From assembly GCF_025515305.1 (NCBI RefSeq), contig NZ_JAOPHT010000023.1, forward strand, positions 1-51,568: DNA of 51,568 nt. The letters are read 5' to 3'. The position numbers and the translations under genes are program-made. Numbering within the stretch: the stretch's first letter is position 1; every line of letters begins with the position of its first letter. Below, in pieces: positions 1 through 51,568 of the stretch. The notes beneath the pieces are model-generated. The model saw nothing but the letters and a program-made list of their open reading frames with translations. It was not told the origin of the DNA and searched no databases. This stretch comes from Roseicyclus sediminis (GTDB lineage Bacteria; Pseudomonadota; Alphaproteobacteria; Rhodobacterales; Rhodobacteraceae).

Positions 1-195
1 CAGGCTGGCGCCCTCGGGGGCTGCGGCGCGCGGCGGCGCGGCGTCGATCCCGGCCAGCAGCGGGCCGAGGGGCACGAGCTCGGGGAAGGGGGCGTCCGCC
101 GAGCCCTGCAGCCGCGCGTCGAGCGCGGGCACGTCCGGGCCACAGGCGGCCAGGAGCGGAAGGGCGATGACGAGGATGGCGAACAGGCGTCCCAT
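1..195 (-). CDS. Lipoprotein, 3' end cut by window edge
   Basis: The minus strand from position 195 reads an open frame of 65 codons that runs off the window. Residues 1-17 form a basic-then-hydrophobic signal segment ending in LLAAC, a good lipobox, so Cys18 is the predicted lipidation site. What follows is Ala/Pro-rich with no recognisable domain. The start is the ATG at 195-193. The gene is divergent from the TetR gene, with an 89-bp gap. The lipobox is seen directly; export and lipidation are inferred. The function is unknown. Confidence 0.6.
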   Translation of the reverse strand, partial: MGRLFAILVIALPLLAACGPDVPALDARLQGSADAPFPELVPLGPLLAGIDAAPPRAAAPEGASL

Positions 196-255
196 GGCTC
201 CGAGCTAACCCGAGCGGCGCGCCGCTGTCCAGCCGGCAGCCCTGCGCGGTTGAAT

Positions 256-269
256 TGAACGCGCGTTCA
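256..269. promoter_or_regulatory. Perfect 14-bp palindrome, likely TetR-family operator
   Basis: The sequence TGAACGCGCGTTCA is its own reverse complement. It ends 15 bp before the ATG of the TetR-family gene and lies in the divergent gap shared with the lipoprotein gene. TetR proteins usually repress their own promoter through palindromes of this size. The operator role is inferred from position. Confidence 0.55.
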
Positions 270-284
270 GATAATCTACGGGCC

Positions 285-866
285 ATGGCGCGCAAACAGG
301 GCAGTCACGGGGACATCACGGGGCCGAAGGTGCGGGCGGCGGCGCTGCGGCTCTTCGCGCGGCACGGGTTCGCAGCTGTCTCGATGCGCCAGATCGCGTC
401 GGAGGTCGGGGTGCAGGCGGGCGCGCTCTACCTCTACACCGCCGACAAGCAGACGCTGCTGTTCGAGTTGATGCGCGATCACCTGACCGAGCTCCTGGAC
501 GACTGGGACGCGCCGCAGGCGGGGCCGGTGGCGCAGCTGGAAGACTTCGTGCGTCATCACATCCGCTTCCACCTCGACCGCCCGGACCTGGTCTTCATCG
601 CCTACATGGAGTTGAGGAACCTGACGCCGGAGAACTTCGCGGTGATCGAGGGGCTGCGGCGCGACTACGAGAATCGGCTGGAGACCGTGTTGAAGGCAGG
701 GCAGGCGGCCGGCGTCTTCGCGGTGCCGGACACCAAGCTCGCCACCATGGCGCTGATCGCGATGCTGACCGGCGTCACGACTTGGTACCGCGAAGGCGGA
801 CGGCTCGACCGGGCCGCGGTCGAGGAATTCTACTGGGACATGGTGCGCAAGGCGGTCGCGGCCTGA
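285..866 (+). CDS. TetR/AcrR-family transcriptional regulator
   Basis: This 193-residue protein has the TetR layout. Residues about 12-58 form the N-terminal helix-turn-helix, with the typical stretch MRQIASEVGVQAGALYLY. The rest is a helical ligand-binding domain with no residues that identify the ligand. The frame is open from a TTG at 255, but the ATG at 285 is preferred because the TTG overlaps the palindrome at 256-269, which would sit within the coding region, and because the HTH then starts at the usual distance. Autoregulation is likely. Divergence from a lipoprotein gene gives no clear clue to the regulon. Confidence 0.85.
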   Translation: MARKQGSHGDITGPKVRAAALRLFARHGFAAVSMRQIASEVGVQAGALYLYTADKQTLLFELMRDHLTELLDDWDAPQAGPVAQLEDFVRHHIRFHLDRPDLVFIAYMELRNLTPENFAVIEGLRRDYENRLETVLKAGQAAGVFAVPDTKLATMALIAMLTGVTTWYREGGRLDRAAVEEFYWDMVRKAVAA

Positions 867-944
867 AGGCGGTGCGCCCCGGCTCGGGCCCCCGGGGCCG
901 GGCCCGGGAGCCGCTCGCCCGTGCCGCGCTGCCGCGGAACGCGG

Positions 945-980
945 CGCGGGTCCGTGCCCCCGCGTCGGAAGGGACCCGCG
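945..980. terminator. Possible hairpin between convergent genes
   Basis: CGCGGGTCC at 945-953 pairs with GGACCCGCG at 972-980 across an 18-nt loop. It lies between the converging TetR and desaturase genes. There is no T-tract, so terminator function is weakly supported. The rest of the 867-1048 gap is very GC-rich and shows no gene. Confidence 0.25.
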
Positions 981-1048
981 GGCGTGGATGACGGGAGCCT
1001 CCGGCGGGAGTTTCTTGCCAGGATGAAGGCCTGCGGTCTCGCTTCGGT

Positions 1049-2095
1049 TCAGGCGTTGCTCGGGACCGCGGCCCGCCTGGCCTCACGCGGGAAGGGCACG
1101 AGGCGTTCGGCTTCCTCGTCCCATAGCTTCAGCGTGAAGGAGCGTAGCGCCTCGGGCCAGCCGATGGTCTGGACCTCGTACTTCTCGCGCAGCGCCCGGT
1201 GGCATTGCCGCAGCCGGTAGGAGGGGATGTTGGCGTTGAAGTGGTGGATGTCGTGATAGGCGATGTTGCCCGTCCCGAGATCCCACCACCAGCCGAGGTC
1301 CAGCGCGGAGGAGCCCTGCAGCGCGGCGCGGGCAGGGTTCAGGTCCGGCTTCCGGTCCCACCAGGTGTCCTCGAAATTGTGCTGCAGGTAGACGAGGAAG
1401 ACGCCGATGCAGCCCGCGACGAAGACGGTGCCCGCGTAGATGACGAGGCCGGGGGCGCCCGCGAGCGTCCAGAGCAGGAAGATCCATGCCGCCAGCCCGA
1501 GATTGTGCAAGATCACTCCGCGCGCATCGATCCTTCCCGCGTTCTTCGGCCAGCGATAGGCGAGCACGTAGGTGACGAGGCCCCCCACCGGGATCATGAG
1601 CAAGGGGTTGCGGTAGAGCCGGTAACGCAGGCGCGTCCAGAAGCCCGCCTGCTCCCATTCGCGGAGCGTCATGGTGAAGATCTCGGTCGTGTGGCGTTCG
1701 TCGAGATTGCCCAGGTGCGAATGGTGTTCGTTGTGGTTGAACTGCATGACCCGGTAGGGCGTCAGCGTGAAGATGCTGAGCCCGTGGCCGGCCAGGTCGT
1801 TCGCGCGCTTGGTGGAGAAGAGCGAGCCGTGCCCGCAATCGTGCTGCAGCACGTAGAGGCGCACGCCCGAAAAGGCGTTCAGCACGATCAGCGGCACGAC
1901 GAGCCACCAGACCGGCCACGCCTGAACCGTCAGCCACAACGTGAGGAAATAGACGGCGAAGGTGCCGAAATAGCTGGCGCTCGCGATGCGGTCGTCGCGC
2001 GCGATCCAGTCGCGGGTGAAGGCGCGGATCTCGCGGTCGGCCTCGCGCCGGTAGCCCGGGGTGATTTCCGGGCGGATGTGCAAGTCAGCAGTCAT
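1049..2095 (-). CDS. Membrane fatty acid desaturase
   Basis: The 348-residue protein carries the three histidine boxes of the membrane desaturase family: HDCGH at 85-89, HNEHH at 121-125 and HDIHH near 281-285. These bind the di-iron centre that inserts a double bond into an acyl chain using oxygen and reduced electron carriers. Hydrophobic segments lie around 45-85 and 165-225, as expected for a four-helix inner-membrane enzyme. The frame is open from a TTG at 2125, but the ATG at 2095 with GGAG just upstream is preferred. It converges with the TetR gene and follows glyA on the same strand after 187 bp. The regiospecificity and the substrate (lipid or acyl-CoA) cannot be read from the sequence. 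Confidence 0.85.
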   Translation of the reverse strand: MTADLHIRPEITPGYRREADREIRAFTRDWIARDDRIASASYFGTFAVYFLTLWLTVQAWPVWWLVVPLIVLNAFSGVRLYVLQHDCGHGSLFSTKRANDLAGHGLSIFTLTPYRVMQFNHNEHHSHLGNLDERHTTEIFTMTLREWEQAGFWTRLRYRLYRNPLLMIPVGGLVTYVLAYRWPKNAGRIDARGVILHNLGLAAWIFLLWTLAGAPGLVIYAGTVFVAGCIGVFLVYLQHNFEDTWWDRKPDLNPARAALQGSSALDLGWWWDLGTGNIAYHDIHHFNANIPSYRLRQCHRALREKYEVQTIGWPEALRSFTLKLWDEEAERLVPFPREARRAAVPSNA

Positions 2096-2282
2096 GGCTC
2101 CAAGCTCGCAGAAAACCTGTCGCAATGGGGTGTCGAGGCACCCGCTCCACCGTCATCTGGGAGGCCCCGCACCCCCTGTAAAGTGGCACGGGACCGTTCC
2201 ATCTGCAACTATCGTGCTGCGACCACGCGCGGGGTCGGCGAAACTTCTCCCGCCGGGGCGCGGAACGGCCGGCCGGTGACCG

Positions 2283-3578
2283 TCAGAGCGCGGGGTAGAC
2301 CGGGAACCTCTGGCAGAGTTCCACGACTTCGGCCGCGACCTTCGCCTCGGTCGCGCCGTTGCCATCCTCGCCGTTGGCGGCGAGCCCCTCGACCACCTCG
2401 ACGATCCAGTCGCCGATCTGGCGGAACTCCGTCTCGCCGAAGCCGCGCGTTGTGCCGGCGGGGGAGCCGAGGCGGATGCCGCTGGTGATCGTCGGCTTCT
2501 CGGTGTCGAAGGGGATGCCGTTCTTGTTGCAGGTGATGTGCGCACGCCCGAGCGCCTTCTCGGTGGCGTTGCCCTTCACGCCCTTGGGACGCAGGTCGAC
2601 GAGCATCAGGTGCGTGTCGGTGCCACCCGTGACGATGTCGAGGCCACCCTTCATCAGCTGGTCGGCGAGCGCCTGGGCATTGGCGATGACCTGGCCCTGG
2701 TAGTCCTTGAAACCGGGGCGAAGCGCCTCGCCGAAGGCCACGGCCTTGGCGGCGATCACGTGCATCAGGGGGCCGCCCTGGATGCCCGGGAAGATCGCCG
2801 AGTTGATCTTCTTCGCGATGTCCTCGTCTTCGGTCAGGATCATGCCGCCGCGGGGGCCGCGCAGCGTCTTGTGCGTGGTCGTGGTGGCGACATGGGCATG
2901 CGGGAAGGGCGAGGGGTAATGGCCCGAGGCCACCAGTCCCGCGAAGTGCGCCATGTCGACGAGAAGATACGCGCCGACGCTGTCGGCGATCTCGCGCATC
3001 CTGGCGAAATCGATGATCCGCGGAATGGCCGAGCCGCCGGCGATGATCATCTTCGGCTTGTGCTCGGCGGTCAGCTCCGCGACCTGGTCGTAATCGACCT
3101 GAAGGTCCTGCTGGCGCACACCGTACTGGATGGCGTTGAACCACTTGCCCGACTGGTTTGGCTTGGCGCCGTGGGTCAGGTGCCCGCCCGCATCGAGGCT
3201 CATGCCGAGGATCGTGTCGCCGGGTTTCAGCAGCGCGGTGAAGACGCCCTGGTTGGCCTGGCTGCCCGAGTTGGGCTGCACGTTGGCGAAGCCGCAGTCG
3301 AACAGCTGCTTCGCCCTTTCGATGGCGAGGTTCTCGGCGATGTCCACGTAGTCGCAGCCGCCGTAGTAACGCCGGCCGGGATAACCCTCGGCGTACTTGT
3401 TGGTCATGACCGAGCCCTGGGCCTCCATCACGGCGGCGGAGACGATGTTCTCCGACGCGATGAGTTCGATCTCCTCGCGCTGGCGGCCAAGCTCCTTGCG
3501 GATGGCGCCGAAGATCTCGGGGTCGCGGGTCTCGAGGCTTTCGGTGAAGAATCCGGGATCGCGGTGCGGGGCGTTCAT
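2283..3578 (-). CDS. glyA: Serine hydroxymethyltransferase
   Basis: GlyA interconverts serine plus tetrahydrofolate with glycine plus 5,10-methylene-tetrahydrofolate, the main source of one-carbon units. The 431-residue protein has the usual length and is collinear with the family. The PLP-binding lysine is Lys237 in [14 protein letters not shown]. Other signatures are ELIASEN near 38-44, [13 protein letters not shown] near 62-74 and VDMAHFAG near 207-214. The ATG at 3578 follows a strong AGGAGGAG ribosome site. The gene is divergent from nadK across a 204-bp gap. It is transcribed towards the desaturase gene but is probably its own unit. Confidence 0.97.
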
Positions 3579-3614
3579 GGGGCTCCTCCTCGGGGCAGGG
3601 CGGCGATTGGGTGA

Positions 3615-3635
3615 GGCATGTATTGCATTCATGCC
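3615..3635. promoter_or_regulatory. Inverted repeat between glyA and nadK
   Basis: GGCATG at 3615-3620 and CATGCC at 3630-3635 are inverted around a 9-nt centre that is much more AT-rich than its surroundings. It lies 37 bp upstream of the glyA start, where a glyA promoter would be expected. It may be an operator or a chance repeat. Confidence 0.3.
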
Positions 3636-3782
3636 CGCGCGGGAAGGGTGGAAAGCGGCGAATGCGGCGTCGCGGGCGGCATCGTGGGCCCGGAGGGAAC
3701 CCGATGGCGCCGATGCGGGATTGAGTTTCCGAAAGGCGCGCGCGAAGGTCAGGGCGGGACATTGACCACAGGAGGCGCGGAT

Positions 3783-4550
3783 ATGCCCGCGGCCCGCAAC
3801 ATCGCCTTTCTCGCCTCCGACACCGAGCTTGCGCTGGAGGCGAAGGACAGGCTCGAGGGGCTCTACGGCCGCTTTGCGCCCGAGGAGGCGGACGTGATCG
3901 TGGCGCTGGGCGGCGATGGCTTCATGCTGTCGACGCTGCATGCGACGCAGGCCTTGCAGGCGCCGGTCTACGGGATGAACCGCGGCACGGTCGGCTTTCT
4001 GATGAACGCCTACCGCGAGGACGACCTCGTGGCGCGGCTCGAGGCCGCCGAGGAGGAGGTCATCAATCCGCTGCACATGCGGGCGGTTCGCGTGGACGGT
4101 TCGACCCACGAGGCGCTCGCCATCAACGAGGTCAGCCTCCTGCGCGCAGGGCCCCAGGCCGCGAAGCTCAGGATCTACGTCGACGGGCGGCTCCGGATGG
4201 AGGAGCTGGTCTGCGACGGGGCGCTCGTGTGCACGCCGGCGGGGTCGACGGCCTACAACTACTCCGCCCACGGGCCCATCCTGCCGATCGGGGCGGATGT
4301 GCTCGCGGTGACGGCGGTGGCCGCGTTCCGGCCCCGGCGCTGGCGCGGGGCGCTCCTGCCCAAGACGGCCATTGTCCGCTTCGAGGTGATCGACCCCGAC
4401 AAGCGCCCGGTGATGGCCGATGCCGACAGCCGTTCGGTGCGCGACGTGGCCTCGGTGGAGATCCGGACCGAGCCTGCCGTGCGTCACCGTATCCTGTTCG
4501 ATCCCGGCCACGGTCTCGAGGAGCGCCTTATCAGGGAGCAGTTCGTCTGA
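3783..4550 (+). CDS. nadK: NAD kinase
   Basis: NAD kinase phosphorylates NAD to NADP in the cytoplasm and so sets the NADPH pool. The 255-residue protein has the diagnostic GGDG loop at 43-46 ([11 protein letters not shown]), the NE motif in INEVSLLR, and the glycine-rich [18 protein letters not shown] region. The frame is open further upstream, but the ATG at 3783 has an AGGAGG site 6 bp upstream and gives the length usual in alphaproteobacteria. It sits 81 bp upstream of the NADP-dependent malic enzyme, so the two are functionally linked through NADP. Confidence 0.95.
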
Positions 4551-4631
4551 CACCGTGCTGCGGCGCGCCGCCACGCTGGAGGTCGGCGGCAGGGTAGTTT
4601 AAGGCTAAACTAATTTCGACGGGAGGGTGGC

Positions 4632-6911
4632 ATGAGCGACGAGAAGACCGAGAGCCTGCGTTCGGCGGCGCTTTTCTACCACGAGTACCCGAAGCCCGGG
4701 AAACTCGAGATCCGGGCGACGAAGCCGCTGGCCAATGGGCGCGACCTCAGCCGTGCCTATTCGCCGGGCGTGGCCGAGGCGAGCCTTGAAATCAAGGCCG
4801 ATCCCGCGAATGCCGCGCGCTACACGGCGCGCGGAAACCTCGTTGCGGTGGTCTCGAACGGGACTGCCGTCCTTGGGCTCGGCAACATCGGCGCGCTGGC
4901 GTCCAAGCCCGTGATGGAGGGCAAGGCCGTCCTCTTCAAGAAATTCGCCAACATCGACTGCTTCGACCTCGAGATCGCCGAGCAGGACCCGGAAAAGCTG
5001 GCCGAGATCGTCTGTTCGCTGGAGCCGACCTTCGGCGCGATCAATCTCGAGGACATCAAGGCGCCGGATTGCTTTGTCGTTGAACGGATCTGCCGCGAGC
5101 GGATGAACATTCCCGTCTTCCATGACGACCAGCACGGGACCGCCATCGTCGTGGGCGCGGCGGCCACAAACGCGCTGCGGATCTCGGGCAAGCGGTTCGA
5201 GGACATCAAGGTGGTGTCGACGGGCGGCGGCGCGGCGGGCATCGCGTGTCTCAACATGCTGCAGAAACTGGGCGTGAAACGCGAGAACGTCTGGCTTTGC
5301 GATATCCACGGCCTCGTTCACGAGGGGCGCGAGGTGGACATGAACCCGCAGAAGGCGGCCTATGCTCAGGCCTCCGACCTGCGCACGCTGTCCGACGTGA
5401 TCGAGGGGGCGGACCTGTTCCTCGGCCTGTCCGGGCCCGGCGTGCTCACGGCCGAGATGGTCGCGAAGATGGCGGATCGGCCCATCGTCTTCGCGCTCGC
5501 CAATCCCACGCCTGAGATCCTGCCCGACGAGGTGCGCTCGGTCGCGCCCGACGCGATCATCGCCACGGGCCGGAGCGATTTCCCGAACCAGGTCAACAAC
5601 GTTCTGTGTTTCCCCTTCATCTTCCGCGGCGCGCTCGACGTCGGCGCGACCGAGATCAACGACGAGATGCAGATCGCCTGCATCGAGGGGATCGCCGCGC
5701 TTGCCCGCGCGACCACCAGTGCCGAGGCCGCCGCCGCCTACCAGGGCGAGCAGCTGACCTTCGGGGCGGATTACCTGATCCCCAAGCCCTTCGATCCCCG
5801 CCTGATCGCGGTGGTGGCGAGTGCGGTGGCGGAGGCTGCGATGGCCTCGGGCGTGGCGACGCGCCCGATCGAGGATTTCACGGCCTACCGCGCGAAGCTG
5901 CAGCAATCGGTTTTCCGCTCGGCCCTCATCATGCGGCCGGTCTTCGAGGCCGCGGCGACGACCTCGCGGCGCATCGTCTTCGCCGAGGGCGAGGACGAGC
6001 GCGTCCTGCGCGCGGCCCAAGCCATGCTTGAGGAAACCACCGACACCCCGATCCTGATCGGCCGGCCCGACGTGATCGAACGGCGCGCCGAGCGGGCGGG
6101 CCTGACGATCCGGCCCGCGGTCGATTTCGAACTGGTGAACCCCGAGAACGATCCGCGCTACCGCGACTACTGGGGCACCTACCATTCGGTGATGCAGCGC
6201 CGGGGCGTGACCCCCGACCTCGCCCGCGCGATCATGCGGACGAACACCACGGCGATCGGCGCAGTAATGGTCTACCGCGACGAGGCCGACAGCCTTATCT
6301 GCGGCACGTTCGGCCAGTATCTCTGGCACTTGAACTACATCACGCAACTCCTTGGAAACAAGGAGCTTCACCCGGTTGGCGCGCTCAGCCTCATGATCCT
6401 GGAGGATGGGCCGCTCTTCATCGCGGATACGCATGTCCATGCCGTGCCGAGCCCCGAGCAGATCGCCGAGTCGGTGATCGCGACGGCCCGCCACGTGAAG
6501 CGATTCGGCGTCGAGGCGAAGATCGCGCTCTGCTCCGGCAGCCAGTTCGGCAACCTCGACAGTGACAGCGGTCGGCGGATGCGGGCGGCGCTCGACATTC
6601 TCGACAGCGAGCCGCGCGGCTTCTTCTACGAGGGCGAGATGCATGTCGACAGCGCGCTCGACCCCGAACTGCGTGCGCGCATCTTCCCCAATTCCCGCCT
6701 TCCGGGCGCGGCCAACGCGCTTATCTTCGCCTCGACCGACGGGGCGGGCGCGGCGCGGAACATCCTGAAGATGCGGGCGAACGGGCTCGAGGTGGGGCCG
6801 ATCCTGATGGGGATGGGCAACAAGGCCCATATCGTGACCCCCGCGATCACGGCGCGCGGGCTTCTGAACATCTCGGCGCTCGCCGGAACGCCGGTCAGCA
6901 CCTACGGCTAG
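4632..6911 (+). CDS. maeB: NADP-dependent malic enzyme, MaeB type
   Basis: MaeB decarboxylates malate to pyruvate and makes NADPH. The 759-residue protein is the large two-domain form. Residues about 20-430 hold the malic and NAD-binding domains, with the metal and substrate region VFHDDQHGTAIVVGAA and the dinucleotide loop STGGGAAGIACL. Residues about 435-759 form a phosphotransacetylase-like domain, which in this family binds acetyl-CoA as an allosteric effector and is not known to be catalytic. The ATG at 4632 follows a GGGAGG site. It lies just downstream of nadK. Regulation by acetyl-CoA is known for the family, not shown here. Confidence 0.95.
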   Translation: MSDEKTESLRSAALFYHEYPKPGKLEIRATKPLANGRDLSRAYSPGVAEASLEIKADPANAARYTARGNLVAVVSNGTAVLGLGNIGALASKPVMEGKAVLFKKFANIDCFDLEIAEQDPEKLAEIVCSLEPTFGAINLEDIKAPDCFVVERICRERMNIPVFHDDQHGTAIVVGAAATNALRISGKRFEDIKVVSTGGGAAGIACLNMLQKLGVKRENVWLCDIHGLVHEGREVDMNPQKAAYAQASDLRTLSDVIEGADLFLGLSGPGVLTAEMVAKMADRPIVFALANPTPEILPDEVRSVAPDAIIATGRSDFPNQVNNVLCFPFIFRGALDVGATEINDEMQIACIEGIAALARATTSAEAAAAYQGEQLTFGADYLIPKPFDPRLIAVVASAVAEAAMASGVATRPIEDFTAYRAKLQQSVFRSALIMRPVFEAAATTSRRIVFAEGEDERVLRAAQAMLEETTDTPILIGRPDVIERRAERAGLTIRPAVDFELVNPENDPRYRDYWGTYHSVMQRRGVTPDLARAIMRTNTTAIGAVMVYRDEADSLICGTFGQYLWHLNYITQLLGNKELHPVGALSLMILEDGPLFIADTHVHAVPSPEQIAESVIATARHVKRFGVEAKIALCSGSQFGNLDSDSGRRMRAALDILDSEPRGFFYEGEMHVDSALDPELRARIFPNSRLPGAANALIFASTDGAGAARNILKMRANGLEVGPILMGMGNKAHIVTPAITARGLLNISALAGTPVSTYG

Positions 6912-6964
6912 GGGGCGACCCGCACCGGGCCAGGGTTTCGCCCGGCGCGGGGGAGGTCAGGACC

Positions 6965-7024
6965 TCACTTGCCGGGTTTGCCGCCGCCGGCTGCCTTCTT
7001 CGGCGCGGGTTTCTTGTCGCCCAT
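6965..7024 (-). CDS. Possible 19-residue basic peptide
   Basis: A 20-codon frame on the minus strand starts with ATG at 7024 and ends with TGA at 6965. The peptide, MGDKKPAPKKAAGGGKPGK, is rich in Lys, Pro, Ala and Gly, and a GAGGAAG site lies about 7 nt upstream. It sits alone between maeB and a small membrane protein gene. It is too short for any family assignment. The good ribosome site is the main support. Confidence 0.35.
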   Translation of the reverse strand: MGDKKPAPKKAAGGGKPGK

Positions 7025-7143
7025 GTCTCTCTTCCTCAGGTGCGGACGGGCCCCATGCCCGCCCGGCGTGATGCAAGAGTGAGCGCGCGCGCCCCGAGTC
7101 GTGCAAGCGGCGTCGCGTCTGTTTCAGCGGATGTGATGGCCGC

Positions 7144-7398
7144 TCAGCCCAGCGTGATCCGGATGAGCGTCACGATCATGAGGAAGGCGGCCGTCAGCGC
7201 CGCGATGATCAGCGCGGGATAGCCCCAGATCAGCACGGCCGAGGCGACGCCCGCGACGACGCCGAAGATGGCGGCGAAGGCGTTGTCGACGGGCCCCTCG
7301 ACCACTTCGCGGGCCATGCGGCCGATGATCGGAAGACGATAGGTCACATGGCGGGTGATCCAGCGCTCGCGCGCCGGTGCATCGGGCATCGTGGTCAT
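7144..7398 (-). CDS. Small two-helix membrane protein
   Basis: The 84-residue protein has a hydrophilic N-terminal third and two adjacent hydrophobic segments at about 41-60 and 64-81, so it is probably a hairpin in the inner membrane. The ATG at 7398 is preceded by AGGAG at good spacing; an in-frame ATG at 7386 is an alternative. It is divergent from prpE with a 160-bp gap. I do not recognise a named family, and no catalytic residues are visible. Confidence 0.7.
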   Translation of the reverse strand: MTTMPDAPARERWITRHVTYRLPIIGRMAREVVEGPVDNAFAAIFGVVAGVASAVLIWGYPALIIAALTAAFLMIVTLIRITLG

Positions 7399-7558
7399 GG
7401 CAATCTCCTGTTCGCACGGGGATAGCTAGGCCGGATGCCGCACCGCAGAATGGGCCGGAATGTCGCAGGATGCCCCGGCCTGCGGCAATGTCACCTAATT
7501 GCGCAGCGCTTGTGCGGAGCGATAGAAAATTGCGCAGTCGAAGGAAGGGAGTGCCGAG

Positions 7559-9448
7559 ATGGGATACGCCGCGATCTACGAGGCCGCGAAGGCCGATCCC
7601 GATGCGTTCTGGATGGGCGCCGCGGAAGGCATCGACTGGGTGAAGCCACCTTCCCGCGCGCTCTTCGCGGAGAACGCGCCGCTCTACGAGTGGTTCGCCG
7701 ACGGCATGCTCAACGGGTGCTGGAACGCGGTCGACCGGCATGTGGAAGCGGGCCATGGCGGACGCGTTGCGATCATCCACGACAGTCCGCTGACGGGCAC
7801 GACCCACAAGATCACCTATGCCGAGCTGCGCGACCGCGTGGCGAGCCTTGCCGGCGCGCTCAAGGCCAAGGGCGTGGAGAAGGGCGACCGCGTCATCATC
7901 TACATGCCGATGGTCCCCGAGGCGCTGGAGGCGATGCTGGCCTGCGCGCGCCTGGGCGCGATCCACTCGGTCGTCTTCGGCGGGTTCGCCGCGAACGAGC
8001 TTGCCGTGCGCATCGACGATTGCCGGCCCAAATGCATCATCGCCGCCTCTTGCGGGATCGAGCCGGGCCGCGTGGTCCATTACAAGCCGCTTCTCGACGG
8101 GGCGCTCGAGATCGCCGAGCACTCGCCGGAATTCTGCGTGATCTTCCAGCGGGAGCAGGAAGTGGCGCAACTGGAGGACGGGCGCGACGTCGACTGGCAC
8201 GCCTTCCAGTACGGCGTGAAACCGGCCGACTGCGTTCCGGTGGAGGGAAACCACCCCGCTTACATCCTCTATACCTCGGGCACGACGGGTCAGCCCAAGG
8301 GCGTCGTGCGCCACACCGGCGGCCACCTCGTCGCGCTCAACTGGTCGATGCGGAACCTCTACGACATGAACCCCGGCGAGGTGTTCTGGGCCGCCTCGGA
8401 CGTCGGCTGGGTCGTGGGGCATTCCTACATCTGCTACGCGCCGCTGACCTTCGGCTGCACGACCATCGTGTTCGAGGGCAAGCCGGTGGGAACGCCCGAC
8501 GCCGGCACCTTCTGGCGCGTGATCAGCGACCACGGGGTCAAGTGCCTGTTCACCGCGCCGACCGCCTTCCGTGCGATCAAGCGGGACGACCCGGGCGGGG
8601 CGCTGGTGGGGGATTATGACCTCTCCTGTCTCGAGACGCTGTTTCTCGCGGGCGAGCGTGCCGACCCCGATACGATCGAATGGGCGCAGAACCAGCTCGG
8701 AGTGCCGGTGATCGACCACTGGTGGCAGACCGAGACCGGTTGGGCGATCGCGGGCAACCCGCTCGGGATCGAGAAGCTGCCGGTCAAGATCGGCTCGCCC
8801 TCCGTTGCGATGCCCGGCTACGACGTGCAGATCCTCGACGAGGGCGGGCACCCGATGAAGCCGGGCGAGCTTGGCGCCATCGCGGTGAAACTGCCCCTGC
8901 CGCCCGGAACGCTGCCGACGCTCTGGGAAGCCGAGGACCGGTTCCGGAAGTCCTACCTCAGCCATTTTCCCGGCTACTACGAGACGGGCGATGCGGGCAT
9001 GATCGACGAGGATGGATACCTCTACATCATGGCGCGCACCGACGACGTCATCAACGTCGCCGGCCATCGTCTGTCCACCGGTGGCATGGAGGAGGTGCTG
9101 GCCTCCCACAGGGACGTCGCGGAATGCGCCGTGATCGGTGTCTCCGACCCCCTGAAGGGTCAGTTGCCCATGGGGTTCCTCTGTCTCAACAAGGGCGCCG
9201 AGACGCCCCCGGAGCAGGTGGTCGCGGAATGCGTGAAGCTCGTCCGCGACAGGATCGGCCCGGTTGCGGCCTTCAAGCTCGCCGTCGTGGTGGACCGCCT
9301 GCCCAAGACGCGCTCGGGCAAGATCCTGCGTGGCACCATGGTCAAGATCGCCGATGGCGAGGACTTCAAGATGCCCGCCACCATCGACGACCCCGCCATT
9401 CTCGACGAGATCGCCACCGCGGTGCGCACGCTGGGCTACGGACGCTGA
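7559..9448 (+). CDS. prpE: Propionyl-CoA synthetase
   Basis: This AMP-forming acyl-CoA synthetase activates propionate (and probably acetate less well) to the CoA ester through an acyl-adenylate. At 629 residues it has PrpE length. The ATP-binding P-loop is YTSGTTGQPKGVV near 240-252, the adenylate-binding WWQTETG motif is near 390, and the C-terminal catalytic lysine lies in KTRSGKILRG near 583-592. The ATG at 7559 follows a purine-rich GAAGGAAGGGA site. The methylcitrate genes prpBCD are not nearby, so propionyl-CoA may go to the methylmalonyl-CoA route instead. Acetyl-CoA synthetase is the alternative; the overall pattern fits PrpE better. Confidence 0.88.
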   Translation: MGYAAIYEAAKADPDAFWMGAAEGIDWVKPPSRALFAENAPLYEWFADGMLNGCWNAVDRHVEAGHGGRVAIIHDSPLTGTTHKITYAELRDRVASLAGALKAKGVEKGDRVIIYMPMVPEALEAMLACARLGAIHSVVFGGFAANELAVRIDDCRPKCIIAASCGIEPGRVVHYKPLLDGALEIAEHSPEFCVIFQREQEVAQLEDGRDVDWHAFQYGVKPADCVPVEGNHPAYILYTSGTTGQPKGVVRHTGGHLVALNWSMRNLYDMNPGEVFWAASDVGWVVGHSYICYAPLTFGCTTIVFEGKPVGTPDAGTFWRVISDHGVKCLFTAPTAFRAIKRDDPGGALVGDYDLSCLETLFLAGERADPDTIEWAQNQLGVPVIDHWWQTETGWAIAGNPLGIEKLPVKIGSPSVAMPGYDVQILDEGGHPMKPGELGAIAVKLPLPPGTLPTLWEAEDRFRKSYLSHFPGYYETGDAGMIDEDGYLYIMARTDDVINVAGHRLSTGGMEEVLASHRDVAECAVIGVSDPLKGQLPMGFLCLNKGAETPPEQVVAECVKLVRDRIGPVAAFKLAVVVDRLPKTRSGKILRGTMVKIADGEDFKMPATIDDPAILDEIATAVRTLGYGR

Positions 9449-9525
9449 ACCGCGTCCGGCGCTTGGCAGGGACAGGGCGTCGGTGCTAGGCTCGCCCGTG
9501 GTGGATTGCGAGCGGCCGGGGTTTC

Positions 9526-11058
9526 ATGCGCGACGGGGCGGAGCCGGAGGAGTCGAAGACCGTCGGGCGGGATGCCGCGGACGGTGCGGCCACGCTTTCC
9601 GATACGCTCCAGTTCTTCAGCCATGACATCCGCGCCGCCGTGTCCGACGTGGTCGGCGGCCTTCGCCTGATCGACGAGGCCCGGCTCGACGCGGACACGC
9701 GCGCTCAACTCGACCGGGTCAGGGCGGCGGGCGACACGCTTGCCGGTATGGTGGAATCTGCCCTCATGGCCGCGTCGGGCGAAATCCGCGTCATCGCGAC
9801 CGAGGAGGCCGAGGCGGTATCGTCGCTGGTGGAAACCTGGCGCAGGCGCTGGGCCGGCCGCGCCGCCGAGGGCGGCGTCGGCCTGTCGATCCAGACCGAG
9901 GGGGACCTGTCGCTGAGGGTCCGCGCCCCGCGCCTGCCGCTGGAGCGCATCGTCTGCAACCTGATCGCCAACGCGGTCTCCCACGGCGGCGGCGCTGCGA
10001 TCCGGCTGCGGGTCGCGGCCGATGCCGGGACGGGCCTCGAGGTCGAGGTGGCCGATGGCGGCCGAGGCTATCCCGAGGACATCGCCACGCGCCCGCGCGT
10101 CGCGGGTCATGGTCTAGGGCTTCGGATCGCGGCCGAACTGTCGCGCCAGATCGGCGCGTCGCTGGAGACCGGCAATGGCGGCCCGCTCGGGGGCGCCGTC
10201 GCCTGCCTGGCGCTGCCGGCCGAACGTCTTGAGCAGGGGAGGGCCGAGGACGCGGAGGCGCCCGGCATGCCCGACCTTTCGGACCTGCGCATTCTCGTGG
10301 CCGAGGACAACCTGACGAACCAGGCGATCCTGTCGCGCATGCTCGGACAGATGGGCGCACGGACGGTTTTCGCCTCCGACGGGGCCGAGGCGCTCGAGGC
10401 GCTCGCGGCCGAGGACTTCGATATCGCGCTCGTCGATATCGAGATGCCGCGTGTCTCGGGTCTCGAGGTGATGCGCGTGACCCGGGCCCGGGACGACGCC
10501 GCGGCCGCGATGCCGATCGTCGCGCTGACGGCCTATGTCCTGCGCGACAACCGCGAGGCGATCTACGCGGCGGGCGCGGACGGCATCATCGGCAAGCCCG
10601 TGGCCTCGGCCGAGGAGTTCGGCCGCGCCATCCTGCGTCACGCGGGGCGTCCAGCCGGCCTGCCCGAGCCCGAGGACGTGCTGGCCCACGGCGGACAGGA
10701 CGCGGCTTTTGGCGTGAAGATGGACGAGGAACGCCTCGACGGTCTGCTCGCCGCCGCAGGTCCCGATGGCGCGCGCGAGCTTCTCGAACGTCTCGACGAG
10801 GACCTGCGCTCGGTGCGCGACAAGCTCGAGGAAGGCGTGCGCGACAGTTCGGTGCCGCTCATCCGAGAGCAGACCCATATCCTCATCGCGGTCTCGGGGG
10901 CCGTGGGGGCGGACCGGCTCTGCCGCCTGGCCGAGGTTCTGAACATCGCGGCCAAGCGGCGGCGGATCGACGATCTGGCCGCCCTTCACGCCCCCTGCCG
11001 CCGCGACCTCGACGAGCTTATCGCGCTGATCGCCCTGCGGGTCGCCGCGCGGGGCTGA
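9526..11058 (+). CDS. Hybrid histidine kinase with receiver and atypical Hpt domain
   Basis: The 510-residue protein has no membrane segment and should be cytoplasmic. Residues about 24-85 are a dimerisation domain with His33 in FFSHDIRA. Residues about 130-232 are the ATPase domain, with Asn145 and Asn149 in the N box, DGGRG at 177-181 and GHGLGL at 194-199. Residues about 254-370 form a receiver with phospho-acceptor Asp304, Thr335 and Lys357. The C-terminal part looks like a phosphotransfer domain with His451, but the canonical Lys and Gly after the His are Ile and Ala (THILIAVSGAVGA). No sensor domain is present, so the input is unclear. It follows prpE by 77 bp. Confidence 0.85.
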   Translation: MRDGAEPEESKTVGRDAADGAATLSDTLQFFSHDIRAAVSDVVGGLRLIDEARLDADTRAQLDRVRAAGDTLAGMVESALMAASGEIRVIATEEAEAVSSLVETWRRRWAGRAAEGGVGLSIQTEGDLSLRVRAPRLPLERIVCNLIANAVSHGGGAAIRLRVAADAGTGLEVEVADGGRGYPEDIATRPRVAGHGLGLRIAAELSRQIGASLETGNGGPLGGAVACLALPAERLEQGRAEDAEAPGMPDLSDLRILVAEDNLTNQAILSRMLGQMGARTVFASDGAEALEALAAEDFDIALVDIEMPRVSGLEVMRVTRARDDAAAAMPIVALTAYVLRDNREAIYAAGADGIIGKPVASAEEFGRAILRHAGRPAGLPEPEDVLAHGGQDAAFGVKMDEERLDGLLAAAGPDGARELLERLDEDLRSVRDKLEEGVRDSSVPLIREQTHILIAVSGAVGADRLCRLAEVLNIAAKRRRIDDLAALHAPCRRDLDELIALIALRVAARG

Positions 11059-11064
11059 GCCAGG

Positions 11065-11099
11065 GGGGCGCGCATGCGCGGCGCGCGCGCGCGCGCCCC
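11065..11099. terminator. GC-repeat hairpin after the kinase gene
   Basis: GGGGCGCGC at 11065-11073 pairs with GCGCGCCCC at 11091-11099. The loop contains an alternating GC run at 11081-11096 that could also form Z-DNA. It lies 7 bp after the kinase stop codon and may end that transcript, but no T-tract follows. Confidence 0.35.
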
Positions 11100-11171
11100 G
11101 GGCCTTGCGCTTGTCCCCGGGGCGGCACAGACTGGCCCCGACCGATCGAAGCAGCCGGAGACGTCCCGCCC

Positions 11172-11585
11172 ATGTCCGACGACCTGATCGCCTCCGCCGA
11201 GAGCGTCCGGCGCATGGCCTACGCGCCCTATTCCGGCTTTGCCGTGGGCGCCGCGATCCGGGCCGCGGGCGGGCGTGTCCACGTCGGCTGCAACGTCGAG
11301 AACGTTGCCTATCCCGAGGGGACCTGCGCCGAGGCGGGCGCCATCGCGGCGATGATCGCGGCGGGTGACACCGAGATCGCCGAGGTCGCCGTGATCGCCG
11401 ACGCGCCCGCCCCCGTGCCGCCGTGCGGCGGCTGCCGCCAGAAGCTCGCGGAATTCGCCGGGCCCGAGGTCGTGGTGACGATGGCGACGGCGGACGGCAA
11501 GCGCCTCGCCTCGACGGTCGCCGAGTTGCTGCCGGGGCGGTTCGACGCGGGCTTCATGGACCGCGCCACGCCCGGAGCGTCATGA
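11172..11585 (+). CDS. cdd: Cytidine deaminase
   Basis: Cdd hydrolyses cytidine and deoxycytidine to uridine and deoxyuridine. The 137-residue protein is the short, tetrameric-type form. The zinc site is Cys53 in CAEAGA, with the catalytic Glu55, plus PCGGC near 84-88. The N-terminal PYSGFAVGAA is also typical. It is the first gene of a nucleoside salvage operon; its stop overlaps the deoA start as ATGA. The 113-bp gap upstream is the likely promoter region for all six genes. Confidence 0.95.
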   Translation: MSDDLIASAESVRRMAYAPYSGFAVGAAIRAAGGRVHVGCNVENVAYPEGTCAEAGAIAAMIAAGDTEIAEVAVIADAPAPVPPCGGCRQKLAEFAGPEVVVTMATADGKRLASTVAELLPGRFDAGFMDRATPGAS

Positions 11586-12892
11586 CCACCGCCCGCGGCA
11601 TCCTCGCGCGGCTCCGCGACGGCGACCGCCTCACCGAGGCGGAGCTTTTCTGGTTCGCCGAGGGACTGGCCAGCGGCGAAGTCACCGACAGTCAGGCCGG
11701 GGCCTTCGCCATGGCGGTCTGCACCCGGGGGCTCGGGCCCGAAGGGCGGGTGATGCTGACGACCGCGATGCGCGAGTCCGGCGACGTCCTGAAATGGGAC
11801 CTCGACGGGCCGGTGCTCGACAAGCATTCCACGGGCGGGGTGGGGGACAGTGTCTCGCTCCTGCTTGCGCCCGCGCTCGCCGCCTGCGGGGCCTACGTGC
11901 CGATGATCTCGGGCCGGGGCCTTGGTCATACCGGCGGTACACTCGACAAGCTCGAGGCGATCCCGGGCTACCGCACGCAGGTCTCGGTCGAGGACCTGCA
12001 GGAGATCGTCGCCGACATCGGCTGCGCCATCGTGGGGGCGAGTGCGGACATCGCGCCCGCCGACCGGCGGCTCTACGCTGTGCGCGACGTGACGGGGACG
12101 GTGGAGTCGATCGACCTCATCACCGCCTCGATCCTGTCGAAGAAGCTCGCCGCCGGGCTCGAGGCGCTGGTCCTCGACGTCAAGGTCGGCACCGGGGCCT
12201 TCATGGCCGCGCCCGCCGACGCGCTGGCGCTGGCCGAGGCGCTGGTGAAGACGGCGCAGGGGGCAGGATGCATGACCTCGGCGCTTGTGACCGACATGAA
12301 CCAGCCTCTTGGGCGCACTGCCGGAAATGCGGTCGAGGTGATGGAGGTGATGGAGGCGCTGACCGGTGGCGACCCGGCCTCGGACCTGATGCGCGTCACG
12401 GTGGCGCTGGGCGGCGAGGTGCTGGCGCTGGGCGGACTGGCGGCCGACGCCGCCGATGGCGAGGGGCGCATCCGCCGCGCGCTCGACAGCGGGCAGGCGG
12501 CGGAGGTTTTCGGCGAGATGGTGGCCGAGCTCGGCGGCCCGGTCGACTTCGTGGAACGCTGGCGCGACCGGCTGCCGGCGGCGAAGGTGATGGTCGACAT
12601 CCATCCCGGCGACGCGGGCACCGTCGCCGCCATCGACGCCCGCGCCCTGGGCGAGGCGGTCGTGCAACTCGGTGGCGGGCGGTTGCGGCAGGAAGATCGC
12701 GTCGATCCCGCGGTGGGCCTCTCCGACATCGCCCGGATCGGTCAGAAGGTGGACCCGAAGACACCGCTCCTGCGCATCCACGCCGCTTCGGAAGAAGCCG
12801 CGCGCGCGGTGGCCGCGGCCGTGCGAAACGCCTTCACCCTCGGTTCGGGCGAGGTCGAGGCACCGCCTCTCATCCACGAGAGGATCGGCTGA
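11582..12892 (+). CDS. deoA: Thymidine phosphorylase
   Basis: DeoA cleaves thymidine and deoxyuridine with phosphate to the base and 2-deoxyribose-1-phosphate. The 436-residue protein has the family signature region with KHSTGGVGDSVSLLLAP, which binds phosphate and base, and SGRGLGHTGGTLDKLEAI. The ATG at 11582 overlaps the cdd stop by four bases, indicating translational coupling. Its stop shares one base with the deoB start. It takes the deoxyuridine made by Cdd and passes sugar phosphate to DeoB. Confidence 0.96.
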   Translation: MTTARGILARLRDGDRLTEAELFWFAEGLASGEVTDSQAGAFAMAVCTRGLGPEGRVMLTTAMRESGDVLKWDLDGPVLDKHSTGGVGDSVSLLLAPALAACGAYVPMISGRGLGHTGGTLDKLEAIPGYRTQVSVEDLQEIVADIGCAIVGASADIAPADRRLYAVRDVTGTVESIDLITASILSKKLAAGLEALVLDVKVGTGAFMAAPADALALAEALVKTAQGAGCMTSALVTDMNQPLGRTAGNAVEVMEVMEALTGGDPASDLMRVTVALGGEVLALGGLAADAADGEGRIRRALDSGQAAEVFGEMVAELGGPVDFVERWRDRLPAAKVMVDIHPGDAGTVAAIDARALGEAVVQLGGGRLRQEDRVDPAVGLSDIARIGQKVDPKTPLLRIHAASEEAARAVAAAVRNAFTLGSGEVEAPPLIHERIG

Positions 12893-14100
12893 TGCCGCGC
12901 GCCTTCCTCGTGGTCATGGACAGCGTCGGCTGTGGTGGCGCGCCCGATGCCGACCGCTTCTTCAACGGCGACTTGCCGGACACCGGCGCGAACACGCTCG
13001 GCCACATCGCCGCCGCCTGTGCGGCCGGAGAGGCGGAGGAGGGGCGCAGCGGGCCGCTCAGGATGCCGCATCTCGACGCGCTTGGCCTCGGCGCCGCCGT
13101 GCGGCTGGCGTCGGGCGCGCGGGGCGAGGGGCTCGATGCCGACCCCGTGGGCCTCTGGGGCGCGGCGCAGGAGGTCTCCGTCGGCAAGGACACGCCTTCG
13201 GGCCACTGGGAACTCGCCGGCCTTCCGGTCCCGTGGGAGTGGAGCTACTTCCCCAAGACCGACCCCGCCTTTCCCGACGATATCGTGGCGGAGGTGATGC
13301 GGCTTGCCGGAACCGACGGCATCCTCGGCAATTGCCACGCCAGCGGCACCGAGATCATCGCGCGGCTGGGCGAGGAGCATCAGCGCACCGGCTGGCCCAT
13401 CTGCTACACGTCCATCGACAGCGTCTTCCAGATCGCCGCCCATGAAGAGAGCTTCGGCCTCGACCGTCTGCTCGCGCTTTGCGAGGGGCTCGCCCCCATG
13501 CTGCACGCCCGCCGCGTGGGCCGGGTCATCGCGCGGCCCTTCGTCGGCACGCCCGGCCACTACACCCGCACGGTGAACCGCCGCGACTACGCGATCACCC
13601 CGCCTGAGCCCACGCTCCTCGACTGGGTGCAGGCGGCGGGCCGCCGGACCTACGGGATCGGCAAGATCCGCGACATCTTCGCGGGGCAGGGGGTGGGGGC
13701 CTACGTCAAGGGCGCCGACGCCGATCTCATGGACCACCTCGCCGCCCACGTGGAGAACGCCGAGGACGGGAGCCTGACCTTCGCCAACTTCGTCGAGTTC
13801 GACAGCCTTTACGGGCACCGCCGCAACGTCTCGGGCTATGCGCGGCACCTCGAATGGTTCGACACGGAAATCGGCCCGATCCTCGCCGCGCTCCGCCCCG
13901 ACGACCTGATGATCTTCACCGCCGACCATGGCAACGATCCAACCTGGCCCAGCACCGACCACACCCGCGAACGGGTGCCGGTCATTGCAAAGGGGCCCTA
14001 TTCCGGGCAGATCGGCATTTGCGGCTTCGCGGATGTCGCGGCTTCGGTCGCAGCGCATCTGGATATCCCCAACGCGGGGCCGGGACAGTCGTTCCTGTGA
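12892..14100 (+). CDS. deoB: Phosphopentomutase
   Basis: DeoB converts (deoxy)ribose-1-phosphate to the 5-phosphate, which can enter central metabolism. The 402-residue protein belongs to the alkaline-phosphatase-like metalloenzymes. N-terminal MDSVGCGGAPDA holds the first metal ligand, DTGANTLGH the region expected to hold the phospho-acceptor Thr, and FTADHGNDP near 339-347 the second metal site. GKDTPSGHWE is also diagnostic. The ATG at 12892 uses the last base of the deoA stop. No deoC is nearby. Confidence 0.96.
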   Translation: MPRAFLVVMDSVGCGGAPDADRFFNGDLPDTGANTLGHIAAACAAGEAEEGRSGPLRMPHLDALGLGAAVRLASGARGEGLDADPVGLWGAAQEVSVGKDTPSGHWELAGLPVPWEWSYFPKTDPAFPDDIVAEVMRLAGTDGILGNCHASGTEIIARLGEEHQRTGWPICYTSIDSVFQIAAHEESFGLDRLLALCEGLAPMLHARRVGRVIARPFVGTPGHYTRTVNRRDYAITPPEPTLLDWVQAAGRRTYGIGKIRDIFAGQGVGAYVKGADADLMDHLAAHVENAEDGSLTFANFVEFDSLYGHRRNVSGYARHLEWFDTEIGPILAALRPDDLMIFTADHGNDPTWPSTDHTRERVPVIAKGPYSGQIGICGFADVAASVAAHLDIPNAGPGQSFL

Positions 14101-14116
14101 AGCCAACGGGGGAGCC

Positions 14117-14275
14117 ATGACATCCGAGTCGATCTATTTCGCCATGACCTTCGTCGTCGTGGCGCTCGCCGTGCGCTACGTCGGGCCCTTCATCGGGCGA
14201 CCGCGCACGCCGTGGAGGGGCGCGCTGGCCTTTGCCTTCCTGGTCGCCTTCGTCGGCTGGGTCATCGGAGCGTGA
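14117..14275 (+). CDS. 52-residue membrane protein inside the nucleoside operon
   Basis: The protein has two hydrophobic segments, at about 5-25 and 35-51, joined by a basic loop (GRPRTPWRG), so a small hairpin in the inner membrane is likely. The ATG at 14117 has GGGGGAG directly upstream. It lies 16 bp after deoB and 13 bp before add, so it is almost certainly co-transcribed with them. A role with nucleoside uptake or with a salvage enzyme is possible, but the sequence itself does not show one. Confidence 0.7.
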   Translation: MTSESIYFAMTFVVVALAVRYVGPFIGRPRTPWRGALAFAFLVAFVGWVIGA

Positions 14276-14288
14276 GACGGAGAAACGG

Positions 14289-15275
14289 ATGAGAGACCTG
14301 CCCAAGATCGAGCTTCACCTGCATCACGAGGGTGCCGCGCCGCCGTCCTTCATCCGGGGGCTGGCGAAGGAGAAGGGCGTCGACCTGTCGGGCATCTTCA
14401 CGGAGGATGGCGGATACGCCTACCGGGACTTCTGGCATTTCCTCAGCGTCTACGAGGCGGCGACCAGTGTCCTGCAAAGCCCCGAGGATTATGCCCGCCT
14501 GACCCGCGCCGTTCTGGAGGAGAGCGCGGCGAACGGCGTGGTCTATTCCGAGACCTTCCTCTCCCCCGATTTCTGTGGCGGCGGTGACATTGCGGCCTGG
14601 CGCGAATACCTCGCTGCCATCCGCGAAGCCGCCGACGAGGCCGAGCGCGACCTCGGCATCACGCTTCGCGGCATCGTCACCTGCATCCGCCATTTCGGCC
14701 CCGAGCGCGCGCGGCCCATCGCCGAGTGCGCGGCCGACACCGCGGGAGACTGGCTCGTGGGTTTCGGCATGGCGGGCGACGAGCTGAAGGGGAAGCCGTC
14801 CGACTTCCTATGGGCCTTCCAATGCGCGCGGGAGGCGGGGCTGCGCATCACCGTCCATGCGGGCGAGTGGGGCGGGGCAGCCTCGGTCCGCGACGCGCTC
14901 GACGCGCTCCACCCCGAGCGGATCGGCCATGGCGTGCAGGCCATCGAGGACCTCGCGCTTGTCGACCGTCTGGCCGAGGACGGGATCGTGCTGGAGTGCT
15001 GCCCGGGCTCCAACGTGACGCTCGGCGTCTTCGAGAGCTGGCGCGCGCACCCGATCGAGACGCTGCGCGAGAGGGGCGTGAAGGTCACCGTCTCCACCGA
15101 CGACCCGCCGTTCTTCGGGATCAGCATGACCTCGGATTACGAGAATCTCGCGCGCACCTTCGGCTGGGACGAGGAGGTCTTCGCCGAGGTCAACCGCACC
15201 GCTCTCGACGCCGCGTTCTGCGATGCGGCCACGAAAGAGAAGATCGCCAAGAAACTGGGGGACAGCGCCACATGA
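14289..15275 (+). CDS. add: Adenosine deaminase
   Basis: Add hydrolyses adenosine and deoxyadenosine to inosine forms. The 328-residue protein has the amidohydrolase zinc site: HLHHEG near 10-15 (the His pair), VHAGEWGG near 192-199 with the catalytic Glu, and STDDPPFFG near 274-282 with the metal-binding Asp. The common HLHLDG box reads HLHHEG here, a modest departure. Adenine deaminase is related but less likely given the operon. The ATG at 14289 has an ACGGAG site; its stop overlaps upp as ATGA. Confidence 0.88.
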
Positions 15276-15904
15276 CCGAGCACCTGACCATCGTCGACCA
15301 CCCGCTGGTGCAGCACAAGCTGACGCTGATGCGGGACAAGACCACCTCGACGAAATCCTTCCGGCAGCTCCTGAACGAGATCAGCCATCTCCTGGCCTAC
15401 GAGGTCACGCGCAACCTGCCGATGACCACGGTCGAGGTCGAGACGCCGCTGGAGAAGATGCAGGCGCCGATCATCGCGGGCAAGAAACTGGCGCTGGTGT
15501 CGATCCTGCGCGCGGGCAACGGCCTGCTCGACGGGATCCTCGACCTCATCCCGAACGCGCGGGTCGGCTTTGTCGGCCTTTACCGCGATCCCGAGACGCT
15601 GCGGCCGGTGCAGTACTACTTCAAGGTGCCCTCCGAACTGGAGGACCGGCTGACCATCGTCGTCGACCCGATGCTCGCCACCGGCAATTCCTCGGTCGCG
15701 GCCATCGATCTCCTGAAGAACGCGGGCGCCACCAACATCCGGTTCCTGTGCCTGCTCGCCGCCCCCGAAGGCGTTGCCCGGATGAAGGAGGCGCATCCCG
15801 ACGTGCCCATCGTGACCGCGGCGCTCGACAGCCACCTCAACGATCACGGCTACATCGTGCCGGGGCTCGGCGATGCGGGCGACCGGATGTACGGGACGAA
15901 ATAG
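15272..15904 (+). CDS. upp: Uracil phosphoribosyltransferase
   Basis: Upp makes UMP from uracil and PRPP, recovering the base released by DeoA. The 210-residue protein has the usual length. The PRPP loop is [12 protein letters not shown] near 129-140, [12 protein letters not shown] near 76-87 is the other phosphate-binding region, and the C-terminal [13 protein letters not shown] is the uracil-binding flap. It overlaps add by four bases and is the last gene of the operon. Confidence 0.97.
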
Positions 15905-15968
15905 CGGCACCTTTACTTGGTTGCTGCCATGGGCCAGTCTCGGCTCAGGCAACCTTTGGGGGGTTCGC

Positions 15969-16673
15969 ATGCTCACTACCGGATACGTCCGTTCGACGGT
16001 CGCCGTTCTCTGTCTCGCCTTGGCATGGGCGGGGCCGGGTCAGGCGCAGCTTGCCGTCCCCGCCGAAACGCCACCGGCGAGCTATACCGCCACGGAATAC
16101 GTCGACAGCGCCGGCTGCGTCTTCGTGCGCGTCGGGGTTGGCGATCGCGTGGAATGGGTCCCCCGCGTCGGCGCCGACCGCCAGCAGGTCTGCGGCGCCA
16201 GCCCGACCACCGCCGCGGCGCCCGTGCCCGCCCCGGTGCCTGTCGCGGCCCCCGCGCCGCGCCGCCCGGTCCGCGCCGCCGTTGTCCATGCCGCACCCGC
16301 GCCGGCCCCCGTCCGGCCGGTGGTGCAGGTCATCATTCCGCCGACGCTCATGCTGTCTGACGGCACATCGCGTGTGCTCTGCCCCGGATCGACTGGCATG
16401 GGCGCGCGTTATCTCGCCGACCCGGACGCCCGTTGCGTGCCGCGCCCGATCGCGCCAGTTGGCCCCGCCGGTGTCGGCCCGACACCCGAGCCGGGGCCGG
16501 GCGTCGTCGAGCGCATCGTGGTGCCGCGATACGCGCCGCCGCCGGGATACCGCGCGGCCTTCGACGACGGACGTCTCAACCCCTATCGCGGCATCAGGAC
16601 CGTCGAGGGCGAAGGGCAGATGCGGCTTGTCTGGACCAATACCGTCCCGCGGCGGCTGGTCGCGTCGGATTAG
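15969..16673 (+). CDS. Exported Ala/Pro-rich envelope protein
   Basis: The 234-residue protein has a signal peptide (about 1-27, cleavage after GQA). A short domain at about 41-75 holds two Cys ([13 protein letters not shown] and QQVCGA), then comes an Ala/Pro-rich linker at 78-115 and a C-terminal block ending in [16 protein letters not shown]. The N-terminal two-Cys block resembles one seen before SPOR domains in roseobacter proteins, but no clear SPOR domain is present. The ATG at 15969 follows a TTGGGGGG stretch. It is tail-to-tail with the next gene, 15 bp apart. A periplasmic or cell-wall role is inferred. Confidence 0.75.
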
Positions 16674-16688
16674 GCGCCTTCCTGGCCG

Positions 16689-17708
16689 TCAGCCGGTCAC
16701 GCAGACATTCTGCAGGCTCAGCCAGTCCTCGTCGCTCATCAGGGCGCTGCGCAGGCGTCCGCGCATCGGGTCGGCCTCGATCAGGGCCAGCACGCTTTCG
16801 CCCGAGACGTCGCGCGCATAGGCGTAGGGCTGGGTCGAAAGCTCCGCCTCGGCAAAGCGCGCGACCAGCACGTCGTCGGGCACCGGCCCCGCCTCGCGAC
16901 TCAGAAGCCGGACGGCATGGTCATGCAGCACCGCCGGCGGCAAGTCGCCCGTGGTCAGAAGCTTGAACGTCGCGAAGAGGCCCGCATCCTCCAGCAATGT
17001 CAGCATCGGGTCCGTCAGGTCGCTCCGCGCATCCTCGGCCAGAAGGTAGCCGGCCAGCACCTCGGGCGTCTCGTGATCCTCGGCCAGCGCGGCCGAGGCG
17101 ACGATGAGACCGCCGGGCAGGCTGATCGTGTCAGGGATCGCGGCGGGGATCAGGACCACGCGCGGCGCGGGCGGCCCCAGGGTGCGGGTCGAGAGCCGCG
17201 CCAGCGCCACGCGCGACCGCGGTCCGTCGCAGGGCTGTCCCGCCAGTCGCCCGATCTCGGACAGGAGCGCGTCGCCGATCTCGACCCGCTTTGCCTCGGG
17301 CAGGAGCGACACCGTCTGACGGGTAAGCGCGCCCGGCAGCCAGAACACGGCCCCCGCCAGGAGCGCGAGGCCAGCGCCCGCGCCCAGGAACCAGCGCAGG
17401 CGTCCGGGATGCGGGCGCGTCTTCTCGATGGCCGTCCGGACCTTCTCGATCGCCTCGATCATGTCTGGGTCGTCGATCTCCAGCCGCTCATCGGCATCGG
17501 CGCCGGGGGCGTAGAGCGCGGGACTGCGTCCGGGGTTCAACCGCTCGACGGCAGGCAGCGACCAGTGGGTGAGGGCGGTCTCGGTGGGGGTCGACACGAC
17601 AAGCGTTGCGTCGCCCAGCGAAACGACGACCTCGCGCCGCTGCGCCTCGGGGCCCTCCCGCCAGAGCCCGAGCGACTCGAGCCTGCGGTATTGCTCCAGC
17701 ACCGTCAT
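16689..17708 (-). CDS. Membrane protein with degenerate M48-peptidase-like domain
   Basis: The 339-residue protein has a cytoplasmic beta-rich N-terminal part (about 1-100), one membrane helix at 106-125, and a C-terminal domain that follows the M48 layout. Helix-rich sequence with Cys160 leads into ISLPGGLIVASAAL (195-208), matching the strand and turn before the M48 active site. The position expected to read HExxH instead reads LAGYLLAEDARSD (218-230), without the zinc ligands. It should therefore be catalytically dead if the comparison holds. The ATG at 17708 is weakly supported by GGGCAG. Confidence 0.7.
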   Translation of the reverse strand: MTVLEQYRRLESLGLWREGPEAQRREVVVSLGDATLVVSTPTETALTHWSLPAVERLNPGRSPALYAPGADADERLEIDDPDMIEAIEKVRTAIEKTRPHPGRLRWFLGAGAGLALLAGAVFWLPGALTRQTVSLLPEAKRVEIGDALLSEIGRLAGQPCDGPRSRVALARLSTRTLGPPAPRVVLIPAAIPDTISLPGGLIVASAALAEDHETPEVLAGYLLAEDARSDLTDPMLTLLEDAGLFATFKLLTTGDLPPAVLHDHAVRLLSREAGPVPDDVLVARFAEAELSTQPYAYARDVSGESVLALIEADPMRGRLRSALMSDEDWLSLQNVCVTG

Positions 17709-17803
17709 CTGCCCGCGGTGACCCTGCCCGTTGATGGTTGCGTTATTGTTTGGCCGGGAGGTTAGCGCAGGGCGGCCGTCACCTCAACGAAGATGACGCG
17801 CCT

Positions 17804-19438
17804 TCAGATCTCGGCCGCTGCCTTCCTCAGCTCGAATTTCTGGATCTTGCCGGTGGATGTCTTGGGCAACTCCCGGAACACCACGCGCTTGGGCGTCTTG
17901 AACCCGGCCAGCCGCTGCCGGGCGAAGGCGATGATCTCCTCCTCGGTCGCCTCGGCGCCCTCTTTCAGCTCGACGAAGGCGCAGGGCACCTCGCCCCATT
18001 TCTCGTCGGCCTTGGCCACCACGGCGCAGAGCAGGACCGCAGGATGATGCATCAGCGCGCCCTCCACCTCGACCGAGGAGACGTTCTCGCCGCCCGAGAT
18101 GATGATGTCCTTCGCGCGGTCGGCGATCTGGATGTAGCTGTCGGGGTGCTGCAGCGCGATGTCGCCGGTGTGGAAATAGCCGCCCTTGAAGGCCTCGTTC
18201 GTGGCGCGCGGGTTCTTGTAGTAGCCCTTCATCGTCGAATTGCCGCGCATCATGATCTCGCCCAGTGCGGCACCGTCCATTGGGATCTGCTCCATCGTGA
18301 CGGGGTCCATGACGGTGATGTGGTCCATGTTCGGGAAGGCCACGCCCTGCCGCGCCTTGACCGCCGCGCGGTCGGCCCCGGTCAATTCGCCCCAGCGGTC
18401 CTCCTGCCAGGTGCATTCCGTCGCGGGTCCGTAGACCTCGGTCAGACCATAGACCTGGGTGACGTTGAAGCCCATCGTCTCGATGGCGGCCAGCGTGGCG
18501 GCGGCGGGCGGCGCGCCGGCGGTGAAGACCTCGACGGTATGATTGAAACTCCGCCGCTCGTTCTCCTTCGCGTTGACGATCATGTTCAGCACGATGGGCG
18601 CGCCGCCGAAATGGGTCACGCCCTCGTCCGCGATGGCGTCGTAGATCGCGCTTGCGGTGATGTCGCGGCAGCAGACGGTGGTGCCGCCCACCGCGGGCAT
18701 GGTCCAGACATGGCACCAGTTGTTGCAGTGAAAGAGCGGCACGATCGTCAGGTAGGTGGGATAAAGCGTCATCCGCCACGAGATCGGCGTCCCGAGCGTG
18801 ATGAGATACGCTCCCCGGTGGTGGTAGACGACGCCCTTCGGCCGCCCCGTCGTGCCGGACGTGTAGTTGAGCGCGATGCTCTCCCACTCGTCTTCCGGCA
18901 TGATCCAGGCGAAATCCGCGTCGCCCTCGGCCAGGAGCTGCTCATAGGTGATGTGACGGCCCGAGGCGTGGTAGCCCGCCGCCTCGTCGGGCACCTCCAC
19001 GATCAGGGGCAACTCCTCGGCCTCCATCTCCTTCAGCGCGGCCTCGACGACGCCGAGGAACTGGGTGTCGCACAGGACGATCTTCGCCTCGCCATGGTCG
19101 AGGATGTAGGAGATCGTGCCGACATCCAGCCGGACGTTGATGGAGTTGAGGACCGCGCCGCACGCGGGCACGCCCCAATGCGCCTCGACATGAGGGTAGG
19201 TGTTGGGCAGGACGGCCGCGACCACGTCGCCCGGCGCCACCCCGCGCCTGGCCAGCGCCGAGGCGAGGCGGGTGACGCGCGCATGATGCTCGGCGTAGGT
19301 GGTGCGGAAGCCGCGATCCACGACGGCATCGCGCTGCGGAAAGACGCGCGCGGCGCGGATCAGGTGGGACAGGGGGGTCAGCGGCACGAAATTCGCCGGC
19401 CGCTTCTCCAGTCCGGTTTCATCCTTCATCCAGCCCAT
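17804..19438 (-). CDS. Acyl-CoA ligase, DmdB-like (3-methylmercaptopropionyl-CoA ligase family)
   Basis: This AMP-forming acyl-CoA synthetase has 544 residues. The P-loop is YTSGTTGRPKGVVYHH near 189-204, the adenylate motif is YGLTE near 329-333, the GGYFHTGDIA hinge region follows near 424-433, and the C-terminal catalytic lysine lies in KTSTGKIQKF at about residue 531. The N-terminal MGWMKDETGLEKRPANF and C-terminal motif match roseobacter DmdB-type proteins, which activate 3-methylmercaptopropionate from DMSP and also short fatty acids. The ATG at 19438 follows a strong AAGGAGGGGG site; the open frame upstream is not needed. A general medium-chain acyl-CoA ligase is the alternative. Confidence 0.85.
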   Translation of the reverse strand: MGWMKDETGLEKRPANFVPLTPLSHLIRAARVFPQRDAVVDRGFRTTYAEHHARVTRLASALARRGVAPGDVVAAVLPNTYPHVEAHWGVPACGAVLNSINVRLDVGTISYILDHGEAKIVLCDTQFLGVVEAALKEMEAEELPLIVEVPDEAAGYHASGRHITYEQLLAEGDADFAWIMPEDEWESIALNYTSGTTGRPKGVVYHHRGAYLITLGTPISWRMTLYPTYLTIVPLFHCNNWCHVWTMPAVGGTTVCCRDITASAIYDAIADEGVTHFGGAPIVLNMIVNAKENERRSFNHTVEVFTAGAPPAAATLAAIETMGFNVTQVYGLTEVYGPATECTWQEDRWGELTGADRAAVKARQGVAFPNMDHITVMDPVTMEQIPMDGAALGEIMMRGNSTMKGYYKNPRATNEAFKGGYFHTGDIALQHPDSYIQIADRAKDIIISGGENVSSVEVEGALMHHPAVLLCAVVAKADEKWGEVPCAFVELKEGAEATEEEIIAFARQRLAGFKTPKRVVFRELPKTSTGKIQKFELRKAAAEI

Positions 19439-19584
19439 TTGGCCCCCTCCTTCACAGCGCAAGAATCTTCGTCAAGACATGGCGCGACGCGCAAGAAAAG
19501 GAAAGGGCAGAGGGCGCGAATGCCGCGCAGCTGTCCCGCGCGGTGCGGCTTGCGGCTCGGGCAAGGAAAGGGCGCGGGCGGGCG

Positions 19585-20253
19585 TCAGGCCGACCCGTCT
19601 TCGGGCGGGAGAACCTCGACCCCGGTCACGAGGATGATCTCGCATCCGCCGATGATCGTATTGTCGTCCCGCCGCGTCGAGGAGCGCCAGGGCGCGATCC
19701 CGTCGCCCGTCACCGCCACGAGGTAGCCGCGGATGCGGATGCGCTGGCCGATTTCCACGGCCATCAGCGCCGCGTTCACCGCCGCGTCGGCGGGGATCAG
19801 GTGGTTGTTGGTGATCTGCTCTTCCCAGTCCGCGGGCAGGACCGCCTCGGGGCCGGGACGATAGTTCACGCCGCGCGGCACGGCGCGGAACGCGATGGCA
19901 TCCGCGCGCCCCGGCTCGGCCAGGTCGCCCCAGACGATGCCGAGATCGAGCGGCGAGACCGCGCTGGTCGCGTCGCGGCGATACTCCCGCCGGGTCACGA
20001 CGCGGCCTTCGAGAACGTAGCCATGCAACAGCCGCGCCTCGAAGCCGTCGCCCAGCTCGACCCGCATCGCGGCCACGCTGGTCTGGGCGGGGGCGCCGCC
20101 CGGCGCGGCGGTCAGGGGAAGGGAGGGAAGGCGCGCGGTCTCGACCGCGGTCGCCAGCTCGGCGCGCGGCGCGTTCCGCTCGCCGGCCATCGTGAAGATG
20201 AAGGCGGCTGCGGCGACGAAAAAGAGCGTGGTCTTTGTCCCCTCGTCGAACAT
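19585..20253 (-). CDS. Conserved hypothetical exported or membrane-anchored protein
   Basis: The 222-residue protein starts with a short cytoplasmic stretch and a hydrophobic segment at about 9-23, likely an uncleaved anchor. The rest is soluble and beta-rich. Conserved-looking blocks are EYRRDATSAVSPLDLGIVWG, NNHLIPADAAV, IRIRGYLV and the terminal RSSTRRDD with a single Cys. I have seen this block order in other proteobacterial proteins of unknown function, but no activity is assigned. It lies 91 bp downstream of the CadC-like regulator on the same strand. Confidence 0.7.
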   Translation of the reverse strand: MFDEGTKTTLFFVAAAAFIFTMAGERNAPRAELATAVETARLPSLPLTAAPGGAPAQTSVAAMRVELGDGFEARLLHGYVLEGRVVTRREYRRDATSAVSPLDLGIVWGDLAEPGRADAIAFRAVPRGVNYRPGPEAVLPADWEEQITNNHLIPADAAVNAALMAVEIGQRIRIRGYLVAVTGDGIAPWRSSTRRDDNTIIGGCEIILVTGVEVLPPEDGSA

Positions 20254-20344
20254 GCCGGGCGCGGTCCTCGGTGGTTCCTGCGGTGCGTCCGCCGGCTGCT
20301 AGCAGGGCAAAGTGGCAGGAATTTGGTTCCGGTCCGCCTGGCGG

Positions 20345-21793
20345 CTAGGCCCCGGCGTCCCGCGCGAGGCCAACCAGTCGCTCTTGGAGGGCTGCATCGG
20401 TGATGGGCAGGTCGCGCAACGCGTCCGCCCCGATCCGCGATGCGGCGATGCGTGACCGCATCTCCGGCGTTTCCAGCGACGCGTCGCCCGCATGGGCCAT
20501 CGCGTGCACGAGGAGGCACCAGTCCGACCATGGCGCGATGCGGTATCCTTCCGATGCATACGCACGGGCGCTGGCCGTGTCGCCCTCGAGAAGTGCGAAC
20601 AACGCCTGCAGGGAACGGAAGAAGAAGAACTGCGGGAGGGCGGGATCCACGACCAGGAACCGGTCCATCCGCGCGCGGGCGGCGGCATGGTCGCCCTCGA
20701 AAAGCTCGATCTCGGTCATCAGGACATGGGCCATCTGGTAGTTCGGCGTGATCCGGAACGCCGTCTCGCAATCGGCGCGGGCTCCGGCGAGATCGCCTTG
20801 CATCCAGAACCTGATATTGGCCCGCGTGCGCAAGGCGTAGTCGATCTCGGGTCCATGGAAGACGGCGCGCTCGGCCAGCGCCATGGCGCTCTCGGCCTCG
20901 GTCCGCGCCTCCGATACCGGGGTATGGGGCAGCATGTGGACGCTCGTCGCTGCCAGCATGGCCAACGCCATGGGGCTTTCGGGATAGCGTTCGACAGCAT
21001 GTTCAAGTGTCCTGCGCGCCGCCGCCGTGTCGGCCACGGTGATCCTGGCGTAGCGATAGGCGGCCTTGGCCAGAAGCTGCTGCAGGTCCAGTTCCGCGTC
21101 GGCGTGACCCGCGAACCGCCGTCCGAAACCCGCGATCGCGCTGACACGTTGCACGTTCGTCGCCTTTCGCGCGATGCGCCGCGACCAGACCGCCAGCGTT
21201 TCCCCGGCGACCTCGAAGCTCTCCGACCAGATCTGCCCCTCGTCGGCGTCGGCGGCCTCGAGCGACAGGAAAACGCGGATTGCGTTGCCGACCTGCCGCG
21301 CGCTTCCCGACATCGTGTAGTCAGCGGTCTCGGCATGGCGCGGATTGGAGGTGACGCGCACGCCCTTCCGCCGTGCCGTGAACTCCAGCATGTCCTCCCG
21401 GATCATTCCGGCCAGCGCCCGTACCTCCTCGTTCTGCTCCCCGCCGGTGATCTCGTCGATCAGAAGCGTTGGAACGGGGCTCGGCGGTCGGGCCGGGGCC
21501 TCGGTCTCGGCATGGAGGCGGAAGCCGCGGCCGGGCACGGTTTCCAGAACCTCGCGGGTGGCGTCCCCGATCGCAAGGCGGATGTCCCGAATGCACTGTG
21601 CAAGACTGTCGTCGCTGACGAATTTCTGCGGCCAGACATGGCCGATGATATCGTCGCGCTCCACCACCTGCCCGACATGGGCCAGCAGGTAGACAAGGAC
21701 CTTCTGCGACTGGTTCCTGAGCGTCACCTCCTGTCCGTCCCCATTCCGTAGACGACCGGTCCCGGTGTCGAACCGGGCCGCGCCTAGACGCAT
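20345..21793 (-). CDS. CadC-like regulator: OmpR-type winged helix plus TPR-like repeats
   Basis: The 482-residue protein starts with an OmpR/PhoB-type winged-helix DNA-binding domain (about 1-95). Typical blocks are LRNQSQKVLVYLLAH, HVWPQKFVSDDSLAQCI and ETVPGRGFRL. The remainder is helical, with repeated alpha-helical hairpins typical of TPR folds (about 240-440) and a possible nucleotide-cyclase-associated-like middle region. No membrane segment or receiver domain is seen, so it is not a classical response regulator. The frame is open from an ATG at 21817, but that start falls inside the repeats at 21805-21833, so ATG 21793 is preferred. Neither start has a strong ribosome site. It is divergent from the small exported CxxC protein. 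Confidence 0.8.
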   Translation of the reverse strand: MRLGAARFDTGTGRLRNGDGQEVTLRNQSQKVLVYLLAHVGQVVERDDIIGHVWPQKFVSDDSLAQCIRDIRLAIGDATREVLETVPGRGFRLHAETEAPARPPSPVPTLLIDEITGGEQNEEVRALAGMIREDMLEFTARRKGVRVTSNPRHAETADYTMSGSARQVGNAIRVFLSLEAADADEGQIWSESFEVAGETLAVWSRRIARKATNVQRVSAIAGFGRRFAGHADAELDLQQLLAKAAYRYARITVADTAAARRTLEHAVERYPESPMALAMLAATSVHMLPHTPVSEARTEAESAMALAERAVFHGPEIDYALRTRANIRFWMQGDLAGARADCETAFRITPNYQMAHVLMTEIELFEGDHAAARARMDRFLVVDPALPQFFFFRSLQALFALLEGDTASARAYASEGYRIAPWSDWCLLVHAMAHAGDASLETPEMRSRIAASRIGADALRDLPITDAALQERLVGLARDAGA

Positions 21794-21804
21794 GGTTTCG
21801 GAAG

Positions 21805-21833
21805 ATTTCAGGATCATTTCAGACCGATTTCAG
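21805..21833. promoter_or_regulatory. Three exact ATTTCAG repeats at 11-bp spacing, likely operator
   Basis: ATTTCAG occurs at 21805-21811, 21816-21822 and 21827-21833, so the copies are identical and exactly one helical turn apart. OmpR/PhoB-type winged helices bind tandem direct repeats with this period. The site starts 11 bp upstream of the CadC-like start and about 100 bp upstream of the divergent exported-protein gene. It could control both. The binding partner is inferred. Confidence 0.65.
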
Positions 21834-21935
21834 GACGGCGGCACCGCGCGGGGGCATTGTTTCCCCATCCCGGGCGGCAAGTCCACAACGCCCGGACCCA
21901 CCTTGGCCCCGAAGCCGAACAAAAGGACCAGACCG

Positions 21936-22292
21936 ATGACCCCCATCAAGACCGCCCTCGCAGCCCTCGCCGCCGTCTCCGCTCTTGCAGGCACGGCTCA
22001 GGCCGACCAGTTCCTCGTGCAGCTGACCGCCCCGCTGCCCACCGTCAGCGACGCGCTTCTGGCGAGCCTCAAGACAGAGCAGGTGGACGCGTTCGCGCAT
22101 GGCGACACCCACTACGTCGTCCTCGAAGCCCCCGGCGAGGCCTATCTGGAAAGCCTGTTCTACGCGGCCCGCGCGAATGCGGTGTCGATCGCGCACCTGC
22201 CCTTCGACTGGACCGGCGAGGCGATGTCTGAACTCGCGCTCGATGACCGGATGCGCTTCAGCGCGCCGATGGCCTGCGGCTTCTGCATCTGA
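21936..22292 (+). CDS. Small exported protein with C-terminal CxxC
   Basis: The 118-residue precursor has a clear signal peptide (about 1-23, cleavage after AQA). The mature part is about 95 residues of mixed acidic sequence with no recognised domain. It ends in ACGFCI, so two Cys are separated by two residues at the very C-terminus; this could form a redox or metal site. The ATG at 21936 has AAAAGGA upstream. It is divergent from the CadC-like regulator, with the triple repeat between them, and is followed by a strong hairpin. Confidence 0.75.
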   Translation: MTPIKTALAALAAVSALAGTAQADQFLVQLTAPLPTVSDALLASLKTEQVDAFAHGDTHYVVLEAPGEAYLESLFYAARANAVSIAHLPFDWTGEAMSELALDDRMRFSAPMACGFCI

Positions 22293-22344
22293 AGCCGCGA
22301 TATCCGCCGGTTGCCGGGATCACCTCTTCCTGCGGCATGGCGGA

Positions 22345-22378
22345 ACCGCCCGGATTGTGTGAGAGCGATCCGGGCGGT
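22345..22378. terminator. Perfect 11-bp hairpin between convergent genes
   Basis: ACCGCCCGGAT at 22345-22355 pairs perfectly with ATCCGGGCGGT at 22368-22378 around a 12-nt loop. It lies between the ends of the exported CxxC gene (plus) and the FadB-like gene (minus). It could serve both as a bidirectional terminator, although T-tracts are poor on either side. Confidence 0.6.
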
Positions 22379-22384
22379 CTCGAT

Positions 22385-24589
22385 TCACGCAGCCTTGCTG
22401 TCCACGCCCTTGCCGAACCGGCCGTAGAAGCTCTGGTTCTTCTCGGCCATTTCGCGCAGGAGCGCGGGGCAGGCGAAGCGGGGGCCGTAGGCCGCCGTCA
22501 GAGCGTCGCAGCGTTCGGCGGCATAGGCTGCGCCCAGCATGTCGAGCCAGGAGAACGGGCCGCCCGACCACGGCGCGAAGCCCCAGCCGAGGATCGCGCC
22601 CACGTCGCCTTCGCGGATGTCGGTCAGCACCCCTTCCTCCAGCGCGCGCACGGCTTCCAGCACCTGTGCGAAGAGGAGGCGGTGCTGCACCTCGGTCAGG
22701 TCGGGCTGTTCGGCGGCCAGTGGATAGCGCTCGCCAAGACCTTCCCAGAGGCCCTGCCGCTTGCCCGCCTCGTCGTAGCTGTAGAAGCCCGCCTTGGCCT
22801 TGCGGCCGAGCCGGCCCTCGCCTTCCATCCAGAAGATGAGCTCGTCCGCGCTGTCGTCGTAGGCCTCGCCCATCGCCGCCTTCGTCGCCCGCGCGATCTT
22901 GGCGCCGAGGTCGATCGAGGTCTCGTCGGTCAGCTGCAGGGGGCCGAGCGGCATCCCCACGAGCTTCGCCGCGTTCTCGATGAGCGCGGGCGCGACGCCC
23001 TCCTGCACCATGCGCACGCCCTCGTTGACGTAGGGAAGGATGCAGCGGTTGGCGTAGAAGAAGCGTGCGTCGTTCACCACGATCGGCGTCTTGCGGATCT
23101 GGCGCACGTAGTCGAGCGCCTTGGCCACGGCCCGGTCGCCTGTCGCGGCGCCGCGGATGATCTCCACCAGCGCCATCTTGTCGACGGGGCTGAAGAAGTG
23201 GATGCCGATGAACTGCTCGGGCTTGTCGCTGGCCTTCGCCAGCTCGGTGATCGGGAGGGTGGAGGTGTTGGTGGCGAAGATGCAGTCCCCGGGCACCGCC
23301 TTCAGCACGTTCTTCGTGACTTCCGCCTTGATGCGCGGATCCTCGAAGACGGCCTCCACGATCAGGTCGCAGCCCGCGAGTGCGGCGTAATCCGTGGTCG
23401 CGGTGATGCGGCCCAGGACCTCGTCCTTCTTCTCCGCCGTGACCTTGCCGCGCTTCATGCCCTTGTCGAGCAGGCTTTCGGACAGGGATTTCCCCTTGTC
23501 CGCCGCCGCCTGCTCCTGGTCGATCAGGACGACCTCGATCCCTGCATTGGCCGAGACATAGGCGATGCCGGCGCCCATCATGCCCGCGCCCATGATGCCC
23601 ACCTTCTTCACGCGCTGGTCGGGGACGGCGGGCCGGTTCGCGCCCTTCTCCAGCGCCTCCTTGTTGACGAAGAGCGACCGGATCATGGCCGAGGACGAAG
23701 GGTTCATCAGCACATGCGTGAACCAGCGCGCCTCGATTTTCAGCGCGGTGTCGAAATCAACCAGCGCCCCCTCGTAGACCGCCGAAAGAAGCGCCTTGGC
23801 GGCCGGGTAAACGCCCTTGGTCTTGCCGTTGATCATGGCGTTGGCTCCGACGAAGGTCATGAAGCCCGCAGGGTGGTAGGGGGCGCCGCCCGGCATCTTC
23901 CAGCCCTTCTGGTCCCAGGGCTTCACGATGTCGGCGTCTGTGGCGTTCAGCACCCATTCCTTGGCCCGTGCCAGAAGCTCTCCCGCTGGCACGACCTCGT
24001 CCACGAGCCCCGCGCCCTTCGCCTTCCTTGGGTCGAGCATCTTGCCTTCGAGCAGGACCGGGGCTGCCGCCATGGCGCCCACCATGCGCGCGTAGCGCGT
24101 CGTGCCGCCGCCACCGGGGAAAATGCCGACAAGGATCTCGGGCAGGCCGATCCTGGCCTTGGGATTGTCCGCCGCGATGCGCCGATGGCACGCCAGCGCG
24201 ATCTCGGTTCCGATGCCCGCGCAGGTGCCGGTGATCGCGCAGACCACGGGCTTGCCGCCCTTGTTGGTCTTGGGGTCCATCCCCGCGCGCTCCAGCTTCC
24301 GCAGGATCCGGTGGCCGTTCATCGTGAAGTCGAAGAGGCCCTGCGCCGGGTCCTCTCCCGCCTCCTCGCGGATCACGGCGAGCGTGTTGAGATCCATGCC
24401 ACCCGCGAAGGTCTCCTTGCCGGAGGTGATGACGATGCCCTTCACGGCCTCGTCGGCCAATGCCGCGTCGATCAGGCCGTCGACCTCGGCGAAGGCCTCG
24501 CGGGTCAGGACGTTCATGGATTTCGACGCGACGTCCCAGGTGATGACGGCGACACCGTCCGCATCGGTCTTCATGGTGAAATCGGTCAT
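22385..24589 (-). CDS. Fatty acid oxidation multifunctional enzyme (enoyl-CoA hydratase / 3-hydroxyacyl-CoA dehydrogenase)
   Basis: The 734-residue protein is a FadB/FadJ-type alpha subunit. Residues about 1-200 form the crotonase domain with the oxyanion-hole stretches FAGGMDLN and GTCAGIGTEIAL. Residues about 320-505 form the NAD-binding domain with VGIMGAGMMGAG and the catalytic-dyad motif FIGIHFFSPVDKMALVEII. The C-terminal 3HCDH domain follows. It hydrates enoyl-CoA and oxidises 3-hydroxyacyl-CoA. With the thiolase gene upstream on the same strand it completes the beta-oxidation spiral. The ATG at 24589 was chosen at the start of homology. It lies 80 bp after an NTF2-like gene, so it may have its own promoter. 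Confidence 0.93.
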   Translation of the reverse strand: MTDFTMKTDADGVAVITWDVASKSMNVLTREAFAEVDGLIDAALADEAVKGIVITSGKETFAGGMDLNTLAVIREEAGEDPAQGLFDFTMNGHRILRKLERAGMDPKTNKGGKPVVCAITGTCAGIGTEIALACHRRIAADNPKARIGLPEILVGIFPGGGGTTRYARMVGAMAAAPVLLEGKMLDPRKAKGAGLVDEVVPAGELLARAKEWVLNATDADIVKPWDQKGWKMPGGAPYHPAGFMTFVGANAMINGKTKGVYPAAKALLSAVYEGALVDFDTALKIEARWFTHVLMNPSSSAMIRSLFVNKEALEKGANRPAVPDQRVKKVGIMGAGMMGAGIAYVSANAGIEVVLIDQEQAAADKGKSLSESLLDKGMKRGKVTAEKKDEVLGRITATTDYAALAGCDLIVEAVFEDPRIKAEVTKNVLKAVPGDCIFATNTSTLPITELAKASDKPEQFIGIHFFSPVDKMALVEIIRGAATGDRAVAKALDYVRQIRKTPIVVNDARFFYANRCILPYVNEGVRMVQEGVAPALIENAAKLVGMPLGPLQLTDETSIDLGAKIARATKAAMGEAYDDSADELIFWMEGEGRLGRKAKAGFYSYDEAGKRQGLWEGLGERYPLAAEQPDLTEVQHRLLFAQVLEAVRALEEGVLTDIREGDVGAILGWGFAPWSGGPFSWLDMLGAAYAAERCDALTAAYGPRFACPALLREMAEKNQSFYGRFGKGVDSKAA

Positions 24590-24669
24590 CTGGCGATCCT
24601 TTCGTGGCTTGTCCGTGAAATGGGGTGCGCGTCGGTCGCGCGGCCCCGTCTATGTTCCGTTCCGCGCGA

Positions 24670-25122
24670 TCATTCCGGTCTCGGTCGCGCCGCGCGCAGC
24701 TGTTCCTGCGACAGGATCGAGCAGTTGCGATTCCGCACGGCCGAGGCGATCCCCGCGCCCCGCCATGCTCCGTCCTCGAAGCGAAGGAACATCCGGTTGC
24801 GGTAGGGGGGCACGACAAACGTGCCGCCGCGCAGGATGTAGGTCACGTGCTCGCCCTCGATCTCGGTGCCGCCGCCGGCGAAGTCGGCGCGGTCGCAGAT
24901 GCGATGATATTCCGTCGCGCCCATCCGGCCGAGGAACGCCCCGAAGGACGCCGCGGCCTCTTCCATCATCCCGGGGCCGTCGAAACTCACGAGCCCGTCC
25001 TCGGTCTCGATGGTCTGGGGATAGCACATGCCGGCCGCAACCGCCGCGTAGTCCCGCGCCATCATCTTGTGCGACACGGCGTCGAGGAACCCTTGGTAGA
25101 TCTCGCCGGCGGTCTGGGTCAT
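24670..25122 (-). CDS. NTF2/SnoaL-like protein, copy 2
   Basis: The 150-residue protein looks like the NTF2-like cone fold: an N-terminal helix (IYQGFLDAVSHKMMARD), then alternating strands and a C-terminal RFEDGAWRGAGIASA strand pair. It is clearly related to the gene directly upstream: both start with a 12-residue lead into IYQxFLD, and both have blocks ending in a YxRI or YHRI helix. Its ATG overlaps the upstream stop as ATGA, so the pair is coupled. Members of this fold range from isomerases to binding proteins, so no reaction is assigned. It lies between thiolase and the FadB-like gene. Confidence 0.75.
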   Translation of the reverse strand: MTQTAGEIYQGFLDAVSHKMMARDYAAVAAGMCYPQTIETEDGLVSFDGPGMMEEAAASFGAFLGRMGATEYHRICDRADFAGGGTEIEGEHVTYILRGGTFVVPPYRNRMFLRFEDGAWRGAGIASAVRNRNCSILSQEQLRAARPRPE

Positions 25123-25550
25123 GAATTGTCCGTCCTCGGCAGGATGTCGGGCCAGGCGACGAACCGCGTATGATGCCGCGTCCGCGACGAACCCCAGACG
25201 CCGTCCCGGAGCCTGAGTTCGGTCTCGTTCTCGAAGCGCGGCGCCACGAGCTTGCCGCCCGCGGTGATCGCCGCCTCGTGCCGGCCATGGATGCGGTCCG
25301 GCCCGTCGAATTCGGCCTGCTTCGCGATGCGCGCGTAGCAATCCGTGCCCTGCGACAGAAGCGCGTCGGCGAAGCCGAAGAAATGGCGCCGCGCGGTCGC
25401 GGCGTCCGCGACTTCGAAGGTGCCGGCATCCGTGACGATGACATGCGGCAGGAAGACACGCGCGAGGAAGGCCTCGGCGTCCCGCGCGAGCAGCGCCGCG
25501 GCCGTGACGTCGAGGAATTCCTGGTAGATGCGCATGGCCTCCGTGCCCAT
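25119..25550 (-). CDS. NTF2/SnoaL-like protein, copy 1
   Basis: The 143-residue protein is a paralog of the downstream neighbour (IYQEFLDVTAAALLARD against IYQGFLDAVSHKMMARD). The ATG at 25550, 5 bp after the thiolase stop, gives exactly the same N-terminal length as the paralog and is preferred over ATG 25535, despite the lack of a clear ribosome site; coupling to thiolase translation would explain this. A helix-then-sheet NTF2-like fold is inferred. The function is unknown. The paired arrangement suggests a heterodimer. Confidence 0.72.
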   Translation of the reverse strand: MGTEAMRIYQEFLDVTAAALLARDAEAFLARVFLPHVIVTDAGTFEVADAATARRHFFGFADALLSQGTDCYARIAKQAEFDGPDRIHGRHEAAITAGGKLVAPRFENETELRLRDGVWGSSRTRHHTRFVAWPDILPRTDNS

Positions 25551-25555
25551 CGAGG

Positions 25556-26767
25556 TCACACACGCTCGATGATCGTGGCGGCCCCCATGCCTGACGCGAC
25601 GCAGAGCGTGGCGAGGCCCGTGCCCTTGCCGGTGCGCTCCAGCTCGTCCAGCAGCGTGCCGAGGATCATCGCGCCGGTGGCCCCCAGCGGATGGCCCATG
25701 GCGATGGCCCCGCCGTTCACGTTGACGCGGTCGTGGTCGACGTCGAAAGCCTGCATGAAGCGCAGCACCACCGAGGAGAACGCCTCGTTCACCTCGAAGA
25801 GATCGATGTCGCCGATCCCCATCCCGCTGTCGGCGAGGATCTTCTGCGTCGCCGGAACGGGTCCGGTCAGCATGATCGTCGGGTCGGTGCCGATCTTGGC
25901 GGTGGCCCGGATGCGGGCGCGGGGCGTAAGGCCGTGTTTCTCGCCGAATTCCCGGTTCCCGATCAGGAGTGCCGCCGACCCGTCCACGATTCCGCTGGAA
26001 TTGCCGGCGTGGTGGATGTGCTCGATCCGCTCCAGGTGCGGGTATTTCATCAACGCCACGGCGTCGAACCCGGGCATCTGCTCGCCCATGTCCTTGAAGG
26101 ACGGCTTCAGCGCGCCGAGCGACTGCATGTCGGTGCCGGGCCGCATGTATTCGTCTCGGTCGAGAATGGTCAGGCCGTTGATGTCCTTCACCGGCACGAC
26201 GGACTTCGCGAAACGGCCCTCTTCCCAGGCCTTCGCCGCGCGCTTCTGGCTCTCGACGGCGAGCGCGTCCGCGTCGTCGCGGGAGAAGCCGTACTCGGTC
26301 GCGATGATATCGGCCGAGATGCCTTGCGGGACGAAATAGGTTTCCATGGCGATCGAGGGATCGACGGCGATGGCCGCCCCGTCCGAGCCCATGGGGACGC
26401 GGCCCATCATCTCGACCCCGCCCGCGATATAGGCCGCGCCGGCGCCGCCCCTCACCTGGTTCGCGGCGAGGTTTACGGCCTCGAGCCCGGAGGCGCAGAA
26501 GCGGTTGATGGCGAGGCCCGGGATGCGCTCGTCGAGGTTGGAGGCGAGAACGGCGGTCCGCGCGAGGCAGCCGCCCTGTTCGCCGACCTGCGTGACGTTG
26601 CCCCAGATCACGTCCTCGACCGCATGGCCGTCGAGATCGTTCCGGTCCTTCAGCGCGTTGAGCGTGAAGGCCGAAAGCCGCGCGGCGGTCACCTCTTGCA
26701 GGGCGCCGTCCTTGCGGCCCTTGCCGCGGGGCGTGCGGATCGCGTCGTAGATATAGGCGTCGGTCAT
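25556..26767 (-). CDS. fadA: Acetyl-CoA acyltransferase (thiolase), FadA-like
   Basis: The 403-residue thiolase cleaves 3-ketoacyl-CoA with CoA to acetyl-CoA and a shortened acyl-CoA. The nucleophilic Cys lies in NRFCASGLEAVN near 88-99. The second signature is NVNGGAIAMGHPLGATG near 348-364, with its His, and the third, CVASGMGAA near 389-397, holds the acid/base Cys. The ATG at 26767 follows an AGAGGA site. It lies 27 bp after the GST gene and 5 bp before the first NTF2-like gene, so an operon is likely. Biosynthetic acetoacetyl-CoA thiolase is an alternative, but the beta-oxidation context favours FadA. Confidence 0.9.
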   Translation of the reverse strand: MTDAYIYDAIRTPRGKGRKDGALQEVTAARLSAFTLNALKDRNDLDGHAVEDVIWGNVTQVGEQGGCLARTAVLASNLDERIPGLAINRFCASGLEAVNLAANQVRGGAGAAYIAGGVEMMGRVPMGSDGAAIAVDPSIAMETYFVPQGISADIIATEYGFSRDDADALAVESQKRAAKAWEEGRFAKSVVPVKDINGLTILDRDEYMRPGTDMQSLGALKPSFKDMGEQMPGFDAVALMKYPHLERIEHIHHAGNSSGIVDGSAALLIGNREFGEKHGLTPRARIRATAKIGTDPTIMLTGPVPATQKILADSGMGIGDIDLFEVNEAFSSVVLRFMQAFDVDHDRVNVNGGAIAMGHPLGATGAMILGTLLDELERTGKGTGLATLCVASGMGAATIIERV

Positions 26768-26794
26768 CGGGGATGTCCTCTGGTCGGTGTCTTG

Positions 26795-27430
26795 TCACGC
26801 GGGCGGGAAGGCCCGGCTCATCAAGTCGTAGGGGTGCTTCCAGCCGGGCGTGGCCGCGATGCGGGAGAGCCAGGCGTCGATCGCCGGGTAGTCCGCGCGA
26901 TCGAAGCTGAAGGGCTCCTCGTAGTAGAGGTATCCCGCGCAGGAGATATCGGCGCAGGTCAGGCCGTCGCCCACCAGCCAGTCGCGGGAGGCGACCTCGC
27001 CCTCGAGCACCTGCAGCGCGGCCTTCAGGCGTCCGGCCATGAACCCGATCACTTCCGCCGGCCGCTTGTCCTCGGGCAGGAAGTTCATCAGGAACCGCAA
27101 CGGACCGGCCACGCCCGAGACCTTCTGGTTGTCGAAGATCGTCCAGCGCAGGATCTCGCGGCGGGTCGCTGCGGAGTCGTCACCGCAGAGCTTGCCCGTC
27201 TCGTCCATCACCCAGTCCTGGATCACGCCCGACTGGGTCATGATCGTGCCGTCGGCGTCGAGGACGGGCACCTCACCCATCGGGTTCAGCGCCCGAAATT
27301 CCGGGCTGCGCGCCTCGCCGTTGAAGAAGTCGACGAAGCGCGGCGTCCAGTCGATCCCGGCCAGTTCCAGCGCCAGCGCCGCCTTGTAGGCATTGCCGCT
27401 TTCGCCGAAGCAATAAAGCGTGTTGGTCAT
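26795..27430 (-). CDS. Glutathione S-transferase family protein
   Basis: The 211-residue protein has a thioredoxin-like N-terminal domain (about 1-80) with NPMGEVPVLDADG, the cis-Pro glutathione-binding loop, and the usual helical C-terminal domain with DGLTCADISCAGYLY. Near the N-terminus the active-site region reads CFGESGNAYK, with Ser or Cys rather than Tyr as the likely thiol-activating residue. The ATG at 27430 follows GGGAGG and is preferred to the longer open frame. It is the first gene of the group running to the FadB-like gene. Its substrate is unknown. Confidence 0.85.
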   Translation of the reverse strand: MTNTLYCFGESGNAYKAALALELAGIDWTPRFVDFFNGEARSPEFRALNPMGEVPVLDADGTIMTQSGVIQDWVMDETGKLCGDDSAATRREILRWTIFDNQKVSGVAGPLRFLMNFLPEDKRPAEVIGFMAGRLKAALQVLEGEVASRDWLVGDGLTCADISCAGYLYYEEPFSFDRADYPAIDAWLSRIAATPGWKHPYDLMSRAFPPA

Positions 27431-27509
27431 GTTGGTCCGCCTCCCGTCGTCCCGTCCGGGGTTGCTGCCCCGACGAATGTGCGGCACGCCCGTGGGGGGT
27501 GCCGCAATT

Positions 27510-27715
27510 GCGTATTTGAAGAAAGATGAAGGCTCATAACCTCTCGTTAAGGTTAACGTGCCATCGTCAGGACGCGGTACAGGCTGGCGAGCCGATGACC
27601 GCGAAAGGTGAAGGCGCCCCTGCCGTTCAGTGCAGCGCTCCGCGACCTCCGGAGGTCAAGGGGAACACTCGGTCCGGCAGGGGCGCCGATCTCCTTCATC
27701 TTTCCTCAAATACGC
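27510..27715. repeat. Intergenic inverted-repeat element with nested palindromes
   Basis: Two 22-bp arms at 27510-27531 and 27694-27715 are inverted copies differing at one base (core GTATTTGARGAAAGATGAAG). Inside lie a perfect 13-bp inverted pair, GGCGCCCCTGCCG at 27613-27625 and its complement at 27675-27687, and a 14-bp palindrome GACCTCCGGAGGTC at 27644-27657. Another inverted half-site pair, CGTTAA and TTAACG, lies at 27545-27558. No coding sequence is seen in the 315-bp gap from 27431 to 27745. I recall arms of this kind near gene ends in other roseobacters. It may be an intergenic repeat family or a structured RNA. Confidence 0.6.
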
Positions 27716-27745
27716 ATCTCTTCCTTCTTCATCCCGTGTCGCCCT

Positions 27746-27958
27746 CTACCGTTTGCGCTCTTCCAGCTCGGAATTGAACAGGCGGATGCGGGCGATGAAC
27801 TTCTCTTCGTTGATGACGCTGCCCCAGTGCTCGAACACGAAGGACAGGAATTCGCCCTCGTCGAGACCGGCCTCCTCGGCGAGGCGGCGAAGACGGCGGT
27901 AGCCGTCCTCGCTCATCGCGATGTTGGGGCGACGGGTCAGGCGCAGGCGCTTGGGCAT
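27746..27958 (-). CDS. Small ribbon-helix-helix-like protein
   Basis: The 70-residue protein is strongly basic at its start, followed by a strand-like PNIAMS and two helices (EDGYRRLRRLAEEAG and DEGEFLSFVFEHW), which fits the ribbon-helix-helix DNA-binding fold. A basic helical tail follows. Its ATG overlaps the stop of the acyl-CoA dehydrogenase gene as ATGA, so it is co-translated with a metabolic enzyme. It may regulate the operon; the RHH call rests on pattern only. It ends just before the inverted-repeat element. Confidence 0.65.
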   Translation of the reverse strand: MPKRLRLTRRPNIAMSEDGYRRLRRLAEEAGLDEGEFLSFVFEHWGSVINEEKFIARIRLFNSELEERKR

Positions 27959-29733
27959 CAGAAGTTCGCCGCGTCGAGCGCCATGACCGGGCCCGCGCCC
28001 GACTGGATGCGCGCGAGATGGGTCGCCGTCATCGGCAGCTGCCGTGCCATGTAGAAGCGCGCTGTGGCGAGCTTGGTCTCGTGGAAGACCGGGTCGTCGG
28101 TGCCATCGGCCAGCGCCTGCAGCGAGGCGCGCGCCATCCGCGCCCACATCAGCCCGAGGCAGACATGCCCGAAGAGGTGCATGAAATCGGTCGACCCGGC
28201 GAGCGCGTTGTTGGGATTCTTCATGCCTTCCTGCATGAAGTACATGCCCGCCGCCTGCAGGTCCTTCGAGGCGCGTTTCAGCGGCTCGAGGAACTCGGCC
28301 ATGCCGTCGACCTCGGCGTTCTCCTTCGCGAAGCCCTTCACGAGGTCGAAGAAGGCCATGACGTACTTGCCGCCGTCCTGGGTCAGCTTGCGTCCCACGA
28401 GATCCAGCGCCTGCACGCCGTTGGCGCCCTCGTAGATCATCGCGATCCGGGCGTCGCGGGTGAACTGCGACATGCCCCATTCCTCGATATAGCCATGCCC
28501 GCCGTAGACCTGCTGGGCCTGCACGGTCATGTCGTAGCCCTTGTCGGTCAGGAAGCCCTTGATGACGGGGGTCAGGAGCGACACGAGCCCGTCGGCATCG
28601 GCGTCCTTCTCGCGGTGGGCGCGGTCGATCAGGGTCGAGCCCCACAGGAGGAAGGCGCGTGCCGCCTCGACGAAGCTTTTCTGCTCCATCAGGTTGCGCC
28701 GGATGTCGGGGTGCACGATCAGCGGATCGGCCGGCCCGTCGGGGTTCTTCGGCCCGGTGATGTCGCGGCCCTGCAGCCGGTCGCGGGCGTAGTCGAGCGC
28801 GTTCTGGAAGGCGACGGCGGCCTGTGCCAGGCCCTGCATGCCGACGCCGAGACGGGCCTCGTTCATCATGGTGAACATCGCGCGCATGCCCTTGTGCGCC
28901 TCGCCCAGCAGCCAGCCCGTGGCGCCGTCGTAGTTCATCACGCAGGTCGAGTTGCCGTGGATGCCCATCTTCTCCTCGATCTTGCCGCAGGCGACGCCGT
29001 TGCGCGCGCCCAGGCTGCCGTCCGCGTTCACCAGGAACTTCGGCACGATGAAGAGCGACACGCCCTTGATGCCCTCGGGTCCGCCCGGGATCTTGGCCAG
29101 CACGAGGTGGATGATGTTCTCGGCCATGTCGTGCTCGCCCGCCGAGATGAAGATCTTCTGGCCGGTGATGCGGTAGGTGCCGTCGCCCTGGGGCTCGGCC
29201 TTGGTGCGCATCAGTCCCAGATCCGTGCCGCAATGGGGCTCGGTCAGGTTCATCGTGCCGGTCCATTCGCAGGACACCATCTTCGGCAGGAACGTCGCTT
29301 TCTGGTCCTCCGAGCCGTGGGTCAGGATGGCCGAGGCCGCGCCATGGGTCAGGCCCTGGTACATCGTGAAGGCCTGGTTGGCGGACGAGAACATCTCGCC
29401 GACGGCAGTGTTCATGATGTAGGGCAGGCCCATGCCGCCGAACTCGGTCGGCATGTCGATCCCGGGCCAGCCGCCGTCCTTCATCTGCGCGAAGGCGTCC
29501 TTGAAGCCATCGGGGGTGTAGACCACGCCGTTCTCCATCCGGCAGCCCTGGGCGTCGCCCACGGCGTTGAGCGGGGCCAGCACCTCGGCGCTGATCTTGC
29601 CGGCTTCCTCGAGGATCGCGGCGGTGAAGTCGCGGTCCAGCTCGTCGTACCCGGCGATGCCGGCGTCGGTGATCTTGAGCACGTCGTGCAGGATGAACTG
29701 CATGTCCTTCGTCGGAGCGGTGTAACTCGGCAT
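27958..29733 (-). CDS. Acyl-CoA dehydrogenase, DmdC-like
   Basis: The 591-residue protein is the long acyl-CoA dehydrogenase type with an extra C-terminal helical domain (about 465-591). FAD and substrate motifs are [13 protein letters not shown] near 161-173 and FISAGEHDM. The catalytic base is Glu435 in [12 protein letters not shown]. Length and Glu position match DmdC, 3-methylmercaptopropionyl-CoA dehydrogenase, which forms methylthioacryloyl-CoA in DMSP degradation. Roseobacters carry several such paralogs, and some act on ordinary fatty acyl-CoA. With FadA- and FadB-like genes nearby, general beta-oxidation is an equally good reading. The ATG at 29733 is preceded by GGGAGAA. Confidence 0.88.
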
Positions 29734-29772
29734 GTTCTCGATTCTCCCGTCTGTCCACGCCCTTGGGCGCGC

Positions 29773-30174
29773 TTACTCCGCCGCGTCGCGGACGCGGCCG
29801 GCCGAGGAGAGCATGTCCTCGACGATGTCCATCTGGTTCTTCAGGTCGTCGATCGCCTGCGTCAGCTCGGTGCGGCGGCGCTCCATGTCGACCAGCCGCT
29901 CGCGCGCGACGTCGAGGGTGGCGGCCAGCTGCATCGCCTGCCGGTCGCCGGGCGAATAGAGATCGAGAAGCTGGCGGATCTCCTCGAGCGAGAAACCGAA
30001 GCGCTTGCCGCGCAGGATCAGTTTCAGGCGGCCACGATCGCGGCGCGTGAACAGGCGCTTCTGTCCGTCGCGGATCGGGAAAAGAAGCTCCTTGGCCTCG
30101 TAGAATCTCAGCGTGCGGGGCGTGACGTCGAACGCGTCGCACATCTCGCGGATGGTCATCGTCTCTTCGGTCAT
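29773..30174 (-). CDS. MerR-family regulator, copy 1
   Basis: The 133-residue protein has the MerR winged helix at about 7-75 (FDVTPRTLRFYEAKELLFP) and the conserved stretch LILRGKRFGFSLEEIRQLLDLY, then a long coiled-coil dimerisation helix (about 85-125). No cysteine-rich metal site is seen, so a metabolite or no effector is likely. ATG 30174 is preferred; 30159 is possible. It lies 39 bp upstream of the DmdC-like gene and probably controls it. MerR-type regulators of acyl-CoA genes (LiuR-like) are known in proteobacteria. Confidence 0.85.
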   Translation of the reverse strand: MTEETMTIREMCDAFDVTPRTLRFYEAKELLFPIRDGQKRLFTRRDRGRLKLILRGKRFGFSLEEIRQLLDLYSPGDRQAMQLAATLDVARERLVDMERRRTELTQAIDDLKNQMDIVEDMLSSAGRVRDAAE

Positions 30175-30255
30175 GTCGGTGTCCAAATCGGAATCCTCGG
30201 TCCGGGTGGCAGGGTATTTGCCGACGCGAACGCCATGATTCAAGACAAGATGACG

Positions 30256-30265
30256 TTTACGTAAA
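30256..30265. promoter_or_regulatory. Palindrome TTTACGTAAA, likely MerR operator
   Basis: The 10-bp palindrome TTTACGTAAA lies 81 bp upstream of the first MerR gene and 56 bp after the stop of the second, within a longer AT-rich, partly symmetrical stretch from TGACG at 30251 to CGTCA at 30280. It is the only strong dyad in this gap. MerR-type regulators bind dyads overlapping promoters. Which of the two MerR proteins would bind is unknown. Confidence 0.5.
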
Positions 30266-30321
30266 GAGAACGTTGCGTCACTTTGAGGGCGCGCCGCGCC
30301 TGGCCTTCGGGGAGGGCCGTC

Positions 30322-30693
30322 TCAGGCCCTGCTGTCGGCCGTGGCCGTGCGCAGGGCTTCCAGTTCGGAGATGATCTCGTCCAGTTCGCGCCGCCGGTCG
30401 CGAAGCTCCTCGAGCTGCCGGTCCGCCATCTTCAGCCAGACCTCGCGCTGGATGCTGCCTTCGGGATCGCGGTCGTAGAGCTCCAGCCATTGGCGGATCT
30501 CCTCGAGGCTGAAGCCGAAGCGGCGGCCGCGCAGGATCAGGGTCATGCGCGCGATCTCGCGGGCGCCGTAGTAACGCGCGCGGCCCTCGCGCTCGGGGGC
30601 GAGCAGCTCGATGTATTCGTAGTGGCGCAGCGTGCGGGGCGTCACGTCGAAGCGCGCGCACATCGCCTTGAAATCCAGCCGCTCCTCGGACAT
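30322..30693 (-). CDS. MerR-family regulator, copy 2
   Basis: The 123-residue protein is a close paralog of copy 1: both have an FDVTPRTLR helix and LILRGxRFGFSLEEIRQ, then a coiled coil. Effector cysteines are absent. The ATG at 30693 (MSEERLDF) gives the same N-terminal length as copy 1; the longer open frame upstream has no family similarity. It is divergent from the hotdog thioesterase gene at 30842, with a 148-bp gap, and lies upstream of copy 1 on the same strand. Local duplication is inferred. Confidence 0.83.
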   Translation of the reverse strand: MSEERLDFKAMCARFDVTPRTLRHYEYIELLAPEREGRARYYGAREIARMTLILRGRRFGFSLEEIRQWLELYDRDPEGSIQREVWLKMADRQLEELRDRRRELDEIISELEALRTATADSRA

Positions 30694-30841
30694 TGCCTGC
30701 ACTCGTTTCCATCCCTGGCGACCCAAGGCTAGCACCCCGTCCGGGCCCCTGCCAAGAAGCCGGCGCGCCGTCACGTTCCGCTTGCGCCTCCCGGCGCGCG
30801 GCGCGATGTCTTGGGAAAGACGCGAACCAGGGACGGACGGC

Positions 30842-31318
30842 ATGGCGGGCGAGGGTTCCGACACCCCGGAGACGGGCGGCGACGAGAAAGCGCGGATCGC
30901 GCGGCAATTCATCGAGGCGATTCCCTTCTCGAAGGCTCTGGGAATGCGCCTGGAAGAGATGGGAGACGGCGTGGCCGTGATCTCCATGCCTTACGAGACC
31001 GCGCTGGTGGGCGAGCCGAGGACCGGCGTCATCCATGGCGGGGCGGTCTCGGCGCTCATGGACACCTGCGGGGGCGCGGCGGTGATGTGCCACCCCGATG
31101 CCGTTTCGGCCACCGCCACGATCGACCTCAGGATCGACTACATGCGCCCCGCCACGGCGGGCGAGCGGATCACGGCGCGGGCGGTATGCTACCACGTCAC
31201 GCGGTCGGTCGCCTTCGTCCGGGCGGAAGCCTGGGACGCGGATGAAGGGCTGCCGGTGGCCGCAGCGACGGGGGCCTTCACCGTGCAGCGCCAGAGCGGC
31301 GGGGAGGGCGGAAAATGA
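30842..31318 (+). CDS. Hotdog thioesterase, PaaI-like, first of pair
   Basis: The 158-residue protein has the hotdog-fold signature VIHGGAVSALMDTCGGAA near 60-77 and the strand TATIDLRIDYMRPA near 86-99. It should hydrolyse acyl-CoA esters in the cytoplasm, and the chain length is unknown. The ATG at 30842 has an AGGGACGG stretch upstream. Its stop overlaps the next gene as ATGA. It is divergent from the second MerR gene, whose promoter region it shares. Confidence 0.85.
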   Translation: MAGEGSDTPETGGDEKARIARQFIEAIPFSKALGMRLEEMGDGVAVISMPYETALVGEPRTGVIHGGAVSALMDTCGGAAVMCHPDAVSATATIDLRIDYMRPATAGERITARAVCYHVTRSVAFVRAEAWDADEGLPVAAATGAFTVQRQSGGEGGK

Positions 31319-31836
31319 GCCTGCGCCGCCCGCCCGAACCCGTGCACCTCGTCAAGCAGCGCCGCGACCGGGCGCTTGCCGCGCTGACGGAGGGTGTTCC
31401 CTATGTCGGGTTCATGGGAATCCGCTTCGACCGGCGCGGCGACGAGCTGACGGCGGTCATGCCCTATGACGAGAAGCTGATCGGCAACCCAACCCTGCCG
31501 GCGCTTCATGGCGGGGCCATCGCCTCCTTCCTCGAAGTGGCCGCGATCGTCGAATTGTCGTTCCAGATGCTCTGGGACGAGATCGAAAGCGGCGATCTCG
31601 ACGTCGAGGCGCTGGGCCCGGATGCGCTGCCGCGTCTGCCAAAGACCATCGACTTCACGGTCGATTACCTGCGCTCGGGGCTGCCGCGGGACGCCTATGC
31701 TCGGGCGCGGGTCAATCGCTCGGGACGGCGCTATGCCAGCGTCCACGTCGAGGCCTGGCAGGATAACCGACAGCGGCTCTTTGCCCAGGCGACGGGGCAT
31801 TTCCTGATGCCGGTTCGGGACGGCGGCGAGGGGTGA
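31315..31836 (+). CDS. Hotdog thioesterase-like protein, second of pair
   Basis: The 173-residue protein has the same fold signature (LHGGAIASFLEVAAIV near 63-78) and the strand KTIDFTVDYLRSG, but is only distantly similar to its neighbour. It carries a longer N-terminal extension and an insertion after the central helix (about 88-104). The pair may form a heteromeric hotdog enzyme. It overlaps both neighbours by four bases (ATGA upstream, GTGA downstream), so translation is coupled through all three genes. Confidence 0.8.
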   Translation: MSLRRPPEPVHLVKQRRDRALAALTEGVPYVGFMGIRFDRRGDELTAVMPYDEKLIGNPTLPALHGGAIASFLEVAAIVELSFQMLWDEIESGDLDVEALGPDALPRLPKTIDFTVDYLRSGLPRDAYARARVNRSGRRYASVHVEAWQDNRQRLFAQATGHFLMPVRDGGEG

Positions 31837-33167
31837 GCGCGGCCGGCCAGACCATCGTCGAGCCCGCACCGCTCAGCCATGCCCGCGTGCTGAAAATCGC
31901 GGTGCCGGTCGTGATCTCGAACGCGACAGCGCCCCTTCTGGGCATCGTCGACACCGCCGTCGTCGGCCAGATCGGCGATCCGGTCCCGATCGGCGCCGTG
32001 GGCCTCGGCGCGGTCATCCTGACCTCGGTCTACTGGGCCTTCGGCTTTCTGCGCATGGGCACCGTGGGCCTCGCCGCTCAGGCGTTGGGCGCACGGGACG
32101 GCGCCGAGGTGGCGGCGCTGCTGACGCGCGTCCTGATGATCGGGGCGGGGGCCGGTCTTGCGCTCATCTTGCTGCAGGTCCCGCTCTTCGCCGCCGCGCT
32201 GTGGCTGTCGCCGGCAAGCGAGGAGGTTGAGGCGCTGGTCTCGACATATCTCTCGATCCGCGTCTTCTCCGCGCCCGCGGCCATCGCGATCTACGGCATC
32301 ACCGGCTGGCTGATCGCACAGGAGCGGACGGGCGCAGTCCTCGCGCTGCAGGTGCTGCAGAACGGCCTCAACATCGCCCTCTCGGCCTTTCTTGTCCTCG
32401 GTCTCGACCTGGGGGTCGCGGGTGTCGCCTGGGGCACCTTCGTCGCGGAATGGAGCGGCCTCGCGCTGGGCCTCTGGCTCTGCCGCCGCGCCTTCGCGGT
32501 GCCCGCGTGGCGCGACTGGGAGCGGGTCTTCGACAAGGTGAAGCTCTGGCGCATGGCGGCGGTGAACGTGGATATCCTGATCCGCTCGCTCCTTCTGCTC
32601 GCGGGTTTCACCTCGTTCCTCTTCCTCGCCTCGGATTTCGGCGACGTGACGCTCGCCGCCAACCAGGTCCTGATCCAGTTCGTCTACGTCACGGCCCACG
32701 CGCTGGACGGCTTCGCCTTCGCCGCCGAGGCGCTGGTCGGACAGGCCATGGGCGCGCGGGCGGCGGCAAGGCTCCGGCGCGCGGCCATCCTGACGAGCAT
32801 CTGGGGCCTCGGTGTCTGCACGCTCATGGCGCTGATGTTCCTGACCGCGGGCGGCGTCTTCATCGACCTCATGACAACGGCCGAGGGGGTGCGGGCGGCG
32901 GCGCGCGACTACCTGCCATGGATGGTGGCCGGGCCGCTTGCCGGCTGGGCGTCGTGGATGCTCGACGGCATCTTCATCGGCGCCACGCGGACGCGGGACA
33001 TGCGCAACATGATGGCCGTCAGCTTCGCGGGGTATGTGGTGATGGTGGCCCTGCTGGTGCCCGTTTGGGGCAATCACGGGCTCTGGGCGGCGCTTGTCGG
33101 ATTCTTCGTGCTGCGCGGCGTGACGCTCGCCTTCCGATACCCCGCGCTCGAACGCGCGGCCGCGTGA
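31833..33167 (+). CDS. MATE-family efflux transporter, DinF-like
   Basis: The 444-residue protein has about twelve hydrophobic segments in two related halves, as in MATE antiporters driven by Na+ or H+. The first half opens with IAVPVVISNATAPLLGIVDTAVVGQ, the usual MATE helix 1, followed by AVGLGAVILTSVYW. A corresponding VNVDILIRSLLLL start marks the second half. The start is a GTG at 31833 overlapping the upstream stop. Coupling to two thioesterases is unusual; export of an acyl-derived or toxic acid is possible, but the substrate is not evident. Confidence 0.88.
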   Translation: MSAAGQTIVEPAPLSHARVLKIAVPVVISNATAPLLGIVDTAVVGQIGDPVPIGAVGLGAVILTSVYWAFGFLRMGTVGLAAQALGARDGAEVAALLTRVLMIGAGAGLALILLQVPLFAAALWLSPASEEVEALVSTYLSIRVFSAPAAIAIYGITGWLIAQERTGAVLALQVLQNGLNIALSAFLVLGLDLGVAGVAWGTFVAEWSGLALGLWLCRRAFAVPAWRDWERVFDKVKLWRMAAVNVDILIRSLLLLAGFTSFLFLASDFGDVTLAANQVLIQFVYVTAHALDGFAFAAEALVGQAMGARAAARLRRAAILTSIWGLGVCTLMALMFLTAGGVFIDLMTTAEGVRAAARDYLPWMVAGPLAGWASWMLDGIFIGATRTRDMRNMMAVSFAGYVVMVALLVPVWGNHGLWAALVGFFVLRGVTLAFRYPALERAAA

Positions 33168-33195
33168 GGTCGGAGGTGCCGGCTTTACCGGGTTT

Positions 33196-33537
33196 CTAGA
33201 GAAGGTCGAGGATCGCCTCGGGCGGCCGCCCGATCACCGCGCGCACGCCGTCGTCGAGGATCGGCCTCTCGATCAGTACCGGGTGCGCGGCCATCGCGGC
33301 CACCAGCGCCGCCTCGTCCGCGTCCGCGAGCCCGAGGTCGCGAAAGGTGGCCTCCTTCCGACGCACGAGCCCGCCGGCCGGGACCCCGACGCGGGCCAGA
33401 ATCCCGCGGAGTTCCGCCTCCGTCGGCGGCGTCTTGAGGTATAGCCGCAGCTCCGGCGCCACGCCGCGCGCCTGCAGGAGCGCCAGCGCCTCCCGCGATT
33501 TCGAGCAACGCGGATTGTGCCACAGCGTCAGAGCCAT
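33196..33537 (-). CDS. ArsC/Spx-family reductase
   Basis: The 113-residue protein has the thioredoxin-like ArsC fold: the N-terminal [11 protein letters not shown] with the catalytic Cys11 and the C-terminal [17 protein letters not shown]. Glutaredoxin-coupled arsenate reductases have this form, although members of the same family also act without arsenate (YfgD type). No arsenic transporter or ArsR gene is nearby, so arsenate reduction is not certain. It overlaps the end of pyrD by 10 bp and converges with the MATE gene. Confidence 0.85.
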
Positions 33538-34577
33538 TCGTCCACCCCGGTTCCCGTGACCTCCGCCACGCTCTGCCCATCCCCGGCGAGCCGCGCGTCC
33601 AGCCCCTCCGCGATCCGGGCGCCCAGCGTGATCCCGCCATAGACCAGCCCGGTATAGAGCTGGATCGCCGTCGCGCCCGCCCGAAGCTTGGCCATCGCCT
33701 GGTCCACGCTCGCCACGCCTCCGACCCCGATCAGGGGCATCCGGCCCTCGGTAAGCCTGTAAAGCTGCGCCAGAACCCGCGTGCTCTTCTCGAAAAGCGG
33801 CTGGCCCGAAAGTCCGCCCGCCTCGTCCCGGTGGTGCGAGGTCAGGCCTTCGCGCGAAAGCGTGGTGTTCGTGGCAATGATCCCGGCGATCCCGCTCGAC
33901 GCCGCGACTTCGGCGATCTCGGCCAGCGCCTCATGCTCGAGGTCCGGCGCGATCTTCAGGAAGATGGCGATCGGCCGGGGCAGGGCGGCGTTTGCCTCCA
34001 TCACGCCGGCCAGCAGCCGTTCCAGCGCCGCGCGCCCCTGCAATTCGCGCAGCCGCTCGGTATTGGGGGAAGAGACATTGACCGTCGCGAAGTCGAGATG
34101 CGGCCCGCAGCGCGCGAGCACCCGCACAAAGTCGTCGGCGCGGTCCGGGCTGTCCTTGTTGGCGCCGAGGTTCAGGCCCAGGGGCACGGTGCGCGGGGCT
34201 TCGGCGAGGCGGCCGGCGATCACCTCCATCCCCTCGTTGTTGAAGCCGAACCGGTTGATCGCGGCGGCGTCGGGCGTCAGCCGGAAGAGCCGTGGCCGCG
34301 CATTGCCCTCCTGGGCGCGCGGGGTCACGCCGCCCACCTCGATGAAGCCGAAGCCCGCACGGCTGAGCGGCAGGATCGCCTCGGCATTCTTGTCGAACCC
34401 GGCAGCGAGGCCCACGGGGTTGGGCAGGTCCATGCCCGCCAGCCGCACGGCGAGCCTCGGCGAGGTGACGGGCCCCTTCAGCGGCAGCATCCCGGTTTTC
34501 AGCGCGGCCAGCGCCAGCGCGTGGGCCCGCTCGGGATCCATCCGGCGCATCACCGAAAGGCCAAAGCGCTCCCACAT
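33528..34577 (-). CDS. pyrD: Dihydroorotate dehydrogenase (quinone), class 2
   Basis: PyrD oxidises dihydroorotate to orotate in pyrimidine synthesis and passes electrons to quinone at the inner membrane. The 349-residue protein has the class 2 N-terminal amphipathic extension (about 1-40). FMN and substrate motifs are [10 protein letters not shown] near 59-68, [14 protein letters not shown] near 83-96, [18 protein letters not shown] with the catalytic Ser, and the C-terminal phosphate loop IGVGGVAS. It lies 3 bp after a DUF952 gene and overlaps arsC. Confidence 0.96.
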
Positions 34578-34580
34578 GGC

Positions 34581-34916
34581 TCAGAGCCCCTCGGGGAAGA
34601 CGTGCGCGCCGTCCCGCAGCGGCAGGGGCGCGTGCCAGGTCACGTCGGTGCGCCGAAGCGGACCGTAGAGATGCGGGAAGAGTGCGCCGCCGCGCGAGGG
34701 TTCCCATTTCAGGGAGGGCCCGAGCGCCTCGGCCTCGAAGGCGGCGAGGATCAGATCGTCCGCGCCCGCGAAATGGCGGGCGGCCGTTTCAGCCACCTGT
34801 TCGGCGGTCGAGAAGTGGATGAACCCGTCCGCGACATCGACGGGCGCGCCCGCCGTCTCGCCGAGGCGGTCCAGCTCTTCCCATTCGGAGGCGCGGAGGA
34901 TCTTGTAGATGTGCAT
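34581..34916 (-). CDS. DUF952 protein
   Basis: The 111-residue protein matches the DUF952 pattern: an N-terminal IYKILRASEW, then DGFIHFSTAEQVAETAARHF, ending in FPHLYGPL. The family is small and cytoplasmic, with a fold related to ADP-ribosyltransferase-like proteins; no function has been firmly assigned. It starts at ATG 34916, 3 bp upstream of pyrD, and is divergent from the 5'-nucleotidase gene. Confidence 0.85.
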   Translation of the reverse strand: MHIYKILRASEWEELDRLGETAGAPVDVADGFIHFSTAEQVAETAARHFAGADDLILAAFEAEALGPSLKWEPSRGGALFPHLYGPLRRTDVTWHAPLPLRDGAHVFPEGL

Positions 34917-34967
34917 GAGCGCTCACTTGACGCGCCCATGCCGTGGCGTCAAGGGCCGCGCGTACCC

Positions 34968-34985
34968 GTTACATCGCCGTCACAT
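34968..34985 (+). promoter_or_regulatory. Pho-box-like tandem repeat
   Basis: GTTACAT at 34968-34974 and GTCACAT at 34979-34985 are near-identical heptamers with 11-bp spacing, like the two halves of a PhoB site. They lie 64 bp upstream of a secreted 5'-nucleotidase, a class often controlled by phosphate starvation. The match to the enterobacterial consensus is partial, so PhoB control is a suggestion. Confidence 0.4.
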
Positions 34986-35049
34986 CCGCGCTTTACTTGG
35001 AGACCGCGGCCCGCCAATCTGGCGGCCGTCCAACACATACGGGAGAGCA

Positions 35050-36663
35050 ATGATGCCTGCACGGATTCTCGGGTCCACCGCGATTCTGGCGGGTCTCGCC
35101 ATGGCCGCGCCTGCCGCGGCGGAGACCACGCTGCACATCCTACACATCAACGACCTGCACAGCCGGATTCAGCCGATCAACCGTTTCGACTCGACCTGCC
35201 CGGCCGAAGACGACGCGGCGGGCGAATGCTTCGGCGGCGTGGCGCGCATCGCCACCGCCGTCGACCAGATCCGGGGCGAGCTGGAGGCCGCGGGCGAGAA
35301 CGTGCTCGTCCTCGACGCCGGCGACCAGTACCAGGGCAGCCTGTTCTTCACGACCTATCGCGGCGCGGCCGCGGGCGAGTTCATGGAGGCCATCGGCTTC
35401 GATGTCATGGCGCTCGGCAACCACGAGTTCAACAACGGACCCGAAGGGCTACTGCCGCTCCTTGACGCGGTGACCTTCCCGGTCGTCTCCGGCAACCTCG
35501 ACGTCAGCCAGGATCCCGCGCTGAACGGCCGTGTGGATGACAGCGTGATCCTCGACGTGAACGGCATCCAGGTCGGCATCGTCTCGGCGCTGACCCGAGA
35601 CACGATGGAGATTTCCTCGCCCGGCGACAGCGTGATCTTCCGCGAGGAGATCGACTCGCTTCAGGGCGACGTCGATGCGCTGACCGAGGCCGGCGTCGAC
35701 ATCATCATCGCGCTGACCCATGTGGGCCTGCCCGCCGACATCCGCATCGCCGAGGCCACGACGGGCATCGACGTGATCGTGGGCGGCCATTCGCACACCT
35801 ACCTCTCGGCCGACGACCCCGATCGCGACGGACCTTATCCGCTGTGGATCTCGAACCCCGATGGCGTGATGGTGCCCGTCGTTCAGGCCTATGCCTACTC
35901 GAAGTATCTCGGCCACCTCGAGGTCACCTTCGACGATGCGGGCGAGGTCATCTACGCCGATGGCAACACGATGCTCCTCGACGCCAGCGTGACGCCCGAC
36001 GAGGACATCGCCGCCCGCGTGGCCGAACTTGCCGGCCCGATCGAGGAGGCGATGGGCGAGATCGTGGGCGACACGACCGAGTTCATCGAGGGCGACCGCT
36101 CCGTCTGCCGCGCGATGGAATGCTCGATGGGCAACCTCGTGGCCGACGCCATGCTCGACCGTGTCCGCGACCAGGGCATCCAGATCGCCATCGCCAACGG
36201 CGGCGGCCTGCGCGCGTCCATCGACGCGGGCGAGGTGACCATGGGCGAGGTCTTCACGGTGCTTCCGTTCCAGAACACGCTGGCCACCTTCCAGCTGACC
36301 GGCGCGGGCGTGCTGGCCGCGCTCGAGAACGGCGTGAGCCAGGTCGAAGAGGGCGCGGGCCGCTTCCCGCAGGTCTCGGGCCTCCGCTTCACCTGGAACG
36401 CGTCGGCCGAACCGGGCTCGCGCATCGTGTCGGTGGAGGTCGACATGGACGGCACCTGGACGGCGCTCGATCCCGAAGCGACCTATGGCGTTGTGTCCAA
36501 CAACTTCATGCGCGGTGGCGGCGACGGCTATTCGGTCTTCGCCAACGAGGCGATGAACCCCTACGACTTCGGGCCGGGCCTCGAGGAGGTTGCTGCGACC
36601 TATATCGGCGCGAACAGCCCCTACACGCCCTACACCGACGGCCGTATCGCCCAGGTCGAATAA
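35050..36663 (+). CDS. Secreted 5'-nucleotidase, UshA family
   Basis: The 537-residue precursor has a signal peptide (about 1-24, ending APAAA). The metallophosphatase domain has INDLHSR near 33-39, DAGDQYQGS near 93-101, GNHEFNN near 127-133, THVG and GGHSHTYL, which supply the two-metal site. The C-terminal 5'-nucleotidase domain, about 330-537, has NGGGLRAS and GDGYSVF for nucleotide binding. It acts in the periplasm, releasing phosphate and nucleosides from nucleotides, which the salvage operon earlier in the window could use. The ATG at 35050 follows GGGAGAG; a second ATG follows directly. A strong terminator follows the gene. Confidence 0.93.
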   Translation: MMPARILGSTAILAGLAMAAPAAAETTLHILHINDLHSRIQPINRFDSTCPAEDDAAGECFGGVARIATAVDQIRGELEAAGENVLVLDAGDQYQGSLFFTTYRGAAAGEFMEAIGFDVMALGNHEFNNGPEGLLPLLDAVTFPVVSGNLDVSQDPALNGRVDDSVILDVNGIQVGIVSALTRDTMEISSPGDSVIFREEIDSLQGDVDALTEAGVDIIIALTHVGLPADIRIAEATTGIDVIVGGHSHTYLSADDPDRDGPYPLWISNPDGVMVPVVQAYAYSKYLGHLEVTFDDAGEVIYADGNTMLLDASVTPDEDIAARVAELAGPIEEAMGEIVGDTTEFIEGDRSVCRAMECSMGNLVADAMLDRVRDQGIQIAIANGGGLRASIDAGEVTMGEVFTVLPFQNTLATFQLTGAGVLAALENGVSQVEEGAGRFPQVSGLRFTWNASAEPGSRIVSVEVDMDGTWTALDPEATYGVVSNNFMRGGGDGYSVFANEAMNPYDFGPGLEEVAATYIGANSPYTPYTDGRIAQVE

Positions 36664-36690
36664 CCGGGGCGGACCCGAGCCATCGAGACA

Positions 36691-36721
36691 GGCCGGCGCG
36701 GACCCCCGCGCCGGCCTTTTT
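36691..36721 (+). terminator. Intrinsic terminator after the 5'-nucleotidase
   Basis: GGCCGGCGCGG at 36691-36701 pairs perfectly with CCGCGCCGGCC at 36706-36716 around a 4-nt loop, followed by five Ts at 36717-36721. It begins 27 bp after the stop codon. This is a textbook rho-independent terminator. Confidence 0.9.
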
Positions 36722-36764
36722 GCTGCGTTGCAGAAAATGCAACTCGGGTTTCGAGAAGCGTCAA

Positions 36765-36793
36765 TTGTCGCGGGGGTTAGCGCTATCATATCA
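36765..36793 (+). promoter_or_regulatory. Candidate promoter of the DUF1127 gene
   Basis: TTGTCG at 36765-36770 and ATATCA at 36788-36793 are spaced by 17 bp, in the most AT-rich part of the gap, 46 bp before the start codon. Other -10 placements are possible. A small hairpin, GTTGCA/TGCAAC at 36727-36743, lies just upstream. Confidence 0.3.
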
Positions 36794-36839
36794 GGGTCAC
36801 GAACAAGGGACACGAGCAGCAGATGAAAGGAGCTCACCC

Positions 36840-37007
36840 ATGACCTCGATCATCACCTACCTCCGCTCCGCGGCCGAGAAACGCGCCGCCTACAACCGCA
36901 CCGTGGCCGAGATCGCGCGCCTGAACCGGGACCTCGCCATCGAGGACCTCGGCATCTACCCCGGCGACGCCGAACTCATCGCCCGCAAGGCGGTCTACGG
37001 CGCCTGA
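36840..37007 (+). CDS. DUF1127 small basic protein
   Basis: The 55-residue protein matches the DUF1127 (YjiS-like) pattern of a helical N-terminal part rich in Arg and Lys, followed by LNRDLAIEDLGIYPGDAELIARKAV, the family core. DUF1127 proteins are common in alphaproteobacteria and in some species are stress-induced and bind RNA or affect phosphate and carbon use; which applies here is unknown. The ATG at 36840 has AAAGGAG at good spacing. It stands alone with its own likely promoter. Confidence 0.9.
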   Translation: MTSIITYLRSAAEKRAAYNRTVAEIARLNRDLAIEDLGIYPGDAELIARKAVYGA

Positions 37008-37107
37008 GACCCGCGCGGGGATCCGGAAACGCCGGCATTTCCACGCGGACTTGCCGGCACGTCCGCCCCGCTTGCCCGTCCCCACGACGGCAACTAGGCT
37101 TGCGCCC

Positions 37108-37773
37108 ATGTGCGGGCGGATGACCATGACCCACCCTTCGGACGCGATGGCGCGGCTATTCGATGCCGCGCCCTCGAACGACTTGCCGGAGGTTCCCCGC
37201 TACAACATCTGCCCCACCCAGGCCGTGGCCGTCGTGACCGCGGATGGCGGCAGCCGCAGGCTGCGGCCGATGCGCTGGGGGTTCCTTCCGCACTGGTACA
37301 AGACCCCCACCGACGGACCGCTCCTCATCAACGCGCGCGCCGAGACAATCGCGGAAAAGCCGGCCTTCCGCGCCGCCTGCCGCGAGCGCCGCTGCCTCGT
37401 GCCGGTGACGGGCTTCTACGAATGGACCAAGGGCGAGGACGGCGCGCGCCTGCCATGGTACTTCACGCCCGCCGACGGATCGCCGCTGGTCCTGGCCGGG
37501 GTCTGGCAGGACTGGTCCCGTGGCGAGGACGCCTTCACCACGCTCGCCATCGTCACCACGGCGGCCTCACCCTGGATGGCCGAGACCCATCACCGCGAAC
37601 CGGTGAGCCTGGCGCCGGAGGACTGGGCCAAGTGGCTGGGTGAGGAGGGGCACGGCGCCGCAACGCTGATGCAGGCCGCGCCCGAGGGCCGTTACGCGCG
37701 CTGGCGCGTGGATCCGAGGGTCAACTCGAACCGCGCGCAGGGCCCCGAGCTGATCGAGCCGATCGCCGCCTGA
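37108..37773 (+). CDS. SRAP-domain protein (YedK/HMCES family)
   Basis: SRAP proteins crosslink to abasic sites in single-stranded DNA through Cys2. The start at ATG 37108 is chosen because it makes Cys2 the second residue (MCGR), as the family requires. The 221-residue protein also has RYNICPTQ near 31-38, GFYEW with the active-site Glu near 106-110, and ETHHREPV near 165-172 with the catalytic His. The active-site His motif is less standard than usual (HxRMP is common). It is cytoplasmic and protects abasic sites during replication. Confidence 0.93.
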   Translation: MCGRMTMTHPSDAMARLFDAAPSNDLPEVPRYNICPTQAVAVVTADGGSRRLRPMRWGFLPHWYKTPTDGPLLINARAETIAEKPAFRAACRERRCLVPVTGFYEWTKGEDGARLPWYFTPADGSPLVLAGVWQDWSRGEDAFTTLAIVTTAASPWMAETHHREPVSLAPEDWAKWLGEEGHGAATLMQAAPEGRYARWRVDPRVNSNRAQGPELIEPIAA

Positions 37774-37871
37774 GCGACCCCAGTTCATATTCCTGCCGCA
37801 AACGGGCCGGATTCCCAACTTGTTCCCGTCCTATTCCACCTGCCGGTCCGAAAACGCAGGAGGAGACTGAC

Positions 37872-38600
37872 ATGACGATGAGGGACACACTTTTCCGGAC
37901 GGTGGCTGTGATCGCACTTGCCCTTCCGCTCGCGTCCGGCTTCACGCCCGTTCCCGGCTTCGACACTGACGCGGCTCACGCCGAGCGTGGCGGCAACGGG
38001 AATGGCAACGGGGGCAACGGGAATGGCAACGGGGGCAACGGGAACGGAAACGGCAACGGCGGCAGCGCAAACGGGAACGGCGGCAACGGCAATGGAAACG
38101 GCAACGGCAACGGGCATGCCGGGGGCAACGGCCATGGCGCGATAGCCAGCGAGCTGCGCAACGCAAATGCCGCGAATGCCAACATCAACGCGATGCTGAA
38201 CGCCGCACCCGACAGCAATGTCGGCCAGCTCAACACCCTGCGTGAACGGATGTCCGAGACGGCCGAGGCCTACGAGGCCTGGCAGGACGCCTACCGCGAC
38301 TACGTCGAATTCCGCGACGCATTCGACGGGCGCACCGCCGGGGAGATCGAAGCCGAGATCGCCGAGCTGGACGAGGAACCCGAGACCTACGAAGCCGACC
38401 TCGAGCGTCTTGAGGGCGAGCTTGCCGCGCTTGCCGGCTACGAGGAGGAACTCGGCCGCCTCGCGGGTCTTTCGAACGACGCGGCCGGGATCTACGAGGA
38501 GGCAGAAGGGCTCGAGGGGGACGCGCTTGCCGTCGTCACACGCGGCCGGGATCTCTCCGACGAGGCGCTGGCCGAGTTGCGCCGCCGCCTCGTGAACTGA
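37872..38600 (+). CDS. Exported protein with Gly-Asn repeats
   Basis: The 242-residue precursor has a signal peptide (about 1-37, ending AHA). A Gly/Asn-rich repeat of GNGNGN type spans about 40-90. It is followed by a helical domain, about 90-242, with an Asn/Ala-rich start (NANAANANINAMLNAAP) and acidic, coiled-coil-like helices. Related GN-repeat exported proteins are frequent in roseobacters, with no known activity. The ATG at 37872 has AGGAGGAG upstream. A surface or matrix role is inferred from the composition. Confidence 0.82.
   Translation: MTMRDTLFRTVAVIALALPLASGFTPVPGFDTDAAHAERGGNGNGNGGNGNGNGGNGNGNGNGGSANGNGGNGNGNGNGNGHAGGNGHGAIASELRNANAANANINAMLNAAPDSNVGQLNTLRERMSETAEAYEAWQDAYRDYVEFRDAFDGRTAGEIEAEIAELDEEPETYEADLERLEGELAALAGYEEELGRLAGLSNDAAGIYEEAEGLEGDALAVVTRGRDLSDEALAELRRRLVN
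37992..38138. repeat. Coding minisatellite, 21-bp unit
   Basis: A 21-bp unit (GGCAACGGGAATGGCAACGGG) occurs twice without change at 37992-38012 and 38013-38033, followed by diverged GGCAAC-type copies to about 38138. It encodes the Gly-Asn repeat of the exported protein. Unit number is likely to vary between strains. Confidence 0.75.
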
Positions 38601-38610
38601 CCCGTACCCG

Positions 38611-38644
38611 AAAAAAGGGCCGCATCCGGGGGAGGATGCGGCCC
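38611..38644 (-). terminator. Intrinsic terminator
   Basis: GGGCCGCATCC at 38617-38627 pairs perfectly with GGATGCGGCCC at 38634-38644. On the minus strand it is followed by six Ts (the A run at 38611-38616). It would end transcripts of the methylglyoxal-synthase fusion gene, 163 bp downstream of its stop, and may also stop the GN-repeat gene on the plus strand. Confidence 0.8.
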
Positions 38645-38806
38645 TAGTCGGGTCAGGGAGGGTTGGCTCGGCAGACGAGGGAGGGGGCGCCCGCCGTTTC
38701 CATGACCATGACAATGCCCCTCGTTCGGGGCTGAAATTGGGCGGTGCGGAAACGATTTCTGGGTTTTTTCACGCGTGACGGGTGGCGGGCGTCGGGTTTT
38801 CCGGTC

Positions 38807-39886
38807 TCAGGCGCCGCCCGATGCGTCGAGCAGCCCGGCCACCAGCAGGTCCGCCCCAGACGGCCCCAGCGCCAGAGGCGTGTCGTGAAGCACCGTCAGC
38901 CGCGTCAGCGCCTGGAGGTCGACGTCGCCCGAATGCGGCACGGTCGGATCGGCGAAGAACACCACCGCATCGAGTTCCCCGGTCGCGATCAAGGCGGCCA
39001 GCTGCTGGTCGCCGCCGCGCCCGCCGCGCTGAAGCCGGTGCACCAGAAGGCCGGGCGCGGTCTCGGCGATGACCCGTCCCGTCCCGCCCGTGCAGATCAG
39101 ACGGTGACCCTTCAGTTGCGCCTCATGGCGCAGGACCCAGGCGCGCAGATGCGCCTTGCGGGTGTCGTGGGCCACGAGCGCGATGCGCCGGGGTGCCGTC
39201 GATTGCGCGCGCGCCTTCGCCGTGATGGCGAGGATGGCGCGCACCTGGCCCGCGAAGCCTTCGGTCTCGGACGGGAAGACCCCGGCCAGAGCCGCCGTGC
39301 CCACCGTGAAGCCCTGCGCGCCCGCCCGCGCGACCGCCTCGACACGCTCGGCGCTGTCGATGCTGCCCGCCACGATCACGGGCTTGGCCACCGCGGCGCA
39401 GACCGAGGCCATCAGGGCCGGCACGTCGCCGTCAAAACGGTAGGCAAGAAGGTCGAGCCCGTGGACATGTTCGAGTGCGGCCAACGACTTCGCAGAGGCC
39501 GCGATTTCCTCCGCCGGCCCCTCCAGCACGCTGGGATGTCCCGTGATCCGCCCCGGGAATGGGTAGTAGCGCAGCGGGTGGTGGCGGGTGATCGCGGTCA
39601 CCGCTCCGGCACGCGTGCCCCCCAGAAGCACGTCCACATCGAGATCGACCGCGGCGCGCGCCGAGGCCATCTCGCTCTCCTCGTCGAGACTGACCACCTC
39701 CAGATAGGAGCGCCCGCCGGCGGCCCGGATCGCATCGGCCAGACCGCGAAGTTCGGCGAGCGGCAGGCCCACGTCCTTGAACCCGATATGCCGGACGCCG
39801 CCCTCCAGCGCCTCCTCCAGCCGGGCGCGGGCATCCGGGATCGTCCGGTCGTTCTCCGTCAGCATCAGGATGAAATCGAAACCCAT
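38807..39886 (-). CDS. TIM-barrel / methylglyoxal synthase fusion protein
   Basis: The 359-residue protein has two parts. Residues 1-220 read as a phosphate-binding (beta/alpha)8 barrel: strands such as HIGFKDVG and SYLEVVSLDE, and the late glycine-rich loops IVAGSIDS (171-178) and GFTVGTAAL (192-200), which bind phosphate in HisA-like barrels. Residues about 233-350 are a complete methylglyoxal synthase, converting dihydroxyacetone phosphate to methylglyoxal and phosphate. They include VAHD at 238-241, TGGTG at 266-270, GGDQQ with catalytic Asp293, and Asp313, His318 and Asp321. Free MgsA is usually about 150 residues. The start follows GAGGTGAG. It lies 8 bp after the pyridoxal kinase gene. 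The barrel reaction is unknown. Confidence 0.85.
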   Translation of the reverse strand: MGFDFILMLTENDRTIPDARARLEEALEGGVRHIGFKDVGLPLAELRGLADAIRAAGGRSYLEVVSLDEESEMASARAAVDLDVDVLLGGTRAGAVTAITRHHPLRYYPFPGRITGHPSVLEGPAEEIAASAKSLAALEHVHGLDLLAYRFDGDVPALMASVCAAVAKPVIVAGSIDSAERVEAVARAGAQGFTVGTAALAGVFPSETEGFAGQVRAILAITAKARAQSTAPRRIALVAHDTRKAHLRAWVLRHEAQLKGHRLICTGGTGRVIAETAPGLLVHRLQRGGRGGDQQLAALIATGELDAVVFFADPTVPHSGDVDLQALTRLTVLHDTPLALGPSGADLLVAGLLDASGGA

Positions 39887-39894
39887 GGCTCACC

Positions 39895-40731
39895 TCACCG
39901 CCATTGCGGGGCCGGGGTCAATGGTTCGGATGGGACGGGGGCGCCCGTCTTCCAGCGCTCCGCGCCCTCGGCGATGCGCAGATGCGGGGCGCCGAGGCTT
40001 TCCGTCACCAGCGCCGCAAGCTGTCCCAGCGCCGTGCCGGGTGGCAGGCCGGCCGCGATCAGTGCGGCGAACACGTCTCCGGACCCGTTCGGAACGAGGG
40101 CCGGGTCGGCGCGGGCGGTCCTGTATACCGCGGCCCCCTCGGCTGCGACCCAGAGAAGCCCCGTCGCGTCCGGAAGGGGCGGCGAGGTCACCAGAACCTC
40201 GGCCCCGCCCGTCCTGTCCCGCAGCCGATCCGCGGCGATCACGGCCTCGTCCAGCGTCGCGACCCGCTGCCCGGTCAGCCAGCCGAGTTCATAGGCGTTC
40301 GGGGTCAGCACATCGGCCAATGGCACCAGCCGGTCGCGCAGGACCGCCGCGGCCTCCGCGTCGATGTAGAGGCCCTTGGGCGTGTCGCCGAGCACGGGAT
40401 CCACCACGACCCGCAGGCCCGGAGATATTGCCCGCATACGCCGGGCGAGGTCGGCCGCGAATTCCGCGTGGGCGGGGGAGGGCAGGTAGCCCGTCAGGAG
40501 CGTGCCGGCCGCCCCGAGCCAGCCGTTCGCCTCCAGCGCATCTGCCATGGCGGCGAGTTCCTCGACCGCGACGCGCCGCCCCGCGACATGCGGCCAGCCC
40601 GGATGGTTCGACAAGATCACCGTGGGAAGCTGCGTCACCTCCCGCCCCAGCGCCTGCAGCACCGGAACGGCTGCCGAGAGGCCCACGTGACCATGGGCGA
40701 CCCAGCTCGACAGGATCAGGACGGGGGCCAT
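39895..40731 (-). CDS. pdxY: Pyridoxal kinase
   Basis: The 278-residue ribokinase-fold protein phosphorylates pyridoxal to PLP. Family marks are the start VLILSSWVAHGHVGLSAAVP near 4-23 (SxVxxGHVG), SNHPG, VVDPVLGDTPKGLYI, LTPNAYELGWLTG and the anion-hole motif NGSGDVFAALI near 233-243 with the catalytic Asp. Pyridoxamine or hydroxymethylpyrimidine kinase is less likely, given the GHVG motif. The ATG at 40731 has a GGAG site. It is the first gene of a two-gene unit with the methylglyoxal synthase fusion. Confidence 0.9.
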   Translation of the reverse strand: MAPVLILSSWVAHGHVGLSAAVPVLQALGREVTQLPTVILSNHPGWPHVAGRRVAVEELAAMADALEANGWLGAAGTLLTGYLPSPAHAEFAADLARRMRAISPGLRVVVDPVLGDTPKGLYIDAEAAAVLRDRLVPLADVLTPNAYELGWLTGQRVATLDEAVIAADRLRDRTGGAEVLVTSPPLPDATGLLWVAAEGAAVYRTARADPALVPNGSGDVFAALIAAGLPPGTALGQLAALVTESLGAPHLRIAEGAERWKTGAPVPSEPLTPAPQWR

Positions 40732-40970
40732 GGCGCGGTCTCCGGGGGGTGGCGTCGCGGTGCAGACTATGCGGGGTCGCGCGCCGCTCCAAGGCTCGCG
40801 TTCCCCTTGACCCGTTAAGGGGCTCGGCAGGTCGCTGGCTCGCGCCGGTGCGTGACGTAGAAGATTTTCCGGTGATTGGGGCCCCACGTTCATCCGCATG
40901 GCCGTGGCGTCGGCACTGTCGGACAACCCCGGGCCGTGGGCGGGGCAGGGCGGTCACCTAGCCTTCGCGC

Positions 40971-41237
40971 ATGACCACGCGCGGCCCGATCAAGCACTTC
41001 ATTCCCAGTCCCGAGATCATCCGCCTGGCGACCATGCTGGACTTCCGGTTTTCGCTCTCGCTACGGCCTCGCCGACGCCCCGCCGCATGAGGGTGCCGCC
41101 GACGTCAGCCAGGAAATGGTTCGGTCTTGTTGGCACGGGTTTGGCCCAAGGTTCACCGTTGGGATCCGGAAACGCGGGATGGGGGCGAGCGGTCCAGCCA
41201 CTTGCGCCGACACCTCAATGAGTGGCGCGGTCTCCGT
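40971..41237 (+). pseudogene. Frameshifted remnant of an IS6-family transposase
   Basis: Three short frames in order give pieces of one IS6-type transposase N-terminal half. From 40971, one frame gives SPEIIRLATMLDFRFSLSLR. From about 41059, the next frame gives ADVSQEMVRSCWHGFGP and IRKRG. From about 41190, the first frame resumes with RSSHLRRHLNEW, matching the conserved HLDE-containing start of the catalytic domain. Two compensating frameshifts, internal changes and no C-terminal half make it dead. The ends of the element are not clear. The gap from 40732 to 41394 holds no other gene. Confidence 0.7.
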
Positions 41238-41308
41238 GCGGGGTAAGGGACGTCCTCATCCAGACGAGTTGGAGTCCGTTTAGGGCCCTGCCGCCAAACA
41301 ATTGAATC

Positions 41309-41335
41309 TGATTCACGAGCTTGCCGTCTGAATCA
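41309..41335. promoter_or_regulatory. Inverted repeat upstream of the BKACE gene
   Basis: TGATTCA at 41309-41315 and TGAATCA at 41329-41335 are inverted across 13 bp, and GAATC at 41304-41308 adds a third half-site. The dyad lies 59 bp before the BKACE start. A single GATTCA also occurs at 46274-46279 in the lysR/acyl-CoA dehydrogenase gap. It could be a LysR site or a leftover of the IS end. Confidence 0.35.
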
Positions 41336-41394
41336 CTTGTGGAACGGGGCGATGGGGCGCTGCATTCCGTCAGCCAGTTCAACGCGAGTTCAAG

Positions 41395-42282
41395 ATGAGC
41401 CGAGATGTCATCATCACATGCGCCGTCACCGGCGGAGGCGACACCGCATCCAGAAGCGTGCATGTGCCGGTGACGCCCGAAGAGATCGCGCGCAGTGCCC
41501 TGGCTGCCTTCGAGGCCGGGGCCGCCATCGTCCATCTGCATGTGCGCGACCCGAAGACCGGTCTCGGCAGTCGCGACATCGACCTGTATCGCGAGCTGGT
41601 TTCGCACATCCGGGCTCGGAACGGAGACGTGATCCTCAATCTCACGGGGGGCATGGGTGGCGAGATCCTGTTCGGTCCTCAGGATGCGCCTCTGCCGCCC
41701 GGAGAAGGCACGGACTTCGTCGGGCCGGCCGAGCGGATGGCGCATATCCTCGAGCTTCGGCCCGAACTGGCAAGCCTGGACACAGGATCGCTGAACTTCG
41801 ACGAAGCGCTCTATGCCACGACGCCTTCGTGGCTTCGCGCCATGGCCTCCGCCTACCGTGATGCCCGCGTGATGCCGGAACTCGAGGTTTTTGAGCTTGG
41901 TCACATAGAGCTTGCCAAGCAGCTGATCGCCGAGGGGCACATTGCCCAGCCGGCCCTCTTCCAGTTGTGTCTGGGCATCCGCTTCGGCGCACCTGCAACA
42001 CCCGAAGCGATGATCGCCATGCGAAACGCGCTGCCTGCCGGTGCGAACTGGGCGGCTTTCGGGCTCGGCGTCCAGCAGATGCCGATGGCGGCTCAGGCAG
42101 TTCTTCTCGGCGGGCACGTGCGGGTCGGCCTCGAGGACAACCTGTACCTAGAGCGGGGCGTTCTCGCCACGAACGAACAACTGGTCGCCAAGGCGCGCAC
42201 CTTGATCGAGGGCCTCGGCGCCCGCGTCGCTTCGCCGGAGCGCGCTCGCGAGATCCTCCGACTTCCGGACTTCGGCAGGTGA
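41395..42282 (+). CDS. BKACE (beta-keto acid cleavage enzyme), 3-dehydrocarnitine-cleaving type likely
   Basis: BKACE enzymes (former DUF849) combine a beta-keto acid with acetyl-CoA to give acetoacetate and a new CoA ester. The 295-residue TIM barrel has the zinc ligands His47 and His49 in VHLHVRDP and Glu247 in GLEDN. The order of motifs (CAVTGGGDT, VHVPVTPEEIA, GTDFVGPAERMAH, LFQLCLGIRFGAP, LLGGHVRVGLEDN) closely resembles Pseudomonas CdhC, which cleaves 3-dehydrocarnitine to betainyl-CoA and acetoacetate. Substrate is inferred from similarity and from the carnitine-dehydrogenase-like gene downstream. The ATG at 41395 lacks a strong ribosome site. Confidence 0.85.
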   Translation: MSRDVIITCAVTGGGDTASRSVHVPVTPEEIARSALAAFEAGAAIVHLHVRDPKTGLGSRDIDLYRELVSHIRARNGDVILNLTGGMGGEILFGPQDAPLPPGEGTDFVGPAERMAHILELRPELASLDTGSLNFDEALYATTPSWLRAMASAYRDARVMPELEVFELGHIELAKQLIAEGHIAQPALFQLCLGIRFGAPATPEAMIAMRNALPAGANWAAFGLGVQQMPMAAQAVLLGGHVRVGLEDNLYLERGVLATNEQLVAKARTLIEGLGARVASPERAREILRLPDFGR

Positions 42283-42357
42283 CGGCATGACGATCAGCGT
42301 CACCACTATCCGACCGGGATCAGTCGCCGAGGGACCGTTGAACTGCCCACGGCCGCG

Positions 42358-43170
42358 GTGCGTGCCGTGACCTCTCCGCGTGCTACGTCCCCGCTTGCCA
42401 CGTCTCCGCTTGACGCTCCGGTACTGGCAGCCCGCGGGATAACCAAGTCATACGACCGCATCGAGGTGCTGCATGGCATCGACCTGTGGGCGGGTCGCGG
42501 CGATGTCGTGACGCTGATCGGCGCGTCGGGCTCGGGCAAGAGCACGTTCATCCGCTGCCTGAATTTCCTGGAGCAGCCCGACGCGGGGGAAGTGATCGCG
42601 GGCGGCGAAGTGTTTCCGGCGACCGCTGGCCGATCGCGGCGTCGTGCGGACCGAATGCGGATCGACCGTCTGCGGACCCGGGTTGGCATGGTCTTCCAGA
42701 GTTTCAACCTCTGGCCGCACCGGACCGCGCTGGCCAATGTCGCGGAGGGGCCGATGCTGGTCCTGGGGTTGTCCAGGACCGAGGCGACCGACCGCGCTCG
42801 ACACTACCTCGGGAAGGTCGGACTGGCGGATCGGACGGATCACTACCCCTCGCAGCTATCGGGCGGCCAGCAGCAGCGCGTGGCGATTGCCAGGGCGCTC
42901 GCAATGGACCCCGAAGCGATCCTTTTCGACGAGCCGACGTCGGCCCTGGATCCCGAACTCGTGGGCGAGGTTCTGAGCGTCATCGCCGATCTCGCCTCGG
43001 AGGGGCGGACGATGGTCATCGTCACCCACGAGATGTCGTTTGCCCGGGACGTCTCGACCCAGACGCTCTTTCTGGCGCGGGGAACGATCATCGAACGCGG
43101 TCCGCCCGCGATCATGGACTCGCCCACGACACCGGAGCTGCAGAACTTTCTCTCCCGCTTTTCCCGCTAA
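42358..43170 (+). CDS. ABC transporter ATPase, polar amino acid type
   Basis: The 270-residue ATPase powers the importer encoded by the next three genes. It has the Walker A GASGSGKST near 59-67, the Q-loop in VFQSFNLWPH, the signature LSGGQQQRVAIARAL, and the Walker B ILFDEPTSALDP. It matches the GlnQ/HisP-type subfamily. The start is uncertain: the GTGs at 42358 and 42367 are the only candidates, with no good ribosome site. The first 18 residues are a TSPxA repeat not seen in relatives. The gap to the BKACE stop is 75 bp. Confidence 0.88.
   Translation: MRAVTSPRATSPLATSPLDAPVLAARGITKSYDRIEVLHGIDLWAGRGDVVTLIGASGSGKSTFIRCLNFLEQPDAGEVIAGGEVFPATAGRSRRRADRMRIDRLRTRVGMVFQSFNLWPHRTALANVAEGPMLVLGLSRTEATDRARHYLGKVGLADRTDHYPSQLSGGQQQRVAIARALAMDPEAILFDEPTSALDPELVGEVLSVIADLASEGRTMVIVTHEMSFARDVSTQTLFLARGTIIERGPPAIMDSPTTPELQNFLSRFSR
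42370..42414. repeat. Three 15-bp tandem repeats in the ATPase 5' end
   Basis: Three imperfect 15-bp copies (42370-42384, 42385-42399, 42400-42414, the latter two ACGTCYCCGCTTGMC) encode TSPRA-TSPLA-TSPLD ahead of the conserved ATPase domain. They may have arisen by slippage; the true start could be inside or near them. Confidence 0.6.
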
Positions 43171-43191
43171 CCTCAACCTAGGAGCAATGCC

Positions 43192-43962
43192 ATGTCCCTC
43201 AATCGATCCTTCCTGACCCTGACTGTCGCCTTGGGAACGCTGGCCGCGCCTGTGGCAGCCCAGGAATCGATCCTCATCGGGATCGACGCCGCCTACCGTC
43301 CCTTCGCCTATGTCGAGCCGAGCGGTGCGTTGACCGGCTTCGAGGTGGAACTCGCCGAAGCCGTTTGCGCGGCGATCGAAGCCCGGTGCGAGATCAGCAA
43401 CGTTCCGTGGGACGGCATCTTCACGGCGCTCGATTCCGGCGCCATCGACATGGTGGGAACCACGGTCACAAAGACCGCCGCCCGCATGGAAGCCTACGAT
43501 ACGAGCGTCACGATCTACAACGTCGGCTACGGGTTCATCGTACCGGAAGGAACCGACGTCTCGGGCGGCATGGAGGCGATAGAGGGTCAGGCCATCGGCA
43601 CGATCGTCGGGACCGAAGCCTACTACGCCTTCATTCGCGGCATGCTTGGCGAAGAGGCGGACATCCGGGGCTATGACACGATCGATGCGGCCGTTCTCGA
43701 TCTCGATGCGGGTCGCATCGGAGCCGTCATGAGCGACAACTTCCAGCTCCAGGACCAGTTCGTGAGCACGGGCGACTACGTCTTCGTCGCCGAGCCCGTT
43801 TTCGATCCGCAGTGGACGGGCGACGGCCGCGGCTGGATCTTCCGCCAGGGCTCGGCAGAACTCGTTGCGCGCATGGATGCGGGCCTGGAGCAGGTCATCG
43901 GCGACGGCACGATGGACGAGATCGCGATGAGATACTTCGGCATGGCGCTTAGCTCCGAATGA
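43192..43962 (+). CDS. Substrate-binding protein, family 3 (polar amino acid type)
   Basis: The 256-residue precursor has a signal peptide (about 1-23, cleavage after VAA). The mature part is the type II periplasmic binding fold: ILIGIDAAYRPFAYVEPSG at the start of lobe 1, TGFEVELAEAVC, WDGIFTALDSGAIDM, and the hinge region near residue 110. Such proteins bind amino acids, opines or related small zwitterions. The ATG at 43192 has AGGAG upstream. It lies 21 bp after the ATPase gene and 7 bp before the first permease. Confidence 0.92.
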   Translation: MSLNRSFLTLTVALGTLAAPVAAQESILIGIDAAYRPFAYVEPSGALTGFEVELAEAVCAAIEARCEISNVPWDGIFTALDSGAIDMVGTTVTKTAARMEAYDTSVTIYNVGYGFIVPEGTDVSGGMEAIEGQAIGTIVGTEAYYAFIRGMLGEEADIRGYDTIDAAVLDLDAGRIGAVMSDNFQLQDQFVSTGDYVFVAEPVFDPQWTGDGRGWIFRQGSAELVARMDAGLEQVIGDGTMDEIAMRYFGMALSSE

Positions 43963-43969
43963 CCCTGTA

Positions 43970-44659
43970 ATGCTTGAGGTCGCCGCGCCCTACTTCGCAT
44001 TCTGGTCGCTCGGCGCGGCGTTCACGCTAGGGCTGTCGGTCGCGGTATTCCCCGCGGCCGTCCTTCTGGGACTGGCTTCGGCTCTGGCCTTCCACTCGGG
44101 CCGAGCCGCAGCCGGTGCTGCAAGCATCTATTTCGCCATTTTCCGCGGGCTGCCGGAGATACTGGTCATTCTGGCGGCGTTTCATGGTGTCAATATCCTT
44201 CTGCGGACCGTTGGCACGGGCGCAGGGGTCGCCCTGCCGACGATCGACCCATTTCTCGCTGCCTGGCTCGCCCTCGCGGTGCAATTCGGGGCCTATGCCG
44301 GGGTCATCATGTCTGACTGGCTGCGGATCCAGCCGGCCGGGCTTTCCGAGGCTGGCGCAGCGGTCGGCATGACCAGAAGCCAAATCCGGCGGCGTATCGT
44401 GATCCCGCTCGTCCTGCGCGGCGCGACCGCTTCCCTGGGGAACCTTTTCCTCGTGCTTCTGAAGGTATCGGCTCTTGCGTCGCTCATCGGTGTCGAGGAA
44501 TTGAGCCGCCGCACGGCCATCGTCTCCGGGGCCATCCGCGATCCGCTTCTGGCCTATTCGATCGCGGCAGTGCTGTACCTGATGATATCTGCCTTGGCCG
44601 AGATCGGGCAGAACCTGCTCGAACGGCGCTCGCATCGGCGCGGGGGGGCGGGCGCATGA
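43970..44659 (+). CDS. ABC transporter permease, HisM/HisQ type, first
   Basis: The 229-residue protein has about five membrane helices and the inner-membrane permease loop, EAGAAVGMTRSQIRRRIVIPLVLR near 124-147, that docks the ATPase. The N-terminal IYFAIFRGLPEILVIL is typical of polar amino acid permeases. It overlaps the second permease as ATGA, so the two form a heterodimeric channel. The ATG at 43970 follows the binding protein by 7 bp. Confidence 0.9.
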   Translation: MLEVAAPYFAFWSLGAAFTLGLSVAVFPAAVLLGLASALAFHSGRAAAGAASIYFAIFRGLPEILVILAAFHGVNILLRTVGTGAGVALPTIDPFLAAWLALAVQFGAYAGVIMSDWLRIQPAGLSEAGAAVGMTRSQIRRRIVIPLVLRGATASLGNLFLVLLKVSALASLIGVEELSRRTAIVSGAIRDPLLAYSIAAVLYLMISALAEIGQNLLERRSHRRGGAGA

Positions 44660-45354
44660 GCGGAGTGCTGGCATCCCCGGCCTTCTGGTCGGCCATCTGG
44701 CAAGGCGCGCTGGTCACGGTTTCCCTGACGCTGCTCAGCATGGCGGCGGGGGTGGTCCTTGGGGCGGCTTTGGCGGCGATGCGGCTGAAAGGCGGCCCGC
44801 TGGGACGCACATTGGCCTGGTCGTACGTCTTCGTCTTCCGCGGCGTGCCTGTCTTGATCCTGCTGTTCCTGTTCTACTACGGCCTGCCCAGGGTGCCCGC
44901 CCTTAGGGGCACGTGGTTCTGGGACCTCGTGCTCGTGTCCCCTTACAGGACGGCACTATTCGTCCTGACGATCAACAATGCCGCCTATATCGCCGAAATC
45001 TTCCGCGGTGGGTTCGTCGCAATTCCACGCGGGATGATCGAGGCGGGACGCGCGGTCGGAATGACGCCAAGGCAGGTTTTCGCACGGATCGAGATGCCGC
45101 TCGCCCTGAGAGGTTCCCTCGGCAGCCTCGGCAACGAGACGGTGGCGGTGATGAAGGCGTCGGCGATCACCAGTGTCATCACAGTGAACGACCTGATGGG
45201 GGGCGCGCGGCGCGTGGGGGACATTTGGCTCGAACCGCTGACGCCTCTCTTGGTCGTCGGGTTCGTCTACCTGCTCATGGTCATGGGCATCGACTACGCG
45301 GTCGCGCGATTGCGTGCCTTGCCGCTGATGGGCGGCGGCATGGCGCAACGCTAG
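44656..45354 (+). CDS. ABC transporter permease, HisM/HisQ type, second
   Basis: The 232-residue protein is the partner permease: FRGVPVLILLFLFYYGLP near 56-73, the helix NNAAYIAEIFRGG near 107-119, and the coupling loop EAGRAVGMTPRQVFARIEMPLA. It has about five membrane helices. It overlaps the first permease gene by four bases and ends 4 bp inside the end of the LysR gene on the other strand. No further subunit is expected, so the importer is complete. Confidence 0.9.
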   Translation: MSGVLASPAFWSAIWQGALVTVSLTLLSMAAGVVLGAALAAMRLKGGPLGRTLAWSYVFVFRGVPVLILLFLFYYGLPRVPALRGTWFWDLVLVSPYRTALFVLTINNAAYIAEIFRGGFVAIPRGMIEAGRAVGMTPRQVFARIEMPLALRGSLGSLGNETVAVMKASAITSVITVNDLMGGARRVGDIWLEPLTPLLVVGFVYLLMVMGIDYAVARLRALPLMGGGMAQR

Positions 45355-46253
45355 CTGGAAGAGACGCCCAACCTCATGGTGCCCGGAAGAGACTGCAGCC
45401 ACTGCACGAAAAGCATGGCGCCGCGAGGCACGGCGCGGTTTCTCGGGGTCAGCACGAGATAGTGAAGGTCCGTCTGAATCGAGATATCGGAGATCGGCAC
45501 AAGCGTCCCGCTGCGCAGCTGCGGCTTGATGATGGCCCTGCGTAGAAGGCCGACCCCTTCGCCCGCGATCGTGGCCGCCAGCGTCAGGTTTCCGTCGGGC
45601 AAGAGAGGCCCTCCCTCGGCAAGCTTCCGATCAAGACCGGCGCACGCCAGCCATTCCCCCCAGTATTCCCGATCGTCGTCGTGCAGCAGATGAACCCGGT
45701 CGAAGTCCGCGAGCCCCGTGTAGCCGATTTCGGTCAGGTAGCCGGGTGCCGCAACCGGGATCGCCGTTCCCTCTAGCAATGGCATGGCGACGAATTCGGG
45801 GTAATCGCCAGGTCTTCCGAAACGGATCGCCACGTCGGTGCTGTTCTCGTCGCACTCCGTCGTGCTTCGGGAATAGTGAAGCGCCACGCGCACGTCCGGG
45901 TGTCGGGCCCAGAAGTCGTGCATCTGCGTCATGAGCCAGGAAACGGCGAACATGGGAAGCGAAGAAACCCGTACGGCCGAGTCCTGGCTCTGGCGGCGCA
46001 ACATGTCGGTTTCGTTGTGCAGCAAGCGGAAAGCCTCGCATACGCTTCGCTTGTAGCGTTCGCCCTCCGCCGTGAGGATAATTCCCCTTCCATGGCGCTC
46101 GACGAGCGGGAAACCCATCCAGTCCTCGAGTTTCGCCACCTGGTGGCTGACGGCGGAATTGGTGACGCAAAGTTCGTCTGCGGCGGCTGTCACGCTGCCG
46201 AGACGGGCTACGGCCTCGAAGGCGCGCATGGAGTGCAGGGGCGGCAGCTTCAT
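45351..46253 (-). CDS. LysR-family regulator, GcvA-like
   Basis: The 300-residue protein has an N-terminal winged helix at about 5-65 (LGSVTAAADELCVTNSAVSHQVAKLE) and the periplasmic-binding-like effector domain at about 90-295. N-terminal LPPLHSMRAFEAVARLGS and the AIRFGRPGDYP stretch place it in the GcvA-like subgroup. It is divergent from the acyl-CoA dehydrogenase pair and converges with the transporter genes, so it probably controls the whole cluster, with a pathway compound as effector. The ATG at 46253 fits the family start. Confidence 0.9.
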   Translation of the reverse strand: MKLPPLHSMRAFEAVARLGSVTAAADELCVTNSAVSHQVAKLEDWMGFPLVERHGRGIILTAEGERYKRSVCEAFRLLHNETDMLRRQSQDSAVRVSSLPMFAVSWLMTQMHDFWARHPDVRVALHYSRSTTECDENSTDVAIRFGRPGDYPEFVAMPLLEGTAIPVAAPGYLTEIGYTGLADFDRVHLLHDDDREYWGEWLACAGLDRKLAEGGPLLPDGNLTLAATIAGEGVGLLRRAIIKPQLRSGTLVPISDISIQTDLHYLVLTPRNRAVPRGAMLFVQWLQSLPGTMRLGVSSS

Positions 46254-46352
46254 TCGCTCATGTGTATGCGATTCAACAGTCGGGCGTAAATATGCAAACC
46301 CTCACGGCGGGATCGCGACTAAGGTTTCGCAGGAACGATCTTGCGGAGTTGC
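46254..46352. promoter_or_regulatory. Divergent regulatory region between lysR and the acyl-CoA dehydrogenase gene
   Basis: This 99-bp gap is AT-rich in its left half (46260-46300), with GATTCA at 46274-46279. LysR regulators normally bind in such gaps and control both directions. No clear dyad or -35/-10 pair can be fixed by eye. Confidence 0.4.
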
Positions 46353-47558
46353 ATGGTGGTCGATCTCGACGCCCCTCTGAAAACAGATGACCTTGTGGCT
46401 TTCCGGGCCCGCGTCCGAGCCTTCATCGACGGAGCCCTGCCAGATCATGTCCGCGCCCAGGGCGCGGCCGAGCGGATGGATCTCGGCAAGGAAGACCAGC
46501 GCGCCTGGCACAAGGCGCTGCGCGGCGCGGGTCTTGCCTGTGCAAGCTGGCCGCCAGAACACGGCGGCCCGGGCCTCGGTCACGCCGAGCGTTTCGTTCT
46601 CGAGCGCGAGCTTGCGCTGGCCGGCGCGCCACGGCCGATGATTTACGGCGTTACAATGCTGGGTCCGGCCCTGATCGCTCACGGGAAACGCGAACAGCAG
46701 GAGCGGTTCCTGCCTCCGATCCTCGAAGGCGACGCCTTCTGGTGCCAGGGCTTTTCCGAGACCGAGGCAGGGTCGGACCTTGCCAGCCTGCGATGCGCCG
46801 CGCGCCTCATCGGCGACGAATACGTGATCGACGGTCACAAGATCTGGACGTCCGAAGCGCATATCGCGGACTGGATGTTCGGCCTGTTCCGCACGGACTC
46901 CACCGGCCGGAAGCAGCAGGGCATCACCTTCCTCCTCATCGACATGAAGAGCCCCGGCATCACGGTTCGGCCGATCGAGGGCTTCGATGGAACCGGCGTT
47001 GAAATGAACCAGGTCTTCTTCGACGCTGTCCGCGTGCCGGCGGGGCAGCGGATCGGCGCGGAGGGCGATGGCTGGACCATCGCCAAGGAACTTCTCGCGG
47101 CCGAACGCTTCGGCAACGCCGAGGTGTCGCGCTCGATCGCTTCGCTGAAGCGGCTGAAGGCCTTCTGCAAGCGGGAGCGTCGGGGCGGCCGACGCCTCAT
47201 CGAGGATCCCGTCGTGGCGCGTCGACTGGCGTCGCTCGAGGTGGCCCTGCGTGCGGTGGAGCGCACGGAGTTGCGCTTTCTCTTGCACGGCGGGACCGAA
47301 CTCGGCGCGGAAGCCGCGTTGCTCAAGCTGCGCGGCACCGAGATACAGAACCGCATCCTGGCGATGGCCGCCGACGTCCTCGGCCCGCAGATCATTTTCG
47401 ATTGCGGCTCACTTGATGCACCGGACATGCCGGTCGAGGGGCCGGAGGAACTGCGCCACGCGCTGCGAATGCACTTCAACTATCGCAAGACGATGATCTA
47501 CGGCGGCTCGAACGAGATCCAGCGCAACATTCTGGCGAAGGCGGTGTTGGGGCTATGA
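46353..47558 (+). CDS. Acyl-CoA dehydrogenase subunit, alpha-type
   Basis: The 401-residue protein has the acyl-CoA dehydrogenase order: an N-terminal helical domain, the middle strand domain with CQGFSETEAGSDLASL near 131-146 and KIWTSEAHIADW near 163-174, and a C-terminal helical domain ending IYGGSNEIQRNILAKAV. The catalytic Glu of the YEG motif is Gly384 here; Glu251 in LLAAERFG may serve, as in isovaleryl-type enzymes. The pattern resembles alpha subunits of two-subunit dehydrogenases. The ATG at 46353 has GGAG upstream; the TTG at 46341 is an alternative. It overlaps the next gene as ATGA. Confidence 0.9.
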   Translation: MVVDLDAPLKTDDLVAFRARVRAFIDGALPDHVRAQGAAERMDLGKEDQRAWHKALRGAGLACASWPPEHGGPGLGHAERFVLERELALAGAPRPMIYGVTMLGPALIAHGKREQQERFLPPILEGDAFWCQGFSETEAGSDLASLRCAARLIGDEYVIDGHKIWTSEAHIADWMFGLFRTDSTGRKQQGITFLLIDMKSPGITVRPIEGFDGTGVEMNQVFFDAVRVPAGQRIGAEGDGWTIAKELLAAERFGNAEVSRSIASLKRLKAFCKRERRGGRRLIEDPVVARRLASLEVALRAVERTELRFLLHGGTELGAEAALLKLRGTEIQNRILAMAADVLGPQIIFDCGSLDAPDMPVEGPEELRHALRMHFNYRKTMIYGGSNEIQRNILAKAVLGL

Positions 47559-48673
47559 TCCGTTCCGTCGCACTGGACGAAACCGCTGAAAGTCTTCGTG
47601 ACGCCGTGCACAGGCGCCTTGCGCCGGAGTTTGCGCCCCCGAGCAGCGCACCTGTCGATCCGATGCCCGCCTGGGCCGCCCTTGCCGAACTGGGTGCGTT
47701 GTCCATCTGTCTTCGCGAGGAGGCGGGCGGGCTCGGGACCGGGGTGGCGGCGGCGGCGCTGGTGCTGGAGCCGGTCGGCCGGCTCGGCATCGCGGTGCCC
47801 TGTCTCGACGGTCTCTGTGGCGCGGCGGCGCTCGCCGAGGCATTTCCAGCGCACGACGCCCTGCTTTCGGCGCTGTCGGATGCGGCCGGCGGCGGCGCGC
47901 CTGTCCCTCTGGCGTGGACCGAGCCGTGCAGGGGTTGGGAACGGGTTCCGGAAACGACGATTGCCGAACCGATGCCGGGTGGCGAGTATCGTCTGAGCGG
48001 CCGCAAGGTCGCCGTCCGCTGGGCGGACCGTTCGGACGCAATCGTCGTTTCCGCGGCCTGCATGGGAGCAACGGGCCTTTTCCTTGTTCCAACCGATGCG
48101 CCGGGGGTGAGGCGCGCACCCTGCGCGACCGCTGACGGCCAGTCCGCCGCAGATCTGGATTTCGACGGCGTCGTCCTCGCGTCATCCGCCAGGCTGGACG
48201 AGGGCGCTGGCCAATCCGCCCTCGAATTCGCACTCGACGCACTTGCGGCTCTGTCCCTGGCGGAAGCGGTGGGTGCGATGACGTCGTGCCTGGAGCTGAC
48301 GCTCGAACACCTCCGCAACCGGACGCAGTTCGGAGCGCAACTGTCCTCGTTCCAGGCTTTGCAGCATCGGCTCGTGGAGGCCTATGCCGACTGTGAAACG
48401 GCGTGGTCGATGACACTCGATGCACTGGATGCGCTGCGCGCCGACGTCGACGAGATCACCCGCGCCATGCGCGTATCGGCGGCAAAGGCCCACGTGGGGC
48501 CGCGTGCGAGACATGTCGCGCAGGAGGCCCTGCAGCTCCACGGCGCCACGGGAATGACCCTGGACTACCCGCTCGGGCGCCGAGTGGCCCGCCTGACCTT
48601 GATCGACCTCGGCTACGGCGACTCCGACTGGCACCTCGATCGCCTCTTGAGGCTTGGCGAGGATCTGACATGA
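47555..48673 (+). CDS. Acyl-CoA dehydrogenase subunit, beta-type
   Basis: The 372-residue protein is a divergent member: the N-terminal domain is short and Ala-rich, but the C-terminal domain keeps the FAD-binding RTQFGAQLSSFQALQHRLVE near 250-269 and LQLHGATGMTLDYPLGR. There is no YEG motif, so it probably lacks a catalytic base of its own. Overlap with the upstream gene suggests an alpha2beta2 enzyme of the kind known for side-chain dehydrogenation of CoA esters. Its stop overlaps the ligase start as ATGA. Confidence 0.85.
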   Translation: MIRSVALDETAESLRDAVHRRLAPEFAPPSSAPVDPMPAWAALAELGALSICLREEAGGLGTGVAAAALVLEPVGRLGIAVPCLDGLCGAAALAEAFPAHDALLSALSDAAGGGAPVPLAWTEPCRGWERVPETTIAEPMPGGEYRLSGRKVAVRWADRSDAIVVSAACMGATGLFLVPTDAPGVRRAPCATADGQSAADLDFDGVVLASSARLDEGAGQSALEFALDALAALSLAEAVGAMTSCLELTLEHLRNRTQFGAQLSSFQALQHRLVEAYADCETAWSMTLDALDALRADVDEITRAMRVSAAKAHVGPRARHVAQEALQLHGATGMTLDYPLGRRVARLTLIDLGYGDSDWHLDRLLRLGEDLT

Positions 48674-50769
48674 GCGGGTGCAATTCGGTCGTTCCGAACA
48701 TTCGCGCCCTGCTCGAGCCTCGATCGATTGCGGTGTTCGGCGCAAGCGGCAGAAGCGGCCGGCCCGGGCACGACGTGATCGCGGCCTTGGACACCTTCGG
48801 CGCATCGCCCGACGTGTACCCGGTGACGCCGCGTTACGAGACGATCCTCGGGCGCGCCTGTCTCAGCGCGCCGAAGGACCTTCCTTCGGGTATCGACCTT
48901 GCGGTCATCGCATCGGGCAGTGCCCGCATCATTTCCGATGCCGAAGCGGCGATCGCTGCCGGTGTGGGCGCCCTGCACGTTCTCGGCGACCTTGGTCCGG
49001 ATGATTGCGACCGTCTTGGAGCCATGGCGCGAGCCGCTGGCATCCCGCTACTCGGCCCGAATTCCGTCGGGTACGTGAATTATGCGGGGCGACAGCTCTC
49101 GACCTGGATCGCGCCCCCGGACGGCCACCGTGAAGCCGGATCGATCGCGCTGATCGTGCAATCGGGAGCCCTGTTCAGCTACGCGAACTCTGTCGATCCG
49201 CGCCTACGGTTCAGCCTCACCCTGCAGCCGGGCCGCGAGGCGGGCCTCACGCTTGCGGACGCCATGGATCATGCGCTCGACATGCCACAGACGGCTGTGC
49301 TGGGCCTGTATCTCGAGACGGTCTCCGCGCCGGAGCGGTTCGTCGCGATGCTTGCGCGAGCGGACGCGGCAGGCGTGCCCGTCGTCGTTCTGGCACCCGG
49401 TCGAAGTCCTGCGGCGGCGGAGGCCATCGCCACACATGCACGCCGTCTCGCGGGCACCGGCGCAGGTCTGGAAGCCGCGTTCCGCCGCTTTGGCGTGACG
49501 CAGGTTTCCACGCTCGATGCGTTCTGGACCACGCTGCACCTCTTCTCGGCGATACCGGTCCCAGGCCCCGGGGGCCTTGCGATCCTGACCGATTCAGGCG
49601 CGCAGCGCGCGATGACCATCGATATCTGTGCCCAGCTGGGCGTCCCTCTCGCGCGCTTCGCGGAGCCGACCAGAGCTCGCCTGCGCGGGGTTCTCGACAG
49701 TGAACTGTCTGTGGACAACCCTCTCGATATCTGGGGCGGCGAAAAGGATCTAGCGGCACATACCGCGACATGCCTCGAAACGGCCGTTTCAGACCCTGGA
49801 ACCGCCATGGCGGTTATCGTCACGGAATTCGGCGTGCCCGACAGCGATACCTTCCCGACACGGATGGCCGAGGGCGCGTCTCGGGTTGCGGGCACGGCGG
49901 GCAAACCCGTCGTCGCCGCCAGTTTCTCGACGCGCCACTTCGCCTCCGGCCGCATGCGCGAAATGGAGGCGCGGGGGCTGCCCGTGCTCGACGGGCTCGA
50001 AACCTCGTTGCTGGCAATACGGGACCTCTTCGCCCGTCGCGACAGGACGCACTTTCCGGCTTCGGAGCCGCTTGGCAGCCCCCTCGGCGTGGCGCTCGCG
50101 GAGCGTGTCGCAGACCTTTCCCCCGCCGACGAGGCCGGAGCCCTCGCTCTTCTTTCGGCCGTCGGCATCCCGGTCGTTCCGCACCGCGTGGTCGAGAGCG
50201 CCGATGCGGCCCAGTCCGCGGCGCGGGAACTCGGTGGAAGGGTGGTGCTCAAGACGGCGGCACCGCTTCTGCACAAGACCGAGGTGGGGGGCGTCCATCT
50301 TGACCTTGGCTCCCCCGGAGACATCGCGGCCGCGTGGGATGATCTGGCCAACCGCCTCGGGCCACGGGTCCTCGTGGCGCGGATGGAGCGGACCGGGCAT
50401 GACCTCGCGCTCGGGGCCATTGTCGATCCGCAGTTCGGCCCGCTCGTGATGGTGGGCGCAGGCGGTATCGAGGCGGAGCTGCTGGCCGACAGGCGGTTCG
50501 CTCTGGCGCCCGTAAGCGAGACGGAGGCACTGTCCATGATCGCCGGACTGGCCATCGCGCCACGCCTGTCCGCGTTTCGGGGCGGGCCCGCAGCAGATGT
50601 GGCGTCGGCCGCCCGGGCGGTCGTCGCCCTGTCGCGGCTGATAGCGGCCTGTTCGGCCCGGATCTCGGAGATCGACATCAATCCGCTTCGCGTCGGACTC
50701 GGCGGCGTCGTCGCGCTCGATGCCGTCATCATCAAGACCCAAGAGAACGACGAGGATCCTTCCCAGTGA
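48670..50769 (+). CDS. NDP-forming acyl-CoA ligase (ADP-forming acetyl-CoA synthetase family)
   Basis: The 699-residue protein joins the alpha and beta parts of the ADP-forming acetyl-CoA synthetase family. It has a CoA-binding domain with IAVFGASGRSGRPG near 20-33, two succinyl-CoA-ligase-like domains, and a C-terminal ATP-grasp domain, about 490-699, with GGRVVLKTAAPLLHKTEVGGV. The phospho-acceptor His appears to be His256 in ATHARRLAGT, where SHTGALAG is usual. It should make a CoA ester of a carboxylic acid using ATP (ADP and phosphate released). The acid is inferred to be the imported substrate. The ATG at 48670 overlaps the upstream stop. Confidence 0.88.
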   Translation: MSGCNSVVPNIRALLEPRSIAVFGASGRSGRPGHDVIAALDTFGASPDVYPVTPRYETILGRACLSAPKDLPSGIDLAVIASGSARIISDAEAAIAAGVGALHVLGDLGPDDCDRLGAMARAAGIPLLGPNSVGYVNYAGRQLSTWIAPPDGHREAGSIALIVQSGALFSYANSVDPRLRFSLTLQPGREAGLTLADAMDHALDMPQTAVLGLYLETVSAPERFVAMLARADAAGVPVVVLAPGRSPAAAEAIATHARRLAGTGAGLEAAFRRFGVTQVSTLDAFWTTLHLFSAIPVPGPGGLAILTDSGAQRAMTIDICAQLGVPLARFAEPTRARLRGVLDSELSVDNPLDIWGGEKDLAAHTATCLETAVSDPGTAMAVIVTEFGVPDSDTFPTRMAEGASRVAGTAGKPVVAASFSTRHFASGRMREMEARGLPVLDGLETSLLAIRDLFARRDRTHFPASEPLGSPLGVALAERVADLSPADEAGALALLSAVGIPVVPHRVVESADAAQSAARELGGRVVLKTAAPLLHKTEVGGVHLDLGSPGDIAAAWDDLANRLGPRVLVARMERTGHDLALGAIVDPQFGPLVMVGAGGIEAELLADRRFALAPVSETEALSMIAGLAIAPRLSAFRGGPAADVASAARAVVALSRLIAACSARISEIDINPLRVGLGGVVALDAVIIKTQENDEDPSQ

Positions 50770-51568
50770 CGTCTTTACCTGCCCAACTTCCCGGCCGCGT
50801 CGCCTGCATAGGTGGCGGTCTGATAGGCGCCGGCTGGGCGCTGCATTTCATGCGCGCCGGATGCGATGTCGTCGTCCACGATCCCGAGCCCGCGCGCGCC
50901 GAATACCTGTCTCAGGTTCTGCGGATGGCCCTGCCGACCCTTCACGCGATGGGCATGGCCGACGGTGCCGATCCGGACCGGATATCGTTTGACGCAAGGA
51001 TCGAGACCGCGCTGGAGGGAGCAGATTTCATTCAGGAAAGCGCGACCGAAGACCGGCAGGAAAAGAGCGCCCTCATGGGCCGGATCGACAGGCTTGTGCC
51101 GCCCGGTGTCGTGATCGCGTCGAGTTCGTCCGGATTTCTCGCAACGGATCTTCGAAAGGACGCGAGGAACCCTGAACGCATCGTCATAGGACATCCGTTC
51201 AATCCGCCCTGGCTCGTGCCGCTGGTCGAGGTTGCAGGCGGGGATACCGCACCGGAGGCGGCCGCGCGGGCTGCCGCCGCTTACCGCGCGTCGGGCTGCG
51301 AGGTGATCGAGCTGTCGCGCGAGATAGACGGCTACATCGGTAACCGCCTTCAGTTCGCGGTCTTTCGAGAGATCCTTTACCTGTGGTCGCAGGGTGTCGC
51401 CGATCTCGAGGCCATCGACCGTGCCATGTCCGCGGGACCTGCGCTGCGATGGGCCGTGATGGGGCCATCGGCGGTGTTCTACATGGGCGCGCGCGACCCT
51501 GCGCTCTTCGGGGAGTTCGTCACACTTCTCCACGAGGAGCTTCAGGCAGGCTACACCGCCCCCCCCCC
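50766..51568 (+). CDS. 3-hydroxyacyl-CoA dehydrogenase family protein, carnitine-dehydrogenase-like (3' end cut)
   Basis: The start is a GTG at 50766 overlapping the ligase stop. The visible 267 residues hold the NAD-binding Rossmann motif GGGLIGAGW near 17-25, SSSSGFLATDL near 119-129, HPFNPPWLVPLVEV near 142-155 with the catalytic His, and EIDGYIGNRL followed by a helical domain with LRWAVMGPS. This combination resembles L-carnitine 3-dehydrogenase (carnitine to 3-dehydrocarnitine) and lambda-crystallin/gulonate dehydrogenase rather than FadB. No stop is reached; a fused C-terminal thioesterase, as in some carnitine dehydrogenases, may follow. The frame ends in a C homopolymer at the window edge. 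Confidence 0.85.
   Translation, partial: MTSLPAQLPGRVACIGGGLIGAGWALHFMRAGCDVVVHDPEPARAEYLSQVLRMALPTLHAMGMADGADPDRISFDARIETALEGADFIQESATEDRQEKSALMGRIDRLVPPGVVIASSSSGFLATDLRKDARNPERIVIGHPFNPPWLVPLVEVAGGDTAPEAAARAAAAYRASGCEVIELSREIDGYIGNRLQFAVFREILYLWSQGVADLEAIDRAMSAGPALRWAVMGPSAVFYMGARDPALFGEFVTLLHEELQAGYTAPP

Follow-up and report, generated by a model that had tools for sequence, protein, structure and literature searches.

The window analysed here is a stretch of 51,568 nucleotides from Roseicyclus sediminis, and at its right-hand end lie ten genes. All are open, and in Pfam and NCBIfam profile searches they match the families that a preliminary description had assigned to them. One operon, on the forward strand, begins with a member of the BKACE family (41395..42282), which lies 75 bases ahead of the reading frame of an ABC importer ATPase of the polar amino acid (PAAT) type (42358..43170; best NCBIfam matches TcyN/HisP/GlnQ, below cut-off). 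There follow a lysine/arginine/ornithine-like periplasmic binding protein of the SBP_bac_3 family (43192..43962; PF00497) and two permeases (43970..44659 and 44656..45354; both PF00528) whose genes overlap by four bases, ATGA. A GcvA-like LysR-type regulator (45351..46253; PF00126 and PF03466) is encoded on the reverse strand between this operon and the next, and scores 242 bits against NF008352, below the cut-off of 288.

The second operon, also on the forward strand, encodes a two-subunit acyl-CoA dehydrogenase, both chains having Acyl-CoA_dh domains. The large subunit, ACDH1 (46341..47558, or possibly starting at an alternative ATG at 46353), scores 325 bits against pimC_large (cut-off 624), and the small subunit, ACDH2 (47555..48673), scores 163 bits against pimD_small (cut-off 653). 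Next come an NDP-forming acyl-CoA ligase whose alpha and beta domains are joined in a single chain (48670..50769) and a carnitine-dehydrogenase-like 3-hydroxy acid dehydrogenase of the 3HCDH type (50766..51568; PF02737 and PF00725). Four-base overlaps had been described between most of the enzyme genes; all three gene boundaries between ACDH1 and the dehydrogenase have one (ATGA, ATGA and GTGA), but the BKACE lies outside this overlapping run.

The contig ends at a run of C inside the dehydrogenase gene, and the enzyme is therefore incomplete in the window. Contig C9 continues it in frame with the last 56 residues, followed by an enoyl-CoA hydratase gene that can have an ATGA in common with the dehydrogenase. 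The best NCBIfam match of this hydratase is crotonobetainyl-CoA hydratase (the CaiD profile NF002936), at 261 bits against a cut-off of 500, which is also missed, at 312 and 315 bits, by the hydratases from two ordinary carnitine clusters of Rhizobiaceae. Of the hydration and hydrolysis genes suspected beyond the window, the first is thus found, but a search of the genome with the L031 thioesterase gave no separate thioesterase gene, the sole match being a domain fused to a carnitine dehydrogenase on contig C22. The thioesterase is a separate gene in five relatives. Contig C9 also carries integrase-like genes, named by eye from their translations.

Contig C22 of the same genome holds parts of an ordinary carnitine pathway: a CdhC with the fused carnitine dehydrogenase-thioesterase, and an acyl-CoA dehydrogenase, an NDP-forming ligase and a hydratase in a row. 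(Genes of these kinds go by the names CdhA, CdhB, CdhC, CdhR and CaiX.) The fused protein scores 712 bits against the NCBIfam carnitine 3-dehydrogenase profile, above its cut-off of 592. A second route for carnitine would therefore be redundant. The enzyme types of the cluster, the C9 hydratase included, match those of carnitine clusters that have a CdhR-like regulator, CdhC, dehydrogenase-thioesterase, acyl-CoA dehydrogenase, NDP-forming ligase and hydratase, and this bears out the original proposal of chemistry of the carnitine or gamma-butyrobetaine type. By eye, carnitine clusters of the Rhizobiaceae likewise include the acyl-CoA dehydrogenase, ligase and hydratase.

The ligase contains the domains PF13380 (CoA_binding_2), PF13607 (Succ_CoA_lig) and PF13549 (ATP-grasp_5), all above cut-off, and carries a histidine in the motif ATHARRLAG that we take to be the phosphohistidine. 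An NDP-forming ligase had been thought odd at this step. We discard it as a mark of unusual chemistry because such ligases, ~24-32% identical to that of the window, sit in ordinary carnitine-type clusters, both in Rhizobiaceae (31% for that of Sinorhizobium sp. 8-89) and on C22.

The BKACE scores 323 bits against PF05853 (cut-off 24.8), its predicted model has a mean pLDDT of 95, and its top Foldseek match is 3c6c, at 50% identity. Of 140 confirmed relatives, the 80 best were compared; its identity to the other BKACEs with a nearby dehydrogenase is 46-60%. The zinc ligands H47, H49 and E247 are invariant in 36 BKACE sequences and align with those of BsfD, a protein of flavophos biosynthesis with the DUF849 fold. 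BsfD aligns with residues 3-291 of the window BKACE with two single-residue gaps, so that the latter has the same long loop after strand 3.

We assigned BKACEs to groups first by locus and then scored adjacency, 68 having a dehydrogenase within 3 kb and 36, some of them with short flanks, having none; matches covering fewer than 230 columns or containing stops were left out of the alignment. Residue 90 is Asp in all 68 with an adjacent dehydrogenase and Glu in all seven members of the clade that includes the window BKACE (100/100), which thus lacks the CdhC-type signature derived here, Asp at 90. Glu90 aligns with Arg91 of BsfD, a tail-side residue; the product must flip before its phosphonate tail comes close to this arginine (PMC12871164, a preprint). 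BsfD catalyses a different reaction. Residue 196 is Lys or Arg in the window clade and Pro in 67 of 68 carnitine-linked enzymes, and position 226 is Ala or Val here where BsfD has Arg226. We do not count these last changes as proof of a different tail: the swap may be CoA-related, because BsfD Arg226 contacts CoA (PMC12871164, preprint). Glu172 was considered as a replacement for a tail aromatic and set aside, as it is predicted to lie in the helix after strand 5. The portions of PMC12133276 and PMC11961710 available to us contain no list of BKACE tail-contact residues.

The dehydrogenase differs in a similar manner. Counted from the Asn (N) of the NR motif, Glu197 and Trp200 stand at N+4 and N+7; both are present in all 68 other dehydrogenases from BKACE loci, whereas all seven rows of the window clade have neither, nor does G797, and the window enzyme thus lacks the Glu/Trp signature of carnitine-linked dehydrogenases derived here. 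The helix reads NRLQFAVF in the window, NRLQYAII in lambda-crystallin, which we take to have L-gulonate dehydrogenase activity, and NRLQEALW in an example of the carnitine-linked enzymes. The Asn of the motif is presumably an active-site residue, and the spacing of 197 and 200 from it suggests that they touch the substrate tail; we argue from spacing because none of the PDB matches of the dehydrogenase is named carnitine dehydrogenase. Matches below 190 residues, those with stops and duplicates were left out of the dehydrogenase tree. Positions 90, 197 and 200 were chosen after scanning all columns for differences, and in a clade that has diverged such a scan is certain to pick up some.

The window fragment of the dehydrogenase gives 196 bits with both NF005716 (fused) and NF005471 (unfused), below the cut-offs of 592 and 414, and its complete orthologues L028 and L033 give 216 and 209 bits with NF005471 (cut-off 414). 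The fused controls, from C22 and L151, are above cut-off (712 and 919 bits). Among four unfused controls from BKACE loci, L067 (634) and L034 (433) pass and L037 (301) and L064 (303) miss. Because two of the four miss, we rejected the cut-off alone as a sign of a different substrate.

The binding protein scores 153 bits against TIGR01096, the lysine/arginine/ornithine binding protein, below the cut-off of 256. Residues aligned with the ligand contacts of the LAO protein are largely kept, and R98 and D182, which align with LAO Arg77 and Asp161 (presumed by us to contact the ligand), are kept in the window and five orthologues. By eye, the importer is of a different family from the SBP_5-like importers beside Rhizobiaceae carnitine clusters.

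Orthologous BKACEs occur in seven further genomes, six at 73-77% identity and G797 at 72%. The neighbourhood also encodes the LysR regulator, the dehydrogenase and a PAAT-type importer in six of the seven, the G797 binding protein being 32% identical to that of the window; in the seventh (L032/L141) the sequence ends early, and the BKACE is seen without them. In the relatives, importers were typed and most neighbouring genes named by eye from translations. A carnitine-type BKACE paralogue is kept in each of the six ortholog-bearing genomes tested, with a dehydrogenase beside it in four. At 1e-60 no ACDH1 orthologue is found in four of the seven relatives, so that the core stands without ACDH1 and probably takes a free 3-hydroxy acid, although the absence may reflect draft genomes. 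In keeping with acetoacetate as the product first proposed, a 3-hydroxybutyrate dehydrogenase gene was identified, and several orthologous clusters have SCOT and thiolase genes, named by eye, next to them. In one relative the BKACE gene is preceded upstream by that of a CaiB/BaiF-family protein. From the genomes covered, the second cluster appears rare and patchy, and the listed titles and opening lines of abstracts, in largely non-subscription literature, gave no earlier description of it.

Trees and active-site residues together give a divided answer on the substrate: the BKACE and the dehydrogenase each group among carnitine-linked relatives, but they differ at positions otherwise invariant there. 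As the chemistry is the same and the substrate-recognition residues are altered, the bacterium probably uses as food a carnitine-like compound other than carnitine through this second, rare gene set. Retention of the paralogue, the pathway on C22 and the altered residues 90, 197 and 200 all point to a related beta-hydroxy acid, as the preliminary description had suggested. We hold with some confidence that the window carries a second, diverged copy of the carnitine pathway, one that acts on an analogue whose tail differs from that of carnitine.

What the sequences show is which genes are present, how they are ordered, that the unit recurs and that residues otherwise invariant in carnitine-linked relatives are replaced; every catalytic step, like a tail other than trimethylammonium, is our inference. 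The PAAT-type importer would take up the compound, the ligase would form its CoA ester, the two-subunit acyl-CoA dehydrogenase would desaturate this and the CaiD-like hydratase would add water. CoA would be lost before oxidation, and the dehydrogenase would convert the free 3-hydroxy acid into the 3-keto acid. With acetyl-CoA as its partner, the 3-keto acid would then be cleaved by the zinc-dependent BKACE; one product would be acetoacetate and the other the shortened acid as a CoA ester, from which a thioesterase would release it. LysR probably controls both operons. In its fullest form, towards which we lean slightly, this would be a complete undescribed pathway for a 3-hydroxy acid other than carnitine, be it cationic, sulfonium, hydroxylated or similar to an amino acid. 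It would have arisen when the whole carnitine route was duplicated and re-specified, and in several rhizobia its lower half would work alone, starting from the 3-hydroxy acid. Against an analogue stand the conservative nature of Asp to Glu at BKACE 90, the position of both enzymes among carnitine-linked relatives, the existence of duplicate pathways for one compound and the lack of a thioesterase gene in the cluster here.

The same grouping in the trees is what would be expected if the cluster degraded gamma-butyrobetaine and L-carnitine as a redundant or differently regulated copy, horizontally acquired. The crotonobetainyl-CoA hydratase match on C9 (261 bits) agrees with this, and the patchy distribution and the integrase-like genes of C9 (by eye) fit transfer. 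Yet pathway parts already exist on C22, carnitine-type BKACEs are kept in six of six relatives, residues invariant in 68 of 68 dehydrogenases and 68 of 68 BKACEs are replaced, and the importer family (by eye) differs; we consider this explanation unlikely.

Two specific forms of the analogue proposal are less probable still. With a neutral hydroxylated tail (4-hydroxybutyrate, 4-hydroxyvalerate or a deoxy sugar acid, for example) the BKACE would yield glycolyl-, lactyl- or glyceryl-CoA, and thence a 2-hydroxy acid. An LldD-like FMN dehydrogenase between hydratase and BKACE in the G066 operon and a GlcD-like FAD oxidase after a permease gene in G064 would suit this, but such genes were noted in only two of eight clusters. 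The dehydrogenase helix is nearer to lambda-crystallin than to carnitine-linked enzymes, and BKACE action on a hydroxylated 3-keto acid has genetic support for deoxyribonate (PMC6365646). The importer, however, resembles those for basic amino acids, and the still acidic residue 90 suits hydroxyls but also cations, so we judge this improbable. An alpha-amino acid head group, as in a 2-amino dicarboxylate taken up as an amino acid and shortened from its other end with release of an amino acid, seems to us very doubtful. R98 and D182 of the binding protein, Glu90 with Lys/Arg196 in the BKACE, and desaturases like pimeloyl-CoA dehydrogenase, which fit dicarboxylates, could be read in this way, but the role of Lys/Arg196 may simply be to contact CoA in place of Arg226, the conserved Asp is weakly informative, and no need for such a route is known. 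D-carnitine is rejected, since it would give the same 3-dehydrocarnitine, for which one BKACE would suffice; a legend in PMC2131755 mentions D-carnitine dehydrogenase.

If the analogue pathway is real, it supplies an unrecognised nutrient for R. sediminis and some rhizobia, and dehydrogenase 197 and 200 with BKACE 90 become clear markers of which tail a carnitine-type enzyme accepts. Annotations such as 'carnitine dehydrogenase' or '3-keto-5-aminohexanoate cleavage' in such clusters may then name the wrong compound.

The conversion of carnitine to glycine betaine in Sinorhizobium meliloti and Pseudomonas aeruginosa has the same reaction order, starting with a 3-hydroxy acid (dehydrogenase, BKACE with acetyl-CoA, thioesterase). 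The window differs in its unfused dehydrogenase without Glu/Trp, BKACE Glu90, two-subunit acyl-CoA dehydrogenase, LysR in place of a CdhR-like regulator, and PAAT importer. S. meliloti SM2011_c01638 is reported to carry out carnitine oxidation and betainyl-CoA conversion (PMC12482172), and S. meliloti BcoAB the ATP- and CoA-dependent formation of gamma-butyrobetainyl-CoA (PMC8364193). We liken the ligase step to that of BcoAB by reaction. The enterobacterial cai system (CaiA-CaiD) has the same logic of CoA-ester desaturation and hydration, and the C9 hydratase resembles CaiD; cai, however, interconverts crotonobetaine, carnitine and gamma-butyrobetaine (PMC2131755), whereas the window pathway would be oxidative and complete to the BKACE. 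In the deoxyribonate pathway of Pseudomonas simiae a free 3-hydroxy acid is likewise oxidised and cleaved by a BKACE, with acetoacetate expected (PMC6365646), but with an SDR dehydrogenase and MFS transporters in place of the 3HCDH enzyme and ABC importer. SAR11 islands of another composition also hold carnitine dehydrogenase and BKACE genes (PMC12421898).

The window spans one contig (C15) entirely in a genome assembled as 37 contigs. Profile matches bear out the gene families assigned in the preliminary description to all ten genes from 41395 to the contig end. These form two operons, with the LysR gene on the opposite strand between them. The first comprises the BKACE and importer genes (41395-45354), and the second encodes the large and small acyl-CoA dehydrogenase subunits, the ligase and the dehydrogenase (46341 to the contig end), where the expected four-base overlaps are present in order as ATGA, ATGA and GTGA. 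The dehydrogenase gene is truncated at a C run at the contig end. The window also encodes on the minus strand a fusion protein with a barrel-like domain and, at its C-terminus, an MGS-like domain (38807-39886; PF02142, 32 bits), adjoined by a phosphomethylpyrimidine kinase-like gene (39895-40926, minus strand). The plus-strand product of 37872-38600 bears a Gly-Asn repeat tract (GNGNGNGG...) close to its N-terminus.

A hydratase had been predicted beyond the window, and a search with that of the Rhizobium Q54 cluster located it on C9, another contig of the genome, 77% identical to the query and 173 bases from the contig end. From that end inward, C9 opens with a C run, followed in frame by 56 C-terminal dehydrogenase residues, the missing length expected from comparison with Q54, and then by the hydratase, whose earliest possible ATG overlaps the dehydrogenase stop. 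The ends of C15 and C9 share no overlap of nine or more bases, so we infer their junction from reading frame, gene order and homology. The hydratase is followed after 33 bases by a DUF1989 gene (locus L116, 11374-12240), with integrase-like genes (by eye) beyond it. In G066, one of the genomes with an orthologous BKACE, a DUF1989 protein 65% identical to that of C9 is encoded about 5 kb from the cluster (L142, 17857-18723). TMAO demethylase is known to have this fold (PMC12560246, in excerpt).

BKACEs 73-77% identical to that of the window occur at six loci, and the others are at most 60% identical, among the best 80 of 140 confirmed loci in the genome_contigs collection. A search through 394 genomes from the family to which G061 belongs gave four matches at E = 1e-115 or better, of which one (G797, 72%) is new. 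Besides the window copy, no BKACE match above 60% was found in 61 genomes around that of the window. Among 385 genomes of the class, with few candidates scored in each, only that of the window matches the small acyl-CoA dehydrogenase subunit at 1e-70. The cluster is therefore rare and patchy in distribution. LysR, dehydrogenase and importer genes lie close to the orthologous BKACE in six of the seven genomes; the importer binding protein of G797 is only 32% identical to that of the window. A 4HBT-type thioesterase gene was seen in G061, G062, G064, G065 and G797; none was seen along the G066 contig of 19.9 kb, and the G063 contig stops inside the dehydrogenase. Several orthologous clusters have a 3-hydroxybutyrate dehydrogenase gene nearby (tested for locus L028), together with SCOT and thiolase genes (by eye), which fits acetoacetate as product. 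The remaining one of the seven (L032/L141) ends early; it encodes a thioesterase and a short-chain dehydrogenase along with the BKACE and a CaiB/BaiF-family protein. A cupin gene resembling ectoine synthase (EctC) by eye lies near the clusters of G062, G064 and G797 (L138, 6945-7331; L143, 3852-4307; L147, 15330-15716), in G797 immediately adjoining the thioesterase. Sinorhizobium sp. 8-89 has two window-type dehydrogenase copies within 6.5 kb (L029, 2075-3028 and 7543-8496), separated by a recombinase-like gene (by eye).

A second BKACE, 52-56% identical, is present in all six ortholog-bearing genomes tested (G061 to G066). It has a dehydrogenase beside it in G061, G062, G063 and G065; none was seen in G064, where the contig ends, or in G066. 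The surrounding genes in Rhizobiaceae, assigned by eye and clearest in G063 and G065, encode, besides a CdhR-like regulator and an SBP_5-like importer, a fused dehydrogenase-thioesterase, an NDP-forming ligase, a hydratase and an acyl-CoA dehydrogenase. The G063 fusion, at 919 bits, and a fusion on contig C22 of the window genome, at 712, both exceed the 592-bit cut-off of the NCBIfam carnitine 3-dehydrogenase model. A separate stretch of C22 carries in a row genes for an acyl-CoA dehydrogenase (75% identical to that of G063), a ligase (54% to that of G062) and a hydratase. The NDP-forming ligase, previously considered an oddity, is thus not unusual, since both ordinary Rhizobiaceae clusters and C22 carry one. 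As ordinary carnitine genes are already present, a second complete carnitine route would be redundant in the window genome. For S. meliloti SM2011_c01638, dehydrogenase and betainyl-CoA-converting activities are both reported (PMC12482172, in excerpt).

In a BKACE tree of 112 rows, the window clade (support 100/100) is placed, with a weak join (85/85) to its nearest clades, among BKACEs adjoining dehydrogenases. Position 90 is Asp in 68 of 68 BKACEs outside this clade with a dehydrogenase within 3 kb, and Glu in all seven window-clade rows; G797 has the same GGMGGE stretch. Among the 36 BKACEs lacking a dehydrogenase within 3 kb, the residue is Asp in 10, Gly in 10, Arg in seven, Pro in five, Thr in two, Lys in one and Phe in one. 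Position 90 aligns with Arg91 of BsfD, a DUF849-fold protein of flavophos biosynthesis, placed by its authors near the phosphonate after product flip (PMC12871164, preprint, section 8). An acidic residue here would suit a cationic or hydroxylated tail. The same preprint says that a Tyr (Tyr145 of Kce) is in all BKACE sequences, BsfD differing with Phe166; we find Phe at aligned position 166 in 67 of 68 dehydrogenase-linked BKACEs and in all seven window-clade rows, with register provisional in distant rows. A Hyphomicrobiales/Xanthobacteraceae group with Arg90 (L045, L052, L058, L059, L061, L088), with no dehydrogenase within 3 kb, probably acts on an anionic substrate; a fumarylacetoacetate hydrolase-like gene (by eye) adjoins the BKACE in L045 and L088.

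In a quick tree of 78 dehydrogenase rows, the window clade (eight rows, one duplicate; SH-aLRT 100) is nested within a carnitine-linked clade of 42 rows. The 68 other BKACE-locus dehydrogenases all have Glu197 and Trp200, the fourth and seventh residues past the Asn of the NR motif; the seven window-clade rows have neither and carry Phe or Leu instead. From sequence, this loss would argue against a trimethylammonium tail. Against a cut-off of 414 bits, complete window-type dehydrogenases score 209-216 with the model for unfused L-carnitine dehydrogenase, and four unfused enzymes from other BKACE loci fall two above (634, 433) and two below (301, 303). The window type scores lowest, yet the cut-off alone is not decisive.

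We consider it somewhat probable that the cluster serves a carnitine analogue rather than carnitine. The proposed comparison of active sites in trees gave a divided answer: both enzymes group with carnitine-linked relatives, which favors carnitine itself, whereas the otherwise invariant BKACE 90 and dehydrogenase 197 and 200 are replaced. Also against an analogue, Asp to Glu is a conservative change, and no structure match named as a carnitine dehydrogenase anchors 197 and 200. Moreover, these positions were picked by scanning all alignment columns, so that any diverged clade should show some differences. The analogue need not be a betaine. Two clusters have genes for unrelated 2-hydroxy acid oxidases, an LldD-like FMN dehydrogenase within the G066 operon (L142, 4486-5643) and a GlcD-like FAD oxidase directly after the G064 permease gene (L140, 10212-11597), which point to a neutral hydroxylated tail; this would still be an analogue. 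The importer binding protein is nearest to lysine/arginine/ornithine (LAO)-type proteins, below the curated cut-off. Equivalents of LAO Asp11, Tyr14, Arg77 and Asp161 are retained in it and five orthologues, and Phe52 is replaced by Trp; in LAO these five residues contact the ligand. The set kept here would suit amino acids and compact cations alike.

An orthologue of the large acyl-CoA dehydrogenase subunit is present in three of seven relatives (G061, G064 and G066); in the draft genomes of G062, G063, G065 and G797, which may miss genes, nothing matches it at 1e-60. The three alone have a hydratase at least 69% identical to the query, which is G064's own copy; all further copies lie at 46-53%. 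With the same reservation about draft genomes, the importer, dehydrogenase and BKACE form a core that can exist apart from the module for activation and desaturation. This suggests a free 3-hydroxy acid as the substrate of the core.
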